The notes beneath the pieces were generated by a model. It saw only the letters and a list, made by a program, of their open reading frames with translations, was not told the DNA's origin and did not search any database. Shown one piece after another: positions 1 to 64,000 of a stretch of DNA of 64,000 nt; position 1 is the stretch's first letter, and every line of letters starts with the position of its first letter. Source of the DNA: Acidobacteriota bacterium (GTDB lineage Bacteria > Acidobacteriota > Terriglobia > Bryobacterales > UBA6623); the NCBI GenBank assembly GCA_016125275.1, contig WGMB01000003.1, positions 620,001 to 684,000 of the forward strand, written 5' to 3'. The position numbers and the translations under genes were made by a program.

Positions 1-108
1 TTCGCCATCGATGACGCTTGGCGGCGGCTGACCGCTTACTACGACGGCGTTTTGGAGCAGGCCGAATCCGCCGATGAGGACGCGGCCGATTGGGCGGAGG
101 CGGCGTGA
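1..108 (+). CDS. C-terminal end of an unidentified protein (partial)
   Basis: Frame 1 is open from the window edge to a TGA at 106-108 and encodes 35 residues ending in an acidic, alanine-rich tail (EDAADWAEAA). The gene starts outside the window, so its family cannot be read. Its stop overlaps the GTG of the next gene (GTGA), which means the two are translationally coupled. Because the next two genes are a polysaccharide polymerase and a sugar aminotransferase, this is probably another surface-polysaccharide gene. That is inferred from context only. Confidence 0.6.
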   Translation, partial: FAIDDAWRRLTAYYDGVLEQAESADEDAADWAEAA

Positions 109-1595
109 GACTTCCCCAGCCTTCCGTGAGACGGGTCGCTCAGGCCGCCGGCAGGACGGGTCCCGCCGCGGCGGGGCTGCTGCTGCAGGTCGCCCTGCTG
201 GCCTTGGCTTGGTCCTCCGGCGACGATCGCACCGCCGCCTTGGCCGGCGTGGCCTCGTTCGCCTGCGCCATCGCCGTGGGTCTGGCGGGGCTGCGGATGC
301 CGCTGCTGTCGCCCTCGATGCTCTATCTCTACGCGCTGGGGCTGTTCCACTTCGGCATGGCCGGGCCGTGGGCGATGGGAGCGCAGGCCTCTCGCCTGCC
401 GCTGTGGTTCGTCACCTGGGACCTGGCGCCGGCGCTGACGCTGGCAATCCTGGCGATCGCCTGCTACCAGCTCGGCTTCACCCTGGCGGCGCTGCGGCGC
501 GCCCCGTCCGCGCCGCAGCAAGCCGCCGCGCCGCGCCACAACACGGTCATGTACCTGTGCGGCGCCGCTACCACCCTGGTCGGGCTGGCGGCGCTCTTGC
601 TCGGTGCTTGGCAAATCGGCTTCTCCCGCCTGCTCAGCGCCTCGTACTTCGAGTCCTACCAGCTCACCAATACCTATGACCCGCGCCTGCTGGTCTCGAG
701 CCTGCAGATCGTGCCGATGGGCCTGTACTTGACCGCCGCCTCCGCGCCGCTGCGCCGCTTGCGGCTGGTGCTGGCGGCCGGGCTGCTGTGGACGGGCTTC
801 ATCTTTCTGGCCGGCTACCGCGGCTTCGCTCTGGCGCCGCTGGCCGTGCTGCTGGCTCTCACCGAGCGACGCGGCGCCGGCGTGCCCCGCCGCTGGCTGG
901 CCGTCGGCGCGGCGGTGTTGCTGCTGGCGGTGCCGGCGGCGCGCGTGGCGCGAGAGAAGTCCTTGGGCGAGCGCACCCTGCTGGACCTGACCACGACCTC
1001 GAGCCCGTTGGCGGCCGTCGGTGAGATGGGCGGCAGCATTCGGCCGCTGGTTCATACCCTGGTGCTGCTCGAAACCGAGGACCTGCGCTGGGGCTACACC
1101 TACTGGCAAGCCGCTCAGATGCTCGTTCCCAACCTCGCCCTGGAGTGGCAGGGCGGCGGCTACATGCCGATCGAAGACCTGCCGCCGAGCCGCTGGGTCA
1201 CCCGCATCGTCGAACCCTGGATCTACCAGCGCAACGGCGGATTGGGCTTCTCGGCGGTCGCCGAGCCCTACATGAACTTCGGGACCCCCGGCGTCATCGT
1301 CTACTTCGTGGCGCTCGGCTTCTTCCTGGTCCGCTTCGGCGTCGCGGCCGGCGAAAGCCCCGCCGAGTTGGCGATCTGGGCGATGCTGCTCGGCCCTCTG
1401 ATCTGGACCGCGCGCAATTCCTTCACGGTCTTCCTGCGTCCCGCCGTCTGGGGCGTGGGCTTGGTCTTGCTGACCCGTTGGCTCTCCCGCTTGGCCGCCT
1501 CGAGGCGTAGCGGGACGGCCGGGCGGCAAGCGCGTTTCGATACCGCTTGGAGCGGACCCAACCGTCCGCTTGGCGCCGAGGAGGGCGCATTATGA
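105..1595 (+). CDS. O-antigen/oligosaccharide repeat-unit polymerase-like membrane protein
   Basis: This protein of about 496 residues is almost entirely hydrophobic, with some ten to twelve membrane segments. It carries the signature GGLGFSAVAEPYMNFG near its C-terminus, in the periplasmic loop and following helix typical of Wzy-type repeat-unit polymerases. Such enzymes join undecaprenyl-linked repeat units in the periplasm. The ORF track starts at a TTG (90), but the GTG at 105 overlaps the previous stop by 4 bp and is preferred. It is followed, again with a 4-bp overlap, by a DegT-family aminotransferase, which supports a role in O-antigen or exopolysaccharide synthesis. Wzy proteins diverge strongly, so substrate and linkage cannot be predicted. 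Confidence 0.75.
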   Translation: MRLPQPSVRRVAQAAGRTGPAAAGLLLQVALLALAWSSGDDRTAALAGVASFACAIAVGLAGLRMPLLSPSMLYLYALGLFHFGMAGPWAMGAQASRLPLWFVTWDLAPALTLAILAIACYQLGFTLAALRRAPSAPQQAAAPRHNTVMYLCGAATTLVGLAALLLGAWQIGFSRLLSASYFESYQLTNTYDPRLLVSSLQIVPMGLYLTAASAPLRRLRLVLAAGLLWTGFIFLAGYRGFALAPLAVLLALTERRGAGVPRRWLAVGAAVLLLAVPAARVAREKSLGERTLLDLTTTSSPLAAVGEMGGSIRPLVHTLVLLETEDLRWGYTYWQAAQMLVPNLALEWQGGGYMPIEDLPPSRWVTRIVEPWIYQRNGGLGFSAVAEPYMNFGTPGVIVYFVALGFFLVRFGVAAGESPAELAIWAMLLGPLIWTARNSFTVFLRPAVWGVGLVLLTRWLSRLAASRRSGTAGRQARFDTAWSGPNRPLGAEEGAL

Positions 1596-2758
1596 GCTCA
1601 CCATCCACTGTCGTCCCGATCGCCAGGCCGACGCTGCCTCCTGTCGAGGAGCTGCAGCAACGGCTGGCGCATATTCTTTCCGGGACCGAGCTGACCAATG
1701 GCGCCGAAGTGGCTCGCTTCGAGGGCGAAGCCGCCGAGGTCTTGGAGGCCCCGCACTGCGTGGCGGTCTCCAGTTGCACCGCCGGCCTGATGCTGGTCGA
1801 ACGCTGCCTGAGCCTGCGCGGAGCGGCCGTCACGCCCAGCTTCACCTTCTTCGCCACGGCGCACAGCCTGCTGTGGAACGGCTTGCGACCGGTCCTGGCC
1901 GACTGCGACCCGACCACCTTCCAGATCGACCCGAACAGCGTTCGCCGAGTGATGACGCGGGGATGTTCGGCGATCGTCGGCGTGCATCTGTTCGGTTGCC
2001 CGGCGCCGATCGACGAGCTCGAGAAGCTGGCGCGCGAGGCCGGCGTGGCGCTGATCTTCGACGGCGCCCACGCTCTCGGCGCGCGCTGGCAGGGCGAGAG
2101 CGTCGCCGGGCGCGGCGACGCCACCGTCTACAGCCTCTCGCCCACCAAGCAGATGACCTGCGGCGAAGGCGGCCTCATCACCACCCGCCACGCCGAGCTC
2201 GCCCGCGACCTGCGCAAGGCCCGCAACTACGGCAAAGGCGAGGCCTACGATTGCGACTTGCTCGGCCTCAACGCCCGCATGACCGAGATCCAGGCCGCCA
2301 TCGCCCGCGCCAGCCTGGCCCGGCTGGAAGCCGCCATCGCCCGGCGCCGCTATCTCGCCGACCTCTACGCCAAGCGCCTGCGCGACGTCCCCGGCGTGCG
2401 GCTGCAACGGATTCCCTCGGCCGCGGTGAGCAGCCACAAGGACTTCGGCGTGCTCGTGGAGAGAGGCGTCGACCGCGACCAGCTCATGCGCGACTTGGCC
2501 GCCGACGGCATCGAAACGCGGGCCTACTTCGACCCGCCGCTGCATCGCCAAAAGCTCTACCGGCCCTACTACCGGCCCCAGGAGGAAGCGCTGCGGACCA
2601 CCGATGCGGTCAGCCGCCACATCCTCTGCATCCCCATCCACGGCGCGGTCACCGATGAGGACGCCGCCCGCATCGCCGACCGCATCACCGAGCTCGTCGG
2701 CGCCCAGATCGCCCGCTCCATGCGGACGCCGATGCCCTTGACCGCCATTCCGGCCTAA
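1592..2758 (+). CDS. DegT/DnrJ/EryC1/StrS (AHBA) family PLP-dependent aminotransferase
   Basis: This 388-aa fold-type I aminotransferase would transaminate a nucleotide-linked keto-sugar for polysaccharide synthesis in the cytoplasm. Visible landmarks are the PLP-contacting FDGAHALG (Asp157), the Schiff-base lysine in SPTKQM (K186) followed by CGEGG, and the FG.N.R-like GLNARMTEIQAAI segment of the family. The ORF track extends to 1547, but the ATG at 1592 overlaps the polymerase stop (ATGA) and has GAGGAG about 8 bp upstream, so it is chosen. Length and motifs are normal for the family. Which amino sugar it makes cannot be decided from sequence. Confidence 0.88.
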   Translation: MSSPSTVVPIARPTLPPVEELQQRLAHILSGTELTNGAEVARFEGEAAEVLEAPHCVAVSSCTAGLMLVERCLSLRGAAVTPSFTFFATAHSLLWNGLRPVLADCDPTTFQIDPNSVRRVMTRGCSAIVGVHLFGCPAPIDELEKLAREAGVALIFDGAHALGARWQGESVAGRGDATVYSLSPTKQMTCGEGGLITTRHAELARDLRKARNYGKGEAYDCDLLGLNARMTEIQAAIARASLARLEAAIARRRYLADLYAKRLRDVPGVRLQRIPSAAVSSHKDFGVLVERGVDRDQLMRDLAADGIETRAYFDPPLHRQKLYRPYYRPQEEALRTTDAVSRHILCIPIHGAVTDEDAARIADRITELVGAQIARSMRTPMPLTAIPA

Positions 2759-2847
2759 GGTTCGCCGCCGCCGGGGTCGATGAATTCTAGAGAGAACAGG
2801 CCGACCAGAAACCCGCCTGACCGGATCGAGGAGGACTTCGAATTCAT

Positions 2848-3567
2848 ATGCAACGCTACTTCGCAATCATTCTGGCCTGCGCCCTCGCGGCGCTGCCAGC
2901 GTCGGCGGCGCCCGCACTCGGCGGGCTCACCACGGCCGGCGCTGTTTGGAGCAACCAGGTCGCTCTGCCGAGCGGCTCCACGATTTACGCCGGCGACGTG
3001 ATCGAGACCGGGGCCGACGCCCTGGCCGTGCTCTCGTCGCCCAGCAAGGGGAGAGTCGAGATTCGCGCCGAGTCCAAGGCTTCGCTGTCGGATGACGCCG
3101 TCACGCTCTCGAGCGGCGTCGTCGCCGCCGACAGGGCGACCGTCCGCCTCGGCGACCTCAGCGTCGCCGCCAAGGACGCCGCCGGCGACAACTGGTTCGT
3201 GGTCTCGGACCGCGACGGCGAAAAGCTCATCGCGGCCTACCGCGGCGATGTGGTCGTGCGCGGACAGGACGGCGCCTTCACCGTGCCGGCCGGCTCGTTC
3301 GCTCTGGCCGCCGCCGCGCTCCCGCCGAGCCCGCAAACCACGGACAAGGATAAGAAGGACCACGACGATGACGACAAGGCCGGCGGAGCCATCAAGCGCG
3401 CTCCGCGGACGGCCGGTCGCGCCGCCGGCGCCGGCGCCAAGTCCGGCTGGTCCATCGGCAGCCTGGGTCACTGGGCCAGCGTCGCCGTCGTGACCGGCGG
3501 CACCGCCGCCGCCATCACCGGCACGGTCGTGGCGCTCGACGACACGCCGGCCAGCCCGCAAGATTGA
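2848..3567 (+). CDS. secreted FecR-like domain protein, unknown function
   Basis: This 239-aa protein has a Sec signal peptide (residues 1-20, ending SAA). A beta-rich region follows at about 25-150 in which GSTIYAGDVIETGADALAVL resembles the FecR domain found in surface or envelope proteins. An acidic/basic linker (DKDKKDHDDDDK) leads to a C-terminal hydrophobic helix at about 205-230, so the protein may be anchored. GAGGAGG stands 11 bp before the ATG. The gene follows the polysaccharide genes after 89 bp and ends before an intrinsic terminator. The flanks carry an unusual cluster of hexamer restriction sites (see findings). The FecR call rests on pattern resemblance only. Confidence 0.6.
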   Translation: MQRYFAIILACALAALPASAAPALGGLTTAGAVWSNQVALPSGSTIYAGDVIETGADALAVLSSPSKGRVEIRAESKASLSDDAVTLSSGVVAADRATVRLGDLSVAAKDAAGDNWFVVSDRDGEKLIAAYRGDVVVRGQDGAFTVPAGSFALAAAALPPSPQTTDKDKKDHDDDDKAGGAIKRAPRTAGRAAGAGAKSGWSIGSLGHWASVAVVTGGTAAAITGTVVALDDTPASPQD

Positions 3568-3607
3568 TTCCCCGGGGATCCACCAGGGGGACTTCCTCCA
3601 CTCGCTC

Positions 3608-3649
3608 GCCGCCGGTCCCGGCTTCGGCTCGGACCGGCGGCATTTTTTT
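3608..3649 (+). terminator. intrinsic terminator
   Basis: A perfect 11-bp stem (GCCGCCGGTCC/GGACCGGCGGC) with a 12-nt loop is followed by seven T residues. It closes the transcription unit of the FecR-like gene that ends at 3567. Confidence 0.9.
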
Positions 3650-3695
3650 GCTCGCCTCGGCCCCTCGCGGGTAACCCCGGAGGGGCTTCGGCGCG

Positions 3696-3701
3696 TATGA
3701 T
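3696..3701 (+). promoter_or_regulatory. -10 hexamer TATGAT of the thioredoxin-like gene
   Basis: TATGAT lies 14 nt before the ATG at 3716, which would leave a 5' leader of only about 8 nt. No clear -35 box or Shine-Dalgarno sequence is visible. It is one of a recurring set of start-proximal -10 boxes in this window. Confidence 0.5.
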
Positions 3702-3715
3702 ATCTTGGGATCGAA

Positions 3716-4228
3716 ATGACGCGGACGACTTTCCTGTGCGCTTTAGCGCTTGTTTTCAGCAGCTTGGGGTTGGCCGGCAACGTCCCCCGAGCCGCCGGGG
3801 AATTGACCTTCAAGGCCATGGACGGCAAGCAGGTGAACCTGGCCGACCTGAAGGGCAAGTTCGTGGCGGTGTTGTTCTTTTCCACCGACTGCCCGCACTG
3901 CCAAGCCACCGCGGACAAGCTCGCCCCCATCTACAGCGAGTTCCACGCCAAGGGCTTCGAGATTCTGGGCCTCGCCGTGAACCCTTCGGCCGCCGCCAAC
4001 CTCGATGAGTTCGCCGCCGACCACAAGGTGCAGTTCCCCCTCGGCCTTTCGACCCGCCAGCAGTGGACGGCTTTCTGCGAAATGCCGCTGATGGGCCGCC
4101 ACTACGTCCCGCACTTGGTCTTCGTCGACAAGACCGGCAAGATCGTCGAAGATCACCCCGGCATGGACCGCGAATTCTGGCTGGATCAGGAAAACCTGAT
4201 CCGCGCGGCCATCAACAAGTACCTCTAA
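3716..4228 (+). CDS. TlpA/peroxiredoxin-like thioredoxin-fold protein, exported
   Basis: This 170-aa protein has an N-terminal signal peptide (about 1-27) and a thioredoxin fold. The redox motif is CPHC (C59, C62) in FFSTDCPHC, and the cis-proline segment is YVPHLVF. It is likely a periplasmic thiol-disulfide reductase or peroxiredoxin-like protein (AhpC/TSA-Redoxin-TlpA superfamily). The partner is unknown. It is expressed after an upstream terminator and is followed after 17 bp by a YheT hydrolase, with which it may form an operon continuing into the DedA gene. Confidence 0.8.
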   Translation: MTRTTFLCALALVFSSLGLAGNVPRAAGELTFKAMDGKQVNLADLKGKFVAVLFFSTDCPHCQATADKLAPIYSEFHAKGFEILGLAVNPSAAANLDEFAADHKVQFPLGLSTRQQWTAFCEMPLMGRHYVPHLVFVDKTGKIVEDHPGMDREFWLDQENLIRAAINKYL

Positions 4229-4245
4229 GGCCGGAGAATCCGCCC

Positions 4246-5274
4246 TTGCCGATCTACCGGGCCGACGAGCCCGGCCTCCCCGGAGCGCCCGCTTGGCTTC
4301 GCCCCTACCGGCCCTTGCTCCGGCAGGGAGACCTCCAGACGATCATCGCGCGCTACTGGCCCGCCCGCTGGGACGAGGCGCGCTTCCCCACCGAATCCCG
4401 CTTCCTCTCCACCGACGAGGGCGTCCGCACCCTCGCCAAGATCAACCGAATCGGCGCCGGCCGCACCCTGCTGATGGTCCACGGGCTCACGGCCTGCAGC
4501 GAGGCCCGCTACATGCTCTCGCTGGCGCAGCGGGCCCTCGAGAGCGGCTTCAACACCGTGCGGCTCAACGTGCGCAACTGCGGCGGCACCGAGCATCTCT
4601 GCCCCACCCTCTACCACTCCGGCCTCACCGTCGACCTGCGCGCGGCGGTCGAGCAGCTTTCCGACGAGCCGCTCTACGTGCTTGGCTTCTCCATGGGCGG
4701 CAACATGGCCCTGAAACTGGCCGGCGAATGGGGCGAGAGCCCGCCGGCGCACGTCCGGGGCGTCTGCGGCGTCTCCGTGCCCATCCGCCTCGACCTCTGC
4801 TCGCGGCGCATCGGCGAGTTTCGCAACCGCGTCTACGAGGTCCGTTTCCTGCGGCAGCTCCGCGCCACCCTGGCCCTCAAGAAGCGGTTGCAGCCCGAGA
4901 TCTTCGCGCAAATCGACGGCGCCCGCTCGAGCTCGATCTGGGACTTCGATCACCAGGTCACCGCGCCCGCCTTCGGCTTTCAAAGCGCCGCGGACTACTA
5001 CGCTCGCGCCTCCTCCGCGGGCTTTCTCGAACGCATCCGCCTGCCGACCCTGCTGATCGAGGCCGAGGACGACCCGTTCATCCCCTGGTCGGTCTACGCC
5101 GGAGACCCCGCCTTCGGGCGCAACCCCTACGTGCATCTGGCCGCCACGCGTCACGGCGGCCATGTTGCATTTCTGTCAAGCCAGGGCCCCCGCTTCTGGG
5201 CCGAAGAGCAGGCTCTGCGTTTTTTTGAGACCCTGGACGAAGGCGGCGGCGCCGTCTCCCCCCTCCCCGCATGA
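4246..5274 (+). CDS. YheT-family alpha/beta hydrolase
   Basis: This 342-aa cytosolic alpha/beta hydrolase of the YheT/EMB8 (COG0429) family has the nucleophile elbow GFSMGG (S149), an acidic residue in EAEDDPFIP and the catalytic histidine in RHGGHVAFL. The family hydrolyses ester bonds, but the substrate is unknown. The ORF track begins at 4063 inside the previous gene. The TTG at 4246 with GGAG 9 bp upstream, just after the previous stop, is the most plausible start (MPIYRADEPG). Its stop overlaps the next ATG (ATGA). Confidence 0.85.
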   Translation: MPIYRADEPGLPGAPAWLRPYRPLLRQGDLQTIIARYWPARWDEARFPTESRFLSTDEGVRTLAKINRIGAGRTLLMVHGLTACSEARYMLSLAQRALESGFNTVRLNVRNCGGTEHLCPTLYHSGLTVDLRAAVEQLSDEPLYVLGFSMGGNMALKLAGEWGESPPAHVRGVCGVSVPIRLDLCSRRIGEFRNRVYEVRFLRQLRATLALKKRLQPEIFAQIDGARSSSIWDFDHQVTAPAFGFQSAADYYARASSAGFLERIRLPTLLIEAEDDPFIPWSVYAGDPAFGRNPYVHLAATRHGGHVAFLSSQGPRFWAEEQALRFFETLDEGGGAVSPLPA

Positions 5275-5879
5275 GCCTCTCCTTCAAGAGCCTGTGGGCC
5301 CAGCTCTCCGCGCTCGGGCCGCTGGGCATGTTCGTCGTCACCATCTTCGACACGGCGTTCCTGCCGACCGCGCAAGCCGTGGACCTGCTGATCGTGACCC
5401 AGGCCGCGGCGTTCCCCGCCACGGCGCCCGCGCTCGGCGTCTGCGCCGTCGCCGGCTCCACCCTCGGCGCCATGCTGCTGTACTCGATCGCCCGCGGCGG
5501 CGGCGGTTGGGCCCTGCGCAAGTCGGCCTCGCCGGAGAAGCTCGAGCGCATTCGCGAAAACCTCCGCCGCTACGACGCCGCCGCCGTCATCCTGCCCACC
5601 ATGGTCCCCATCCCCCTGTCGCCCATGAAGGTCTTCCTGTTCGCCGCCGGCGCGCTGGGGATACAGCCCTTGCGGGTGGCGCTGGCGGTGGCCTTCGCGC
5701 GCGCCGTCCGCTACGGCGGGCTCATTCTGCTGGGCGTCTGGTTCGGCGACCAAGCGTGGGAGATCTTCAAGCGCAATACGCCTCTGATCGTGGGCGTGGC
5801 GGTCGGCCTGCTGGCGCTGTTCTTCGGTCTCCGCGCCTGGCGCGCCCGGTCCGCCGCCGAGCCGAATAAGGCCCTCTAA
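5271..5879 (+). CDS. DedA/VTT (SNARE-associated) family membrane protein, YqaA-like
   Basis: This 202-aa protein has about four to five membrane segments and the VTT-domain pattern: a re-entrant loop with FDTAFLPTAQAVDLL and a second half with MVPIPLSPMKVFLFAAGALG. DedA proteins act in the inner membrane in lipid-carrier or phospholipid translocation and membrane homeostasis. This short YqaA-like version has no assigned substrate. It starts within the YheT stop (4-bp overlap), so the two are translationally coupled. Confidence 0.8.
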   Translation: MSLSFKSLWAQLSALGPLGMFVVTIFDTAFLPTAQAVDLLIVTQAAAFPATAPALGVCAVAGSTLGAMLLYSIARGGGGWALRKSASPEKLERIRENLRRYDAAAVILPTMVPIPLSPMKVFLFAAGALGIQPLRVALAVAFARAVRYGGLILLGVWFGDQAWEIFKRNTPLIVGVAVGLLALFFGLRAWRARSAAEPNKAL

Positions 5880-5935
5880 TATCACCCGGCGCACGATTCA
5901 AGGGGTGCTCCTATCGAAGCGGCGCGGCGGCGCGG

Positions 5936-5941
5936 TAAACT
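5936..5941 (+). promoter_or_regulatory. -10 hexamer TAAACT of gltD
   Basis: TAAACT ends 9 nt before the ATG of gltD, so transcription would begin within a few bases of the start codon. No Shine-Dalgarno sequence precedes the ATG, consistent with a leaderless mRNA. Confidence 0.5.
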
Positions 5942-5950
5942 CTAAGGTCT

Positions 5951-7417
5951 ATGGGTAAAGCGACGGGATTCATGGAGTACGAGCGTCAGGCCCCCGCCGG
6001 CCGTGACGTACTGGTGCGCATCAAGGACTGGAACGAAGTCTACGAGCCGATGGCCGAGGCGGACCTGACGATTCAGGGCGCGCGCTGCATGGACTGCGGC
6101 ATCCCGTTCTGCCATACCGGGTGCCCGCTCAACAACATCATTCCGGACTGGAACGACCTGGTCTACCGCGGGCGTTGGAAGGATGCTCTGCGCGAGCTCC
6201 ATTCCACCAACAACTTCCCCGAGTTCACCGGCCGCATCTGCCCGGCCCCTTGTGAAGCCGCCTGCGTGCTGGGCATCAATGCCGATCCCGTCTCGATCAA
6301 GGCCATCGAGAAGTCCATCGTGGACCACGGTTGGGAACAGGGCTGGATCGCGCCGCAGCCGCCGCAAACCAAGACCGGCAAGAAGGTGGCCGTGGTCGGT
6401 TCCGGCCCGGCCGGGCTCGCCGGAGCGCAACAGCTCGCCCGCGCCGGCCACGCCGTCACCGTCTTCGAGAAGAACGAGGTTCCCGGCGGCCTGCTCGCTC
6501 TCGGCATCCCGGACTTCAAGATGGAGAAGCACTTGGTCCAGCGCCGTGTGCGGCAGATGGAAGCCGAGGGCGTGGAGTTCCGCTGCGGCGTGACGGTCGG
6601 CAAGGACGTCTCGGCCCGCGACCTGATGGACAACTTCGACGCGGTGCTCATCGCCACCGGCTCCGAGCAGCCCCGCGACCTCTCCATCCCCGGCCGCGAG
6701 CTCGAAGGCATCTACTACGCCATGCAGTTCCTGCCGCAGCAGAACCGCCGGGTCGGCGGGCGGGCCGTGGACGAAGGGCTCGACCTCTCCGCCGCGGGCA
6801 AGCACGTGATCATCATCGGCGGCGGCGACACCGGCGCGGACTGCCTGGGCACCTCCCGCCGTCACGGCGCCAAGTCCATCCGCCAGTTCGAGTTGCTGCC
6901 CAAGCCGCCGGAAACCCGTGAGGAGCCCGGCGGCAGGCCCTGGCCCGAATGGCCCTTCACCTTCAAGGTCGAGAGCTCGCACCAGGAAGGCGACGTGCGC
7001 GAGTACGCCGTCAACACCAACGAGTTTCTGGGCGACGACCAGGGCCGCGTGCGCGCTCTGCGCGGCGAGCGCCTGCAGTGGCCCGAGCCGGACCCTGTCA
7101 CCGGCCGCCGCCCCTTCAAGTTCGAGCCCGTTCCCGGCTCGCAGTTCGAGATTCCGGCGGACCTCGTGCTGCTGGCCATGGGCTTCGTGCACCCCGTGCA
7201 GGAAGGCTTCCTCAACGACCTCGGCGTCGCCTACGACGGCCGCGGCAACGTGCAAGCCGAGTACGGGCAGCATCGCACCTCGGTCGACAATGTCTTCGTG
7301 GCCGGCGACGCCCGCCGCGGCCAGTCTCTGGTGGTGTGGGCGATCGCCGAGGGCCGCAAGGCCGCGCGCGCCGTCGACCTCCACCTGATGGGCCACAGCG
7401 ACCTGCCCGAGAACTAG
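5951..7417 (+). CDS. gltD: glutamate synthase small (beta) subunit, NADPH-dependent
   Basis: This 488-aa flavoprotein passes electrons from NADPH through FAD and Fe-S clusters to the glutamate synthase large subunit. The N-terminal cysteine clusters ([14 protein letters not shown] at about 40, [12 protein letters not shown] at about 96) bind 4Fe-4S centres. [15 protein letters not shown] (about 148) is the FAD Rossmann motif and [14 protein letters not shown] (about 282) the NADPH one. Full length. No gltB lies anywhere in the window, so the large subunit must be encoded elsewhere, or this is a stand-alone GltD-like oxidoreductase. The motifs favour true GltD. The next gene starts at the last base of its stop. 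Confidence 0.93.
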
Positions 7418-8367
7418 TGACCTTCCCGAAAATCAGCTCGCTGCCGGGAGCCCTGGCGATCGCCGGGCTCCTGGTCTTTCCTCTGGCCGCCCAGCAGCGG
7501 ACGGTCGCCATCACAATCGACGATCTGCCCGTGGCGCAGTCCGGCGCGGGCGCTTGCGCCATCGAGCGGCTCGAGCCCTTGACGCGGACCCTGCTGGCGC
7601 CGTTCCGGAAGCGCCAAGTCCCGCTCACGGCGTTCGTCATCGGCAGCCGCTGCGCCGACGAGCTGACCGACGACCAGCGCCGGGCGATTCTGCAGCTCTG
7701 GCAGGACGCCGGCGCGGAAATCGGTAACCACTCCTACAGCCACCGCAGCTACACCTCGTCGCCGCCGGAGGAGTACCTGCCGGACGTCCTGCGAGGCGAT
7801 CAGGAGCTCCAACAACTCACCGGCCGGCCGACCCGCTACTTCCGCTCGCCGATGCTGCACACCGGCCCCACGCCGCAGACACGCGACCAGTTGCGGGCGT
7901 TCTTGGCCGAGCACGATTTCCAGCAGTCTCCGGTCACGTTCGACAACGCCGACTGGCAGTTCTCGTTCCTGCTGGCGCACGCCATCCAAACCGGCGACAA
8001 GGACCTCGAGCGCCGCATCGAAGAAGCCTACGTGCCCTACATCGAGTCCGTGGTGGCGTTCTTCGAGAAGCGCTCGGTGGAGGTCGTGGGCCGCGAGATC
8101 CACCAGATCCACCTGATGCACTCCAACGTGTTGAACATGCGGCGGTCCGAAGAGCTACTGGCGATGTTCGAGCGCCGCGGCTACCGCTTCATCTCGCTCG
8201 AAGAGGCTCTGCGCGACCCCGCCTACGCACTGCCCAACGACTACGCCAGCGGCAACGGGATCTCCTGGTTCCACCGCTGGTCCATGACCAAGGGCATGCC
8301 CAACAAGGGCGAGCCCGATCCGCCGCAGTGGCTGCTCGACGCCTACGAGAGCCTCACCAGCCGCTAA
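7417..8367 (+). CDS. exported polysaccharide deacetylase (NodB/CE4 domain)
   Basis: This 316-aa protein has a signal peptide (about 1-25, ending LAAQ) and a NodB-homology domain. TIDDLPV supplies the metal-binding aspartate motif and NHSYSH the HxxxH-type metal ligands. It would deacetylate N-acetyl amino sugars or peptidoglycan-like polymers outside the cytoplasm. The ORF track begins at 6949 within gltD. The GTG at 7417, sharing one base with the gltD stop, gives an immediate signal peptide and is chosen. The C-terminus is longer than the minimal NodB domain and ends in a Trp-rich segment. Confidence 0.85.
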   Translation: MTFPKISSLPGALAIAGLLVFPLAAQQRTVAITIDDLPVAQSGAGACAIERLEPLTRTLLAPFRKRQVPLTAFVIGSRCADELTDDQRRAILQLWQDAGAEIGNHSYSHRSYTSSPPEEYLPDVLRGDQELQQLTGRPTRYFRSPMLHTGPTPQTRDQLRAFLAEHDFQQSPVTFDNADWQFSFLLAHAIQTGDKDLERRIEEAYVPYIESVVAFFEKRSVEVVGREIHQIHLMHSNVLNMRRSEELLAMFERRGYRFISLEEALRDPAYALPNDYASGNGISWFHRWSMTKGMPNKGEPDPPQWLLDAYESLTSR

Positions 8368-8380
8368 TCGCGCCGACCGC

Positions 8381-9316
8381 CTACACCGAGCCTGCGCGCC
8401 GCAGCGACTCCACGTGGTAGTCGTACCAGATCGTCTCGTAGCGGGCGATCATCTTGGTGCGCTCGTGCGCCAGGCCCTCCACTTCCATATAGGTGTGGTC
8501 CACGCCATGGTCCAGCAGCGCCTGGTGGTACCCGCGCACGGTCCCGATATGACCGTCGTCGAGCGTCCCGCACCAAATCTGGATGCGCATCTTCTTGATC
8601 TCGGCGAGGTTCCTCTCGATCAGCAGGAACACGTCGTTGTCGATGTAGTTCTGCTTGTCGGGCCCAAGGTAGAAGTTCGGATAGGCTTCCGGCTTGGAGG
8701 GATCGTAGTTGAGCGAGGTATGCGGAACGTTGCCGGCCTCGTTGAACAGTGAGCAGAACAGCTCGGGGTACTTCATGGCCAGGCGCGTCGAACCCCGCCC
8801 TCCCATCGAAAAGCCCTCGATGCAGCGGCCGGCTCGCTCGGGGATTGTGCGCAACGTGGCGTCGATGTGAGGGATCATCTCCCGAATCATCATCGTCTCG
8901 GCCGGCCACTTCCCGTCGAAGGAGTCCTTGTAGAAGGTGGTCTTGCCGCCATTCGGCATCACCAAAATCATCTCGGGCCAGCGCCCGTCGCGGATGCCCT
9001 TCTCCAACGCCCGCGCCTCCTCGAAGCCGTGCAGCTCATTGCCGCCGGCGCCGTGCAGATTGTAGATGACCGGATAGCGTTGGCCCGGCGAGCGCTCGTA
9101 GTTGGGCGGCAGGTAGACGCAGTAGCCCACATCCTTGCCGAGCGCCTTGGACCGCCGCGTGTGGTGGCTCACGCCGACGGGCAGTTGGCCGGGCGCCGGC
9201 GGGTTGACCCACCGGGTCTCGAGCAACCGCAGGTGCGTCGAATCGGTGATGGGTTTGGAAGATTGCGCGGCCAACGGGGCTGCAGCGGTCGCGGCAAGAA
9301 AGCTACGGCGCGTCAT
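8381..9316 (-). CDS. Tat-exported esterase (esterase D/feruloyl-esterase-like)
   Basis: This 311-aa alpha/beta hydrolase starts with a twin-arginine signal (MTRRSFLAATAAAPLAAQ). YNLHGAGGNE forms the oxyanion loop, GFSMGG (S170) the nucleophile elbow and GLAHE probably the catalytic histidine region. It resembles the esterase D/Fes family that includes feruloyl esterases and acyl hydrolases, so it probably cleaves acylated carbohydrates in the periplasm. It is convergent with the deacetylase, whose stop is 13 bp away. A -10 box (TAGAAT) sits 11 nt before the ATG. Confidence 0.82.
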   Translation of the reverse strand: MTRRSFLAATAAAPLAAQSSKPITDSTHLRLLETRWVNPPAPGQLPVGVSHHTRRSKALGKDVGYCVYLPPNYERSPGQRYPVIYNLHGAGGNELHGFEEARALEKGIRDGRWPEMILVMPNGGKTTFYKDSFDGKWPAETMMIREMIPHIDATLRTIPERAGRCIEGFSMGGRGSTRLAMKYPELFCSLFNEAGNVPHTSLNYDPSKPEAYPNFYLGPDKQNYIDNDVFLLIERNLAEIKKMRIQIWCGTLDDGHIGTVRGYHQALLDHGVDHTYMEVEGLAHERTKMIARYETIWYDYHVESLRRAGSV

Positions 9317-9327
9317 GACGTCCGCCT

Positions 9328-9333
9328 ATTCTA
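9328..9333 (-). promoter_or_regulatory. -10 hexamer TAGAAT of the esterase gene
   Basis: TAGAAT (minus strand) ends 11 nt before the esterase ATG at 9316 and predicts a leader of about 4 nt. No Shine-Dalgarno sequence fits in that space. Confidence 0.5.
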
Positions 9334-9367
9334 GCCTGCGCCAAGTCGCGTTCCGTGAGCCGAAGCC

Positions 9368-9799
9368 CTACAGCTCGGCCAGTATTTCCAAATCACTCAT
9401 CACTCGAAGGCCCCGCCTCTGGCAGAAGGCCAGAACGTCGGGTTGGAGCAGGTGTTGGTCCCTTGTGCAAATTACGTCGGCGCGACCGGCGATCGCGGTA
9501 TAGATCACCACATCATCGTCTGGATCGCCCGGAACAATCCTGGGGCCGCGCGCCGCTTCAACGACGTGAGAGAACCGCTCCAGGGCGGAACGATACCGGG
9601 AGACCGCTTCAGGCGTGGTCGCCCAGCGCCGACGAATCCGGGGATACGCCAGAGTCTCCTCGAGCTCGTCGAGAATCTCTGGCGAAATGACCAGAACGTG
9701 CTCCTCTCCGAAAAAGAGAGCGTCCAAGAGTCGGCGCGACGGCCCAGATTGGTTCGGGAAACAACGGGCGAGGATGTTTGTGTCGCAAACAACGCGCAT
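9368..9799 (-). CDS. PIN-domain toxin (VapC-like ribonuclease)
   Basis: This 143-aa PIN-domain protein has the acidic metal-binding residues in the expected order: CDTNIL at residues 5-10 (Asp6), an acidic ELEE at about 44, DPDDD at about 93 and a TRDQHLL motif at about 110. It resembles the family annotated as putative toxin-antitoxin system toxin component, PIN family, whose members are Mg2+-dependent endoribonucleases. The gene starts directly at the stop of the preceding small ORF with no gap, the usual antitoxin-toxin order. The RNA target is unknown. Confidence 0.82.
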   Translation of the reverse strand: MRVVCDTNILARCFPNQSGPSRRLLDALFFGEEHVLVISPEILDELEETLAYPRIRRRWATTPEAVSRYRSALERFSHVVEAARGPRIVPGDPDDDVVIYTAIAGRADVICTRDQHLLQPDVLAFCQRRGLRVMSDLEILAEL

Positions 9800-10081
9800 C
9801 TAGCGCCGTTCGCGCCGCACAGCGGCTATCGCCTCTTCAATCAAGGAGTCCAGCTCATCGGCTGAAGCGTGGGGATCGATTTGCATCGCTAGGGCGTCCG
9901 CCGCCGCCCGCAACTCCTCGGCCGCCCGCTCCCGCTCGGCGCCGGTCGGCGCAGGGCTTTCGCGAAGCGCCTGAACGCCCACGGCTTCGCCCTCACGCAA
10001 CGACCGACCGAGCAGCCGCTCCAGGACGGCCCTTTCCTCCGCCGACAGGTCGCGAGAATTGTGAATGTGCAGGTTGGACAA
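9800..10081 (-). CDS. putative antitoxin of the PIN toxin
   Basis: This 93-aa, charged, mostly helical protein (MSNLHIHNSRDLSAEER...) lies immediately upstream of and abutting the PIN toxin gene, so it is likely the cognate antitoxin. I do not recognise an AbrB, RHH, HTH or Phd/YefM motif. The N-terminal third (LSAEERAVLERLLGR) and a second acidic helix near the C-terminus could form toxin-binding helices. The function rests on gene order and size only. Confidence 0.6.
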   Translation of the reverse strand: MSNLHIHNSRDLSAEERAVLERLLGRSLREGEAVGVQALRESPAPTGAERERAAEELRAAADALAMQIDPHASADELDSLIEEAIAAVRRERR

Positions 10082-10142
10082 GCGCCATCTCCGCCAAAGC
10101 TGCCCTCATCATAATTCAGCCGGTCGCTCGCTTCGAGGTCCC

Positions 10143-11429
10143 TCACCGCACCCAACGCCCATTCAGCATCACGCGCCGCACCGAACGCACCGCACCGATG
10201 TCCCGGGTCGGGTCCTCGCCCAGTAGCACCAAGTCCGCCAACTTGCCCGCCTCGATCGTCCCCAGGCGGTCCTGCGCCCCAAAGAAGCGCGAGGCGTAAT
10301 CCGTGGCGCCGCGCAGAGCTTCCAGCGGCGGCACGCCGGCCTGCACGATCAGCTCGATGTCTCGCCAGTTCGCCTCCGGCGGCCTCCCGTGCGAGCAGGC
10401 CAGAATCGGCACGCCCGCGCGATAGGCCACGCCGACGAGCTCGACCATTTTCCGAAAGCCCGCGATCTTCTCCGGCGTCGCATCCTTGTCCCCTTCACGC
10501 ACCTCGAAGGTATACAGCGTAGGGGTCAGGTAGGTTCCGCGCTCGACCATCAAGTCCAGCAGCGGTTGCACCCGCGGATTGTTCTCGAGCTCCAAGCGGC
10601 TCCACAGCCAGTACCGGCCGTCCCGCCGATACTCGTTGGCCGCATCCACGCCGCGCTCGAACGTCTCCGCGTCCTCCGGCGTCGCCAGAACCGTTCCCAG
10701 CGACGTGACGTGCTCGATGCCGTCCAGCCCGGCGCGAATCGCCGCGTCCGCCCGCACCAGCTCCAAGTGCGCCGTCACCGGAACGCCCCGGCGGTGAGCC
10801 CTCTCCGCCGCCTCGCGGATCAGATCGACCGGCAAGCGAAAGTAGACCTTGATCGCCGAAGCGCCCTCGTCGATCAGCCGGTCGACCGTCGCCCGCGTCT
10901 GGTCCGCCGTCTGCAGCAGGATGGAGTTGTCCGGATACGCCGGCGGCGGCTGATCCAGGTGCTTCCCGGTCAAAAAGGCCCGTGGGCGCGGCTCGGAGGT
11001 CTCCAGCAGATGGCCGTACGTGTCCGGGTGGCCCGGATCGCGAAAGCTGGTCACGCCGGCGTCGAGCAACGCCGCGGTCATCGTCGGCCCGTTCGTCTCG
11101 CCGGAATGGAAGTGCGTGTCGAACTGCCCCGGCAGCAGGTGCAGTCCCCGCGCCTCGACGCGCTCGGCGCCTGCGGGGATGGGCGTGGAGGCTCGCGGTC
11201 CGACGGCCACGATGCGGGCGCCGCGGACGACGACCACCGAATCCCCCAGCGGTTCGCCGCCCCGCCCGTCGATCAGCGTCGCCCCCACGATCGCCGTGAC
11301 GGCTTCTCCCGACGGTTCCGCGGGCGGATTGACCTCCCGCAGCCCTGACCACCGCGCCGGCGGCTCGGCGCCCCAGGCCCAGCCGATCGCCAACAGGAAC
11401 ACGGCCGCCCCAACGGACTTCCCCAGCAT
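10143..11429 (-). CDS. exported amidohydrolase-family metal-dependent hydrolase
   Basis: This 428-aa protein has a signal peptide (MLGKSVGAAVFLLAIGWAWGAE) and an amidohydrolase fold. The HxH motif lies in FDTHFHSGE, a candidate carbamylated lysine in AIKVYFRLP, and further histidines in VTAHLE and GIEHVTSLG. The composite beta-sandwich is seen in IVGATLIDGRGG at the start and KLADLVLLGEDP at the end. These enzymes hydrolyse cyclic amides, dipeptides or related bonds, and the substrate is unknown. The ORF track extends to 11588. The ATG at 11429 is chosen because it begins the signal peptide and has a perfect -10 TATACT 6 nt upstream. Confidence 0.85.
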   Translation of the reverse strand: MLGKSVGAAVFLLAIGWAWGAEPPARWSGLREVNPPAEPSGEAVTAIVGATLIDGRGGEPLGDSVVVVRGARIVAVGPRASTPIPAGAERVEARGLHLLPGQFDTHFHSGETNGPTMTAALLDAGVTSFRDPGHPDTYGHLLETSEPRPRAFLTGKHLDQPPPAYPDNSILLQTADQTRATVDRLIDEGASAIKVYFRLPVDLIREAAERAHRRGVPVTAHLELVRADAAIRAGLDGIEHVTSLGTVLATPEDAETFERGVDAANEYRRDGRYWLWSRLELENNPRVQPLLDLMVERGTYLTPTLYTFEVREGDKDATPEKIAGFRKMVELVGVAYRAGVPILACSHGRPPEANWRDIELIVQAGVPPLEALRGATDYASRFFGAQDRLGTIEAGKLADLVLLGEDPTRDIGAVRSVRRVMLNGRWVR

Positions 11430-11435
11430 GCCGCA

Positions 11436-11441
11436 AGTATA
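11436..11441 (-). promoter_or_regulatory. -10 hexamer TATACT of the amidohydrolase gene
   Basis: TATACT on the minus strand ends 6 nt before the ATG at 11429, so the predicted transcription start is the start codon itself. This is one of the cleanest leaderless candidates in the window. Confidence 0.6.
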
Positions 11442-11449
11442 GCCTCGCT

Positions 11450-12127
11450 TCAGCCCACGAACTTGTAGCCCATGCCGTGCACCGTCACGATGAGCTGCGG
11501 GTTCTTGGCGTCGACCTCGACCTTCTGCCGCAGCCAGGCCACATGCACGTCGACCGTGCGCGTCGAGGGCGTCGACTCGTAGCCCCACACCTCATGCAGC
11601 AGCACGTCGCGCGAGAGGGTCTCGTCGGGGTGCTCCAGAAAGTACTTGAGCAGTTGGAACTCCTTGGCCGACAGTTGCAGGACCTCGCCCGCCCGCCGAA
11701 CCTCCGTGCTCTTTACGTCCACCTGCACGTCGCCGAACTCATAGCGCGCCGAGGCCGCCGTCGGCGGCGGCCGGCGCCGCAGCAGGGCCTCGATGCGCGC
11801 CAGCAACTCCATCGTTTCAAAGGGCTTGGTGAGGTAGTCGTCCGCGCCGATCTTGAGCCCCAGCACCTTGTCGATGGTCTGCCCGCGGGCGGTCAGCATC
11901 AGAATCGGCGTCGCCACCTTCTGCTGGCGCAGGTCCCGGCAGACGTCAAAGCCGTTCTTGCCCGGCATCATCACATCCAGCACGATCAGGTCATAGGCTC
12001 CGGTGGCGGCCTTGTCGAAACCGGCCACCCCATCGGACGCCGTATCGACCTCGTACCCCTCGCTGCGCAAGCGGTCGCTCAGGGTCAAACGCAGACCGGC
12101 TTCGTCTTCTACCAGCAGAATCTTCAT
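11450..12127 (-). CDS. OmpR/PhoB-family response regulator
   Basis: This 225-aa protein has a receiver domain with the acidic pocket (VEDE), phospho-acceptor D51 in IVLDVMMPGKNG, T78 region MLTARG and K100 in LTKPF. A winged-helix DNA-binding domain follows (LSAKEFQLLKYFLEHPDETLSR... and VDVHVAWLRQKVE). It is activated by the adjacent histidine kinase, whose start overlaps its end by 4 bp, with the regulator promoter-proximal being reversed here: the kinase lies downstream on the map but upstream in transcription. The target genes are unknown. The exported amidohydrolase that follows may be co-transcribed. Confidence 0.92.
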   Translation of the reverse strand: MKILLVEDEAGLRLTLSDRLRSEGYEVDTASDGVAGFDKAATGAYDLIVLDVMMPGKNGFDVCRDLRQQKVATPILMLTARGQTIDKVLGLKIGADDYLTKPFETMELLARIEALLRRRPPPTAASARYEFGDVQVDVKSTEVRRAGEVLQLSAKEFQLLKYFLEHPDETLSRDVLLHEVWGYESTPSTRTVDVHVAWLRQKVEVDAKNPQLIVTVHGMGYKFVG

Positions 12128-14004
12128 GACGATGAGGCGCTCGAGTCGATCGGCATGCGCAGGATGAAGGAGCTGCCTTCGCCGACGCGGCTCTCGACGG
12201 TCAGCTTACCGCCAAATCCCTCCGCGTCGCTGCGAGCCAGCGCCAACCCCAGGCCGTTGCCCTTGATCTGCTGCTCGGTGGCGCGCTTGCCGCGATAGAA
12301 CGGCTCAAAAATGTCGGCGGCCTCCTGGGGGTCTATGCCGGGCCCGTGGTCGCTCACCACGGCCTCCACCGCCCCGTTCACGCGCCGCGCCGAAAGCCCC
12401 ACCCAGCGCGCCTCGCCGCCGTACTTCACCGCGTTGCCGATCAGGTTCTGCAGACAGTGTGCGGCGGCGGCCGGATCGACGCGCACCAGCGGCAAGTCCT
12501 CGGGCACCGACACGTCCAGCCGGCAGCCCGCTTCGTCCACGGCGGGCCGCGATTCCTCCGCCGCCCGCCGCAGCAGCTCCGAGGCCGACACGGTCTCCAC
12601 CCGGTACTGGCGCTTGCCGGCCTGCACCGCAGCAAACTGCAAGGTCTGCTCCACCATCCCGCTCAGCCGCCGGCCTTCGCCGCGAATCAGCCGGCCGTAC
12701 TCGCGCACCTGCTCGCGGTCAGACACCACGCCTTCCGCCAAGTTGTCTCCCGCCGAGCGGATCACCGCCAGCGGCGTACGCAGCTCATGGGAGACGCCCG
12801 CCACAAACTCCATCTGCAGCTCGGCCAACTTGCGGGCCCGCCGCGTCGAGAGCAGCACCGTGGACATGCCCACGGCCAGCAGCGCCAACACGCCGGTCGA
12901 AATCGCCAGGTTGCGCCGCCGCAGCCGTCCCACCACCGCGTCCAGCGAGCCCTGGCGATGGCGCACCAGCAGCATCCACTCCGGGCCCGGCCCGGCCGCC
13001 ACGCCGGCCTCCATGGCGTCCGGCTGCGGACCGCCGGGTCCCCCAGGACCGCCCGGCTCGTTGGGAGGAGGCGGCGGCCCCCCAGGCGAATGGCCGTCGC
13101 CGGGGCGCTGGGGCGGCTCCTCCCGGCGCATCTCCGGCGGCCGGCCGGCCCGCCGGCCCGCGCTCTCCACCTCGTCGCGCGTCAGCAGCAGCGGCAAGCG
13201 CACCGCCGCGCGCAAAAAGTCCTGCGGCTTGGCATCGGGCTGCGAGGAGAAGATCACCCGCTCACTTTCACCGATCTCCAGCACGGCCGCCTCGTAGCCC
13301 AGCTCTCCCACCTCGCCGAACGTCTCCGCAAAGAGCTGCGGAAACAGGCTCTGGCGTAGGCCCGCCTCGTCGAGCTGCACGAACAGGAACCCCAGCAGGT
13401 CCGGCCGCTGTGGCCGCCCCGAAGGCTCCTCTCGGTGGAAATGGATCAGCGCCTGCACCAGGTAGGGGCCGTCGCCCAGAAACGTCCAGGTCGGCGGTCG
13501 GCCACCGAACCCGCCGCCAAAACCCACAAACCCCGAGCCGCCCCCAAAGCCGCGCCGTCCGCCCCCTCGCCACGGTCTGGCCAGCAAACCAGGGACGCCG
13601 GGAGCCGTCTCGGGAATCGCCTCCCAGGACCGGTCGGCCGGCGAAAGCCGCAGCAGCTCGCCCTCGCCGGAGGCCGCGATGCGGCGCATCCAGGCGGACT
13701 CGATCCGCAGCGGCGTCCCCTCCAGCCACGGCGTCAAGCGCTCGGCCGTCAGCGCCTCCACGTTGTCTGCGTCCAGCTCCCGCATCTCCGGCGCGATCGA
13801 AACGGCCAACTCATGGAGCTGCCGATTGAAGCCGCCGCGAAAGCGTCGCGCGGACTGCTCCAGCGTCCGCTCCAGGCGCGCCTTTTCCGCCTCGCTGAGC
13901 TCCCCGATCCAGCGATATTGCAGCCAAGCCACCACGCCCAGCACCAGCGCCATCCCGGCCACGATCAGGGGGTTGGCCCAACGGGCAGGCAATCCCCGCC
14001 TCAC
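12124..14004 (-). CDS. membrane sensor histidine kinase with Gly/Pro-rich sensor insert
   Basis: This 626-aa kinase has an N-terminal membrane helix (about 10-30), a periplasmic sensor of about 340 residues, a second helix (about 370-390), HisKA with H406 in VSHELRTPL, and an HATPase domain with [17 protein letters not shown] and GNGLGLALA. The sensor contains two low-complexity segments, a glycine/phenylalanine/arginine run (about 150-168) and a proline/glycine run (about 300-335). These are unusual for ligand-binding sensors and suggest a flexible extracytoplasmic linker. It pairs with the OmpR-type regulator (4-bp overlap). The signal is unknown. Confidence 0.9.
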
Positions 14005-14079
14005 AATCCTATGCTCCTTTGAATCATGGCTTTACCGGAATTTCCACTGCGGACAGTTGCCGTCGAAGGGTGGCCTGGG

Positions 14080-14085
14080 TACACT
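14080..14085 (+). promoter_or_regulatory. -10 hexamer TACACT of the fused E1 gene
   Basis: TACACT lies 13 nt before the ATG at 14099, giving a leader of about 7 nt, with no Shine-Dalgarno sequence. It sits in the short divergent gap between the histidine kinase and E1 genes. Confidence 0.45.
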
Positions 14086-14098
14086 GAGACGCGGTCAT

Positions 14099-16204
14099 AT
14101 GGTGGATAGCAGCGGACTTACGCAACGGATCTCTGTTTCGTCTGTCGAAGGGTTGGATGCCGAGCTGTTGGCGGCCTACCGCAACATGTTGTTGTCGCGT
14201 AGGCTCGACGACCGGGAGATCACTCTCAAGCAGCAAAGCAAAGCCTTTTTCCAAATCAGTTGCGCCGGACATGAGGCAGTACAGACCGCGGCGGGAATGC
14301 TGCTGCGGCCGGGCTACGATTGGGTCTATCCCTACTATCGCGATCGGGCCCTCTGCTTGGCGTTAGGCGTCCGGCCGCTGGACATGTTACTGCAAGCCGT
14401 CGGCGCCGGGTCGGATCCCTTCTCCGGGGGGCGCCAGATGCCGACGCACTGGTCTTCCCCCGAGCTCAATATTGTCTCGCCTTCGAGCGCTACCGGCACC
14501 CAGTTCCTGCAAGCGGTCGGCTGCGCGCACGGTTCCACGCTCGACGAGGCCGCCAACGCCAACGACCGGCAGGTGACGCTGGTCTGCGGCGGCGAGGGAT
14601 CCACCAGCGAGGGAGAGTTCTGGGAGGCCATCAACGCCGCCTGCCTCAGCCACTTGCCGGTCCTGTTCTTGATCGAGGACAACGGCTACGCCATTTCCGT
14701 GCCGGTGGAAACCCAGACGCCGGGGGGCTCGATTTCCCGCCTGCTGACCTCCTTCCCGGGCTTGATGCTTGCCGAAGTGGACGGTTTGGACCTGGTCGAC
14801 AGCCGCAAGGCGCTCGATCGGGCCATCCGCTACTGCCGCAGCGGCGCCGGGCCGGCCCTCGTGCACGCCCACGTCATCCGACCCTACGGCCACTCGCACT
14901 CCGACGACGAAACCCTTTACAAGGCCCCCGACGAGCGCCAGCGCGAGGCCGCCAAGGACCCCATCCAGCGCTTGGCCCGCGAGCTGCTCCGCCGGAACGT
15001 GACCGACGAGGACGGCCTGGAGGAGATTCGCCTGCAGGTGGAGACCGAGATCGGCGAGGCCCTCGAGCTTGCGCTCGCAGCAGCGCCGCCGCTAGGCGGC
15101 CAGAACCAAAAGTATTTGTATTCGCCGAGCGTCGATCCGACCTCGGCGAATTTTTTGACCGAGCCGCAGCTCGCCGGCGACCCGCGAACGATGGTCGATC
15201 TGATCAACCTATGCCTGCGCGACGAGCTGCGCGCCAGCGACCGCGTGGTGATGTTCGGCGAAGACATCGCCGATTGCAGCCGCGAAGAGGCCTTGGCGGT
15301 GGCTCCGGGCAAGGGCGGCGTCTTCAAGGCCACCCGCGGCTTGCAGCGTGAGTTCGGCTCCAAGCGCGTCTTCAACGCTCCCATCGCCGAGGCCGCCATC
15401 GTGGGCCGCGCCCAAGGCATGGCGACGCGCGGGCTCAAGCCGGTGGTCGAGATCCAGTTCTTCGACTACATCTGGCCCGCGATGATGCAGATTCGCGACG
15501 AGCTCGCCAGCCTGCGGTGGCGCTCCAACAACGGCTTCTCGGCGCCGCTGGTGATCCGCGCCCCCATCGGCGGCTACCTCAACGGCGGTTCGGTCTATCA
15601 CAGCCAGTCCGGCGAGTCGATCTTCACGCACATCCCCGGGCTCCGCGTGGTCTTCCCATCCAACGCCCGCGACGCCAACGGCTTGCTGCGGACCGCCATC
15701 CGCTGCGACGATCCCGTGCTCTTCCTCGAGCACAAGAAGCTGTACCGCGAAATCTACAACCGCAGCCCCTACCCGGGCCCGGACTACATGGTCCCGTTCG
15801 GCAAGGCCGCCAAGGTGAAGGAAGGCGACGACCTGACGATCGTCACCTACGGCGCCCTGGTGCACAAGGCCGTGACGGCTTCAGCGGCGATCGCGCAGTC
15901 GGAAGGGGCTTCGATCGAGATCCTGGACCTGCGCACGCTCAATCCCTATGACTGGGAGGCCATCGCGGAATCCGTGAAGAAGACCTCGCGCGTGATCGTG
16001 GCGCACGAGGACACTCTTTCGTGGGGTTTCGGGGCGGAGATCGCGGCGCGGATCGCCGATGAGCTCTTCGATTATCTCGACGCCCCGGTGCGGCGGATCG
16101 GGGCCGAGGACACCTGGGTGGCCTACAACCCCGGACTCGAGAAAGAGATCCTGCCGCAAACCGAGGACATCGAGGCGGCGATCCGCAAGCTGCTCGCCTG
16201 GTAG
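14099..16204 (+). CDS. fused alpha-beta E1 component of a 2-oxoacid dehydrogenase complex
   Basis: This 701-aa single chain fuses the E1-alpha and E1-beta subunits of the pyruvate/branched-chain 2-oxoacid dehydrogenase type. The alpha half (about 15-320) carries the ThDP/Mg motif as [15 protein letters not shown], then [17 protein letters not shown]. The beta half (about 350-700) has [23 protein letters not shown] and [13 protein letters not shown]. It decarboxylates a 2-oxoacid and passes the acyl group to E2. No E2 or E3 gene is in the window. The ORF track extends to 13679 antisense to the kinase. The ATG at 14099 fits the domain start and a -10 box. Substrate (pyruvate or branched-chain) is undecided. 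Confidence 0.88.
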
Positions 16205-16651
16205 CTACAGGCTCGAGCCGTCGCCGCCCGTCTCAGCCGCGCCGCTGCGGCGCGCAGCCGAGCCGTCCGCGCGCGCCATGTAGCTTTCCGCTACGCGCCG
16301 GGCCTCGGTCGCCTCTTCCCGCGCCTGCGCGGCCAGCTCGGCCTGCCGCTTCGGCGTGTTCCAGCCATGGCCGCGCTTGGCGATCAGGGACTTCGGCGCG
16401 GCGGCGTAGCGCTGCTGCAGCCGATCGTGGCGCTCGGCCTTCTCGAACAGCATCTTCGCCCGCGCTTCGTACATCCGCGCGATCTCGCGCCAGTCGTGGG
16501 GCGTCGTCGCGTTCTCCTCGAGCCGGGCCAGGTTCTTGGGGTCCAGGTCCTTCTTCGAGTAGGGTTCCATGGCGCTCAACGTCGTGGTCGCCAGCGCCGC
16601 GACGCCGACGAGGAAGATTCGCATCATGCTGGATTTCAGGGTCATGGTCAA
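16205..16651 (-). CDS. small exported protein of unknown function
   Basis: This 148-aa protein has an N-terminal signal peptide (ending LSAME) followed by a strongly charged, mostly alpha-helical body (REIARMYEARAKMLFEKAERHDRL and a later AARREEA-type helix) that could form a coiled coil. AGGAGA precedes the ATG at a normal distance, so this gene has a conventional leader. It converges on the E1 gene so tightly that the two stop codons abut (TAGCTA at 16202-16207). I do not recognise the family. Confidence 0.6.
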   Translation of the reverse strand: MTMTLKSSMMRIFLVGVAALATTTLSAMEPYSKKDLDPKNLARLEENATTPHDWREIARMYEARAKMLFEKAERHDRLQQRYAAAPKSLIAKRGHGWNTPKRQAELAAQAREEATEARRVAESYMARADGSAARRSGAAETGGDGSSL

Positions 16652-16772
16652 TCTCTCCTGTGCGTCGAGACGGCCTAGGGCGGCCGTCCCTGTGCTGTAA
16701 CTCAGCCTAGAGATCGCTTCCGAACCCGGAAATCCGAAAAATTACGGTGTGGGCGGGGAGGAATTTCGGTCC

Positions 16773-17405
16773 TCAGTCCGGGACCAGGCCGCGCTTCACG
16801 GCCTCGCGCACCAGCTCGGCGGAGGTCTTCACGCCCAGCGCCTCCATGATGGCGTACTTGTGCGACTCCACCGTGCGCGGCGACAGGTCGAGCTGCGCCG
16901 CGATCTCCTTGGCCGAGCGCCCCTCCGCCAGCAACTGGAGCACCTCGGCCTGCCGCGAGGTCAGCCGCGCCGCGCTCGCCCCGCCCGGACGCCGCATCGC
17001 CTCCAGCACCGCTCCTGCAATGCGCGGCGTGATGTAGGTCCGGCCCGCCAGAGCCTCCCGCACGGCCGTCACCAGCTCTTCCGGAGCCGAGTGCTTCAGC
17101 ACGTACCCGGAAGCCCCCGCGTCGAGCGCTTCCACGGCGTAGTCCACGTCCGGGTGCATCGTCAGGAACACGAACTTCGCCGGGGAGTGCTGCTCGCGCA
17201 GCCGCCGCATGGCCTGCACTCCGTTGAGCAGCGGCATCGTCACGTCGGCCACCACCACGTCCGGATGCAGCCGGTCGTGCTCTTCCACCAGCGCCCTTCC
17301 GTCGCCGACAGTGCCCACCAGCTCGAACTCCGGCTCCAGTAGGCTGCGCAAGCCCTCGGCCACGATGCGGTGGTCGTCGGCGGCCAAAATGCGGGGGCGT
17401 CTCAT
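16773..17405 (-). CDS. NarL/FixJ-family response regulator
   Basis: This 210-aa protein has a receiver domain (DD at 10-11, phospho-acceptor D54 in VVVADVTMP, lysine in YVLKHS) and a LuxR-type HTH at about 145-205 (LTSRQAEVLQLLAEGRSAKEIA, then LSPRTVESHKYAIMEALG). It is encoded directly after, and overlaps by 4 bp, a HisKA_3 kinase that should phosphorylate it. Target genes are unknown. Confidence 0.92.
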   Translation of the reverse strand: MRRPRILAADDHRIVAEGLRSLLEPEFELVGTVGDGRALVEEHDRLHPDVVVADVTMPLLNGVQAMRRLREQHSPAKFVFLTMHPDVDYAVEALDAGASGYVLKHSAPEELVTAVREALAGRTYITPRIAGAVLEAMRRPGGASAARLTSRQAEVLQLLAEGRSAKEIAAQLDLSPRTVESHKYAIMEALGVKTSAELVREAVKRGLVPD

Positions 17406-19717
17406 GTCGTCGTTCCCTGCTGGGCGGGCCGCCGATAGGGCAGTTCGGCCGTCACGATCGTGCCAGCCCCGGGAGTCGAGCGGATCTCCAGCGTCCCTCC
17501 CGTCAACCGCATTCTCTCGGACATGCTAGCCAGCCCCAACCCGCCGTGACGCCGCGCCTGCTCAGGGTCGAAGCCGGCTCCGTTGTCCTCGATCCGCAGC
17601 CGCACCACCTCGTCGAGCACGCTCAGCTCGACGTTCACCTCCGACGCCCCTGCGTGCCGAGCGACATTCTGAAAACACTCCTGCGCGACGCGGTACAGCG
17701 CCACCGCCGCCTCGCCGGAGACCTCCTCCGGCAAGCTCTCCGCCGCGAACGACGTCGCCACGCCCAGACGCTCGCGCAAGGCCTGAGTCGCCGCCCTCAG
17801 CGCCGACGACAAGCCCAGGTCGTCGAGAATCGAGGGGTGCAGCCGCCGCGACAGGCCCTGCACGTCATGCGCCAAGCGGATCGTCTGTTCGCGCAAGTCG
17901 CGAATCCGATCGGCCGAGGCATCGGGAATATCCTCCCGTCGAACCAGCTTCCCCAAATCGATCGCCAGAGCGCCGAGGCGTTGGGTCACGTCGTCGTGCA
18001 GCTCGCGGGCCAGCCGGCTGCGTTCTTCTTCCTGCACCACCAGCAGTCGGCTGGCCAGCGCCTGCAACTGCTGCTCGGCCGCCTTGCGGTCCACGATGTC
18101 CTGGGCGACGCAAACCGCCTCGCCCTCCCGCGCGGGGCCTCGCGGCTCCAGCAGCGCGGCGGTGAACAGCACCGGAATCATCCGCCCGTCCCGCGACCTT
18201 AGCGTCTTCTCCACGGCTTGCAGTCGCCCGTCGCGCCGCAGCGGCTCCAGCCACCCGGGCTCGTCCGCCGCGCTGCCCAGCACGTCCCGCAGCGGCAGGC
18301 CGATCAGCTCGCTCTCGCGATAGTCCAGCAGGCGGCAGGCCGCGGGGTTCGCCGAGCGCACGCTCATCGGCGCCGGGCCGGCGCCTTCGCCCACGACCGG
18401 GCCGATGGTGAACACGGCGTTGAGCATCGAAGCCAGCAGCCCGTCCAGGTAGTCCCTCGAAACGGTCGTCTCGCGCAGCCGCCGGCTGACCTGATCGAAC
18501 TGCAGCGCCAGCCGCGCCACCTCGTCGTCGGCCTTCTCATAGGCGGCCAGCCGGCCCTCGTCGCGCCAGGCGTCCAGCCCCAGCCGCTCCACCGAGCGCG
18601 TCAGCGCCCGCAGCGGCTCGGTCGTGCGCTTGGCGACCACGTACCCCAGCGCCAGCACGACGCAGGCCACCGCCAAGCCCAGTCCGGCGACCTGATTGCG
18701 CAACCGCCGCGCCGGCGCGAATGCCTCGGCCGCGTCGATCTCGGCCACCACGGCCCATTCCAGATCCTGAATCTGGACCGGCCCGAACGAGCTCAGCACG
18801 GGCACCCCGCGGTAGTCGGCGATCTGACCCGCCGCCGACTCGCCCGCCAGCGCCGCGCGCACGGCTTCGGTATCCAGTCGCTGGGTCAGGACGGTCGTCC
18901 CGTGGGAGCGGATCCGGGCGATGCGCTCCTCGGGCACGCCGGCTTCGGCCAATTGCCGCAGGTAGTCCGCCGGCGACTCGATCAAGAAGCGCGAGTCGCT
19001 CCGCATCAGGCCGTCCCGCCCCACCAGGTAGGTCTCGCCGGTCTCGCCCAGCCCCTCGTCGCGCCAGCGGCGGCCGCCGGTCATCACTTCGTCGATCGTG
19101 TCGATGGAGAGCCGCGCCGCCACCAGCCCGCGCACCTCACCCGCGTCGATCACCGGAGCCGTCGCAAACGCCGCCACCGCCCCGATCTCCGGGTACACGG
19201 CATAGTCTGCCAGCCGGGCGCTTTCGCCGCCCCCCACCACGTCTCGAAAAGCCGTCTCCAGCGGAGAGCCCGCCAGGCTCATCTCACCGATGGAGCGCCC
19301 CAGCAGCTCGCTGCCGTGCGCGGAGTAGACCACCAGGCCGTCCTGGCCCGAGAGCAGCAAGAGATCCTCGAAGCCGTAAGCCTCGGCAAGACCGCGCAGG
19401 CCTTCGTCGTACAGCGCCCGCACCTCGCCGTACTCCGAGCCGCCGGGAGGCCAAGCCGCCCGCAGCCCCAGCACGGCGTCCGCCGCGGACTCGTCCCGTC
19501 CCACGGCCTGGGCCACCGCCACGGCTCCGGCGAGGTAGGCCTCCACCTGCCGCTTCTTGGTCTCTCGAATGCCGGTCAGCCGCTCGTAGGTGGCCTTCTC
19601 CAGGGCCTCTTCGGCAAGCCGAAAAGCCAACGCGCCGGTAACCGCCACGGCCGCCACTCCCAGCGCCAAGAAGGTGAGCCGGATGCGAAGCGACAGCGAC
19701 AGCCTATGCCTGGACAC
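17402..19717 (-). CDS. HisKA_3 sensor histidine kinase with extracytoplasmic cache-like sensor and PAS domain
   Basis: This 771-aa kinase has a membrane helix at about 10-30, a long extracytoplasmic sensor to about residue 335 that reads like a double-cache fold (WAVVAEIDAAEAF just before the second helix at about 340-365), a HAMP-like segment, and a PAS-type domain (about 430-540, SANPAACRLLDYRESELIG). The dimerisation domain follows with H574 in RLARELHDDVTQRLG, and the HATPase_c domain ends in GGLGLASMSERMRLTGG. It is of the NarX/DegS type and pairs with the overlapping NarL-type regulator. The sensed ligand is unknown. Confidence 0.9.
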   Translation of the reverse strand: MSRHRLSLSLRIRLTFLALGVAAVAVTGALAFRLAEEALEKATYERLTGIRETKKRQVEAYLAGAVAVAQAVGRDESAADAVLGLRAAWPPGGSEYGEVRALYDEGLRGLAEAYGFEDLLLLSGQDGLVVYSAHGSELLGRSIGEMSLAGSPLETAFRDVVGGGESARLADYAVYPEIGAVAAFATAPVIDAGEVRGLVAARLSIDTIDEVMTGGRRWRDEGLGETGETYLVGRDGLMRSDSRFLIESPADYLRQLAEAGVPEERIARIRSHGTTVLTQRLDTEAVRAALAGESAAGQIADYRGVPVLSSFGPVQIQDLEWAVVAEIDAAEAFAPARRLRNQVAGLGLAVACVVLALGYVVAKRTTEPLRALTRSVERLGLDAWRDEGRLAAYEKADDEVARLALQFDQVSRRLRETTVSRDYLDGLLASMLNAVFTIGPVVGEGAGPAPMSVRSANPAACRLLDYRESELIGLPLRDVLGSAADEPGWLEPLRRDGRLQAVEKTLRSRDGRMIPVLFTAALLEPRGPAREGEAVCVAQDIVDRKAAEQQLQALASRLLVVQEEERSRLARELHDDVTQRLGALAIDLGKLVRREDIPDASADRIRDLREQTIRLAHDVQGLSRRLHPSILDDLGLSSALRAATQALRERLGVATSFAAESLPEEVSGEAAVALYRVAQECFQNVARHAGASEVNVELSVLDEVVRLRIEDNGAGFDPEQARRHGGLGLASMSERMRLTGGTLEIRSTPGAGTIVTAELPYRRPAQQGTTT

Positions 19718-19762
19718 GGGAGACTCCCCCGGCCTTCCACCGCGACAGTTCGGGCCGGAAGC

Positions 19763-20716
19763 CTAGTGGCCGGCCCAGCCCTTGTAGAGCTTGCCCACCG
19801 AGGCCGCGTCGGCGTCGCCCGGATGGATCACCACGCGGTAGCGGAAGCGTATCTTCTCGCCCGGCTTCAGCGTGATCGAACCGTCCCGCTTCGGATCGCG
19901 GAAGAAGTCATGCTCGCCGAACGGATTGGCGGCGAACAGACCGTAGGACCGCACGTGCCAGAAGGTGGGGTGCTTGGGGTTTTTGGGGTGATCGAAGATC
20001 GACACGCCGTAGGTCTTGCCGTCGATCGGGCCGGAGTAGTCGACCCACGGCGACGCCTTGCCCCACACGTTCTTCTCGCCCTTGGCGCCCTCTGCGTCCA
20101 CGATCACGCCCTTGCCCGGCTTCTTGTCCGGCGTGACCTCGCGCATCTGCGGATGCAGCCGGATGGCGAACGTGCCTTCCTTGGTGTCTCCAAACTTCAC
20201 CGGCTTGACCTCGGCGTTGAGGGTGATGTCAAAGTCCATCAGCACGTTCTCGCCCGAAACCTGGAACCGCATGGTGCGGTTCTCGGTCAGCAGCACGTCG
20301 CCCTCGGGCGTCCGCCACTCGAAGTCCGCGCGGATGATCCCGTCGTCGGCCTTGTGTACGCCCTTGAGCTCGATCTTGCCCTTCTTGTCCCGCGGCTCCT
20401 GGTCGAGCTCGTTGGCCCAGAAGTCGAGCCCGTTCACGTCGCCGTGGGAGTACCACAGGCCGCGGTGGTGCGGGTGGTCGTGCGCCTCGCCCGGCACGTC
20501 GTCGCGCATCGGGTACTGCCGGGTCACGATCTGCCCGTCGGCCGCCCGCAGCGGGTGCAGGTACGGCTTCTGCGTCTGGTCTCCGAAATAGAGCGTGGTC
20601 AGAGGCTTGCCGTTGTTGGTCACCTCGATCGAGTCGTCGGTGCGATGGAACTCGATGCCGGCGGCGGTCAGGGCCGGCGAAACCGCCAGAGACAGGAGCA
20701 GAGCTAGCGTGCGCAT
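19763..20716 (-). CDS. exported PmoA-family (DUF6807) protein
   Basis: This 317-aa protein has a signal peptide (MRTLALLLSLAVSPALTAAG) and a beta-rich body containing HDHPHHRGLWYSHG and WVDYSGPIDGKTYGVSIFDHPKNP. These are features of the family named after PmoA in annotation pipelines (DUF6807), common in Planctomycetota, Verrucomicrobiota and Acidobacteriota. Its biochemical role is not established and the methane monooxygenase-like name should not be taken as function. The ORF track runs to 22159 antisense to the ankyrin gene. The ATG at 20716 is chosen for its signal peptide and a -10 TATCAT 9 nt upstream. Confidence 0.8.
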   Translation of the reverse strand: MRTLALLLSLAVSPALTAAGIEFHRTDDSIEVTNNGKPLTTLYFGDQTQKPYLHPLRAADGQIVTRQYPMRDDVPGEAHDHPHHRGLWYSHGDVNGLDFWANELDQEPRDKKGKIELKGVHKADDGIIRADFEWRTPEGDVLLTENRTMRFQVSGENVLMDFDITLNAEVKPVKFGDTKEGTFAIRLHPQMREVTPDKKPGKGVIVDAEGAKGEKNVWGKASPWVDYSGPIDGKTYGVSIFDHPKNPKHPTFWHVRSYGLFAANPFGEHDFFRDPKRDGSITLKPGEKIRFRYRVVIHPGDADAASVGKLYKGWAGH

Positions 20717-20725
20717 TCCCCCGGA

Positions 20726-20731
20726 ATGATA
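20726..20731 (-). promoter_or_regulatory. -10 hexamer TATCAT of the PmoA-like gene
   Basis: TATCAT (minus strand) lies 9 nt before the ATG at 20716 and is preceded by TGC, giving an extended -10 (TGCTATCAT). The predicted transcript starts within 2-3 nt of the start codon. A GGGGGA run precedes the ATG but would not be fully transcribed. Confidence 0.55.
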
Positions 20732-20864
20732 GCAGGACCCGCCGGCCGCTGGGACGCCTCCGCCGCCCCGCGTGTCGGCTTCCGCGCCTTCCCCGCGCAT
20801 TCTCGGTGTGGAGGGGCGGATGCGGCCCGACGGCCGCCACGTCTGAGTCCGCCAGAACCGCATC

Positions 20865-22838
20865 ATGTTGCGCTCACGAGCGATTCTTCTTTTCTTCGTC
20901 TCCCTCGTCCTGTCCGTTCCGTCTCCCGGCGCTTCGCCCAAGAGCGGCGCGATGGACATTTTCGACGCGATCCGCCAGGATGACCTGCCCCGGATCGAAG
21001 CCCTCGCCGCGAACGCGCCGATGCGCGAGCAGCGGGGCCCCGGCGGCGTCACGCCCCTGCTCGACGCCGTCGCGTTCGGCAGCCCCGAAGCCGTCGCCGC
21101 CTTGCTGCGGGCGGGCGCGGACGCCAACGCCCAGACCGACCTCGGCGCCACCCCGCTCATCTGGGCCGCCGGCGATCCCGTCAAGACGCGGCTGCTGCTC
21201 GGCGCCGACGCCGACGTCCGTGCTCGCTCCCGCGCCGGCAACACGCCGCTGCTGGTGGCCGCGGCCCGCGACGGCGGAGCCGCCACGGTGCTGCTCCTGC
21301 TCGACCGTGGGGCCGACCCGAACGAGGCTGATGAAAACGGCGTGACGCCGCTGTTGGCCGGCGCCCGCTCCGGTGACCGCCAAACCGTGGAGCATCTGTT
21401 GGCCCGCCAGTGCGACCCCAACCGCGCCGACAAGGCCGGCATGACCGCCCTGCAGTACGCCGCCGGCCACGGCGACCTCGCCATGGTCCGCCTGCTGCTC
21501 GACCGCGGCGCCCGCGTCAACGACGCCAACGTCTTCGGCGGCAAGGTCAAGCACGGCGACGTGGCGCTCAAGGGCCTCACGCCGCTCATGCTGGCCGCTC
21601 CGGCCGCCGACCCCGCCGTGATCGAAGCGCTGCTCGACGCCGGCGCCGCCGTCAACGCCGCCGACTCGCGCGGCATGACGCCGCTGATGCTCGCCGTCTC
21701 CGGCGAAACCCAGGACCGCCGCACCGTCAAGCTGCTGCTCTCCCGCGGCGCCGAGGTCAACGCGGTCAGCGCAGCCGGCGAAACGGCTCTGGACTGGGCG
21801 GTTCGCTTCGGCGACCCCGAGGTCCTGTCCCTGCTGCGGCAGGCCGGCGCCGAGCGCCGCGCCCAGGAGCGCCCCGCCCCCAAGGCGATCGAGCGCCCGC
21901 GAGAGGTCCGTTTGGCCGCCGAACGGGCCATGGAAGCCGTCCAGTCCTCCACCGCGGAGTTCTTCCGCCAGAGCGGCTGCGTCGGCTGCCACCACCAGAA
22001 CCTCGCCATGATCGCCGCCTCCGAGGCGCGCGCCGCCGGCCTGCGCATCGACGACCGCCTGGCCGCCGACGCCGCCCAGCAGGTGATCGCCCAGTGGAAT
22101 ATGTTCAGCCCCGGCCTGCTCGAGCGCATGGACGCGCCCGGCACGCCGGACACCCCCACCTACTCGCTCTTCGGCATGGCCCTCGAAGGCGTGCCGCACA
22201 ACCCCGGCACGGACGCTCTGGTGGCGAACATCGCGGCGCAGCAACACCAGGACGGGAGTTGGCGCCTGACCGGCTTCGCACGCGCTCCGCTCGAGGAAGG
22301 CCACTTCGCCCGCACCGCCATGGCCGTGCGAGCCCTCGGCGAGTACGCGCCGGCCGGCCGCCGCGCCGAGATGACCGAGCGAACCCAGCGAGCCCAGGCC
22401 TGGCTGCTCGCCAACAAGCCGCGTTCCACCGACGACCACGCCTGGAGGTTGCTGGGCCTCTATTGGACCCAAGCGCCGGAACAGCAGATCCGCCGCGCCG
22501 CCAAGAAGCTGCTGGCAATGCAGCAGGCCGACGGCGGTTGGGCGGCCAACCCCTATCTCCCGAGCGACCCCTTGTCCACGGCTACCACGATGTGGGCGCT
22601 GCACACGGCGGGCGTCACCGCGGCCGACGAGGCGCACTACCGCCGGGGCGTGGACTTCCTGCGCGGCAGCCAGCAGGCCGACGGCTCCTGGTTCGTGGAA
22701 AGCCGCGCTCCGAAGTTCCAACCCTACTTCGAGAGCGGCTTCGCGCACGGCCCCAACCAGTGGATCTCCATTGCGGCCACTTCCTGGGCCACGGCCGCGC
22801 TCGCTCCGGCCGCCCGCCTCTCCGGCGCCGCCGATTAG
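20865..22838 (+). CDS. exported ankyrin-repeat / CxxCH / terpenoid-cyclase-like fusion protein
   Basis: This 657-aa protein has three parts. A signal peptide (1-24) leads to about eight ankyrin repeats (about 30-335), seen as repeated GxTPLLxAA and LLxRGADxNxxD patterns. A single haem-type motif, C372-V-G-C375-H376, follows in SGCVGCHHQN. The C-terminal third has alpha/alpha-barrel repeats with QDGSW, ADGGW and ADGSW motifs resembling squalene-hopene cyclase or prenyltransferase repeats, but I see no DxDD catalytic motif. Family knowledge: ankyrins bind proteins and CxxCH binds haem c. The combined role is unknown. The TonB-type secretome around it suggests a periplasmic or surface location. 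It is probably a binding protein, not a cyclase. Confidence 0.8.
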   Translation: MLRSRAILLFFVSLVLSVPSPGASPKSGAMDIFDAIRQDDLPRIEALAANAPMREQRGPGGVTPLLDAVAFGSPEAVAALLRAGADANAQTDLGATPLIWAAGDPVKTRLLLGADADVRARSRAGNTPLLVAAARDGGAATVLLLLDRGADPNEADENGVTPLLAGARSGDRQTVEHLLARQCDPNRADKAGMTALQYAAGHGDLAMVRLLLDRGARVNDANVFGGKVKHGDVALKGLTPLMLAAPAADPAVIEALLDAGAAVNAADSRGMTPLMLAVSGETQDRRTVKLLLSRGAEVNAVSAAGETALDWAVRFGDPEVLSLLRQAGAERRAQERPAPKAIERPREVRLAAERAMEAVQSSTAEFFRQSGCVGCHHQNLAMIAASEARAAGLRIDDRLAADAAQQVIAQWNMFSPGLLERMDAPGTPDTPTYSLFGMALEGVPHNPGTDALVANIAAQQHQDGSWRLTGFARAPLEEGHFARTAMAVRALGEYAPAGRRAEMTERTQRAQAWLLANKPRSTDDHAWRLLGLYWTQAPEQQIRRAAKKLLAMQQADGGWAANPYLPSDPLSTATTMWALHTAGVTAADEAHYRRGVDFLRGSQQADGSWFVESRAPKFQPYFESGFAHGPNQWISIAATSWATAALAPAARLSGAAD

Positions 22839-22863
22839 AAGGGATGAGCCGACTGATTAACAA

Positions 22864-22893
22864 TTGAGTATCTGAAAAGACAACCCATATACC
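22864..22893 (+). promoter_or_regulatory. candidate sigma70-type promoter of the structured RNA
   Basis: TTGAGT (22864-22869) and TATACC (22888-22893) are separated by 18 bp in an unusually AT-rich patch just after the ankyrin gene. The predicted start is near 22900, ahead of a folded region and a terminator. Each hexamer matches the consensus at 4 of 6 positions. Confidence 0.35.
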
Positions 22894-22899
22894 CTCGGC

Positions 22900-23047
22900 A
22901 CATCCCCGTAAAAAAGGATTGCACGGGACGGGAAACCAATGTACCCTGATTTCGCTGGCGTCGCCTGAAATGGTCCGTCGTCCGGCAAACGCGAATCTTA
23001 TCACCCGGACTGGCCCGCCTCCAACCAAGGGCCAGTCCGGTTTTTTT
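22900..23047 (+). ncRNA. candidate structured non-coding RNA, family not recognised
   Basis: This roughly 150-nt segment has no convincing ORF. It contains a long nested hairpin at 22924-22984: CGGGACGG pairs with CCGTCGTCCG, ACC with GGT, ATTTC with GAAAT and GGC with GCC at the tip. Twenty nt later comes a perfect 12-bp terminator. This is the layout of an independent small RNA or of a riboswitch-like leader. The next + strand gene is about 350 bp downstream, which favours a free-standing RNA. It does not show the conserved cores of 6S RNA, 4.5S RNA, tmRNA, RNase P, or cyclic-di-GMP-I, cobalamin or TPP riboswitches as far as I can see by eye. Confidence 0.45.
23005..23047 (+). terminator. 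strong intrinsic terminator
   Basis: A perfect 12-bp stem (CCGGACTGGCCC/GGGCCAGTCCGG) with a 12-nt loop is followed directly by seven T residues. It ends the candidate RNA and possibly also read-through from the ankyrin gene, whose stop is 166 bp upstream. Confidence 0.93.
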
Positions 23048-23385
23048 ATTTTCGCCAGACTCAAGCCGCCGATCGCCGGCGGAATGCGAGACCTTCTTTA
23101 ACACCACGAATTCTCACAAACTCAAAGTTTCTTCCCGAAAACCATCCAGATAAATCCACACTCAACCGCCTCCAATGCGGGGCCCGCCATCAGTGCTGAA
23201 AGGCTCAGGATGCGCCCGTGGATCGGAATCAGGGCCGCCCTTCCACGCCGTCGTAATAGCTTTTGGCAGGAATGCCGCCTCGAAGCATAGTCCCTGAGAG
23301 TTGACATTCGCTCCAAAAAGGCGAACGCCGCCCTCGCATTCCCGGCGCACAGACGGTCTCAGTAACACACTTCCGGCGCGCGGAG
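23048..23385 (+). other. non-coding stretch without recognisable content
   Basis: This stretch of about 340 bp lies between the terminator and the small secreted-protein gene. The short ORFs on both strands (60-90 codons) lack start signals and family features. A 6-bp hairpin (CCGCCG/CGGCGG near 23068-23084) and a lone TTGACA near 23302 are the only marks seen, and the latter has no good -10 at 16-18 bp. Confidence 0.4.
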
Positions 23386-23395
23386 TCTACTGAGC

Positions 23396-23740
23396 ATGAT
23401 GAGATATCTACTGCCTTTGGCCCTCGTCCTCGCCCTGCCGGCGGTGTCGCAGCAGGCCGACAACATGTGGCAGGGTAAGCTCGTCGACTGGCAATGTAAG
23501 CAAATTGACCAGTCCAAGCCCTGCCCCACCAGCCCCCACACCAAGGAGTTTGCGCTCTCCGGCGACGGCGGCGTGCTCTTGCGTCTTGACGCCAAGGGCA
23601 ACGAACTGGCGCATCAGGAACTAGTCCGCACCGGCGAGTTCGGCAACACGCCGGTGACGATCGAAACCTATGAAGAGCAGCAGGTGGAGCACGTCATGCC
23701 GGTGAAGGCCGTCCACGTGAGGCCCCTCACCCACAGCTAG
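23396..23740 (+). CDS. small exported protein of unknown function
   Basis: This 114-aa protein has a signal peptide (MMRYLLPLALVLALPAVSQQ) followed by about 90 residues with two cysteines (C34 and C43 region, DWQCKQIDQSKPC) that could form a disulfide. It then has a beta-type segment VEHVMPVKAVHVRPL. A TCTACT -10-like hexamer ends 4 nt before the first ATG and 7 nt before the second (23399). The second may therefore be the true start of a leaderless mRNA. It converges on the phosphodiesterase gene. I do not recognise the family. Confidence 0.6.
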   Translation: MMRYLLPLALVLALPAVSQQADNMWQGKLVDWQCKQIDQSKPCPTSPHTKEFALSGDGGVLLRLDAKGNELAHQELVRTGEFGNTPVTIETYEEQQVEHVMPVKAVHVRPLTHS

Positions 23741-23752
23741 CGGCGAATCGGC

Positions 23753-25858
23753 CTAGCGGGCGACCTCGACCTGAATGTCCTTGCCGTCCATGAAGGCCGG
23801 CGTGGGGAAGCCGAACAGTGACAGGCACGTCGGACCCATATCCTCGATGCCCGGCCGCTCCGCCTTGAACTTGCGGTTCGCGAACAGCACTCCGGGAATC
23901 AGCGGCGGGTCGATGCAATGGTCGCCCGACCAGGCCTTCAGATTGTCCTCGAACACCGGCGCGCCGACCTTGCCCACCGCCACGTCCCAGGCGCTGCGGT
24001 AGCCGATGCTGTAGCCCACCACCACGTCCGGCGCGACGCGCATGTACGGGCCGGAGTAGCAGACGCTCTTGGGATAAGCCCGCGAGATAGCGACTGCGTT
24101 GCGCTCTTCGTCGATCAAGCCGGTGAGCTTGTCGGCGATCTCCTGCATCAGCGCCGGAGCCTCCTTGGGCTCCACAATGCCTTCCGCTTCCCTGCCCTTC
24201 ACGTTCAGGTAGATGCCCGCCAGCCCGAAGCTGTAGGCGCGCGTCTTGGACCAGTCCACGGCCCGCAGGTAGGACATCGTCTTGAGGTCCGCGCCCTCTT
24301 TCACCGCCAGATAGCCGTTCTCGAGCAGCCAGGTATTGAGCTGCACGCCGCGCTGAAAGCTCTTGAAGCCGTGGTCGGAGAGCACGAACAGCACGGTCTC
24401 GTCGTCCACGTACTGGAACGTCCTGCCGACGATGTCGTCCATCCGCTTGTAAAGATCCTCGATCGCGGTCTGGTACTTCACCAAGCCGTTGCCGTTGGCC
24501 TTGTGCGCCGGGTGGTCGCTCTCCAGGTAGCGAAAGAACATGTGCTGCACGCGGTCGGAGGTGTCGAACACGCACGTCACCATGCCCCGCTTGGTCTTCT
24601 CGAGCGTGGAGAAGAACATCTTCTCTCGCTCGTCGCACACCGAGTAGGCCTGCTCCAGAAAGGCGTCTTCGTCGATCACGCGCTCATTGAGCGCCCAGGT
24701 ATCCTCCGCGAAGCCCAGCGTCGAATAGTCGCCCAGCAGCTTCGCCAAGTAGGTGGCGTAGTAGCTGGGGTGCGAGATCGGCAGCGCCGGCGCTTCCGGG
24801 TCGATCGAGATCGGCGTGCAATACAGCGACACCTCCGGCTCAGTGGAGACGATGCGGAACTGCGTAATGCCGGTGACCTTCACGCCCGGACCGGCCTTGA
24901 ACGTCAGCCGCACCCAGTCGCTGTTCTTGCCCGCATGCAGCTCGACCTTCTCGTCGGGCAGCTCCAGCACGGCGTGGCCGGGCGAGCCGTTCGGGACCAG
25001 CTTGAAGGGGATCTTCATCGCCCCGCCGCCCTCCACCAGGGAGTTGTCCGGCCCCACGATGTCTCCGTCATATCCCCTGCCGTTCTTGCGCAGCGGAAAG
25101 CGGAAGCCGGCCTCGAAGTCCGTGTCGCCGGTCTTGGTGGTGAACTCCTGAAAGCTGCCCTGCGTGCCCAGCAGGTCCGGCGTACACATCGCCGACAGCA
25201 GCTTGCCCTCGAACTTCTCCGGCGGGAAGGTGATCGGCACCCGCAGAATCGTCGTCGCCACGTGGTTGTCGCCCAGAATCGACCAGAACGTCTTGGACTT
25301 CCGGCGCAGCTCCACGATCGGCTTGCCCAGCGGAATGCGCCACTTGCCGAGCTTGAGCATCTTCGTCGGCGGCGCCACGTGCGAGCTGGCGAGCTCCGGA
25401 ATGTAGCTCTTGAAGCTGCGGTTCAAGAAGTCGAACATCTGGTGCTTGCCCGGGTTGGACCCGGTGGCGAAGGTCGACCAGGCGACCGGGCTCAGGGCCG
25501 GAAAGGTGGTGCGCAGCGTCGAGTACTGTCCTTCGTCGCGCAGCTTGGCCAGGTTGGGCATCTTGCCCTCGGCCAAATACTTCTCCACCAGAGTCGGCTC
25601 CAGGCCGTCCAGCCCCAAGAAGATGACCTTCTTGACCTTGGCCTTCTTATAACCCTGGGAGCCCCGCAGCGCGCGCATCGCCACACGGAACGGCCAGATC
25701 AGCAGCGAGGCGAAGCCCACCGCAAAGGCGACCAGCAAGCTAACGAAGGAGCCGACGAACGCAAAGCCCGCTCCGGGACCGACATAGGCCTCCGCAAAAC
25801 CAGGCAGCGCCAAGGCGAGCGCGAGGGCCGCCAGGGGGGCCCAACGGTGGGATCGCAT
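23753..25858 (-). CDS. membrane-anchored type I phosphodiesterase/nucleotide pyrophosphatase (alkaline-phosphatase superfamily)
   Basis: This 701-aa protein starts with a signal peptide and a second hydrophobic segment (about 28-60, a membrane anchor). An alkaline-phosphatase-superfamily domain follows: FLGLDGLEPTLVEKYL holds the first metal-binding Asp, LSPVAWSTFATG the nucleophile region (Ser where many members have Thr), and LSDHGFKSF and the TSDRVQHMFFRY region further metal ligands. The middle has a beta-rich insert (about 270-350). It probably hydrolyses phosphodiesters or pyrophosphates at the membrane, with unknown substrate. The promoter TAGACT lies within the tail of the upstream Uma2 gene. 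Confidence 0.85.
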   Translation of the reverse strand: MRSHRWAPLAALALALALPGFAEAYVGPGAGFAFVGSFVSLLVAFAVGFASLLIWPFRVAMRALRGSQGYKKAKVKKVIFLGLDGLEPTLVEKYLAEGKMPNLAKLRDEGQYSTLRTTFPALSPVAWSTFATGSNPGKHQMFDFLNRSFKSYIPELASSHVAPPTKMLKLGKWRIPLGKPIVELRRKSKTFWSILGDNHVATTILRVPITFPPEKFEGKLLSAMCTPDLLGTQGSFQEFTTKTGDTDFEAGFRFPLRKNGRGYDGDIVGPDNSLVEGGGAMKIPFKLVPNGSPGHAVLELPDEKVELHAGKNSDWVRLTFKAGPGVKVTGITQFRIVSTEPEVSLYCTPISIDPEAPALPISHPSYYATYLAKLLGDYSTLGFAEDTWALNERVIDEDAFLEQAYSVCDEREKMFFSTLEKTKRGMVTCVFDTSDRVQHMFFRYLESDHPAHKANGNGLVKYQTAIEDLYKRMDDIVGRTFQYVDDETVLFVLSDHGFKSFQRGVQLNTWLLENGYLAVKEGADLKTMSYLRAVDWSKTRAYSFGLAGIYLNVKGREAEGIVEPKEAPALMQEIADKLTGLIDEERNAVAISRAYPKSVCYSGPYMRVAPDVVVGYSIGYRSAWDVAVGKVGAPVFEDNLKAWSGDHCIDPPLIPGVLFANRKFKAERPGIEDMGPTCLSLFGFPTPAFMDGKDIQVEVAR

Positions 25859-25864
25859 ACCTCT

Positions 25865-26395
25865 TTAGTCTAGCTGGGCCGGACCCGGACCCTGCGGAAA
25901 GACTTCTTCCGGCGCGACGCGCAAATCGAAATCCGGCAGCTCCAGCGCGGAGACCCTGCGTAGTTCAACGTCAGTCGCCTTGTAGAGTTCACGGCTGTCC
26001 GGGTCAGCCAGCCAGATGTGGGCGACGCCGGACCCTTCGTACGCGTGGACTCGCCGTCGCAAGCCGCTCCAGGTATCCCACGGCGACAAGACTTCGACGA
26101 TCAACAGCGGCGGTTGCTCGGCGATCCGCCCCGAGGGTTCGGAGCCCTCGAAGACAGCGATATCCGGCACACGCACACCGTCGCCGGCCACTCGCATGGG
26201 GACTTCCACGTAGCAGTGCAGCCCCCTCGGTTCTGCCATCTTTCCCAACAGAAGATGGATTTTGCTTTGAACCCTGGAATGCTCCAGGCTCGTCATCGAG
26301 CGCTCCGCCAACTCGCCGTCGACGTACTCCGGCGCCGGCCCCTCGAACTCCGTCTCGAGGTAATCCCGCAGCGAAATTTGAGCCTCCGCCGACAT
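25865..26395 (-). CDS. Uma2 family (DUF820) PD-(D/E)XK nuclease-like protein
   Basis: This 176-aa protein has the Uma2 fold pattern: EYVDGELAERSMTSLEHSRVQSKIH near the N-terminus, VRVPDIAVFEG with the catalytic Asp, and PPLLIVEVLSPWDT with the catalytic Glu of the PD-(D/E)XK core. The family is abundant in cyanobacteria and some soil bacteria, and its biological role is unclear. It stands alone, with a TAGTCT -10 box 8 nt before its ATG. Confidence 0.85.
   Translation of the reverse strand: MSAEAQISLRDYLETEFEGPAPEYVDGELAERSMTSLEHSRVQSKIHLLLGKMAEPRGLHCYVEVPMRVAGDGVRVPDIAVFEGSEPSGRIAEQPPLLIVEVLSPWDTWSGLRRRVHAYEGSGVAHIWLADPDSRELYKATDVELRRVSALELPDFDLRVAPEEVFPQGPGPAQLD
25867..25872 (-). promoter_or_regulatory. 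-10 hexamer TAGACT of the phosphodiesterase gene
   Basis: TAGACT on the minus strand ends 8 nt before the ATG at 25858 and overlaps the last codons of the Uma2 gene. AAAGAGG between them could serve as a Shine-Dalgarno sequence only in a transcript coming from further upstream. Confidence 0.45.
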
Positions 26396-26403
26396 TCACC
26401 CTC

Positions 26404-26409
26404 AGACTA
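26404..26409 (-). promoter_or_regulatory. -10 hexamer TAGTCT of the Uma2 gene
   Basis: TAGTCT (minus strand) ends 8 nt before the ATG at 26395, predicting a leaderless or nearly leaderless mRNA. Confidence 0.45.
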
Positions 26410-26414
26410 CGGCG

Positions 26415-27323
26415 TCAAAAACTATCCACTTCCCGATAGGCCGCGATCACCGCCTGCTCGCCCGCCTTCCCCGGCTTGGAGTTGCCGTGCTCCATGCCCA
26501 GCACGCCCTGGTAGCCCTTGCGGTGGATCCACCGGAAGACGTTCCTGTAATTGATCTCGCCCGTGGTAGGCTCCTTGCGGCCCGGGTTGTCGCCGATCTG
26601 GATATAGCCGATCTCGTCCCAGGCCATCTCCATGTTGGGGATCAGGTTCCCGATGTCGATCTGCTGGTGGTACAGGTCATCCAGAATCTTGCACGACGGC
26701 GAACCCACGCCCTTGCAGATGCCGTAGCCCTGCGGCACGCCCCGCAGGAACAGCCCCGGGTGGTTCGTATACCAGTTGAGCGGTTCCAGCACCATCACCA
26801 GCCCCGCCGGCTCGCAGACCTCGCACATCGCCTTCAGGTTGGTGATGCAGTTGCCGGTCTGGTAGCCCGGATCGAGCTTCTGGTTCACGGCCCCCGGCAC
26901 CACCGTCGTCCACTTGGCGTTTAGGCGCTTGGACGCTTCCACGGCTTCGCGCATCTCCGCCTTCAGCGTCTCCTGGTAGGCCTTGTCCGTCTTGGTCACG
27001 AAGTCGAACTCCGCAAAGCGCCCCTTGCCGTAGGAGACGAACACGCCCATCGTCATGCCCAGCCGTTCGAGCTTCTTGCCGATCGCTTTCTGCTCTTCCA
27101 CCGGCCGCTGGTTGGCGCTGTTGTCTTCCCAGGCCGTAAAGCCCTGGTCGGCCGCGAACTGGATCTGGTCGAGCACGTCTTCACCGGCGTGCTCCTTGAA
27201 CATGCCGGGGTGCGGCGCGTACTTGAGCTGAAACTTGGCCGCATTCGAAGCGCGCGACGGCGATGCCGCAACAGCGGCGGCCGCGGCGGCAAGGCCGGCG
27301 GAGAGAAAACGTCTGCGGTGCAT
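26415..27323 (-). CDS. Tat-exported hydroxypyruvate isomerase-like TIM-barrel protein
   Basis: This 302-aa protein begins with a twin-arginine signal (MHRRRFLSAGLAAAAAAVAA). An AP-endonuclease-2-like TIM barrel follows, with LKYAPHPGMF near the start, VMVLEPLNW (metal-binding Glu), LDDLYHQQI (Asp/His), IGYIQIGDNPGRKEP and GVLGMEHGNSKPG (Glu). These match hydroxypyruvate isomerase (Hyi) and related sugar isomerases. An exported Hyi-like enzyme is common in Acidobacteriota and Planctomycetota secretomes, and its substrate is unknown. AGGAG precedes the start, so it has a conventional leader. Confidence 0.82.
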   Translation of the reverse strand: MHRRRFLSAGLAAAAAAVAASPSRASNAAKFQLKYAPHPGMFKEHAGEDVLDQIQFAADQGFTAWEDNSANQRPVEEQKAIGKKLERLGMTMGVFVSYGKGRFAEFDFVTKTDKAYQETLKAEMREAVEASKRLNAKWTTVVPGAVNQKLDPGYQTGNCITNLKAMCEVCEPAGLVMVLEPLNWYTNHPGLFLRGVPQGYGICKGVGSPSCKILDDLYHQQIDIGNLIPNMEMAWDEIGYIQIGDNPGRKEPTTGEINYRNVFRWIHRKGYQGVLGMEHGNSKPGKAGEQAVIAAYREVDSF

Positions 27324-27348
27324 GCTGGGCTCCTGAGCGGAAACCCGG

Positions 27349-28572
27349 TTATTGTCGCACAGCGGCCCCGAGCGCCTGCGCCGGCTCGCGCAGGGGGGAA
27401 GGATACTGCTCGACCACCAGGGCGTACTGCTCGAACAGCCTCTCGAACACCCGGTCCCATGAGTTCTCCACGGCGTGCTCGCGCGAGGCCAGCCGCATCG
27501 CGCGGTGCCTCGACGGATCGTCCATCAGCTCCGCGACGGTCTGGATGAAGTGTTCCTCGTCGCGCGCCACCACGCCCGTCTCGCCGTCCTTGATCAGGTA
27601 CTTCGGCCCCCCGCCGGTGGTCACCACGCAGGGCGTGCCGCACGCCATCGCCTCGTTGATCACGTTGCCGTAGGTGTCTGTGAACGACGGGAACACGAAC
27701 AGGTCGAAGTTGGCGAAAGCCCTCGCCAAGGCCTCGCCCTTGAGCACGCCCGGAAACGAGCCGTGCGACAACTGGCTCTCCAGCCAAGCCTGCTCGCCGC
27801 CGTGCCCCACCACCACGATGCGAAAGTTCGGCTTGCCGCGCGCCAGCAGCCCCTTCTCCAGCCGGTCCAGAAAGCGCACGTTCTTCTCCGACGAGATGCG
27901 CCCGACGTAGCCCAGCTCGAAGACGCCGTCCGTCCGGCTGCGCTTGTCCGGATGGAACAGCTCGATCTCCACGCCGCGCCGCATCAAGTGGACCGTCTTG
28001 CCGGTGCGCTGCTCCAGCATGGCGATTAGCTCCGGATTTGGCGCAAAGCAGGCCTTGGCCGCCCCATAGAGCTTGGTAAAGATCCCCAGCAGCTCGCGGT
28101 CCGCCCAAGCCGAAGCGCCCTTGCGCCAATGGAGCGGCAGCGGCGTCAGGATCTTTTCCAGCCGCCAAGCGGCGTACTCGTGGACGTTCGTGTGCCAGGA
28201 GGCCGTCATCGGCACCTTCATTCGTTTCGCCGCCAAGGCTGCCAGCAGGCCTACGTCGTTCGGCCCGGTGATGTGGATCAGGTCCGGCCGGAACTCCCGC
28301 AAAGCCCGCTCGGTGCGCCCCAGGTAGCGCATGAAGGCCGGGTCCGTCGCCAGGTCCTTCTCCACGCTGAACGAAAACAGCCCCCGGCGCAGCTCGTAGG
28401 TCGTCACCGAGCCGTCCTGGACCAAACGCGTCGCCGGGCCGGCGTGTGCGCTGAAGAACGGCAGGCCTCTTCGACGTGCGAAGGCGTCGAGCTGACGAGA
28501 AGTCAGCGCGACGCCGTTCACTTCGTGGAAGCTATCGGTGAACAGGGCCACCCGCGGGGGCCCCAGGCTCAC
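27349..28572 (-). CDS. GT4-family glycosyltransferase
   Basis: This 407-aa GT-B glycosyltransferase has an N-terminal acceptor domain (ALFTDSFHEVNGVA, then MTASWHTNVHEYAAW) and a C-terminal donor domain (ELGYVGRISSEKNVRFLDRL, and VFPSFTDTYGNVINEAMACGTPCV with the E-x7-E pattern). It resembles enzymes that glycosylate lipids, such as the MgtA/PimB group. The ORF track extends far upstream. The GTG at 28572 overlaps the PHP gene stop (GTGA), so the pair is translationally coupled. The acceptor is inferred to be a lipid or polysaccharide. Confidence 0.85.
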   Translation of the reverse strand: MSLGPPRVALFTDSFHEVNGVALTSRQLDAFARRRGLPFFSAHAGPATRLVQDGSVTTYELRRGLFSFSVEKDLATDPAFMRYLGRTERALREFRPDLIHITGPNDVGLLAALAAKRMKVPMTASWHTNVHEYAAWRLEKILTPLPLHWRKGASAWADRELLGIFTKLYGAAKACFAPNPELIAMLEQRTGKTVHLMRRGVEIELFHPDKRSRTDGVFELGYVGRISSEKNVRFLDRLEKGLLARGKPNFRIVVVGHGGEQAWLESQLSHGSFPGVLKGEALARAFANFDLFVFPSFTDTYGNVINEAMACGTPCVVTTGGGPKYLIKDGETGVVARDEEHFIQTVAELMDDPSRHRAMRLASREHAVENSWDRVFERLFEQYALVVEQYPSPLREPAQALGAAVRQ

Positions 28573-29699
28573 AGGGCGGCCTCGGGGCTCTCCGCCATCC
28601 GCATCCAGGCCGGCCGCAGCCGCGGGCTCGTCAAAATGTGCGCGCCGTTGATCACGCGCCGCATGATGAACGGCTCCCCGTTCTCGAAGAACGCCGTAAA
28701 CGGCTTGATCGAGTCGTCGATGCAGTGGCGGTACACCCGCTCGCTCCAGCGCACTTTGCCGTTGGCGTGCTCCGGATGGTCCGCCAAAATGTCCGCCATC
28801 GACTGGATCACCCGCAACACCAGGGGATCGTGGAACTGCGGCATCACCAGCACCTTGCTCGGCGCGCCGTCGCGGAACTCCTCCACGAACTCCGCAAACG
28901 TCGACGCTTTGGTCAAGTTCAGCGTCGCATTGGGCTCCCGCCCGTGCCGGTCGCCGCCGGAGATCAGGGGCATGTTGAGCTGCTTGGACAGCTTCACCAC
29001 CTTGCGGTTCTCCGTCCAAGACCGCAGGCCGTTGATCTCCAAAGCGTGCAGGTACGGACGGTACTCGGCGATGAACTGCCGCATGACCTTGTCGTGGTAC
29101 TCGGCGCCCAGCCAAGGCTGATCCCAGTACGGGTGGTTGAAGATGATCAGCACGTCCGGGTTCGACGACAGCTCGTGGAACATGTCCCGCAGCGTCTTCT
29201 TGTCCGGATTCGCCGTCAGCTCCGCCATCCGCCGCATCATCTCCACCGCCCAGCGCGGATGCAGATTGTGCACGCCGATGTGGAAGTAGGTCTTCTCGTA
29301 CGGCGTCGTCCACTCCACCGAGATCGGCGCGTCCCGGTTGTCGGCGATCATCTGCAACTGCAGCGGCGCCTCGATGTTGTCGTGGTCGGAGATCGACACC
29401 AGCGGCTTCAGCCCAAGCCCTTCGATCTGCCCCTTCTCGATCCGCAACGCCTGACCCGGCGACCAGGGCGAGGTCCACCACATCCGGCCGACCTGCTCCT
29501 TCAGATCCGTCGTCTCGCTGTACTTGCGCATCTGGTTCCGGATGAACCAGTTGAAGAACTTCGATTTCTTCGCAATCCGAGCAATGAAGGCAGTGCTTTC
29601 CTTCGAGTGCATCGTGTGGCTGTGCAGGGATACGCCGGTGCGAAATCCCTTGACGGCTTCCGGCTCGCGAACAAAATAGTGCAGGCTGCTGTTCTTCAC
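28569..29699 (-). CDS. PHP-domain metal-dependent phosphoesterase-like protein
   Basis: This 376-aa cytosolic protein has PHP-superfamily metal motifs: HSHTMHS at about residue 26, SISDHDN at about 107, NHPYWDQP at about 188 and SGGDRHGREPN at about 245. The ORF track starts at 29747. The GTG at 29699 with GAGGAG 5 bp upstream on the minus strand is preferred. It is coupled by a 4-bp overlap to a GT4 glycosyltransferase. PHP-GT neighbours suggest removal of a phosphate from a glycolipid or sugar precursor, but no substrate can be read. Confidence 0.8.
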   Translation of the reverse strand: MKNSSLHYFVREPEAVKGFRTGVSLHSHTMHSKESTAFIARIAKKSKFFNWFIRNQMRKYSETTDLKEQVGRMWWTSPWSPGQALRIEKGQIEGLGLKPLVSISDHDNIEAPLQLQMIADNRDAPISVEWTTPYEKTYFHIGVHNLHPRWAVEMMRRMAELTANPDKKTLRDMFHELSSNPDVLIIFNHPYWDQPWLGAEYHDKVMRQFIAEYRPYLHALEINGLRSWTENRKVVKLSKQLNMPLISGGDRHGREPNATLNLTKASTFAEFVEEFRDGAPSKVLVMPQFHDPLVLRVIQSMADILADHPEHANGKVRWSERVYRHCIDDSIKPFTAFFENGEPFIMRRVINGAHILTSPRLRPAWMRMAESPEAAL

Positions 29700-30106
29700 G
29701 GTTTCTCCTCGATCCGCATCTTCAGGCGCACTCGGCCGGAGACGCATCCTCCGTCGATGGAGGACCCACGGCTTTTCAACACGACATCAGGATTTGGGCC
29801 GCTGAGGCGTCCCCTCCGCGAGCCGCCTCGAAGGGCGGCGTTGGGAGCGGGAGAGTAACGCAGAGCGATCACAAGTCGAGCGCGGCGCCGTCGCCAGTCG
29901 GTTCTTCCTGCGGCGGAAGATGCCGGCACTTGCGGCGCTGTTACGAACTCAGGATCGACCCAAGCGGTTCCAGTCGGATTGCAAGCCGGTTGAGATCTCG
30001 TTAAAACAAACTTCCTCAGGTCTGTTTGACCTGATCGAGCTTTGCCTTCAATGGTAGACGCCCCCGGGCGCCCGAGGCAACCTGGCGGTTGCGGCGCCGG
30101 GAGCCC
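29700..30106 (-). other. intergenic leader between glnD and the PHP-GT operon
   Basis: These 407 bp hold no credible gene. The 77-codon minus-strand ORF is compositionally poor and overlaps the PHP Shine-Dalgarno sequence. Two inverted repeats lie close to the glnD stop: GCAACC/GGTTGC at 30077-30092 and TCAGGTC/GACCTGA at 30016-30034. Read on the minus strand, the second is followed by GGAAGTTTGTTTT, a weak T-rich tract, so it may end glnD transcription. The remainder is presumably the PHP promoter region, with no obvious boxes. Confidence 0.45.
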
Positions 30107-32680
30107 TCAAGCGGCCTTCGAGCGGCAAGCGCCGCGCAGATCGCTGAGCACTTGCTGCGCTTCTTCGGGGCTCAGCTTCCGCCCCTCGGCCACCACGTAG
30201 AACACGTCGATCGCCCGTCGCCCCTGCGTTTCGCTCAGCACCACCTCGATGCTGCAACCGTTGCGGGAGAAGGCGCTGGTGAGGTCGTAGAGCAGCCCCG
30301 TGCGGTCCTCGGCGATCACGTGAAAGATCGTCGCCCGCGACGACGTCTCGTTGTCGCATGAGACGTCCGGCTCCAGCGGCGTCCGCCCGCGCGATCCCAA
30401 AAAGCGCCGCCGCCGCCCGAGCATTTTCTGCACGTCCTCGCGGCCTTCCACCACGCGCCGCAAGGTGCGGGCGAGCTGCCTGCGGTCGTGTTCGTCGAGC
30501 TCGGCCGCCCGTCCGTCGGTCAGCGTCACCGTGAACGTGTCCAGCACCAGCCCCTGCGCGTTCGAGAACGCCTCGGCCCGCTCGATGTTGAGCCCGAAGC
30601 CCGCCATCGCGGCGCACAGCGACGCAAACAGGAACGGCCGATCCCAGGTCAGCACCGTCACCTCGTAGAGAGACTCCCGCCGCTCGACCTCCGCCGCCGC
30701 CACCCGCTCGTCGAGCTGCCGGCTCAGCCGATAGTGCGTGATCACCTGGTCGGGCGAGTGCGTCCGCAGGTAGCGCTCGGGGAACCCTTCGAGGAACGAC
30801 GCCACGCCGGCCCGCTCGTCCGGGTCCGCCACCTGCGCCAGCACCGGCGCCGCCGCCTTGCCGCCGATGCGGCGGTCGCCCGTCTCTCCCGTCAGCCGAT
30901 TGAACGCCGACAAGTAGAGCTGCCACAGCAGCTCCTTGCGCCAATCCGTCATCGCCCGCGGATTGACGGCCGAGGTGTCGGCGTAGGTCAGCAGCGTCAG
31001 CGCCCGCAGGTTCTCGATCGTGCCGACGATCCCCACGAACTCTTCGATCGTCTCCGGGTCGGAGATGTCGCGCTTGGTCAAAAAGTGCGACATCACCAGG
31101 TGCTGCTCCACCAGAAAGCGCACCTGCCGCTGGTCGCGCGCGTCCAGCCCCATCCGCTGCATCGCCCCGGCCACGGCCTTGCCGCTCTCGGTCACGTGCT
31201 CGGCTTCGGAGAAGGCCTTGCCCACATCGTGATACAGCAGCGCCAAATGCAGATTCGCCGGCGACTCGATCTCGTTGTAGAGCCGCGCGAACCGCGCCGT
31301 CATCTCGTCGGTTTCCTGCCCCAACTGGTGCAGCGTGCGGATCGCCAGCAGGGTGTGCTCGTCGACCGTGTAGCGGTGATAGAAGTCTCGAATCACCAGG
31401 CAGTCGATGGCTTCCAGCTCCGGGAACAATGCATACAGCGCCCCGGCGTCGTGCATCGCGCTGAGTGCGTCGTAGGCGTGCGGCTGCACCAGGATCTCCG
31501 CGATCAGCGGCCAGTGATTGCCGCCCGCCGCGATCCATGAGCGGAAGCCCTCGAGCCCGTCGGTCAGCAGCCGCTCAGTCGCCGGCGCCGGCGGAATCCC
31601 GTGCCGCGCCACGAACCGAAACAGCCGCAGCACGATCTCCGGATCGCTCTCGATCGCCTGGCTGTAGCGCAGGAAGATCCGCCCGTGCGTCACCGAGAAA
31701 TCCCGGTTCGACAAGCTCGACCGGCGGTTGCGCAGCAAGCTGAACAGCGACGCCCGCGAGGTCGCGTTCTCGTCGATCACCCGCTGCGCCAGCCGGCGGA
31801 TCGAGCGCACGTGCCGGAAGTAGTCGCGCATCCAGTCGGCCGCACTCGACACTTCCCGAAAAGCCTTGCCCGAGCCGTCGTGCGCGATCGTCTCCTGTAG
31901 GTCGAACGCCAGCCGGTTGCTGTCCCGTCCGCTGAAGTAGTGCAGGTAGCAGCGCAGCGCGAACAGGAACGGCCGCGCCTCTTCGAGCCCCGGACGCAGC
32001 TCGGCGGGAATGTGCTCGCCGCAAGCGGGAATGCGCTCGGAGTCGATGTGCGCCAACTGGCCCACCCAGCACGCCAGTTGCAGGTCCCGCAGCCCGCCCG
32101 GCCCTTCCTTGATGTCCGGCTCCAGGTGATAGATCGTGTCGCCGAACTCGCGGCGGCGCTCCTCCGCCAACTGGATCAAATTGCGAATCAGCGACTTGCG
32201 CTCGCGGACGAAGAACTTCGGCAGGTTGCGGCTGGCCAGCTCCTCGAACACCACACGGTCCCCGGCCAGAAAGCGCAGATCCAGCAGACTGATGTGCAGC
32301 TCGGCGTTGCCGTCGGCCAAGCGCATCAGCTCCGAGACGGTCCGCACCGACTGCGAGACCCGCAACTGCGCGTCCCACAGGGCGGTCAGCAGTTGCGCCA
32401 ATGCTTCTTTGCCCTTGTCGGCCGTGCTCTCCTTGTCGAACAGAAACAGCAGGTCGACGTCGGAGTAGGGGAACAGCTCGGAGCGGCCGTACCCGCCCAC
32501 GGCCAGCACGGCGCAGCCGTCGCGCAACGCAGCGGGCCAGAGGCGCTCGAACAGGCCGGTGACAATCTGGTCCACCGTTTCGGAGCGGTCCCGCGTGGCG
32601 GCGACGCCGTCGCCACGCTCGAAAAACGCGGAATTGATCCGCTCCATGCTCTGCGCGTGGAACGTCAAGAGGTCGTTCAT
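30107..32680 (-). CDS. glnD: bifunctional PII uridylyltransferase/uridylyl-removing enzyme
   Basis: This 857-aa protein has the normal domain order. A nucleotidyltransferase domain carries GGYGRSELFPYSDVDLLFL (D74, D76). A helical glutamine-responsive linker follows, then an HD domain with LLYHDVGKAFSEAEH (about 435-560) that removes UMP, and two C-terminal ACT domains (about 670-750 and 785-850). It uridylylates PII at Tyr51 when glutamine is low and deuridylylates it when glutamine is high. Its place directly after amtB-glnB fits this role. The start region lacks a clear Shine-Dalgarno sequence. Confidence 0.93.
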   Translation of the reverse strand: MNDLLTFHAQSMERINSAFFERGDGVAATRDRSETVDQIVTGLFERLWPAALRDGCAVLAVGGYGRSELFPYSDVDLLFLFDKESTADKGKEALAQLLTALWDAQLRVSQSVRTVSELMRLADGNAELHISLLDLRFLAGDRVVFEELASRNLPKFFVRERKSLIRNLIQLAEERRREFGDTIYHLEPDIKEGPGGLRDLQLACWVGQLAHIDSERIPACGEHIPAELRPGLEEARPFLFALRCYLHYFSGRDSNRLAFDLQETIAHDGSGKAFREVSSAADWMRDYFRHVRSIRRLAQRVIDENATSRASLFSLLRNRRSSLSNRDFSVTHGRIFLRYSQAIESDPEIVLRLFRFVARHGIPPAPATERLLTDGLEGFRSWIAAGGNHWPLIAEILVQPHAYDALSAMHDAGALYALFPELEAIDCLVIRDFYHRYTVDEHTLLAIRTLHQLGQETDEMTARFARLYNEIESPANLHLALLYHDVGKAFSEAEHVTESGKAVAGAMQRMGLDARDQRQVRFLVEQHLVMSHFLTKRDISDPETIEEFVGIVGTIENLRALTLLTYADTSAVNPRAMTDWRKELLWQLYLSAFNRLTGETGDRRIGGKAAAPVLAQVADPDERAGVASFLEGFPERYLRTHSPDQVITHYRLSRQLDERVAAAEVERRESLYEVTVLTWDRPFLFASLCAAMAGFGLNIERAEAFSNAQGLVLDTFTVTLTDGRAAELDEHDRRQLARTLRRVVEGREDVQKMLGRRRRFLGSRGRTPLEPDVSCDNETSSRATIFHVIAEDRTGLLYDLTSAFSRNGCSIEVVLSETQGRRAIDVFYVVAEGRKLSPEEAQQVLSDLRGACRSKAA

Positions 32681-32766
32681 GAACGGTAGGGCTGCCTTTA
32701 TTTCAGCAAATGCTGTCGTCGCGCAGTCACTGTCTGGGCCGGATGTTCACTCAATAAATGCGGCGG

Positions 32767-32799
32767 CCCGTCGTCGCCATCCGGCTTGGCGACGACGGG
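32767..32799 (-). terminator. 12-bp inverted repeat between glnB and glnD
   Basis: A perfect stem (CCCGTCGTCGCC/GGCGACGACGGG) with a 9-nt loop lies in the 188-bp gap between the glnB stop and the glnD start. The sequence after it on the minus strand (CCGCCGCATTTATT) has only a weak T tract. It may be a partial terminator or processing site that lowers glnD expression relative to amtB-glnB. Confidence 0.55.
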
Positions 32800-32868
32800 G
32801 CCTGGGACGAATCCTGTGGGAGGAACGGCCCGCCTTCTAAAACAGCTCGAGCGGCGGATGGGCCGGCG

Positions 32869-33207
32869 CTAGAGGGCGGCGTCCCCGGTCTCGCTGTTGC
32901 GAATCCGGATCGCTTCCTCCACCGGGAAGATGAAGACCTTGCCGTCTCCGATCTTGCCCGTGCGGGCGGCTTCGACAACGGCCTTCACCGTCTCTTCGAT
33001 CCGCTCATCGGCGACAACGACCTCGATCTTGACCTTCGGCAGCAGGTCCACCTCGTACTCTTGTCCGCGGTAAACCTCCTTGTGACCCTTTTGGCGGCCG
33101 TGGCCCCGAACGTCATAGATCGTCATGCCGTCCACGCCAACGCCTTTGAGGGCGTCGCGGACGTCGTCGAGTTTGTACGGTTGGATGATCGCTTCAATGC
33201 GCTTCAT
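32869..33207 (-). CDS. glnB: nitrogen regulatory protein P-II
   Basis: This 112-aa protein has the PII fold. The T-loop contains the uridylylation site Y51 in KEVYRGQEYEVDLLPK, the B-loop TGKIGDGKVF binds ATP, and the N-terminus MKRIEAIIQPYKLDDVRDAL is typical. It signals glutamine/2-oxoglutarate and ATP/ADP status, binding the AmtB transporter. GAGGAG precedes the ATG. It lies 62 bp after amtB and before glnD, so the three form a nitrogen-control unit. GlnB and GlnK cannot be told apart by sequence alone. Linkage to amtB favours a GlnK-like role. Confidence 0.95.
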   Translation of the reverse strand: MKRIEAIIQPYKLDDVRDALKGVGVDGMTIYDVRGHGRQKGHKEVYRGQEYEVDLLPKVKIEVVVADERIEETVKAVVEAARTGKIGDGKVFIFPVEEAIRIRNSETGDAAL

Positions 33208-33269
33208 GCTTAGCTCCTCAGCAGAATCCGATCGCTCGGAGAGGGCGCCCAGCGACGCCGCACCCCGTC

Positions 33270-34565
<1,296 letters not shown>

Positions 34566-34887
34566 CGCGAGACTCCTCTACCTACAAGGGTTGTTCCAAC
34601 AAGGGTTGCTTCCGTCGCCGCACGGGGGCGAATCCAGACCGACCTCCCTGGTCGAATCCGGTTCCATCGTCGTATGGCCCCGCTGGCAAAGCCAACAAGA
34701 AGCTTTCTATCCGAGGAATACGAATTTTTTATGCGGGTTCAGGCGTATCGCCGAGACCCCTTGCCAGGCCCAGGTCCGCGCAAATCAGCCGTCCACAAGG
34801 CCGGGAGCGCTATCGGACCGATCGAAGCTTTCTATTGCGCGGCCCCCGAAACGCCCCGCCGGAGCCGCTCACGCCGACGCCCGGGCA
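34566..34887. promoter_or_regulatory. divergent intergenic region between amtB and the GT-C-like gene
   Basis: These 322 bp separate divergently read genes and must hold the amtB promoter. Apart from the direct repeats, I see an AT-rich patch near 34708-34733 (CTTTCTATCC...GAATTTTTTATG). I see no sigma54 -24/-12 element with the invariant GG/GC at a usable distance. No small gene is evident. Confidence 0.4.
34584..34608. repeat. two direct copies of ACAAGGGTTG upstream of amtB
   Basis: Identical 10-mers at 34584-34593 and 34599-34608 repeat with a 15-bp period immediately 5' of the amtB Shine-Dalgarno sequence. They could be a regulator-binding pair or a small tandem duplication. Confidence 0.6.
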
Positions 34888-36903
34888 ATGGACGATACTA
34901 TTCGCTTGCCGCCCCGAAAACTCCAAATTGCAGTCGCCGCGCTGTTTCTCTTCGGCCTCAATGCATGGATGGCGGCGGAGCTGTTCCGGGTGGAATTCAC
35001 GCGGCACATGAGCTCCATCGAGCCCGCCTACATCAGCCTGGCGCGCTACATCGCCGCACATCCGCTGCAGCTCGATTGGTTCCGGCTCTGGTACGGCGGC
35101 ATTCCCTTCCAGAACGCCTACCCGCCGCTGCTGCACGGGCTGACGGCCGCCGTCATTGCCGGTACCGGCTGGCCGCCCGGCGAGGCCTATCACGCCGTGT
35201 GCACGCTGATCTTCGCGCTCGGACCGGTCAGCCTGTTCTGGATGGGCGTGCGCATCGCCGGCCGCGTGGCGGAACCCTTCTACGCCGCCTTGGCCTACTC
35301 CGTCCTGTCGCCGTCGGCGTTCCTGTTCCAAGTGGTCCGCGAGGACCTCGGCAGCATCTTCCTGTCGCGGCGTTTCCAGGCGCTGACGCAGTACGGCGAG
35401 GGGCCGCACCTGCTGTCGATTGCTTTGATCCCGCTCGCCGTCGTGGCTCTCGACCGCTTTCTTGCCAAGCCCGGCCCGGCGCGCGCCGCCCTGGCGGCGG
35501 CGGCCACGGCGGCGACGGTGCTGACGAACTGGCTGGGCGCCGTCGGACTGGCGCTGACCATGGCCGCCTACCTCGCCACCCGCCCGGACTGGCGCGATCG
35601 GCGCGTCTGGGCCCGCGCGGCCGGCGTCGCCGCCCTGGCCTACGCCCTGGCGGCGCCGTGGATTCCGCCCTCCACCATCGCCGCCATCCGCTCCAACGCG
35701 CAGATCGTCGGCGGCCCCTATCCGCTCCAAGCCGGCAACCTCAAATACGTGGCGCTGGCCGTGGCGCTCCTGGTGCTGGCCCAGCGCGGCCTGCGGGCGA
35801 TCCAGGCCGATCGCGGCCTGCGCTTCGCCGTCATGGGGACGGTTCTGCTGGGCTTCCTGCCCGTCGTCTTCTCCTGGACCGGCGCGACGCCCCTGCCGCA
35901 GCCGGACCGCTACCACCTGGAGATGGAGCTGTTCGTCGCGCTGCTGGCGGCCTTCGCCGGAGCGCGGCTGGCGCGGCTGCTCAACCGCCGGGAGCGGCGC
36001 GTTCTGGCCGCCGCGCTGGCGCTGTTCGTCCTCTTTCAAGCCCGGACCGTCCGTAGTTACTGCCGTTGGATGAGCGCGCCGGTCGAGATCGAGGCCACCC
36101 CGGAGTACCGCCTGGCCCAGGCCGTCGGCGCGCTGGGACCCGACGCCCGAATCTGGGCCGAAGGCTCTGCGGGCTTCTGGCTCAACGTCTTCGTCGACAA
36201 CCCCGAGTTGCACGGCGGCTTCGACCAGGGCGTGACCAATCCGCTGTGGCCGGCCGTCAACTTCGCGCTGATGGCAGGCGCCTCGCCCGAGCAGGCCCGC
36301 GCCTGGCTCGACGTCTTCGGCGCGGACGCCGTGGCGCTGGGCGGCCTGCAAGCCGGCTTGGCCGGCGCCAGCGTCACCGCTCCGGAAAAGTTCGCCGCCA
36401 TCGGCTTCGACGAGGTTTTTCGGGACGGGCTGCTGGTCGTCTACCGCCGCCCGAAACCCGCCGAGCAGGTCTCGATCCTGCTGCCCGCCGATCGTGTGGC
36501 CACCGCGCCCGACGGCGGCGCCGACCTGGCCGCGCTCCAACCACTGCTGGCTGCCATGCGCTCCCCCTCCCGGCCCCGCGCCGAGCTCACCTGGTTGGCG
36601 ACCGACCGCGTCCTCATCCGCTCCGGCCCGCTCGAGCCCGACCACCTGATGCTCGTGCGCATCAGCTACCACCCCGGCTGGAAGGCCTTCGTCGACGGCC
36701 GCCGCGTCGAAACCCTCCGCAGCGAGCTCGGCCTGCTGCTGGCGGCCCCGCGTTGCGAGGGGCCGTGCGAGGTGGAGCTGCGCTACGACGGCGGCCTCGA
36801 AACCCTCGCGGCGCGCCTGCTCCAAGGCGGAGCCGTGGCCGTCCTGCTGAGCTGGCAGCTCATCGCCGTCCGCCGCCGACGGCTCCAGCGAGGGCCCGCC
36901 TAG
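34888..36903 (+). CDS. polytopic membrane protein, GT-C/6-PTPS-related type
   Basis: This 671-aa protein has about ten to eleven membrane segments in its first 480 residues and a soluble C-terminal part, with another helix near the end. The loop after the first helix (FTRHMSSIEPAYISLARYI... NAYPPLLHG) resembles GT-C glycosyltransferases and the membrane family annotated as 6-pyruvoyl-tetrahydropterin synthase related. PDRYHLEMELF and the periplasmic tail (HPGWKAFVDGRRVE) fit a lipid-linked sugar transferase of the YfhO type. ATG 34888 is preferred over the upstream ORF start. The sugar and acceptor are unknown. A GT4 gene follows after 38 bp. Confidence 0.7.
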   Translation: MDDTIRLPPRKLQIAVAALFLFGLNAWMAAELFRVEFTRHMSSIEPAYISLARYIAAHPLQLDWFRLWYGGIPFQNAYPPLLHGLTAAVIAGTGWPPGEAYHAVCTLIFALGPVSLFWMGVRIAGRVAEPFYAALAYSVLSPSAFLFQVVREDLGSIFLSRRFQALTQYGEGPHLLSIALIPLAVVALDRFLAKPGPARAALAAAATAATVLTNWLGAVGLALTMAAYLATRPDWRDRRVWARAAGVAALAYALAAPWIPPSTIAAIRSNAQIVGGPYPLQAGNLKYVALAVALLVLAQRGLRAIQADRGLRFAVMGTVLLGFLPVVFSWTGATPLPQPDRYHLEMELFVALLAAFAGARLARLLNRRERRVLAAALALFVLFQARTVRSYCRWMSAPVEIEATPEYRLAQAVGALGPDARIWAEGSAGFWLNVFVDNPELHGGFDQGVTNPLWPAVNFALMAGASPEQARAWLDVFGADAVALGGLQAGLAGASVTAPEKFAAIGFDEVFRDGLLVVYRRPKPAEQVSILLPADRVATAPDGGADLAALQPLLAAMRSPSRPRAELTWLATDRVLIRSGPLEPDHLMLVRISYHPGWKAFVDGRRVETLRSELGLLLAAPRCEGPCEVELRYDGGLETLAARLLQGGAVAVLLSWQLIAVRRRRLQRGPA

Positions 36904-36941
36904 GCCGATGGGATAAGGTGGAGGTTCCGCCCGTCGACCCG

Positions 36942-38114
36942 ATGCCGTCCCGTCCCGTCGTCCTGTTCGTCGCCGCCACCCCTCCGGTCTCCAAGCCGAC
37001 GCTGGGCGGCAATCACCGCTACCTGCTGGACCTGCTCGAAACCGCCGTCGCGCTGGGCGCGGAAGCCCACCTGCTCAGCGACGAAGCGCGGCACTACGAA
37101 GAGCTGCTGGCGCGCGTGGACGCCTTGGGCGTCCGCCGCCGGGCCGCGCCGTTTTGCACCGACGCCCCGACCGCCACCGCCGCCCTCGACGCCGCCCTCG
37201 ACGCCCTCCAGCCGGCCCTGGTCCACGTCAACGGCCACGCCGGCTGGCTCGCCCCGGCCGTCCTCGGCTCCCGTCGCCTGGCGAGCGTCCCGCGCCGGCT
37301 GCACACCATGCACCTGGCGATGGACTCCCTGGAAGCCCAGCAGGACCGCCCCTTCCGTTGGATCGACAAGCTGCCCGGCCGATGGGCCGCCCGCCAGACC
37401 GCCCAAGACCGCCGCTTCCTGGCCTGCTTCAGCGACGTCCTCTCGGTCAGCCACCGCTACGGGCGCCTGCTCTCCGAGCTCGGCTACCTGACGCCGGAGC
37501 GAGTCACGATCGTGCCCAACGGCGTGGACTCCGACCGCTTCCGCCCCCGCGCCGGCGACTCCCCGGACAGCCCGCGCCTGGCAGGCCCCGTGCGCATCGG
37601 CGCCGCCGGCAACCTGCATCCGCAGAAGCGCTTTGACCTGCTGCTGGAGGCCTTCGCCCGCCTCCGAGCCCCCGCCGAATTGCAGATCGCCGGAGAGGGC
37701 CCTGAAGAGCAGGCGCTCCGCGCCAAGGCCTCCGCGCTGGGCCTGGCCGACCGCGTCGCCTTCCTCGGCTTTCAGCGCGACATGCCCGCCTTTCTCGCCG
37801 ACCTCGACGTCTTTGCGATGACCTCCGACGCCGAAGCCGCTCCCTACGCCCAGCTCGAAGCGATGGCCTGCGGGCTGCCCGCGGTCGTCACGGCGGTCGG
37901 TGACCTGCCGTTCTTCCTGCGCGACGGCGTCGACGGCTTTCTGGCCCCCGTGGGCGACGTCCCGGCCATCGCCGCCGGCCTCGAAAAGCTCGTCGCCGAC
38001 CATGCCCTGCGCCGAGCCCTCGGCGCCTCAGCCCGGGCGCGCGCCCTCGAGGAGTTCTCCCTCATCGTCTGGCGCCGCCGCATGGGCGAATACTTGCGCA
38101 CCCGCCTGCCGTAG
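36942..38114 (+). CDS. GT4-family glycosyltransferase
   Basis: This 390-aa GT-B enzyme has an N-terminal domain with TPPVSKPTLGGNHRYLLDLL and the donor domain RIGAAGNLHPQKRFDLLLEAF, VFAMTSDAEAAPYAQLEAMACGLPAVVTAVGD (E-x7-E type) at about 285-320. The ORF track begins inside the previous gene. ATG 36942 is likely, although an in-frame GTG at 36918 is possible. It probably adds a nucleotide-activated sugar to a cell-surface glycan together with the GT-C-like protein upstream. It converges with the amidohydrolase gene 3 bp later. Confidence 0.82.
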   Translation: MPSRPVVLFVAATPPVSKPTLGGNHRYLLDLLETAVALGAEAHLLSDEARHYEELLARVDALGVRRRAAPFCTDAPTATAALDAALDALQPALVHVNGHAGWLAPAVLGSRRLASVPRRLHTMHLAMDSLEAQQDRPFRWIDKLPGRWAARQTAQDRRFLACFSDVLSVSHRYGRLLSELGYLTPERVTIVPNGVDSDRFRPRAGDSPDSPRLAGPVRIGAAGNLHPQKRFDLLLEAFARLRAPAELQIAGEGPEEQALRAKASALGLADRVAFLGFQRDMPAFLADLDVFAMTSDAEAAPYAQLEAMACGLPAVVTAVGDLPFFLRDGVDGFLAPVGDVPAIAAGLEKLVADHALRRALGASARARALEEFSLIVWRRRMGEYLRTRLP

Positions 38115-38117
38115 CTG

Positions 38118-39392
38118 TCAGCGCTCGATCTCGGCGCCGCCCACCCACACGCTCTCGATCGTGCGGCTGTTGCCCACGTCGTCGAGCAGGCTCTTGCCGA
38201 ACACCACGAAGTCCGCAAACCGGCCCGGCTCCAAGATGCCGACCTTCGGCAACCCCAGGCAGTTGGCGGCGTCAGAGGTCGCCGAGCGCAGAATCTGTTC
38301 CGGCGTTAGGCCCGCGTCGGCCATCAATTGCAGCTCCATGTGCTCGAAGTAGCCCTCGAAGCGCGCCGCCGGGCCGCTGTCCGTGCCGAAGACGATGCGC
38401 ACGCCCCCGTCCTCCAGCTTCTTCAGATTCGTCTCGGCCATGGCCAGCGCCTGCTTGTAGCTCTGCGCCGCCTTGTCCTGCTGGATGGCCTGCTGGCGCT
38501 CGGGCTTCTGCAGCTCTTCCAGCACCGCCGGCGTCGCCGTCTCCAAGAAGAACGGGTCGTTGAAGAACTCCGGCGTCGACTCGTAGACGTAGCTCGAGAC
38601 CTCCCGGGTCAGCGTCGGGCAGACGCACACGTTGCGCTCCTTCAACTCGGCGATCAACGCTTCGTCCACTTCCTGGTCGCGCACCGAGTGCGCAATGTAG
38701 TCCACGCCGGCGTCCAGCAGCCCCTTGGCGTCCTCCAGGTAGTAGAGGTGGGCCGCCACCGGCAAGCCCTTCTTGTGCGCCTCTTCGATGACGGCCTTGT
38801 AGGTCTCCGGCGCCATCTTCTCGCGGGTGCCGAGAAAGCTGTCGACGCGGATCTTGATCAGGTCCACGCCCAGGTCGGCGTTCGAGTCCACTTGCGCGCG
38901 GGCCTCGTCCGGCGTCGGCCCCGTCACGATCACCCCCGCGTCCACCAGCCGCGCCCGGCCGATGGCCGGCGTCTTCTCGGCGTCCTGCACGGCCAAGCCC
39001 TGCGGTCCCGGCCCGCCCAGGTTGGCCACGGTCGTCACGCCGTAGCGGGCGTAGAGCTTCAGGTCCGAGATGATGTTCTCCTCGGTATACAGCTCCGGGC
39101 TGCTGTCGAGCCCGACCGAGCCGCCCGGGTGCGCGTGCCCGGTAATCAGTCCCGGCGTCACGAAGCGGCCTTTCAGGTCCACCAGCTTGGCCCCTTGCGG
39201 AATGTCGAACGTTCCGGCCGGCCCCAAAGCCATCACCATGCCGTCCTTCACCAGCATCAACCCGTCGTCGATCGGTTCGACGCCGTCGAAGATCGTCGCG
39301 CCCATGAACGCCGTCACGCCCTCGCCCTCCCGCTGAGCCGATCCGCCGCAGCCCAACAGCAAAAGTACAATTCCAGCCGGAATCCAACGCAT
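38118..39392 (-). CDS. amidohydrolase-family lipoprotein
   Basis: This 424-aa protein has a lipoprotein signal (MRWIPAGIVLLLLGCGG, lipobox Cys at about 15) and an amidohydrolase fold: HxH in ITGHAHPGGSVG, a possible carbamylated Lys in DLIKIRVDS, histidines in AAHLYY and YIAHSVRD, and FGTDSGP with the catalytic Asp. It would act on an unknown cyclic amide or peptide-like substrate at the envelope. The ORF track starts at 39401, but that ATG lies inside a TACAAT -10 box. The ATG at 39392, 7 nt downstream of the box, is a better start and gives a standard signal peptide. Confidence 0.82.
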   Translation of the reverse strand: MRWIPAGIVLLLLGCGGSAQREGEGVTAFMGATIFDGVEPIDDGLMLVKDGMVMALGPAGTFDIPQGAKLVDLKGRFVTPGLITGHAHPGGSVGLDSSPELYTEENIISDLKLYARYGVTTVANLGGPGPQGLAVQDAEKTPAIGRARLVDAGVIVTGPTPDEARAQVDSNADLGVDLIKIRVDSFLGTREKMAPETYKAVIEEAHKKGLPVAAHLYYLEDAKGLLDAGVDYIAHSVRDQEVDEALIAELKERNVCVCPTLTREVSSYVYESTPEFFNDPFFLETATPAVLEELQKPERQQAIQQDKAAQSYKQALAMAETNLKKLEDGGVRIVFGTDSGPAARFEGYFEHMELQLMADAGLTPEQILRSATSDAANCLGLPKVGILEPGRFADFVVFGKSLLDDVGNSRTIESVWVGGAEIER

Positions 39393-39399
39393 GGCCGCC

Positions 39400-39405
39400 A
39401 TTGTA
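39400..39405 (-). promoter_or_regulatory. -10 hexamer TACAAT of the lipoprotein amidohydrolase gene
   Basis: TACAAT lies 7 nt before the ATG at 39392, directly after the stop of the upstream membrane-protein gene. It decides the start codon because it overlaps the alternative ATG at 39401. Confidence 0.6.
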
Positions 39406-40761
39406 TTACCCTCGGCCGCCGGAACGCCGCAGCCCCCGCGCCAAGGAGAACGCCAACACCAGAACCGCGAACGGAATCAGCCAAGCGATGCGCCCGGAAT
39501 ACCGCGCGACCGGTCGCGACAGTCCGCCCGTGACGATGGCGTTCATCGCGTAGCCGGCCGCGATCGAAAGCGCGAAAATCGCCGCCGCGCGGCTTTCCCG
39601 GCGCCGCAGCGCCAGCGCCGTCAGCGGAACCAGCAGCAACGCGCTCGCCGCCATCACTCGCTCGTGCGCCTTGCCCAGCCCCGCCGGCCAGTAGCCGTCC
39701 TCGTACTGCTTGGCGCTCTCCAGCGCGGCCAGCACCGGCGGATAGATCGCGGCGATCTCCAGCATCCACTCCTCCCGGCGGGTGGGAACGGCAAAGGCCA
39801 CGACCAGCCCGAGCTGCTCGATGGAGTTGCGCCAGAGCATCCGGGCCGTCTCCCAGGGGTAGGCGCGGACCGCCCCGGCCACCACCCGCGAAGCCTCCCC
39901 GCTGAGCTCCTGAAAGTCGCCGAGCTGCTTCACCGCCCCCTGCTCCTCCCACAAGAAGTCGTCGCTCGGCGCCGGCAACTGATCCAGTACGCCGCACAGC
40001 CGATACGCCGGATTCGGGCACTGTTCCCGCAGGAACCACGTCGCCGGACCGTCTTGCTGCAACCGCGCCAGCACGAAGACCGGCCCGGAAATCGAGTAGG
40101 ACGCCCGGCCGTAGAACGCCCAGTTCGTCCCCATCTGGACGCCCAGCGCCAGCAGCAGCGCCGCCGCGGCCTCGCGAAACCTCGCCATCCGAAAGGCCCG
40201 CCGCCGCACCACCGCCTGCAACCCAAAGCTCGCGCCCAAAGCCGCCGCATAGATCGGCAGGTGCGAGTAGTGCACGAGCGTGGAGCCCATCGCCACGAAG
40301 GCCAGCGGCGCGCGCCAGCCCCTGGGGCTCTGCGGCGCCAGCACGATCGCCAGCAGCCCCACCGCGCTGAGGGCGTCCGGCAGCGCCGTCGAAGCCGCAA
40401 ACGGCAGCGCCGTCCCCACGGCCAGCGCCGCCACCGTCAGCGCCAATGCGCCCGCGCTCGGCGTCCGCGCCACAAAGCGCAGCGCCAACGCGATCAGGCT
40501 GACCGCCAAACCGGCCTGCGCCAGCCCGACCAGCCAAGCCAAGTTCCACTCATACAGCGGAAACAGCCACAGGTTGTAGTACGGCGGGTAGGCCACGCTG
40601 AAGTTGCGCCCCGGCCCCAAGTGCCGCCCGGAATCGATATTGACGAACAGGTAGCCGTTGTCGATCGCCGGCCACAGCAGCGCCACGGCGCCCGCCAGCA
40701 GGCAAGCGCCGAGGACGATGGCATGCCGCCTGGGGTACAACGCCGTCACTGCCCGGTTCAC
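39406..40761 (-). CDS. polytopic membrane protein of unknown function (GT-C-like)
   Basis: This 451-aa protein has about eleven membrane segments. A first-loop acidic/aromatic segment (IDSGRHLGPGRNFSVAYPPYYNLWLFP) is reminiscent of the GT-C superfamily but is not a clear signature. It is coupled by a 4-bp overlap to the upstream GHMP-type kinase, which suggests the pair serves the same glycan pathway: a sugar kinase followed by a membrane step. I cannot assign a reaction. Confidence 0.6.
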   Translation of the reverse strand: MNRAVTALYPRRHAIVLGACLLAGAVALLWPAIDNGYLFVNIDSGRHLGPGRNFSVAYPPYYNLWLFPLYEWNLAWLVGLAQAGLAVSLIALALRFVARTPSAGALALTVAALAVGTALPFAASTALPDALSAVGLLAIVLAPQSPRGWRAPLAFVAMGSTLVHYSHLPIYAAALGASFGLQAVVRRRAFRMARFREAAAALLLALGVQMGTNWAFYGRASYSISGPVFVLARLQQDGPATWFLREQCPNPAYRLCGVLDQLPAPSDDFLWEEQGAVKQLGDFQELSGEASRVVAGAVRAYPWETARMLWRNSIEQLGLVVAFAVPTRREEWMLEIAAIYPPVLAALESAKQYEDGYWPAGLGKAHERVMAASALLLVPLTALALRRRESRAAAIFALSIAAGYAMNAIVTGGLSRPVARYSGRIAWLIPFAVLVLAFSLARGLRRSGGRG

Positions 40762-41747
40762 ATCTTCGGCTTCAGCACCGCCACGCCGATCGGCGACAGC
40801 GCCTCGCGCAGCCGCTCGAACTGCGCCTCGTCCTCATAAGCCCCCACGATGGCCCCGCCCGAGCCGGCGAACTTGGCGCTGGCCCCCACGCTGCGGGCCG
40901 TCCGGACCATCTCGAGGTTGCCTTCAGAGATCCGGTAAACCTTCGAGCGCAGGTCGAAGTTCTCGTTGATCAGGCCGTTGAGCGCGGCCGTGTCGCCGGC
41001 CAGCAGCGCCTGCTTGCCCTCTTCGGCGATGGCCGCCCAGCGCTGCATGGCGTTCACCACCACCGGGTCTCCGTCCTCGAAGCGCGCCCGAATGTTGTTG
41101 TGGAAGACCTCCGTGCCCTCGCTCAGGCTCGTGCGGTAGGCCACGTAGATGTTTGGCAGCAGGCCGGCGTCCAGGGGCTGGTAGTCCCCAAAACCCCTCT
41201 GCGCCATCAGCTCCCGCGCAAAGTCCATGAACACCAATCCCTCGTAGACCTGGATCACCCGGTCCTGCAACCCCGCGCCCACGCCCAGCTCCAGCGTCTC
41301 GGTCTGCAACGCCAGATTCGCCTGGACCGGCTGCGAGAGCTCGATCTCGAAGAACTGCTGCAAGGCGCGCAGCGTGGCGATGATGATGGCGCTCGAGCCG
41401 CCCATGCCCAGCCGCAGCGGAATCGTCGACTCGTACTCGATGGTGAAGTTGCGGTCGTGCAGCTCGATGCCCTGCTCCAGGCAGTAGTCGGTAAAGCGCA
41501 TCAGCAGCGCCTGGATCACCCGCAGCCCGCCGTAGTAGCCTCGCCAGCGGGTCGTCGCCCGCAGATCCTCCAGATGCTCCCAGATCGGCGTATCCGCCTT
41601 GCCGGTCTTGATCTCCAGCCGGGCGGAAGGGTACAGCAGCACCCGCGCCCGAAAGTTCTTCAAGATGAACGAGATCGTCTTGCCGTAGTAGCCGTCGGAA
41701 GGATTGCCGAGCAGGCCGGCGCGAGCGTAGGCGTAGGTTTCGATCAT
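40758..41747 (-). CDS. GHMP-family sugar kinase
   Basis: This 329-aa kinase has the three GHMP motifs: ARAGLLGNPSDGYYGKTIS near the N-terminus, the phosphate-binding IPLRLGMGGSSAII at about 115, and KFAGSGGAIVGAYED at about 290. It is closest in pattern to glucuronokinase and heptose-7-phosphate kinase-like sugar kinases, which phosphorylate a free sugar using ATP in the cytoplasm. The exact sugar is uncertain. The neighbouring GT-C-like membrane protein (4-bp overlap) and GT4 gene support a glycan-precursor role. Confidence 0.82.
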   Translation of the reverse strand: MIETYAYARAGLLGNPSDGYYGKTISFILKNFRARVLLYPSARLEIKTGKADTPIWEHLEDLRATTRWRGYYGGLRVIQALLMRFTDYCLEQGIELHDRNFTIEYESTIPLRLGMGGSSAIIIATLRALQQFFEIELSQPVQANLALQTETLELGVGAGLQDRVIQVYEGLVFMDFARELMAQRGFGDYQPLDAGLLPNIYVAYRTSLSEGTEVFHNNIRARFEDGDPVVVNAMQRWAAIAEEGKQALLAGDTAALNGLINENFDLRSKVYRISEGNLEMVRTARSVGASAKFAGSGGAIVGAYEDEAQFERLREALSPIGVAVLKPKM

Positions 41748-41820
41748 AGGGGGCTCGCCCCATTGTGGCTCAGGGGCGCGCCTCGGGTGCGCCCATTCCG
41801 CCGCGGCGGACCCGCCGGCC

Positions 41821-44358
41821 CTATTTCCAGTCCACCCAAATTGGGCTGGCCCAGGCGTACTGCTCGTCCTTCTGCCGCACCCGCAGGTACAGGTAGCTGG
41901 CCTTGCCGTCCGCGCGCGGGCCGGACTGGTCCAAATACTCGAACTGCGCCGTCGCGCCCGAACCGCTGCTGGCGTGGATCACCTTGTGGTCCTTCACGAT
42001 CTCCACCACGTCCAGCGGGCCGTCGCCCTCCACCCGCACCTCCAGCTTCAGCGGCTTCCCCTTCTCCGCCTCGATCTGGTCGCCCAGAAAGGCGCCGTTC
42101 ACCCGGAAGTCGATCAGCACCCGCGCCCCGGTCGAGGCGAACACGCGCTTCGAGCGCACCGCGTCGAACACTCCCTCCCGGCTGACGTCGTCCACATACG
42201 CCCCGGTAATGCCGAAGTCCTCGCCCACGCCCATCCAGTGCGAATCGCCGGAGCCGACGAAGCCGATGCGGTAGCCGCGCTCCAGCGCCTCCCACACCGA
42301 GGCCACCGGGCCGCGCGGCTTGAACTTCTTAGCCTCCTCGCGCGCCTGCCGCCAAGCCGACGTGATCTCGAAGATCGGCTGCAGCCGCGCGTCGTAGCCG
42401 CTCCAGTCGTTGTGGTGCGGCTGCAGGATCACGTCCCACGGCCGAATCAGCGAGTACAGCTTGTAGACCGTATCCGAGCCCGTCGTGGTGGAGCGGAACA
42501 GCGGCGCGTTGTCCTGCAGAAAGTACATCGCCCGGTGGCCGCCGCGCTCGTCCTGGGCGTCCGTAGTCCACTCCCAGCCGCTGAAGGCCACCCGCCCCTC
42601 GGCGGCTTCGTACACCGAGGCCAGCGCCTGCACCTCGGCCCATTCGGACTGCGTCAGAAAGTCCGGCGTGAAGTCGTGGTTGGTGGACGCCACGAAGTCC
42701 ATCCCCGTCACGAACAGGCCGTGCGCGTAGTACATGTCGAACGTCCCGATGCCGTCGTTCTCGGTGTGCCCGTGCATGTCTCCCCAGACCAGGCTGTAGG
42801 TGCGTCCGTCCACCGTCAGCGTCTTCGTCGCATCCCGCCGAAACTCCCGCGGCGCCAGCGCGTCGATGGGCTCCTGCACGTCCACCACTTCGGCAAAGCG
42901 CGCGGCGCGCTCGTCCAGGTCGATGCGATGGCTGTAGATGTCGGCGCCGTAGCCGCCCGGCCGCTGCGTGATGTCGCCGTTCCACAGCCGATCCGCAATG
43001 TGGCGCCGCCGCGGAACCTCATACGCCGCCCACAGCCAGCCCGTCGCGTCGTCGAGCGCCAGCGCAAACTGGTTCGCCAACGGAACCTGGTACGGTCCGC
43101 GGCCCGACGAAGCCAAATCCACCCCCTTCTTCACCGACGGCAACTGGAACGCCGTGTAGGGGTTCGAGTCGCGAAAGATCATCTTCGGCGCCGACCACTT
43201 CCCCGCCCGCAGCACCCGGCCGGAGAACGACACGCTCGACATGCGTCCGCCGCCCAGCCAGAACAGCCACATCTCGCCGTTGTCCCGCGCCAGCAGTTGC
43301 GGGTAGCGCTCCTCGCTCATCGCGTGGGCGGCCCAATACTCCGAGTGGCGCGTCAGCCGGCCCGGGTCCGCCGAAGCCTCGAACGGCGAAGGCGCCCAGC
43401 TCCAGCGGTCGGCCTCCAGAATCTTCGCGAAGATGCTGCGGCCGTGGTAGGCGAAGCGGCCGCCGTAGGGCTCGCGCCGCTCCCAGGCGATCCAGGGTCG
43501 GCCGTCGGAGCCGACCGCCTGCGTCGGTGCGGTATCCCACAAGGGCGACGTCGTCAGCCGTTCGACCGCGCCGCCGTCCCGCCGCGCGAACACGTCGTAG
43601 TTGCCGTCCCGCTCCTCGTCCCAAGCCACCCGCCAGCCGCCGCCGTCCAGCGGCAGCAGGTGCGCCCGGTGGCAACGGCCCCGGCCCTCGTCCAACCGTT
43701 GCGGCGCGCTCCAGCTCCCGCCCGCCAGCGTCAGCGCGTGCAGCTCCAACCGCGGCGGAACCATCTTGCGGGCCACGGCCAGCAGCCGTCCGTCAGTCAG
43801 CGTCTTGGCGCGGATCTCCAGCACATCCTCGGTCCCGGGGATGCGCCGCTCCGGCGACCACTCCCGGCCGTCGTAGCGCCTCTCGTAGGCCGCCCAGCGC
43901 CCCCCGCGCCGCGCCGTCCACAGCACCCGCACGCCGTCTCCGTCGGCCGCCACAGAGGGCTTCAGGTTGATCCCCGGAACCGCGCTGACGGTCTGCTCGT
44001 CGCTCCAATCCTTGCCGTCGTAGCGCCGAATGTAGATCGAATCCTCGCCGTCGTCGGGCCACATCCAGGCGTCGATGTCCGCCTCGCCGACCGGCCAAGC
44101 GTCGGTCTGCGGCCGGCACGACGACCAAGCGATCCACACCGCCCCAGCCGCGTCGCGCGTGATCGAAGGATGTTCGGCGTTCTCCAGCCGGTCGGCGGTG
44201 ATCTTGCTCGGGTAAGTCATCGCCTGCGGCAGCCACTCCCGCGGCGGCTCCTTCTGCGGGCGATAGAACTGCGCCGTCCCCGCCAAAGCGAAGGCGGCGA
44301 GAAACACAGCGGCACGAGCAACGACAGGAAACGCGAGACGGACGGCGGGGACCCTCAT
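41821..44358 (-). CDS. large exported protein with sialidase-like propeller half and PHP/DUF3604-like half
   Basis: This 845-aa protein has a signal peptide (1-28). Residues about 40-440 have repeated AxGxxWIAW/DGxxRVLWTAR-type strands like a six-bladed propeller. A PHP/DUF3604-like domain follows at about 500-780, with VWGDMHGHTEND, ASTNHDFTPDF, QPHHNDW, GSGDSHWMGVG and RVFASTGARVLIDFRVNG. The C-terminus is beta-rich. DUF3604 proteins are predicted metal-dependent phosphoesterases or amidohydrolases of unknown substrate. The two halves together suggest recognition plus hydrolysis of a surface ligand. The ORF track begins at 44535. The ATG at 44358 is chosen for the signal peptide and a -10 TACAAT 9 nt upstream. 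Confidence 0.75.
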   Translation of the reverse strand: MRVPAVRLAFPVVARAAVFLAAFALAGTAQFYRPQKEPPREWLPQAMTYPSKITADRLENAEHPSITRDAAGAVWIAWSSCRPQTDAWPVGEADIDAWMWPDDGEDSIYIRRYDGKDWSDEQTVSAVPGINLKPSVAADGDGVRVLWTARRGGRWAAYERRYDGREWSPERRIPGTEDVLEIRAKTLTDGRLLAVARKMVPPRLELHALTLAGGSWSAPQRLDEGRGRCHRAHLLPLDGGGWRVAWDEERDGNYDVFARRDGGAVERLTTSPLWDTAPTQAVGSDGRPWIAWERREPYGGRFAYHGRSIFAKILEADRWSWAPSPFEASADPGRLTRHSEYWAAHAMSEERYPQLLARDNGEMWLFWLGGGRMSSVSFSGRVLRAGKWSAPKMIFRDSNPYTAFQLPSVKKGVDLASSGRGPYQVPLANQFALALDDATGWLWAAYEVPRRRHIADRLWNGDITQRPGGYGADIYSHRIDLDERAARFAEVVDVQEPIDALAPREFRRDATKTLTVDGRTYSLVWGDMHGHTENDGIGTFDMYYAHGLFVTGMDFVASTNHDFTPDFLTQSEWAEVQALASVYEAAEGRVAFSGWEWTTDAQDERGGHRAMYFLQDNAPLFRSTTTGSDTVYKLYSLIRPWDVILQPHHNDWSGYDARLQPIFEITSAWRQAREEAKKFKPRGPVASVWEALERGYRIGFVGSGDSHWMGVGEDFGITGAYVDDVSREGVFDAVRSKRVFASTGARVLIDFRVNGAFLGDQIEAEKGKPLKLEVRVEGDGPLDVVEIVKDHKVIHASSGSGATAQFEYLDQSGPRADGKASYLYLRVRQKDEQYAWASPIWVDWK

Positions 44359-44367
44359 GGCGCCCTG

Positions 44368-44373
44368 ATTGTA
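44368..44373 (-). promoter_or_regulatory. -10 hexamer TACAAT of the propeller-PHP gene
   Basis: TACAAT lies 9 nt before the ATG at 44358, matching 5 of 6 consensus bases. The leader would be about 2-3 nt. Confidence 0.6.
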
Positions 44374-44402
44374 CGCCTGTCCGCGCGGCAGCAGGCCGCC
44401 CG

Positions 44403-45755
44403 CTACACCATCGGGAACAGAGTGGCCAGAATCAGCGTCGCCGCGCCGCCGCCGAAGGCCAGCACCGCCAGCAGAATCGACCACGTCTGCAGCGTCTCGG
44501 TTTCGGTCAGGCCCGACATCTTGGCGTACACCCAAAACCCCGAATCATTCATCCACGAGCCCAGCTTCGACCCCGACCCGATCATGCACGCCAGGTAGAC
44601 CGGGTGGAACGGCAGCCCCTGCGCGGCCAGCGGGGCCAGGATTGAGCTGGCCGTGATCATCGACACCGTGCCCGACCCCTGCGCCAGCTTCAGCATCCCC
44701 GGCAGCACAAAGGCCAGCAGCAGCGTCGGCAAGCCCATCGCCTGCGACGTCTGCGCCATCGCGTCGCCGATGCCGGACTTCACCAGCATCCCTCCAAAGG
44801 CGCCGCCGCCGGAGGTGATCAGAATGATCAGGCCCGCCGACCCCAGCGCGCGCTCGATCGACGGCGCCAGCTCCACCAGCGTCGCGCCCTTCTGCCGCGC
44901 CAGCGTCCGCACCGCCACCACCATCGCCGCCAGCAAGGCGAAGTTCGGATTGCCCACAAAGCTGGTCAGGTTCTTCAGCGGCCCTTCCACCCCCAGCGAC
45001 GAGACCAGCGTGTTCGAGGTGATCAGCAGCACCGGCAGGATGACCGGCAGAATCGACTCGAAGAAGCCCGGCAGGTTTGTCTCGTCTTGCGCCGCCATCG
45101 CTTCGAGCTGCGCCACCGTCACGCCCGGCGCGTCCCGCAGCGGAATGTTCAGCCGCTTGTCCCAAAAGAACGCGAACGCCAGCCCGGTCAGCGACATCGG
45201 CAAGCTCACCGCCAACCCCATCAGGATCATCACGCCGATGTCCACGTTCAGAAACTCCGCCATCGCCAGCGGACCCGGCGTGGGCGGCACCAGCGCGTGG
45301 GTGGCCGTCGCGCCCGCCGCCACCGCCATCAGATACAAGGCGTAGTTCTTGCCCGAGCGCACCCGGCTGGCCCGAGCCAGCGGCGCCAGCAGATAGAACA
45401 CCGTATCGAAAAAGACCGGAATCGACAGGATGAAGCCGCTCGACACCAGCGAATAGGCCGGGCTGGCGTTCCCCAACGCCCTCTGGAACACCCGCACGAT
45501 CTTGTCCGCGGCGCCGCTCTCCATCAGGCACTGCCCCACCACGGCCGCAAACGCGATCACGATGCCGATGTTGCCGCACACCCGCCCAAACGAGGCCGCG
45601 ACCTCCGGCATCACATCTTTCATGGCGATATTGGGCGACAGAGCGCCCACCGTCGTCGCCGCCACGATCAACGCGCCAAAGGCGTTGACCCGCAGTTTGA
45701 TGATCAGAAAGAGAACGACGCCGATGGCGATGGAGAGGATCAGAAGGGGATGCAT
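44403..45755 (-). CDS. gluconate:H+ symporter family (GntP) permease
   Basis: This 450-aa protein has about twelve membrane segments and GntP-family patterns: GQCLMESGAADKIVRVF, VFFDTVFYLLAPLAR, HALVPPTPGPLAMAEFL and AQGSGTVSMITASSI, GSGSKLGSWMNDSGFWV. It imports gluconate or related sugar acids with protons across the inner membrane. The ORF track begins at 45863. The ATG at 45755 begins the first helix (MHPLLILS). It lies 45 bp upstream of, and codirectional with, the propeller-PHP gene, which however has its own -10 box. Confidence 0.88.
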   Translation of the reverse strand: MHPLLILSIAIGVVLFLIIKLRVNAFGALIVAATTVGALSPNIAMKDVMPEVAASFGRVCGNIGIVIAFAAVVGQCLMESGAADKIVRVFQRALGNASPAYSLVSSGFILSIPVFFDTVFYLLAPLARASRVRSGKNYALYLMAVAAGATATHALVPPTPGPLAMAEFLNVDIGVMILMGLAVSLPMSLTGLAFAFFWDKRLNIPLRDAPGVTVAQLEAMAAQDETNLPGFFESILPVILPVLLITSNTLVSSLGVEGPLKNLTSFVGNPNFALLAAMVVAVRTLARQKGATLVELAPSIERALGSAGLIILITSGGGAFGGMLVKSGIGDAMAQTSQAMGLPTLLLAFVLPGMLKLAQGSGTVSMITASSILAPLAAQGLPFHPVYLACMIGSGSKLGSWMNDSGFWVYAKMSGLTETETLQTWSILLAVLAFGGGAATLILATLFPMV

Positions 45756-45851
45756 GACGAGATCGGAGCGGTTTCGTGACCGGTTGCCAAATCTAGAGCA
45801 TCGGCGATGGTAGCGCAACCGCAACGGCCCCGACGACCCCTCCCCGCGTGG

Positions 45852-45857
45852 TACAAC
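45852..45857 (+). promoter_or_regulatory. -10-like TACAAC of aroB
   Basis: TACAAC ends 11 nt before the ATG at 45869. The match is weaker than the others, and it also lies within an alternative GTG-started extension of the ORF. Confidence 0.35.
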
Positions 45858-45868
45858 GAGCAAAAGCC

Positions 45869-46966
45869 ATGCAGCGAATCCCCGTGCGCGCCGCGTCCGC
45901 CGCCTATGAGGTGATCGTGGAAGCCGACTGCCTCGAGAAGGCCGCCGAGTACCTCGGTCCCGTCGTCAAGAACCGCCGCCTCTTCGTGGTGGCCGACGAA
46001 CGCGTCTGGCATGCGCAGGGCGATCGCCTCCGCAAAGGGCTCGCCGACCTCCCCTTCGAGCTGATCACGGCCGAGCTCGGCGAGCAGCGCAAGCGGCTCT
46101 CCACCGTCGAGGCCATGGCCGAGCGCCTGCACCAAGCCGGCGCCGACCGCAGCGCCGTGCTGGCGGCCTTCGGCGGCGGCGTCGCCGGAGACATGGTGGG
46201 CTTCCTCGGCGCGGCGTACATGCGCGGCGTGGACGTCATCCAGATCCCCACCACCCTGCTCTCGCAGGTCGACTCCGCCGTGGGCGGCAAGACCGGCGTC
46301 AACCTCGCCGGCGGCAAGAACCTCTTCGGAGCCTTCCTGCAGCCGAAGCTGGCGTTGATTGACACCCATGCGCTCGACACCTTGCCCGAGCGCGAGATCC
46401 GCGCCGGCCTCTACGAAGTCATCAAGTACGGCGTCATCTGGAGCCCCGAGCTGTTCGACCTGCTCGAGAACAAGCGCGACGCCGTGCTGGCCCGCGAAGC
46501 CGAGCTGATCGAGCGCATCGTGGCCGAATCGGTGCGCATCAAGGCCGAAGTCGTCGCCGAGGACGAGCGCGAGGGCGGCCTGCGCCGCATCCTCAACTAC
46601 GGCCACACCTTCGGCCACGCCCTCGAGGCCGAGACGCGCTACGAGCTGCTGCTGCACGGCGAGGCCGTCGGCTGGGGCATGATCGCCGCCGGCCGCCTCG
46701 GCGAAGCCCTCGGCACGATCAGCCACGAGGAGCGCTTGCGCATCGAGCGCGTCATCCTGGCCTACGGCCCCATCCCCAGCCTCGAAGGCGTCGACGCCGC
46801 CCGCACCGCCCCGCGGGTGATGGGAGACAAGAAGACCATCGGCGGCAAGACCAACTTCATCCTGCCGGAGCGGATCGGCCAGGTGAAGGTCGTCAGCGAC
46901 GTCGCCATGGACGCCGTGGAAGCAGCCATGCAAGCGGCCCTCGACGCCGTCGCCGCCTCCTCCTAG
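45869..46966 (+). CDS. aroB: 3-dehydroquinate synthase
   Basis: This 365-aa enzyme converts DAHP to 3-dehydroquinate in the shikimate pathway, using NAD+ and a divalent metal. Hallmarks are GGGVAGDMVGFLGAAYMRGVDVIQIPTT, SAVGGKTGVNLAGGKN, and the metal-binding histidines in NYGHTFGHALE and LLLHGEAVGWGM. The ORF track starts at a GTG (45848). The ATG at 45869 gives the normal N-terminus. It is divergent from the gluconate permease and followed by ubiE/menG. Confidence 0.95.
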   Translation: MQRIPVRAASAAYEVIVEADCLEKAAEYLGPVVKNRRLFVVADERVWHAQGDRLRKGLADLPFELITAELGEQRKRLSTVEAMAERLHQAGADRSAVLAAFGGGVAGDMVGFLGAAYMRGVDVIQIPTTLLSQVDSAVGGKTGVNLAGGKNLFGAFLQPKLALIDTHALDTLPEREIRAGLYEVIKYGVIWSPELFDLLENKRDAVLAREAELIERIVAESVRIKAEVVAEDEREGGLRRILNYGHTFGHALEAETRYELLLHGEAVGWGMIAAGRLGEALGTISHEERLRIERVILAYGPIPSLEGVDAARTAPRVMGDKKTIGGKTNFILPERIGQVKVVSDVAMDAVEAAMQAALDAVAASS

Positions 46967-46980
46967 CCCGCGCCGCCTGC

Positions 46981-46986
46981 TAGTGT
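46981..46986 (+). promoter_or_regulatory. -10-like TAGTGT of ubiE/menG
   Basis: TAGTGT, preceded by TGC, ends 9 nt before the GTG at 46996 and has no Shine-Dalgarno sequence behind it. This is a weak but position-consistent -10 candidate. Confidence 0.4.
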
Positions 46987-46995
46987 GAAAGATTC

Positions 46996-47766
46996 GTGCC
47001 TGTCCGCCCCCCCGTTTCAGGAGCAGCCCCGGCCGGGGTCAGCCCCGGCGATGAAGCCGCCGCCTCCCGACACATCCGCGAGATGTTCGGCCGCGTGGCG
47101 CCGCGCTACGACCTGCTCAATCGCCTGCTCTCCGGCCGCGTGGACGTCTACTGGCGCAACCGCCTGACCAAGGCCGTTCGCTCGACCCTCTCCCAGCCCC
47201 AGGCCCGCGTGTTGGACCTGTGCTGCGGCACCGGCGACGTGGCGCTGGCGCTCGAGCGCGAACGCATGCGGCTCTGCGGCCCCGTCGCCCGCCCGGTGAT
47301 CGCCAGCGACTTCTGCCGCCCCATGCTCGACGGAGCCCAGCGCAAGCTGCGCACCGCCACCGGCCTGCTCGAGGCCGACGCCATGCGCTTCCCGCTGCCT
47401 GACGCCTCGGTGGACCTCATCACCGTCGCCTTCGGCTTCCGCAACCTGGCCAACTACTCGGCCGCGCTCGAGGAGTTCGCCCGCCTGCTGGCCCCCAACG
47501 GGCGCGTGGCGATCCTGGAGTTCTCCCAGCCCACCCTGCCGGGCTTCGCGCAGGTCTTCGACCTCTACTTCAAACAGGTCCTGCCGCGCATCGGCAACGC
47601 CGTCTCCGGCGCCGGCGACGCCTACTCCTACCTGCAGCGCTCGGTCGACCGCTTCCTCACCCCGGAAGAGCTCGGCGTCGCCATGCAGCGCGCCGGCCTG
47701 CGTGACGTCTTCTTCGAGCGGTTGACGTTCGGCGTCTCCTGCCTGCACGTCGCCCGCCGCCCCTGA
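46996..47766 (+). CDS. ubiE: demethylmenaquinone/ubiquinone biosynthesis C-methyltransferase
   Basis: This 256-aa SAM-dependent methyltransferase carries the UbiE/MenG signatures: IREMFGRVAPRYDLLNRLLSGRVDVYWR, the SAM-binding LDLCCGTGDVAL, and VAFGFRNLANYSAALEEFARLL. It methylates the quinone ring in the last step of menaquinone synthesis. Menaquinone is the expected quinone in Acidobacteriota, so menG is an equally good symbol. The start GTG carries a 20-residue extension that is not conserved, so a downstream start is possible. Confidence 0.93.
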   Translation: MPVRPPVSGAAPAGVSPGDEAAASRHIREMFGRVAPRYDLLNRLLSGRVDVYWRNRLTKAVRSTLSQPQARVLDLCCGTGDVALALERERMRLCGPVARPVIASDFCRPMLDGAQRKLRTATGLLEADAMRFPLPDASVDLITVAFGFRNLANYSAALEEFARLLAPNGRVAILEFSQPTLPGFAQVFDLYFKQVLPRIGNAVSGAGDAYSYLQRSVDRFLTPEELGVAMQRAGLRDVFFERLTFGVSCLHVARRP

Positions 47767-47797
47767 GGCCGCGCCGCGCCCTGTTAGCCTGAAGGGA

Positions 47798-48478
47798 ATG
47801 GCTTGGCACGAACAGGAATGGGTCGGCTACGTCAGCGTGTCTCTCAAGGTCGCGCTGGTGTTGGCGGTCGGCTACGTGGCGTTCGACTGGTTCACCCGCC
47901 CTTCGGCGGCGCCGGTCGAAACCCAGGTCGAAGAGAAGCCCCTGCAGGAAGACCTCTACGTCGTCCCGCCGAAGACCAACATCGCCAGCTACGCCACGGC
48001 CAAGAAGCTGGTGGGCATGGACCTCTGGGTGCGCGCCGGCTGGGCGCTGACCGCGCAGCCCGGCGACCGCCTGTTGCCGCCCCTCGCCAAGATCACTCCC
48101 AAGAAGGTGTTCCAGCGCGACGGCGCCCTGTGGCTCGGCTTCTTCCTGGACTCCCAGTCCGCCGAGGTGATGGTGGGCAACGGCGGAGTCGTCTACGTGG
48201 ACGACATCTTCTTCAGCAAGGACCCCAAGGAGCTCTACTCGCACTGGTCCGAGCAGGATTGGCAGAAGATCGAAGCCGGCCAGGCCGAGCCGGGAATGAG
48301 TGAAACCCAGGTCAACTTCGCGCTCGGCGCCGGAGCCGCGTCGCGGGTCTCCCCCGGCGGGGCCACCCGGATCGTCGAATACAGAGCGCGCGAAGCCGCC
48401 GGCCTCGAACCGCTGCGCGTGACGTTTCGAGACTGGATCGCCCAGTCCGTCGAGCCGATTCCCGAAGCCGAGCGCTAG
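47798..48478 (+). CDS. membrane-anchored protein of unknown function
   Basis: This 226-aa protein has a single N-terminal membrane helix (about 12-32, VSLKVALVLAVGYVAFDWF) and a soluble C-terminal domain outside the membrane. Two related beta-rich halves may be present: VGMDLWVRAGWAL... and later MSETQVNFALGAGAAS, the latter resembling the SmpA/OmlA-like MxxxxVxxxLG pattern. It follows ubiE by 31 bp and may be co-transcribed, though TAGCCT 7 nt before the ATG could be its own -10. I do not recognise the family. Confidence 0.65.
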   Translation: MAWHEQEWVGYVSVSLKVALVLAVGYVAFDWFTRPSAAPVETQVEEKPLQEDLYVVPPKTNIASYATAKKLVGMDLWVRAGWALTAQPGDRLLPPLAKITPKKVFQRDGALWLGFFLDSQSAEVMVGNGGVVYVDDIFFSKDPKELYSHWSEQDWQKIEAGQAEPGMSETQVNFALGAGAASRVSPGGATRIVEYRAREAAGLEPLRVTFRDWIAQSVEPIPEAER

Positions 48479-48479
48479 C

Positions 48480-49124
48480 TCAGGCCGCCTCTTCTTCGCG
48501 CGTCACCGGCGTCGCCTCGCCCACCGGCTCCACTTCCAGCAGGTAGCGGTCGCCATAGGGCGCCACTTTGCGCAGGGCGCACAGGCAGGCGTAATCCTTG
48601 CCTTCCAGCAGCAACAGCACGTCGGACGGAGGCTTCAGCGCCACATTGACCTCGATCAGCCCTTCGGTGGCGTTGCGGATCGACGACGGACAAGCCATCA
48701 GCGTCTCCTCGGGAGTGAGCCACTTCACCCTCGCCGCGCCCCACCCCTCAACTTCCTGAACCTCGGGATCCAGCCGGCCGCCCACCCGAAAGCCCTCGTC
48801 GCAGGGCTCACAGTGCTTGACCACGCAGGGGTAGGAAGGGCCATCGTCGGACAGCGTCCAGCAATGGGGACCGATCGGAGTCGGCCGCCGGACGATCGCG
48901 CCGAGCCCCAAGGCGTTCTCGGCCTGCTCGGAGCTGTCCACATACTGGGCCCGCTCGCGCTGCAGCTCGCCCGACTCATCCAGCCACAGCAGCCAACCCT
49001 CGCCCGCCAGGACGCGCCGGCCGGCGCGGCGCCGGTCCTTGCGCCCCCAGAACGGGCTGCTGGACTCGGACTCGGGACGGGTTTCCTTGCGTCCGCCCCA
49101 ACGCAGAAAGTTGGAGAGCTTCAC
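48480..49124 (-). CDS. hypothetical protein, possibly PilZ-like
   Basis: This 214-aa cytosolic protein has a basic N-terminus (RKDRRRAGRR) followed by AQYVDSSEQAENALGLGAIV, loosely like the RxxxR and (D/N)xSxxG motifs of PilZ cyclic-di-GMP binding domains. The second half has a CxxC-containing segment (VVKHCEPCDEGF) and a WLTPEETL helix. The ORF track starts at 49145, but GTG 49124 stands 7 nt after a GATACT -10-like box and is preferred. It converges with the preceding gene by 1 bp. The PilZ idea is tentative. Confidence 0.5.
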   Translation of the reverse strand: MKLSNFLRWGGRKETRPESESSSPFWGRKDRRRAGRRVLAGEGWLLWLDESGELQRERAQYVDSSEQAENALGLGAIVRRPTPIGPHCWTLSDDGPSYPCVVKHCEPCDEGFRVGGRLDPEVQEVEGWGAARVKWLTPEETLMACPSSIRNATEGLIEVNVALKPPSDVLLLLEGKDYACLCALRKVAPYGDRYLLEVEPVGEATPVTREEEAA

Positions 49125-49131
49125 GCAGAAC

Positions 49132-49137
49132 AGTATC
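49132..49137 (-). promoter_or_regulatory. -10-like GATACT of the PilZ-like gene
   Basis: GATACT ends 7 nt before the GTG at 49124. Together with the lack of a Shine-Dalgarno sequence it supports that start over the ATG at 49145, which would lie upstream of the box. Confidence 0.4.
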
Positions 49138-49226
49138 GGAAGCAAGCCCCCCCTCGCGCCATAGGGGGAAAACTCGATGCCGCCTCCGGCTTTGCTCTAG
49201 ACAGCAGCCGCCAGTCCCAAGCAACC

Positions 49227-49257
49227 ACTGCTCACTGCTCACTGCTCACTGCTCACT
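49227..49257. repeat. heptamer tandem repeat (ACTGCTC)n
   Basis: Four perfect copies of ACTGCTC plus a partial fifth run from 49227 to 49257, between the hypothetical gene and the 3' end of ispF. The tract ends 4 bp before the ispF stop codon, so it may also shape the 3' untranslated region. Confidence 0.85.
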
Positions 49258-49260
49258 TCC

Positions 49261-49764
49261 TCACATCACCTTCGGCGCCGCGTCCCGCGCAATCAGCGCC
49301 ACCGCGTGCGCCTCGGCGGCTTCGCCGCGCCCGGCCGGCCCGACCTTCTCCGAAGTCTTCGCCTTCAGCCCGATCCGTCCGCGTTCGATCCCCAGGATGC
49401 GAGCCAGATTCGTCCGAATCGCCTCGCGGAACGGCAGCAGCTTCGGCCGCTCCAAAATGATCACCGCGTCCACGTTGACGATCTCGTAGCCGTAGCTGCG
49501 CAGCAGCTCCACCGCGTGCCCCAAGAAGACCTCGCTGGCGACGTCCTTCCACTGCGGGTCGCTCGGCGGAAAGATCTCGCCGATGTCTCCCAGCGCCGCC
49601 GCGCCCAGCAGCGCGTCGGTCAGGGCGTGCATCAGAATGTCCGCGTCCGAGTGCCCCGCTAGGCCCTTCTCGTACGGAACCTCCACGCCGCCCAGGATCA
49701 GCTTGCGGTCCGGTTCCAGCCGGTGCAGGTCATAGCCCACGCCGCAACGATAGTCTCGCGCCAT
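49261..49764 (-). CDS. ispF: 2-C-methyl-D-erythritol 2,4-cyclodiphosphate synthase
   Basis: This 167-aa enzyme forms the cyclodiphosphate in the MEP isoprenoid pathway. It carries GVGYDLHRLEPDRKLILGGVEV (metal ligands Asp and His), GLAGHSDADILMHALTDALLGAAALGDIGE with the third histidine ligand, and FPPSDPQWK. It lies 23 bp after ispD on the same strand, so the two consecutive MEP steps (IspE between them is elsewhere) are co-transcribed. Confidence 0.95.
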   Translation of the reverse strand: MARDYRCGVGYDLHRLEPDRKLILGGVEVPYEKGLAGHSDADILMHALTDALLGAAALGDIGEIFPPSDPQWKDVASEVFLGHAVELLRSYGYEIVNVDAVIILERPKLLPFREAIRTNLARILGIERGRIGLKAKTSEKVGPAGRGEAAEAHAVALIARDAAPKVM

Positions 49765-49786
49765 GTCTCGATGAATCTCCGCCCGC

Positions 49787-50512
49787 TTATTCGGGCGACT
49801 CGGGCGGCGCTTCGCCCTCGGTTTCGAGCAGAAAGCGCGCCAGGGGAATGTCTTCCTGACGGGTGATCTTGATGTTGCGCCAACTGCCGCGCATCACGTG
49901 GACGTCCTCGCCCAAATGCTCCACCAGGCTGGCCTCGTCGGTGCCGGTAAAGCCTTCTCGCTCGGCCACTTCGAACGCCCGCCGCAGCAGCTCGGCACGG
50001 AACACCTGCGGCGTCTGCGCCAGCATGATGCGCTCGCGCGGCAGCGTCGCCTGCACGATCTTCTGCGTCACCTGCTTCACGGTGTCCACCGCCGGCATGC
50101 CCAGAATCACGGCGCCGTCCACGGCCGCCTGCCGCACCGCCGCGTCGATCAGCGCCGGCGTGATGAACGGGCGCACCGCGTCGTGCACAGCCACCAGCTC
50201 CACGTCCGCCGGCGCGGCCGCCAGGGCGTTCTGCACCGACTCCTGCCGGTTCTTGCCGCCCTCGGCCACGTGCACGGGCTTGGAAAACGTCTGCCCGGCC
50301 AGCAGCTCCCGAAACGTCTCCACGTCCTCGGCCCGCACCGCCACCACGATCGAATCGATCGTTTCAGCCTGCACGAACTTGCGCAAAGTGTGCGCCACCA
50401 CGGGCGCATCGCCGATCTGCAGGAACTGTTTGCGGGCGCCGACGCCGGAGTCCGGCGCCGCTCCCATCCTCGTTCCGAGCCCGGCGGCGGGAATAATCGC
50501 TACGGCTTTCAT
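49787..50512 (-). CDS. ispD: 2-C-methyl-D-erythritol 4-phosphate cytidylyltransferase
   Basis: This 241-aa enzyme transfers CMP from CTP to MEP. It shows the nucleotide-binding IIPAAGLGTRMGAA, VAEGGKNRQESVQNAL, and AVHDAVRPFITPALID with the catalytic Asp region, then QTPQVFRAELL and TDEASLVEHLGEDVHVMRGSWRNIKIT. It is slightly longer at the C-terminus than usual (acidic tail GEAPPESPE). Co-transcribed with ispF downstream and the PIN-TRAM gene 27 bp upstream. Confidence 0.95.
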   Translation of the reverse strand: MKAVAIIPAAGLGTRMGAAPDSGVGARKQFLQIGDAPVVAHTLRKFVQAETIDSIVVAVRAEDVETFRELLAGQTFSKPVHVAEGGKNRQESVQNALAAAPADVELVAVHDAVRPFITPALIDAAVRQAAVDGAVILGMPAVDTVKQVTQKIVQATLPRERIMLAQTPQVFRAELLRRAFEVAEREGFTGTDEASLVEHLGEDVHVMRGSWRNIKITRQEDIPLARFLLETEGEAPPESPE

Positions 50513-50539
50513 GTTGTCTGGGAAATGCGGCCGGACAAA

Positions 50540-51607
50540 TTAGGCGTCGCCGGACCGCTGGGCCACGTAAGCGCGAGTCGACCCCGAGCTCTTCCGCGAC
50601 GGACGAGACGGTGCCGGAGCCGGGGCCCCGTCATGCTCGTAACGCCCGAAGATCATCTTGCCCGCCGTCGTCTGCAAAACGCTCGTCACCGATACCTCAA
50701 TTGTCTTCGAAATCTGGTCGCGCGCGTTGTCGACCACCACCATCGTGCCGTCGTCCAGGTACGCCACGCCCTGGTTGTACTCCTTGCCTTCCTTGAGGAT
50801 GAACACCTGCATCAGCTCGCCCGGCAGCACCACCGGCTTGAGGGCGTTGGCCAGCTCGTTGATGTTCACCACCCGCACGCCCTGCAACTGCGCCAGCTTG
50901 TTCAGGTTGAAGTCATTCGTCACGATTTTCGCGTCGATTTCTTTCGCCAGCTCGATTAATTTCTGGTCGACTTCCTTCAAGTGCGGGTAATCGTTTTCGA
51001 CGATCTGGATGTCCAGGCTCTTCATCTTCTGCAGCTTTTGGAGGATGTCCAGACCCCGCCGGCCGCGGTTGCGCTTGAGCGAATCCCCGGAGTCGGCCAC
51101 CAACTGCAGCTCCCACAATACGAACTGCGGGATCACCAGCACGCCGTCCATGAAGCCGGCCTCGGCGATGTCGGCGATGCGTCCGTCAATGATCACGCTG
51201 GTGTCGAGCACCTTGCGCACCTCCGACGGAGCCGTGTCCGGCCGAAAGATGCTCAGGGCGGCCAAATTCAGCATCTCGCCCTTGCTGGCGCCCACGGCCG
51301 CCCCCACGTACACAAAGCCCACCAGGGCCGCCGCCTGCAGCGCGCCCGCCGCGCTCGGCCCCAACGAAGAGCCCAGCACTCCCGAAACCAGGGCGGCGCA
51401 CACCACCCCCAGCACGGCTCCCGCACCGGCGCCGATCAGTCGGCGCAAGCTGGCCCGCCTCAACCGAGATTCCACGGCAATCAGAGCCCCCGCCACACCG
51501 GCCCCCAACGCCGCGCTCGCGGCCGCGGGCAAGCCGAAGGGTTCCAACTGCATAGCCAGCCCCGCCGAGATCGCAACGACGACGACCCGCAGGACCCATA
51601 GATCCAC
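50540..51607 (-). CDS. membrane-anchored PIN-TRAM domain protein (YacL-like)
   Basis: This 355-aa protein has four predicted membrane helices in the first about 110 residues. A PIN-like nuclease domain follows (KVLDTSVIIDGRIADIAEAGF with the first acidic residue, then ELQLVADSGDSLKRNRGRRGLDIL and IVTNDFNLNKLAQLQGV), and a C-terminal TRAM domain (KEYNQGVAYLDDGTMVVVDNAR). It resembles YacL, found next to ispD in many bacteria, and may cleave RNA at the membrane. AGGAGGAG precedes two consecutive GTG codons (51610 and 51607), and spacing favours 51607. Confidence 0.88.
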   Translation of the reverse strand: MDLWVLRVVVVAISAGLAMQLEPFGLPAAASAALGAGVAGALIAVESRLRRASLRRLIGAGAGAVLGVVCAALVSGVLGSSLGPSAAGALQAAALVGFVYVGAAVGASKGEMLNLAALSIFRPDTAPSEVRKVLDTSVIIDGRIADIAEAGFMDGVLVIPQFVLWELQLVADSGDSLKRNRGRRGLDILQKLQKMKSLDIQIVENDYPHLKEVDQKLIELAKEIDAKIVTNDFNLNKLAQLQGVRVVNINELANALKPVVLPGELMQVFILKEGKEYNQGVAYLDDGTMVVVDNARDQISKTIEVSVTSVLQTTAGKMIFGRYEHDGAPAPAPSRPSRKSSGSTRAYVAQRSGDA

Positions 51608-52237
51608 CACAACTCCTCCTTGAGCTCTGGAATATTCCGCCCCCGGCGAGCGCAAACCGGCGGACGACTTGGTTTGAGGAGAACCCGGAATTTGAACCGC
51701 CCTGAGTATATCACCGCTCGATTACGATCTCCAACCTCACCAAACGCCCTGCCGAGCGGCTTTCGCGGGACCCCTCGGCGACTCGAGCCTACTCCCCGCC
51801 ATAGGCATTCTATGAAATCTCACATCCGCGACCGCCGCCCCGCTTCCACTCGGCCCGCCTCCCCCGGCCCGCTCCGTGGCGTCTTCATTGTCTTTTCGGT
51901 TACACCCCTAGAATCAACGTGTTTTCAGGCCTCTCACGCAGAATCCCTAATCCGTCCGGACTTTCGGCTCTACATCGCCAGTTGCATTCCGTGAAATCAC
52001 GTGCTAAGACATACAAGGCTTGTGAGATAGACGATCTACGCTCGGTCACCGGAACAGCCCAAGGAGGCTCCAAGATTCCGGATACCGCGCCTAGACCGCC
52101 TGAGCCGCGATAAGGATTCGGCGACCCAAGTTCAAGGGGTTCCATGCCGGCGCAAGGGGTCGCGCCGGCCGTTCGAGGGAGCCCGTGGTCGCCGGAGTGA
52201 GGACAACGTTTGATCCAGGGAGTTAGGAGATCGCGAT
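51608..52237 (+). other. long intergenic leader of the Oar-like receptor gene
   Basis: About 630 bp separate the divergent PIN-TRAM and receptor genes, with no credible ORF on either strand. The far half is AT-richer than its surroundings (around 51890-52030). A hairpin lies at 52146-52169, and AGTTAGGAGATCG precedes the receptor ATG, so this gene has a conventional Shine-Dalgarno sequence and probably a long 5' leader. No clear promoter could be fixed by eye. Confidence 0.45.
52146..52169 (+). promoter_or_regulatory. hairpin in the receptor 5' leader
   Basis: GCCGGCGC pairs with GCGCCGGC around an 8-nt AAGGGGTC loop, 69 bp before the receptor ATG. It lacks a T tract, so it is not a terminator. 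It may stabilise or regulate the leader. Confidence 0.4.
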
Positions 52238-55200
52238 ATGAAGCGTGCTCACGCACTCGCCGTCGCGTTTGCTCTGTTGCTGGCCACGGCGCCGGTCGCA
52301 GCGCAGACCTTCGGCGAAATCTCGGGGACCGTCTCGGACCCGTCCGGCGCAGTCATCGCCGGAGCCAAAGTCACCATTACCAACACCGCCACCAACGTGG
52401 CTCGTGAGGTCGAAACCAACGTACAGGGCCTCTACTCGGTGCCCTTCCTCAACCCGGGCGTCTACGACCTGCAAGCCGAGCTCGAAGGCTTCAAGACGGC
52501 CACCGTCAGCAACCGCGTCGTCGAGGTCGGCGACGTCCAGCAGGTCAACTTCGTCATGGAGATCGGCGCCGTCAGCGAGGTCATCGAAGTCCAAGCCGGA
52601 GCCCAGATGCTCCAAACCTCGGACTCTTCGCTCGGCACCGTCATCGATCAGCAGCGCATCGTCGAGCTGCCCATCAACGGCCGTAACTACCTCAACCTCG
52701 TCAAGCTGTCGACCAACGTCTCGGCGGAAATGCCCGCCGGCGGCCAGGCCAATTCCCGCCAGGGCGGCCAACGCGCCAACCAGGCCATCTCCGTCGCCGG
52801 CATGCGCCAGCAGTACAACCGCTTCACCCTCGACGGCGTGGAGAACACCGACCCGAACTTCAACACCTTCGTCGTCCGTCCCTCGGTCGACGCCTTGCAG
52901 GAGTTCAAGGTCCAAACCGGCGTCTACTCCGCCCAGTTCGGCAAAGCCGCCTCACAGATCAACGTCACCACCAAAGCCGGCGGCAACCAGTTCCACGGCA
53001 CCCTCTTCGAGTTCCTGCGCAACGACAAAGTGCAGGCCCGCCCCTGGAACTTCCCGCGCCAGGCCGACGGATCGGAAAGCCCCAAGCAGCCCTTCCGCCG
53101 CAACCAGTTCGGCTTCACCGCCACCGGCCCCATCATCAAGAACAAGCTGTTCTTCATGGCCAACTACGAGGGCTATCGCGAGCGCGTCCAGAGCGTTCGC
53201 CGCGCCACCGTGGCCGACGACGCCATTCGCAACGGCGACTTCTCCAACAGCGGCGCCGTCACCATCTATGACCCGGACACCATCCGGACCGCCGCCGACG
53301 GCTCGCTGACCGCCGATCCCTTCCCGAACCAGACCATCCCGACGGCTCGCTTCAAGCAGCCCTTCGTCAAGATGCTCGAGTTCCTGCCTTCGCCCAATGT
53401 GGCCGGAGCCGTGGCCGGCGTCGCGCCGTTCAACTACGCCCGCAACTCGCCGAGCCCGTTCGACTGGGACCAGTTCACCAGCCGCATCGACTTCAGCCAG
53501 AGCGCCAACTCCCAGTGGTTCGGCCGCTACTCCTGGGGCGCTGAAAACCTCGCCTCCGGCGGAACCTTCCCCATCAACGACGAGCGCATCGAAACCCGCG
53601 TCGACCAGTTCATGCTCTCGAACATCTGGACCCTCTCGGCCAGCGTCGTCAACGAGCTGCGCTTGGGCGCCAACATCTTTGACAATTCCAAGCTCACCAA
53701 GTTCAACGGCATTCGCGACGTCACTTCCGAGCTCGGCATCCCGGGCCTCATCTCGCCCATCGAAGCCGCTTGGGGCACCCCGCAGGTCGGCCAGGCCGGC
53801 AACGCCATCATCAACGGCTGGGGCGAGGCCACCGGCGGCCCCTTCATCAACCACAACCGCACCTACCAGATCATGGACAACCTGAGCTGGGTTCGCGGCG
53901 ACCATACCTTCAAGTTCGGCGGCGAGATCGGCTCGGTCCGCTTCAACCAAATCGGCAACCAGTTCCCGCGCGGCCTGCTGCAGTTCAACTCCCGCGCCAC
54001 CGCTCTGCCGGGCCAGATCAGCAGCACCGGCGACGCCTTCGCCTCCGGCCTGCTCGGCTGGATGGACGAAGCCACCCGCTCGCTCGGCATCGCCAACGTC
54101 CAGTTCCGCCAGACCTACGCGCACTTCTACGCCGAGGACACCTGGAAGATCAACAACCGCCTGACCATGAACATCGGCATGCGCTACGAGTACACGCCGC
54201 CGTTCAAGGACCGCTACCGCGGCATCATGAACGTACAAATGTTCTGCCCCGGCGTCGACAACACCGGCATCGACGAGAGCTGCCAAACTCCCGTCCTGGT
54301 CCGCCCCGGCTCGGGCGACTTCAACGAAGGCCTCTCGGTGCACATGGCTGACAACGTCCCCACCGCCACCGGCGACGACGTCCTGTTCAACCACGCCACC
54401 GTCCGCAAGGACACCAACGACTTCGGCCCCCGCCTCGGTCTGTCCTACCAGCCCGACCAGAAGACCACCATCCGCACCGGCTTCGGCGTCTACTACTCGC
54501 AAGACACCGGCAACCCGGTCTTCGACATGGGCCGCAACTTCGGCTTCCGCCAGTCGGCGCGCGGTCTCGAGACCGTTCCGACCGTCAACCTCGACTCGCC
54601 CTGGTCCACCGCGGCCGGCGGCGGCGGCGCCCAGTGCTCCAACTGGAGCGGTCCCTGCGTCAACGGCCTCTACACCTTCGCCAACGACGCCCGGCGCCGC
54701 ACGCCCTACATCATGCAGTACCTGCTCAACGTGCAGCGGCAAATTACTGACACGATGATGCTCGAGGTCGGCTACTCCGGTAACCAGGGCCGCAAGCTGC
54801 AGCGCATGTACGGCTTCAATACGCCTCTGCAACGGGCCGATCCCACCGATCTGTCCTCCACTGACCAGCGGCGCCCCTGGGGCGGCAACATCTACGGCCG
54901 CATCCAGACCATCGCCAACGTCTCCACGTCGTCCTACAACGCCATGGCCATCAAGCTGCGCCAGCGGCACAAGAGCGGCCTCACCTACCTGTTCGGCTAC
55001 ACCTTCTCCAAGGCCATCGACTCAGGCTCGGGCATCCGCACCAACGGCGGCGACAACCTCTTCCCCGCCTCCAGCTACGACCTGAGCTGGGAACGCGGCC
55101 TGTCGCAATTCAACACCAAGCACCGCATGACCTTGTCGTTGCTCTATGACCTCCCGCTCAAGTTCGAGCACCGCGTGCTCGAAGCCATCGCGGGCGGCTG

Positions 55201-55687
55201 GCAGGTCGGCTCCATCCTCACGCTGTCGACCGGCACGCCCTTCAACGGCGGCAACTGCGGCGACATCGACTCCAACGCCCAAGGCAACCGCGGCGACGCC
55301 ACCGGCATCAGCCCGTTCCTCGACAACCCCACGCCGCAGGAATTCTTCGCCCGCGACCCCACCGACGGACGCGGTCCGGCGGCGATCGCCTGCGACGTGC
55401 CCGTCACCATCAACGGCCAGGTCTACAACGAGCTGGCCGCGCGGCAGGGCAACATCAACCGCAACATGTACACCGGCCCGGGCTTCAAAAACCTGGACTT
55501 CTCGATGATGAAGAACTTCCGCTTCACCGAGAGCTACAACCTGCAGTTCCGCTTCGAATCGTTCAACTTCGCGAACCACCCGAACTGGAACAACCCGAAC
55601 ACCGGCGTCACGTCGCTCAACTACGGCGTCATCACCAGCGCCCGGTCCATGCGAACCAACCAGTTCGCGCTCAAGTTCATGTTCTGA
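52238..55687 (+). CDS. Oar-like TonB-dependent outer-membrane receptor with carboxypeptidase-like N-terminal domain
   Basis: This 1149-aa protein has a signal peptide (1-22), a carboxypeptidase-regulatory-like beta-sandwich (about 25-110, GTVSDPSGAVIAGAKVTITN and GVYDLQAELEGF), a plug domain (about 120-260, with the sequence ELPINGRNYLNLVKL), and a long beta-barrel ending in ALKFMF, the aromatic C-terminus of outer-membrane barrels. Such OAR-like receptors are very abundant in Acidobacteriota and are thought to take up large polymers, with unknown ligand. A strong terminator follows at 55710-55746. It is full length and undamaged. Confidence 0.93.
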   Translation: MKRAHALAVAFALLLATAPVAAQTFGEISGTVSDPSGAVIAGAKVTITNTATNVAREVETNVQGLYSVPFLNPGVYDLQAELEGFKTATVSNRVVEVGDVQQVNFVMEIGAVSEVIEVQAGAQMLQTSDSSLGTVIDQQRIVELPINGRNYLNLVKLSTNVSAEMPAGGQANSRQGGQRANQAISVAGMRQQYNRFTLDGVENTDPNFNTFVVRPSVDALQEFKVQTGVYSAQFGKAASQINVTTKAGGNQFHGTLFEFLRNDKVQARPWNFPRQADGSESPKQPFRRNQFGFTATGPIIKNKLFFMANYEGYRERVQSVRRATVADDAIRNGDFSNSGAVTIYDPDTIRTAADGSLTADPFPNQTIPTARFKQPFVKMLEFLPSPNVAGAVAGVAPFNYARNSPSPFDWDQFTSRIDFSQSANSQWFGRYSWGAENLASGGTFPINDERIETRVDQFMLSNIWTLSASVVNELRLGANIFDNSKLTKFNGIRDVTSELGIPGLISPIEAAWGTPQVGQAGNAIINGWGEATGGPFINHNRTYQIMDNLSWVRGDHTFKFGGEIGSVRFNQIGNQFPRGLLQFNSRATALPGQISSTGDAFASGLLGWMDEATRSLGIANVQFRQTYAHFYAEDTWKINNRLTMNIGMRYEYTPPFKDRYRGIMNVQMFCPGVDNTGIDESCQTPVLVRPGSGDFNEGLSVHMADNVPTATGDDVLFNHATVRKDTNDFGPRLGLSYQPDQKTTIRTGFGVYYSQDTGNPVFDMGRNFGFRQSARGLETVPTVNLDSPWSTAAGGGGAQCSNWSGPCVNGLYTFANDARRRTPYIMQYLLNVQRQITDTMMLEVGYSGNQGRKLQRMYGFNTPLQRADPTDLSSTDQRRPWGGNIYGRIQTIANVSTSSYNAMAIKLRQRHKSGLTYLFGYTFSKAIDSGSGIRTNGGDNLFPASSYDLSWERGLSQFNTKHRMTLSLLYDLPLKFEHRVLEAIAGGWQVGSILTLSTGTPFNGGNCGDIDSNAQGNRGDATGISPFLDNPTPQEFFARDPTDGRGPAAIACDVPVTINGQVYNELAARQGNINRNMYTGPGFKNLDFSMMKNFRFTESYNLQFRFESFNFANHPNWNNPNTGVTSLNYGVITSARSMRTNQFALKFMF

Positions 55688-55702
55688 CCAAGAACAGCAA
55701 CT

Positions 55703-55742
55703 GACAACCAGGCCGGCCGACCTCACCCGAGGCGGCCGGCCT
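55703..55742. repeat. copy A of a terminator-containing repeat
   Basis: GACAACCAGGCCGGCCGACC and the following bases recur at 56582-56622 with one substitution over the first 30 bp. This copy includes the intact terminator palindrome of the receptor gene. Confidence 0.85.
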
Positions 55743-55746
55743 TTTT
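55710..55746 (+). terminator. intrinsic terminator of the Oar-like receptor gene
   Basis: AGGCCGGCC pairs with GGCCGGCCT around a 15-nt loop and runs into five T residues, 23 bp after the receptor stop. Confidence 0.88.
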
Positions 55747-55896
55747 GTCACGTTGCGCCGCAAAGGACGGCCGGTCAACCGAAGCGCGTCTACCGGCTCT
55801 AACGCGCCGAAGAGCAGAGCCTGCGCGCAAACGACTACGCCACCGCGCGCCGCCCGCGGGGCGCGGAGCCTGCCGGATGGAAACGAGCGGAAGTTC

Positions 55897-56424
55897 CTAT
55901 TGAGATTCACGCATCGTTACTCTGAGAGGCTCACTCGCGACCGTTTTCTCATCTTCCGGCAATACCAATAGATTTTGCACTCCGCTGGAGACCGACGCGA
56001 CGGCGCCATGGTGGCGGATCGACCCGCCGCCGCCCTCAGGCTTCGCAGTGATTTGGAACTCTGCCAGTTGGAGCCGGTCGCTGGACGTGACGCGAACCAA
56101 CTGCACACCAGACGAGGGATCATAGTCCAAGTTCGAGCCGTCAGATGCAATACCACCGGAGTCAAGGTGGAATCCCCCGTGCTCGTTGAGTTTGATGCCG
56201 ATAGTCTGCCCTGATAGTCTGTCCGAAACAGCGAACACTACGGTGGCAACCGTCTTCGCAGCCTCGGCGTCGCCAGTTCTCGATATCTCATTCGGGGTAT
56301 AGAATACGCCCAATATTCGAATAGAATCTGGCTCGTCCGTCTGGGAGTGAGCCGATCTCGGCCAAAGCAAAATGAGACCAAACAGTACGGGGCATAGAAC
56401 CGCTGCCTGAACCCCTATTCGCAT
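55897..56424 (-). CDS. small exported protein of unknown function
   Basis: This 175-aa protein has a signal peptide (MRIGVQAAVLCPVLFGLILLWPRSAHSQ). A beta-rich domain follows with ILGVFYTPNEISRTGDAEAAKTVATVVFAVSDRLSG and VQLVRVTSSDRLQLAEFQI. The ORF track runs to 56586 through a copy of an XRE gene fragment in another frame, which is not coding here. ATG 56424, or GTG 56433, starts the signal peptide. It belongs to an accessory stretch and I do not recognise the family. Confidence 0.6.
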   Translation of the reverse strand: MRIGVQAAVLCPVLFGLILLWPRSAHSQTDEPDSIRILGVFYTPNEISRTGDAEAAKTVATVVFAVSDRLSGQTIGIKLNEHGGFHLDSGGIASDGSNLDYDPSSGVQLVRVTSSDRLQLAEFQITAKPEGGGGSIRHHGAVASVSSGVQNLLVLPEDEKTVASEPLRVTMRESQ

Positions 56425-56479
56425 GGCCCGCACGCAAGCCTCCCGCCTCTCGTTTCCCCTACCTCCGAGGAGCTTCGCC

Positions 56480-56580
56480 TCAATCCACGCCCCCCGCCCA
56501 ATCATCCCCATACCCATCATCAAAAATCTCCTCGATCCGCAGCCCAAGAACCCGCGCCGCCCGAAACGCCAGCGGCAAGC
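56480..56580 (-). pseudogene. C-terminal remnant of an XRE-family regulator gene
   Basis: On the minus strand this segment reads LPLAFRAARVLGLRIEEIFDDGYGDD then WAGGVD and a TGA. It matches residues 42-68 of the intact regulator at 58966-59190 in the same frame (79 of 81 bases identical over 56500-56580). The whole N-terminal HTH half is missing. At its 5' edge the sequence switches directly into a copy of the receptor terminator repeat, so it is a truncated duplicate and cannot encode a functional regulator. Confidence 0.85.
56500..56580. repeat. 81-bp repeat, copy 1 (truncated regulator)
   Basis: This segment matches 58989-59069 in direct orientation over 81 bp with two substitutions. Copy 1 is the decayed one. 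Confidence 0.92.
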
Positions 56581-56581
56581 G

Positions 56582-56622
56582 GACAACCAGGCCGGCCGAC
56601 CTTACCCGAGGCTGCCCAGCCT
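56582..56622. repeat. copy B of the terminator repeat, degenerate
   Basis: It matches 55703-55742 for about 30 bp with one substitution, but the second arm is altered (CTGCCCAGCCT) and there is no T tract, so it should not terminate. It starts one base after the truncated regulator copy ends. Confidence 0.8.
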
Positions 56623-56684
56623 ATACCTAAGGGCGCCCCAGCGAAGGAGGGCCTACCAATCGAGCCCCCTACGATCACTCGGCG

Positions 56685-57623
56685 CTACTTCACCGGCGCC
56701 AGAGCCAGACTCACGGCTCGATGCACCCTCTCCTCGAGGCCGTTAGCGGGCTTGATGCGAACCGTCAGCACGGCCGTTTGGGACTCCGCGGTCGCCAACT
56801 GCTCCAGGGCATGGAGCAATTCGCGAACGTAATCGGACTCCGCCGTCAAGCCGCCCAGGTCAACCATCTTCTGAACGCCCAGGCGCCAATCCGAGGCAAT
56901 CCACCGCGGCGCGCTTTCGGGACCAAATTTCGGCCCGATGGTCAGGACGACGGACTGCTCGTTCTCCGGCTTCTGCAGCGTCGCAAGCTCATCGTGCACC
57001 GCGGAAGGCATCTCGAAAGGAACCTCGATGCCCTTTCCCGCCGACACATAGGCCGTCGTCCACCCCGGCCGAAACGCCGAATCAACGACGAACTCCGCCA
57101 GCGCCTGGCCTGGCTCAATAGGATGCTCCTCGAGCGTCGTCGTCCAGCGAGCGAACTTGCCGAGCGTACCGTCCGAAATCGCGGCTTGCGACGCGATTCG
57201 CGCGTTGGTCGCCAGAGAGGCCGGCGAGGTGAATCGCCAAAGTGGATGGGACAGCGTGCTGGAATCATCCTCGCCCGGAACGACCAGCGCCCAACTCCAG
57301 ATCGCCCGCCGCGCATGAGAACCATTGGACAACGCGTACGAGTAGCGATAGGGCAACTCTTCCGGCCGTTTGATCACATCCCAAGACACAGCCGGTTCTC
57401 CCAAGTTCAGCAACTCGATCGGAACCTCGATGACTTCCGTCGAGGTCGAGTCGCCGGAAAGCATAGCCTTCGGAAACCGAACAAAATACTCCTCGGGGTT
57501 GCCTTTGGTGCAAATGTAGCGCAGCCCGAGCGACGATTCGGCCCCCCCGCCACAGGGTCGAGCCTGAGCGTTCAGCGCAAGTGCGACGGCGAAAACACAC
57601 ATCACAACCCTGGGCTTCTGCAT
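56685..57623 (-). CDS. exported protein of unknown function
   Basis: This 312-aa protein has a signal peptide (MQKPRVVMCVFAVALALNAQA) and a beta-rich body with VIEVPIELLNLGEPAVSWDVI, WSWALVVPGEDD and a C-terminal helical hairpin (ESDYVRELLHALEQLATAESQTAVLTVRIK). AGGAAGAGA precedes the ATG, a conventional leader. Codon GC is somewhat lower than its neighbours, consistent with accessory DNA. I do not recognise the family. It may belong with the other small exported protein encoded just downstream on the same strand. Confidence 0.6.
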   Translation of the reverse strand: MQKPRVVMCVFAVALALNAQARPCGGGAESSLGLRYICTKGNPEEYFVRFPKAMLSGDSTSTEVIEVPIELLNLGEPAVSWDVIKRPEELPYRYSYALSNGSHARRAIWSWALVVPGEDDSSTLSHPLWRFTSPASLATNARIASQAAISDGTLGKFARWTTTLEEHPIEPGQALAEFVVDSAFRPGWTTAYVSAGKGIEVPFEMPSAVHDELATLQKPENEQSVVLTIGPKFGPESAPRWIASDWRLGVQKMVDLGGLTAESDYVRELLHALEQLATAESQTAVLTVRIKPANGLEERVHRAVSLALAPVK

Positions 57624-57747
57624 GGCATTCTCTCTTCCTGCGACTCGTTCTTACAATCCGCAACAGACGCACTGCTCGGCTCCTTCTATCGTAAGTGCGA
57701 GGCCAGCCAGGAGAGTTCAACATTCGAAGCAGGCTTTGGCGAACCCG

Positions 57748-57779
57748 TTGACCACATAACGGTTAGGCCCTGCTAAAAT
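57748..57779 (+). promoter_or_regulatory. promoter of the pentapeptide-TIR gene
   Basis: An extended -10 TGCTAAAAT (TAAAAT at 57774-57779) lies 9 nt before the ATG. TTGACC at 57748-57753 is a possible -35 with a rather long 20-bp spacer. No Shine-Dalgarno sequence is present, so the transcript should be nearly leaderless. Confidence 0.6.
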
Positions 57780-57788
57780 CTCCGGCTC

Positions 57789-58943
57789 ATGGCAGATGCT
57801 GAGCATGTCGCCAAGCTCCAAGGAGGTAGGCGGCCCTGGGAACTATGGCGTCGGGAGAATCCAGAGGTCCAACCGAAACTCAGCGAAGCATTCCTCGCCG
57901 CGGCGAACCTCGGAAGAGCAGACCTTCGCGGGGCGGACCTTAGCAGGGCGGACCTTAGCGGGGCGGACCTTCGCGGGGCGGACCTTAGCGATGCATACCT
58001 CAACGGGGCGGACCTCACCAGGGCGAACCTCAGCGAGGCCGACCTCACCAGGACGAACCTCAGCGAGGCGAATCTCCGAGGCGCGGACCTCCGTGCGGCT
58101 GACCTCACCAGGGCTTTCTTCGAAGAGGCGAACCTCAGCGGGGCGGACCTCCGCGGGGTGGACATGGCGTGGACAAATCTCCCATGGGCCGACCTCACCG
58201 GAGCAAACCTAAGCGGGGCGCATCTCAGCGCAGCCAACTTTGTCGGGTCGGACCTCCGAGAAACGCACCTCGGCGGTGCCGTTTTGCATGAATCCGTCTT
58301 CGCCGACACCGACCTCCGGGACGCGCACGGATTGGAGGCATGCCAGCATCTGGGTCCCAGCACGCTCGACTACCGGACCCTGGCCCGCTCCGGCGAGCTC
58401 CCTCTGTCGTTCTTGCGCGGCTGCGGCCTCCCGGATTCGTTCATCGAGTACCTGCCGTCTCTCCTCGGATCGCCCTTCGAGTTTTACTCCTGCTTCATCA
58501 GTTACTCCACCCAGGACCAAGCCTTTGCCGAGCGGCTCCACGCGGACCTACAGGACCACGGAGTGCGTTGCTGGTTCGCGCCGTACGATATCCAAGGTGG
58601 CAAGAAACTCCATGCCCAAATCGAGGAGGCGATCCGCGTCCACGACCGGCTGTTGCTGATCCTCTCCGAGGCCAGCATGGCCAGCGAATGGGTCAAGACC
58701 GAGATTCTGCACGCCCTCCAAAAGGAGCGAACGCAAGGGCGACGAGTCCTGTTTCCAGTTCGGCTCGTCGAGTTCGAAAAGATCCGACTGTGGGGTCTAT
58801 TTGACGCCGATACAGGCAAGGACTTGGCGCGTGAAATCCGCGAATACTTCATCCCAGACTTCAGCAACTGGAAGTCCCACGACTCCTACCAGCAGGCCTT
58901 CGACCGCCTACTGAAGGACCTTCAGGCAGGGAAACCGGAATAG
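57789..58943 (+). CDS. pentapeptide-repeat / TIR-domain protein, candidate NAD+-consuming effector
   Basis: This 384-aa protein has no signal peptide. Residues about 35-180 are some 28 pentapeptide repeats of the A(D/N)LxxA form, which fold into a right-handed quadrilateral beta-helix. After a linker (about 185-230) comes a TIR domain (about 232-375): FYSCFISYSTQDQAFAERLHADL, then GVRCWFAPYDI and SEWVKTEI. E305 in EWVKTEI aligns with the catalytic glutamate of the SARM1 TIR (DWVHKEI), so NADase or cyclic-ADPR synthase activity is plausible. A regulatory or binding role for the pentapeptide part is inferred. It stands alone with no obvious cognate sensor gene. Confidence 0.85.
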   Translation: MADAEHVAKLQGGRRPWELWRRENPEVQPKLSEAFLAAANLGRADLRGADLSRADLSGADLRGADLSDAYLNGADLTRANLSEADLTRTNLSEANLRGADLRAADLTRAFFEEANLSGADLRGVDMAWTNLPWADLTGANLSGAHLSAANFVGSDLRETHLGGAVLHESVFADTDLRDAHGLEACQHLGPSTLDYRTLARSGELPLSFLRGCGLPDSFIEYLPSLLGSPFEFYSCFISYSTQDQAFAERLHADLQDHGVRCWFAPYDIQGGKKLHAQIEEAIRVHDRLLLILSEASMASEWVKTEILHALQKERTQGRRVLFPVRLVEFEKIRLWGLFDADTGKDLAREIREYFIPDFSNWKSHDSYQQAFDRLLKDLQAGKPE

Positions 58944-58965
58944 CCCCAGCGAGCTCCCAAAGCGC

Positions 58966-59190
58966 CTACGCCCCCTCGCCCCCTGCCGAATCATCCCCAT
59001 ACCCATCATCAAAAATCTCCTCGATCCGCAGCCCAAAAACCCGCGCCGCCCGAAACGCCAACGGCAAGCTCGGGTCGAACTTCCCCGTCTCGATCGCATT
59101 CGCAGTCTGTCGCGACACATCGAGCGCCTCGGCCAACTGCGCCTGCGTCCAGTTCCGCTCAGCCCGCAGCACCTTCAGCCGATTCTTCAT
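58966..59190 (-). CDS. XRE-family HTH transcriptional regulator
   Basis: This 74-aa protein is a minimal XRE repressor. The HTH covers about 5-60 (LRAERNWTQAQLAEALDVSRQTANAIETGKFDPSL), followed by LPLAFRAARVFGLRIEEIFDDG, typical of small regulators paired with membrane proteins. Its start overlaps the stop of a membrane-protein gene by 4 bp, so the two are co-transcribed. It probably binds the twin inverted operator at 59629-59701 and represses its own operon. A truncated second copy lies at 56480-56580. Confidence 0.88.
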   Translation of the reverse strand: MKNRLKVLRAERNWTQAQLAEALDVSRQTANAIETGKFDPSLPLAFRAARVFGLRIEEIFDDGYGDDSAGGEGA

Positions 59191-59609
59191 CGGTAGCGTA
59201 CCGAGCCGTACACGAACGCCGCCAGAAACGTCAGCCCCATCAGCCCCACCAGATGCGCAACATCCGGCCGAACAGGCACGACGTGGTACGCATACAGCAC
59301 CGAAAACGGGATCGACGCGACCACCGCCACGCCCACCGTCACCGCCAGGGCATTCAGATACACCCTCTGCTGCAGCTCATCCAGCTCCGCCAGATACCGC
59401 TTGTGGGCCAGAATCAGCCCCACGCCCACCGCCACGTTCAGCCCCACCGCCAGCAGCGTCAGCGGCGACGCCTCTTCCCACAGAAACCGCGGCCCGAACT
59501 TCATCAGCGCGGTTGCGGCAAGCCACGCCCCGGCCCAACCCGCAAGCCGCCCAACAGCCCGGATCATCCGCGCCTCATACCCAGCGCCCTTCGCTCTCAC
59601 GGAGTCCAT
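59187..59609 (-). CDS. four-helix membrane protein of an XRE-regulated operon
   Basis: This 140-aa protein has four predicted membrane segments: WAGAWLAATALMKF, TLLAVGLNVAVGVGLILAH, LNALAVTVGVAVVASIPFSVLYAYHVV and LVGLMGLTFLAAFVYGSV. The charged cytosolic loop HKRYLAELDELQQRVYLNA recalls the small membrane protein that precedes the XRE regulator in many bacteria. The function is unknown. The ORF track starts at 59672. The ATG at 59609 lies after the promoter and has GAGGGT upstream. Confidence 0.75.
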   Translation of the reverse strand: MDSVRAKGAGYEARMIRAVGRLAGWAGAWLAATALMKFGPRFLWEEASPLTLLAVGLNVAVGVGLILAHKRYLAELDELQQRVYLNALAVTVGVAVVASIPFSVLYAYHVVPVRPDVAHLVGLMGLTFLAAFVYGSVRYR

Positions 59610-59628
59610 AGTGTCACCCTCGGTTGAC

Positions 59629-59701
59629 TTTCTGTAAAGCACTCTTGACACTTCACACCCTACGCCCGCCAAGGCCGTCTGTCAAGCACACTTTACAGAA
59701 A
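59629..59701. promoter_or_regulatory. twin operator (inverted repeat) around the XRE operon promoter
   Basis: Left arm TTTCTGTAAAGcactCTTGACA at 59629-59650 and right arm reading TTTCTGTAAAGtgtgCTTGACA on the other strand at 59680-59701 match in 18 of 22 positions and are separated by 29 bp. One arm overlaps the -35 box and the other lies downstream of the transcription start. This is the geometry of an autorepressor operator. The binding protein is inferred to be the adjacent XRE protein. Confidence 0.75.
59657..59685 (-). promoter_or_regulatory. sigma70 promoter of the membrane-protein/XRE operon
   Basis: On the minus strand a perfect -35 TTGACA (59680-59685) and -10 TAGGGT (59657-59662) are spaced 17 bp apart. 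The start would be near 59650, giving a leader of about 41 nt with the GAGGGT Shine-Dalgarno sequence. This is the best canonical promoter in the window. Confidence 0.75.
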
Positions 59702-59767
59702 GATCAATTTCATTGACATCGCACCCGATCGGCCGGGCTTGACACCCCGCGCTACCCTAAAACCAGC

Positions 59768-59789
59768 AGGGCGCCCCGCGGGGCGCCCT
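59768..59789. repeat. 22-bp perfect palindrome
   Basis: AGGGCGCCCCGCGGGGCGCCCT is fully self-complementary. It is not followed by a T tract on either strand, so it is not a classical intrinsic terminator, although it may act as one with Rho or as a protein-binding site. Confidence 0.8.
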
Positions 59790-59928
59790 TACCTATTCCA
59801 AGGCCAACCCGTGTCAGCCCAACCATCCTCCCCGGCCGGGCGCTGTCGCACCGGCAGCGACGGTCGCCCCTCCGCCGGCGAATTTCAGCGCGCAACCGCT
59901 CCCGAGCCCGCCAAAGCGGCCCGCGGAT

Positions 59929-59968
59929 GGCTCACTTTGGCTCAGTTTGGCTCACTCTGGCTCACTTT
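59929..59968. repeat. four 10-bp tandem repeats (GGCTCACTTT)
   Basis: GGCTCACTTT, GGCTCAGTTT, GGCTCACTCT and GGCTCACTTT follow one another exactly, one helical turn apart, 21 bp beyond the ADOP gene's stop codon. Confidence 0.85.
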
Positions 59969-59988
59969 TCGAACAAATTTTCGGCCGC

Positions 59989-62658
59989 TCAGTCCGCCCG
60001 CAGCGACTCCGCGGGGTCCACGGCCGAGGCTTGCCGCGCCGGCAGATAGCTCGCCGCCAGCGCCGCCCCGCAAACCGCCAGCGCCGCCGCCGCATAGGTA
60101 GCCGGGTCGAGCGGCGTCACCCCAAACAGCAGCGACGAGACCCAGCGCGAGAGTCCCACCGCCGCCCCCAGGCCCGCGACGCAGCCGACGCAAGCCAGCA
60201 GAGCCCCCTGGCGGACGAACAGCCCTTTCACCTGCTCCGGCCGAGCCCCCAGCGCCACCCGAATGCTCATCTCGCGCCGCCGCCGCCCCGCCGCGTAGGC
60301 CAGCACGCCGTACACGCCGATCACGGCCAGCGTCAGCGCCATGCTCCCGGCCACGCCCAGCAGAACCAGCAGGAACGACGTGCGGGCCATCATGCGCCGG
60401 TACATGGCGTCGAGCGTCCGCACCTCCGTCAACGGCAGGTTCGGGTTCACCGCGTGAATGGCCGCCCGAACCTCCCGCAGAAAGCTCCCTGCCCCGGCCC
60501 GGTCGCTTCGAATCTCCAAAATCAAGCTCCGCCGGATCGACAGCGGCTGTCCCGGCTGCCGGGGTTGATCCAGCCCTGTCCGGAAGTACACCAGCAGTGG
60601 CGCCGGCTTGTCGGCCCCAGCCTCATACACATCCTCCGCGACGCCCACGACCTCCATCCAGGAGTCGCCCGTCGGTCCCGGCCGCACCCTCTTGCCCACC
60701 GCGGCCGCCGGCTCTCCCCAGTACTCGCGCGCCATGCTCTCTGACACGATCGCCACCCGCCGCCGCTGCGTCAGGTCCTCCCAGGCAAAGTCGCGGCCAG
60801 CCAGCAAACGCGTGCCCTGCGCGGCGAAAAGCCCCGGCGAGACCCACTTGATGCGTCGGAACGGCGGAATCTCGCCCGGCTCGAACACGCCCTCCACCGC
60901 GATCGTCATGCCGTTCTGATTGTCGGGGTCCATCGGCAACGAGTCGGTCAGCCCGACCGCCTCCACGCCCGGCAGCCGGCCGACGCCTTCGACGATGTCC
61001 GCCTGCATCTGCGCCACCCGCTCGGGCTCGGGGACCTGCGTGTCCGGAATGGCGATGCTCACCGCCTGCACGCTCTCGGCCCGCGTAAAGCCCGGCTCCA
61101 CGGAGCGCAGCGCCATGAAGCTGCGGATCAGCAGCCCGCTGGCCACCAGCAGAACCAGCGCCAGGGCCACCTGCGCCACCACCAGCACATTCTGCGTCCG
61201 CAGTTGCTCGAGCCCCAGGCTCGCGCCGCGCGCCCCGACGACCCAGCCCGGCAGCCCGCACTGCAACGCCGCAATCAGGCCGAACAGCAGGCTCGCCGCC
61301 ACCGAGCCGGCCAAAGCGAACGCCAGCGTCTCCGCGTCCACCGCCACCTCGGCCAGCCGGGGGATCGCGCTCAGATCCTGCACCTTCAGGGATTGCACCG
61401 CCCCATAGGCCAGCGCCACGCCGCAGGCGCCGCCCAGCAGCCCCAGCGTTAGGCTCTCCACCAGCAGCTCCCGGGCGATCCGCCGCCGGCCGGCGCCCAG
61501 CGCGGCCCTTATCGCGAACTCCTGCGTCCGCGCCTGCGCCCTCACCAGCACCAGGTTCGCCACGTTGGCGCAGACCAGCAGGAACACCAAGCCCAGCGCC
61601 CCCGCCAGAACTCCCAGCACCGTGCTGATGTCCCCCACCACGTCCTGCTTCAGCGGACGCAGGTTCGGCCTCAGTTGCACCTCGTCGGCATAGGCGCGGA
61701 AGTCCTCCGGCATCTGCTGCTGCAGGATGCGCGCCGCATCCCGGTTCGCCCCTTCCACCGTCACCCCGGGCTTCAGCCGCGCGACGCCTGACAGGGAGAA
61801 CGGTTCGAAGAAGGGCAGGTTCGCGGTGGCAAACCGTTGTGGCAGCAGAACGTCCGGCTCGAGATCGAGGAACCGGAAGCTCCGCGGCATCACCCCGATC
61901 ACCTGCCGCGAAACCGAGTCGATCATCACCTGGCGCCCGAGAACGCCCCCGTCCCCGCCAAAGCGCCGCAGCCAATACGCGTGCGACAGGATCACGGTCT
62001 GCGGCGTCCCCGGCGTATCGTCCTCCGCGGAGAACCAGCGGCCCAGCAATGGCTGTACGCCCAGCGCCGGCAGAACTCCCTGCGTCACCGTGACGGTATG
62101 GACCTGGTCCGGGTCGCCCGCGCCGGTCAGCGTCGCGGCCCCCTGCCCCCAGACGCCGAACTCCTCGAAGGCCTCCGAGCTCTCCCTCCAAACCGCATAG
62201 AGGCCAGGCCCAAAACCCATGTCGTTGGAACGCCGGCCGTGCAGCTCGCCGGAGTTGAACACGCCCACCAGCGCGTCGGCGTCCGGGTAAGGCAGCGGCC
62301 GGATCAGCACCGCGTTCACCACGCTGAAGATGGCCGTGTTAGCCCCGATGCCCAGCGCCAGCGAAAGGATCGCTGCGGCGCTGAAACCGGGGTTCCGGCG
62401 GATCATCCGAAGTGCATGGCGGGCGTCCCGCAGCAGCCCTTCCAAAAAGGTCCAAGTGTTCATCCTGTAGATCTCCTCGCGGATCAAAGTCGGGCTGCCG
62501 AGCTTCCTGCGCGCGGCCTCGCGCGCCGCCTGGGGGTCCATGCCGCGCGCAATCAGCTCCTCGGTCGTCACGTCCAGGTAGAACTCCAGCTCCTCGCGCT
62601 GCTCGGCGTCAGCCTCGTCGCGCCGCCGGAAGCGCCGCCAGCTCTCGAGCCAGCTCAT
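59989..62658 (-). CDS. ADOP-family ABC transporter permease (MacB/FtsX type)
   Basis: This 889-aa protein has the acidobacterial ADOP architecture. A cytosolic N-terminus (about 1-80, ending [16 protein letters not shown]) precedes a first MacB-like periplasmic core (about 100-360), FtsX-type helices (about 360-480), a second periplasmic core (about 510-750) and four C-terminal helices. [37 protein letters not shown] after the first helix is the family signature. Such permeases occur with a PadR regulator and usually without their own ATPase gene. It is likely an efflux or envelope-remodelling component, with unknown substrate. It starts within the padR stop (4-bp overlap). Confidence 0.93.
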
Positions 62659-63014
62659 GAGCGGCCCTCTTCGGCCGGGTTCAGAATGCGGCCGATCGCC
62701 CGCACCAACTCCTCCCAGCGAGAGGTCTGCGCCGCCAGTTGCTTCCTGCCTTCGGGCGTCAGCCGGTAGTACTTGGCGCGGCGGTTGTTCTCCGAAGTCC
62801 CCCAGAACGAGGCGAGCCAGCCGCGGTTCTCCAGGCGACGCAAGGCCGGGTAGAGCGAGCCGTGCTCGACCTGCAGCACCTCCTCGGACCCCTTCTCGAT
62901 GGCATGGGCGATCGTCTGGCCATGCGCCGGCCCCAGGACCAGCGTCTTGAGGATCAGCATGTCGAGGGTCCCTTGGACCATCTCGGATTGCAGCGGCGAT
63001 TCGCGTCTTGGCAT
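62655..63014 (-). CDS. PadR-family transcriptional regulator
   Basis: This 119-aa winged-helix protein has the PadR pattern [60 protein letters not shown], followed by [15 protein letters not shown] and a C-terminal helix for dimerisation. It represses genes until a ligand, often a phenolic or drug-like compound, binds. Its overlap with the ADOP permease gene indicates that it controls this permease. Confidence 0.93.
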
Positions 63015-63156
63015 GTCTTCCTGTCGATGACCGACTAGAGCGTGAACCCGTATCTTAACCCCGTTTTCGCCGCGTTTACAGTGTTTTTACAGATCACCTG
63101 CAGGAACGCCGTCGCCTTCCGCGCCGCGCCGGGGAACATCGCCCCGCCGCCTGCCG

Positions 63157-63162
63157 TATACG
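63157..63162 (+). promoter_or_regulatory. -10-like TATACG of the DUF4440-like gene
   Basis: TATACG ends 6 nt before the ATG at 63169, again with no Shine-Dalgarno sequence. This is a further start-proximal -10 candidate. Confidence 0.45.
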
Positions 63163-63168
63163 CTGTCC

Positions 63169-63990
63169 ATGAGCTTGTTGCGGCCCTGCGCCGCCGTCTT
63201 CGCCCTGCTGGCGGCCGTGGCCCCGACGCTGCCGGCCCAAACCGCCGCCGTCCAGGACCTTCCGCTGACCGCCGAGCAGCGACAGCAGCTCGTGGGCGTC
63301 TACTCCGTCGCCCCGCCCGACGCACAGGCCCCCGCCGCGCGCGTCCGCGTCTTCGAGCAGGACGGCGCGCTGCTGGCCGCCTTCAACGACAACGCTCCCA
63401 CCCGCCTGCTCTCCCAGGGCGACAACGTCTTTCGCCCCGAAGCCGCCGCCGACTTCGAGGTCGCCTTCACGCTCGTCGACGGCCGCGCCCGCAAGGTCTC
63501 CATCACCTCGCCGGGCGGCGTCATGACCGGCGTCCTCGTCGAAACCGCGCCCGACGCGATTCCGCCCTTCGTCTCCCCCACCAGCGGCCCGCTGTATGAC
63601 GAGATCGCCCGCCTCGACGCCGCCCTGTTCGACGCCGCCTTCGTCGCCTGCGACGCCCAAAAGTGGGACGCCTTTCTGGCCGACGACGTCGAGTTCTACC
63701 ACGACCGCGGCGGCTTCACCCAAGGCCGCGCCGTCAAGGCCCCGGCCGACTGCCCGCGCGAGCAAGGGGTCGCTCGCCGCCTGGTCGAAGGCAGCCTCGA
63801 AGTCTTTCCCATCCAGGGTTACGGAGCCGTCGAGCGGGGGACGCACTGCTTCCTGCAACAAGGCGGCGCGACGCCCGGCATTGCCCAGTTCGTGCACCTG
63901 TGGGCCAAGGGCGACGACGGCTGGAAGGTCGCCCGCATCCTGAGCTTCGACCACCGCCCCGACAGCGCCGGCCTCTGCCCCAAGCCTTAG
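63169..63990 (+). CDS. exported protein with C-terminal DUF4440/NTF2-like domain
   Basis: This 273-aa protein has a signal peptide (1-24, ending PAQT). A middle beta-rich region (about 35-130, LTAEQRQQLVGVYSV... RVRVFEQDGALLAAF) resembles the small lipocalin-like domain of DUF3471-type proteins. The C-terminal domain (about 145-265: IARLDAALFDAAFVACDAQKWDAFLADDVEFYHDRGG... HLWAKGDDGWKVARILSFDH) is a NTF2-like/DUF4440 fold. These folds often bind small molecules, but no activity can be assigned. It is divergent from padR. Confidence 0.8.
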   Translation: MSLLRPCAAVFALLAAVAPTLPAQTAAVQDLPLTAEQRQQLVGVYSVAPPDAQAPAARVRVFEQDGALLAAFNDNAPTRLLSQGDNVFRPEAAADFEVAFTLVDGRARKVSITSPGGVMTGVLVETAPDAIPPFVSPTSGPLYDEIARLDAALFDAAFVACDAQKWDAFLADDVEFYHDRGGFTQGRAVKAPADCPREQGVARRLVEGSLEVFPIQGYGAVERGTHCFLQQGGATPGIAQFVHLWAKGDDGWKVARILSFDHRPDSAGLCPKP

Positions 63991-64000
63991 CGCTCCAGCG

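Follow-up and report, generated by a model that had tools for sequence, protein, structure and literature searches.

Does the DNA between an ankyrin-repeat gene and the strong terminator downstream of it encode an RNA of its own, or is it only the tail of the gene's transcript? The question arises in a soil-type bacterium, in an intergenic region of the window (the whole 64,000-nt stretch of DNA analyzed), where a first-pass annotation had proposed an unassigned structured RNA. The features of the locus, with their positions in the window, are these:

20865-22838, + strand: upstream gene, 657 aa; ankyrin repeats and a CxxCH motif, with the C-terminal part resembling squalene-hopene cyclases.
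22839-22905, + strand: AT-rich patch, 55% AT, with weak promoter-like matches only.
22857, + strand: TTAACA, the top-ranked promoter-like site of the scan, 8/12 consensus positions.
22864, + strand: promoter-like site found by eye, TTGAGT at 22864, 18 nt, TATACC at 22888, 8/12.
22890-23003, + strand: body of a putative RNA, or 3' trailer; fold no better than shuffles, no homologue in the collections searched.
22924-22984, + strand: nested hairpin of the first-pass annotation; possible, with another fold preferred.
23005-23047, + strand: intrinsic (Rho-independent) terminator, 12 perfect pairs (10 of them G-C), 12-nt loop, T7.
23396-23740, + strand: 114-aa secreted-protein-like gene, starting at about 23396.

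The terminator is a stable, GC-rich hairpin with a T run directly after it. Its layout is CCGGACTGGCCC-12 nt-GGGCCAGTCCGG-T7, with an energy of -27.3 kcal/mol, and the 12-nt loop, GCCTCCAACCAA, carries CCUCC; the perfect 12-bp stem with seven T, 20 nt after position 22984, is exactly as first described. When the gap that holds it was dinucleotide-shuffled 2000 times, a terminator stem of at least 10 bp arose only twice. A gene on the same strand ends upstream, and the next gene of the + strand begins some way beyond. We conclude that the strong transcription stop signal predicted here from the sequence is real. The stop codon of the upstream gene, at 22838, is at its normal place, with homologues aligning to within ~10 residues of the C-terminus. 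The element was correctly located downstream of the ankyrin gene; its terminator stands 166 nt after that stop codon, in a gap of about 560-580 nt. The upstream protein joins ankyrin repeats and a CxxCH motif to a squalene-hopene-cyclase-like toroid; three genomes of the family encode the two parts in adjacent genes. Of 257 genomes of the order, 156 have homologues of the C-terminal, cyclase-like part, often in multiple copies.

Is such a distance usual in this genome? A survey of strong terminators (stem of at least 7 bp, at least 6 T in 8) took in 1.66 Mb on contig C14 plus 0.8 Mb on contigs C1 and C10, together 2.46 of 7.55 Mb; genes were called with a codon-usage script of our own in place of a standard gene-finding program. 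Of the 38 strong terminators on C14, 33 were intergenic, although only 6.9% of the 1.66 Mb is non-coding, and 28 of these 33 have a same-strand gene ahead of them. Terminators of this type are therefore real in this genome. Across the 2.46 Mb, the distance from stop codon to terminator is 21-80 nt in 26 of the 32 cases with a same-strand gene upstream. The queried terminator is one of the six outliers, the other five lying at 200-942 nt; one of those five belongs to the tmRNA, whose terminator served as a stand-apart control. This tmRNA (L096:13003-13359) encodes the tag peptide ANNNTQLAYAA. Separately, the strong terminators at C14:1157483-1157512 and C10:33739-33777 (L185) lie 452 and 942 nt from the upstream gene and 40-66 nt upstream of the next same-strand gene; neither has an Rfam match, and they are possible attenuators or unannotated RNAs.

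Outside the window, the same genome provided a positive control:

C14:1576965-1577299 (L150:12965-13299; L204:1636-1970): two small-RNA-like units in tandem, located between divergently oriented genes.

Each unit ends in a 9-bp terminator (at C14:1577071 and 1577263), and the terminator loops of the pair carry CTCC. By BLASTN, the first unit recurs between genes in five further genomes of the family (L205-L209); the matches span 36-137 nt at 72-89% identity, and the core ACTGCCAnTTGCTTCTCCTTnCGAACCCACAAGA is conserved. Moreover, the pairing of its terminator stem is kept across relatives despite sequence change. This tandem RNA is without an Rfam match and is a candidate for an undescribed RNA family. 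Taken with the tmRNA, it indicates that a stand-apart terminator can mark an RNA gene in this genome. The identical method detected the tandem RNA in 5 of 17 family genomes and the queried element in 0 of 17; a similarly conserved RNA at the queried site would therefore have been detected.

Wider searches for relatives of the queried element were likewise negative. None of 4227 Rfam families reached its gathering score in the window, which bears out the early remark that no known core motif is recognizable. Relaxing the search around the site (up to E = 10) brought three chance-level matches, two to small-RNA families and one to a ribosomal leader (E 0.44-8.7). Two families, Acido-1 (RF01686) and Acido-Lenti-1 (RF01687), are listed RNA candidates of Acidobacteria (PMC2864571), the phylum that the first-pass annotation names, and, like the queried element, proposed non-coding RNAs of this group; both were unmatched, at the gathering score in the window as well as in the relaxed search (E up to 10) near the site. 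A separate search for 6S RNA (RF00013) gave no match anywhere in the genome and was positive in 5 of 14 control genomes; the genome is estimated to be 97.6% complete, which leaves a diverged 6S RNA or a real absence.

BLASTN against the genome itself and 60 relatives returned only the element itself. Homologues in related Acidobacteriota, for which the first-pass annotation had suggested looking, were not found in the order (257 genomes) or the phylum (396 genomes): apart from the self match, there were four chance-level fragments of 30-43 nt (E ~1e-3 to 1e-4), covering different or only partly overlapping stretches, at least two of them inside called genes and none with a terminator counterpart alongside. 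The order included 17 further genomes of the family and 239 more outside it, none with a homologue. When the body and its minimum-energy fold were made into a covariance model, this model recovered only the element itself from the genomes of the order, under filters made stricter owing to the number of genomes, and plasmid and phage collections gave no match. Neither similar DNA nor a terminator of comparable strength was seen downstream of the upstream gene's homologues at ~32 loci, and a search of genome contigs with the upstream protein found only distant relatives. The genomes searched included no second species of the same genus; an element confined to the genus may therefore exist, and the searches supplied no homologue in which compensatory changes could be counted.

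We then considered whether the body itself carries a sign of selected structure. The pairs named in the first-pass annotation, CGGGACGG/CCGTC(GT)CCG and ATTTC/GAAAT, are able to form, giving 8 bp with a 2-nt bulge and then 5 bp. The best fold of 22920-22986 that contains both has -17.1 kcal/mol, whereas the minimum-energy fold, at -18.8, pairs differently. The share of 1000 dinucleotide shuffles that were as stable as the body or more so was 63-87% across the stretches considered; the z-scores were +0.82 (22900-23002) and +0.71 (22890-23003), with a range of +0.4 to +1.1 over runs. With the terminator included, the whole stretch has z = -2.0, a value that must stem from the terminator, because the body alone has no such signal. 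Since the body folds no better than its shuffles, it offers by itself no argument for selected structure: the nested hairpin at 22924-22984 was not confirmed as a meaningful element, and the term "structured RNA" for the DNA before the terminator is not supported. The absence of a fitting open reading frame was confirmed, in that only frames of 7 and 9 codons lie before the terminator and a 60-codon frame starting with TTG runs across it.

The stretch ahead of the body had been described as an AT-rich, promoter-like patch. Its AT content is indeed unusual, 55% against a mean of 36%, and only 1.7% of 298 comparable gaps are equally rich. Its resemblance to a promoter is weak, the top site matching 8 of 12 consensus positions, which 11% of comparable gaps equal.

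Taken together, these observations lead us to favor, with modest confidence, an ordinary intrinsic terminator of the ankyrin/cyclase-like gene, preceded by an unusually long 3' trailer of ~166 nt without selected structure. RNA polymerase would read on through the AT-rich trailer after the 20865-22838 gene, and the 12-bp hairpin with its T run would then free the + strand transcript near 23047; we infer that transcription of the gene reaches this terminator and ends there. The trailer has neither above-chance structure nor detectable conservation. The strength of the stem, the mostly intergenic placement of such terminators on C14, the shuffle-level fold of the body, the lack of an Rfam match and of homologues, and the lack of a good promoter in the gap all support this explanation. 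The element resembles the intrinsic terminators at gene ends in its GC-rich perfect hairpin, its T7 and its placement on the upstream gene's strand; it differs from them in its distance from the stop codon. That distance counts against the explanation, as do the presence of the tmRNA and the conserved tandem pair among the stand-apart terminators and the unusual AT-rich patch ahead of the body.

The same three observations speak for the principal alternative, which we regard as possible but doubtful: an orphan, lineage-specific small RNA of ~120-150 nt (~22900-23047), transcribed from a weak promoter of its own or released from the ankyrin mRNA by processing at its 3' end. The mode of action of such an RNA would be base pairing, with the single-stranded CCUCC of the 12-nt loop, a complement of the Shine-Dalgarno sequence, or the unpaired stretch before the terminator as plausible contact sites. 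The terminator loops add a further hint, with CTCC in 4 of 9 stand-apart terminators versus 1 of 24 ordinary ones on C14; this pattern was spotted post hoc and was not replicated on C1 and C10 (0.8 Mb), where counts of 1 of 4 versus 0 of 2 neither confirm nor exclude it. The element shares with bacterial small RNAs, among them the ones that arise from mRNA 3' ends, the stand-apart terminator, the AT-rich patch ahead of the body and the C-rich loop. Unlike them, it is putative, proposed from sequence, and lacks detectable conservation, above-chance structure and a good promoter. The lack of homologues, set beside the tandem RNA found in 5 of the same 17 genomes, speaks against a small RNA, as do the weak promoter match and the shuffle-level fold. 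The more specific proposal, that a species-specific RNA of ~150 nt blocks translation of target mRNAs through the loop CCUCC and is one of several stand-apart RNAs with CUCC loops, the tandem pair being others, seems unlikely to us.

The first-pass annotation had left open a small RNA or a riboswitch. Its strong terminator and the lack of a known family hold; a structured RNA or riboswitch is not supported, since the body is no more stable than its shuffles, the collections searched contain no homologue and the relatives of the upstream gene lack the element. In particular, we think it very improbable that the element is a cis-acting attenuator or riboswitch for the 114-aa gene, in which the body would toggle the terminator. 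The 114-aa gene follows on the same strand, and GTCCGG (22979-22984) could pair with CCGGAC (23005-23010) in the 5' arm of the terminator. We rejected this antiterminator pairing as chance level, a complement of that length or longer occurring in 14% of shuffles; moreover, 6 bp could hardly outcompete a perfect 12-bp terminator, and the downstream start codon is ~350 nt away. Homologues of the downstream gene are weak, at E 5e-8 to 9e-4, and include one paralogue; they yielded no counterpart of the element; the upstream region of the paralogue, the only one viewed in detail, has no such terminator. Nor did any curated covariance model of a described riboswitch class match. Finally, a short translated frame such as the one from ATG 22939 (MYPDFAGVA), with GGGA 5 nt upstream and a stop 36 nt before the terminator, which would put the terminator at the usual 21-80 nt, merits hardly any credence, for it has nine codons and no conserved homologue, and such frames are common by chance.

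If the element is only a terminator, its significance is small beyond annotating the 3' end of the gene. As a small RNA, it would enlarge a short list for the phylum, four distinct annotated sRNAs being listed for Acidobacteria (PMC9029176). The distance test for stand-apart terminators, which picked up both the tmRNA and a conserved RNA unmatched in Rfam, is usable as a finder of RNA genes in such genomes.
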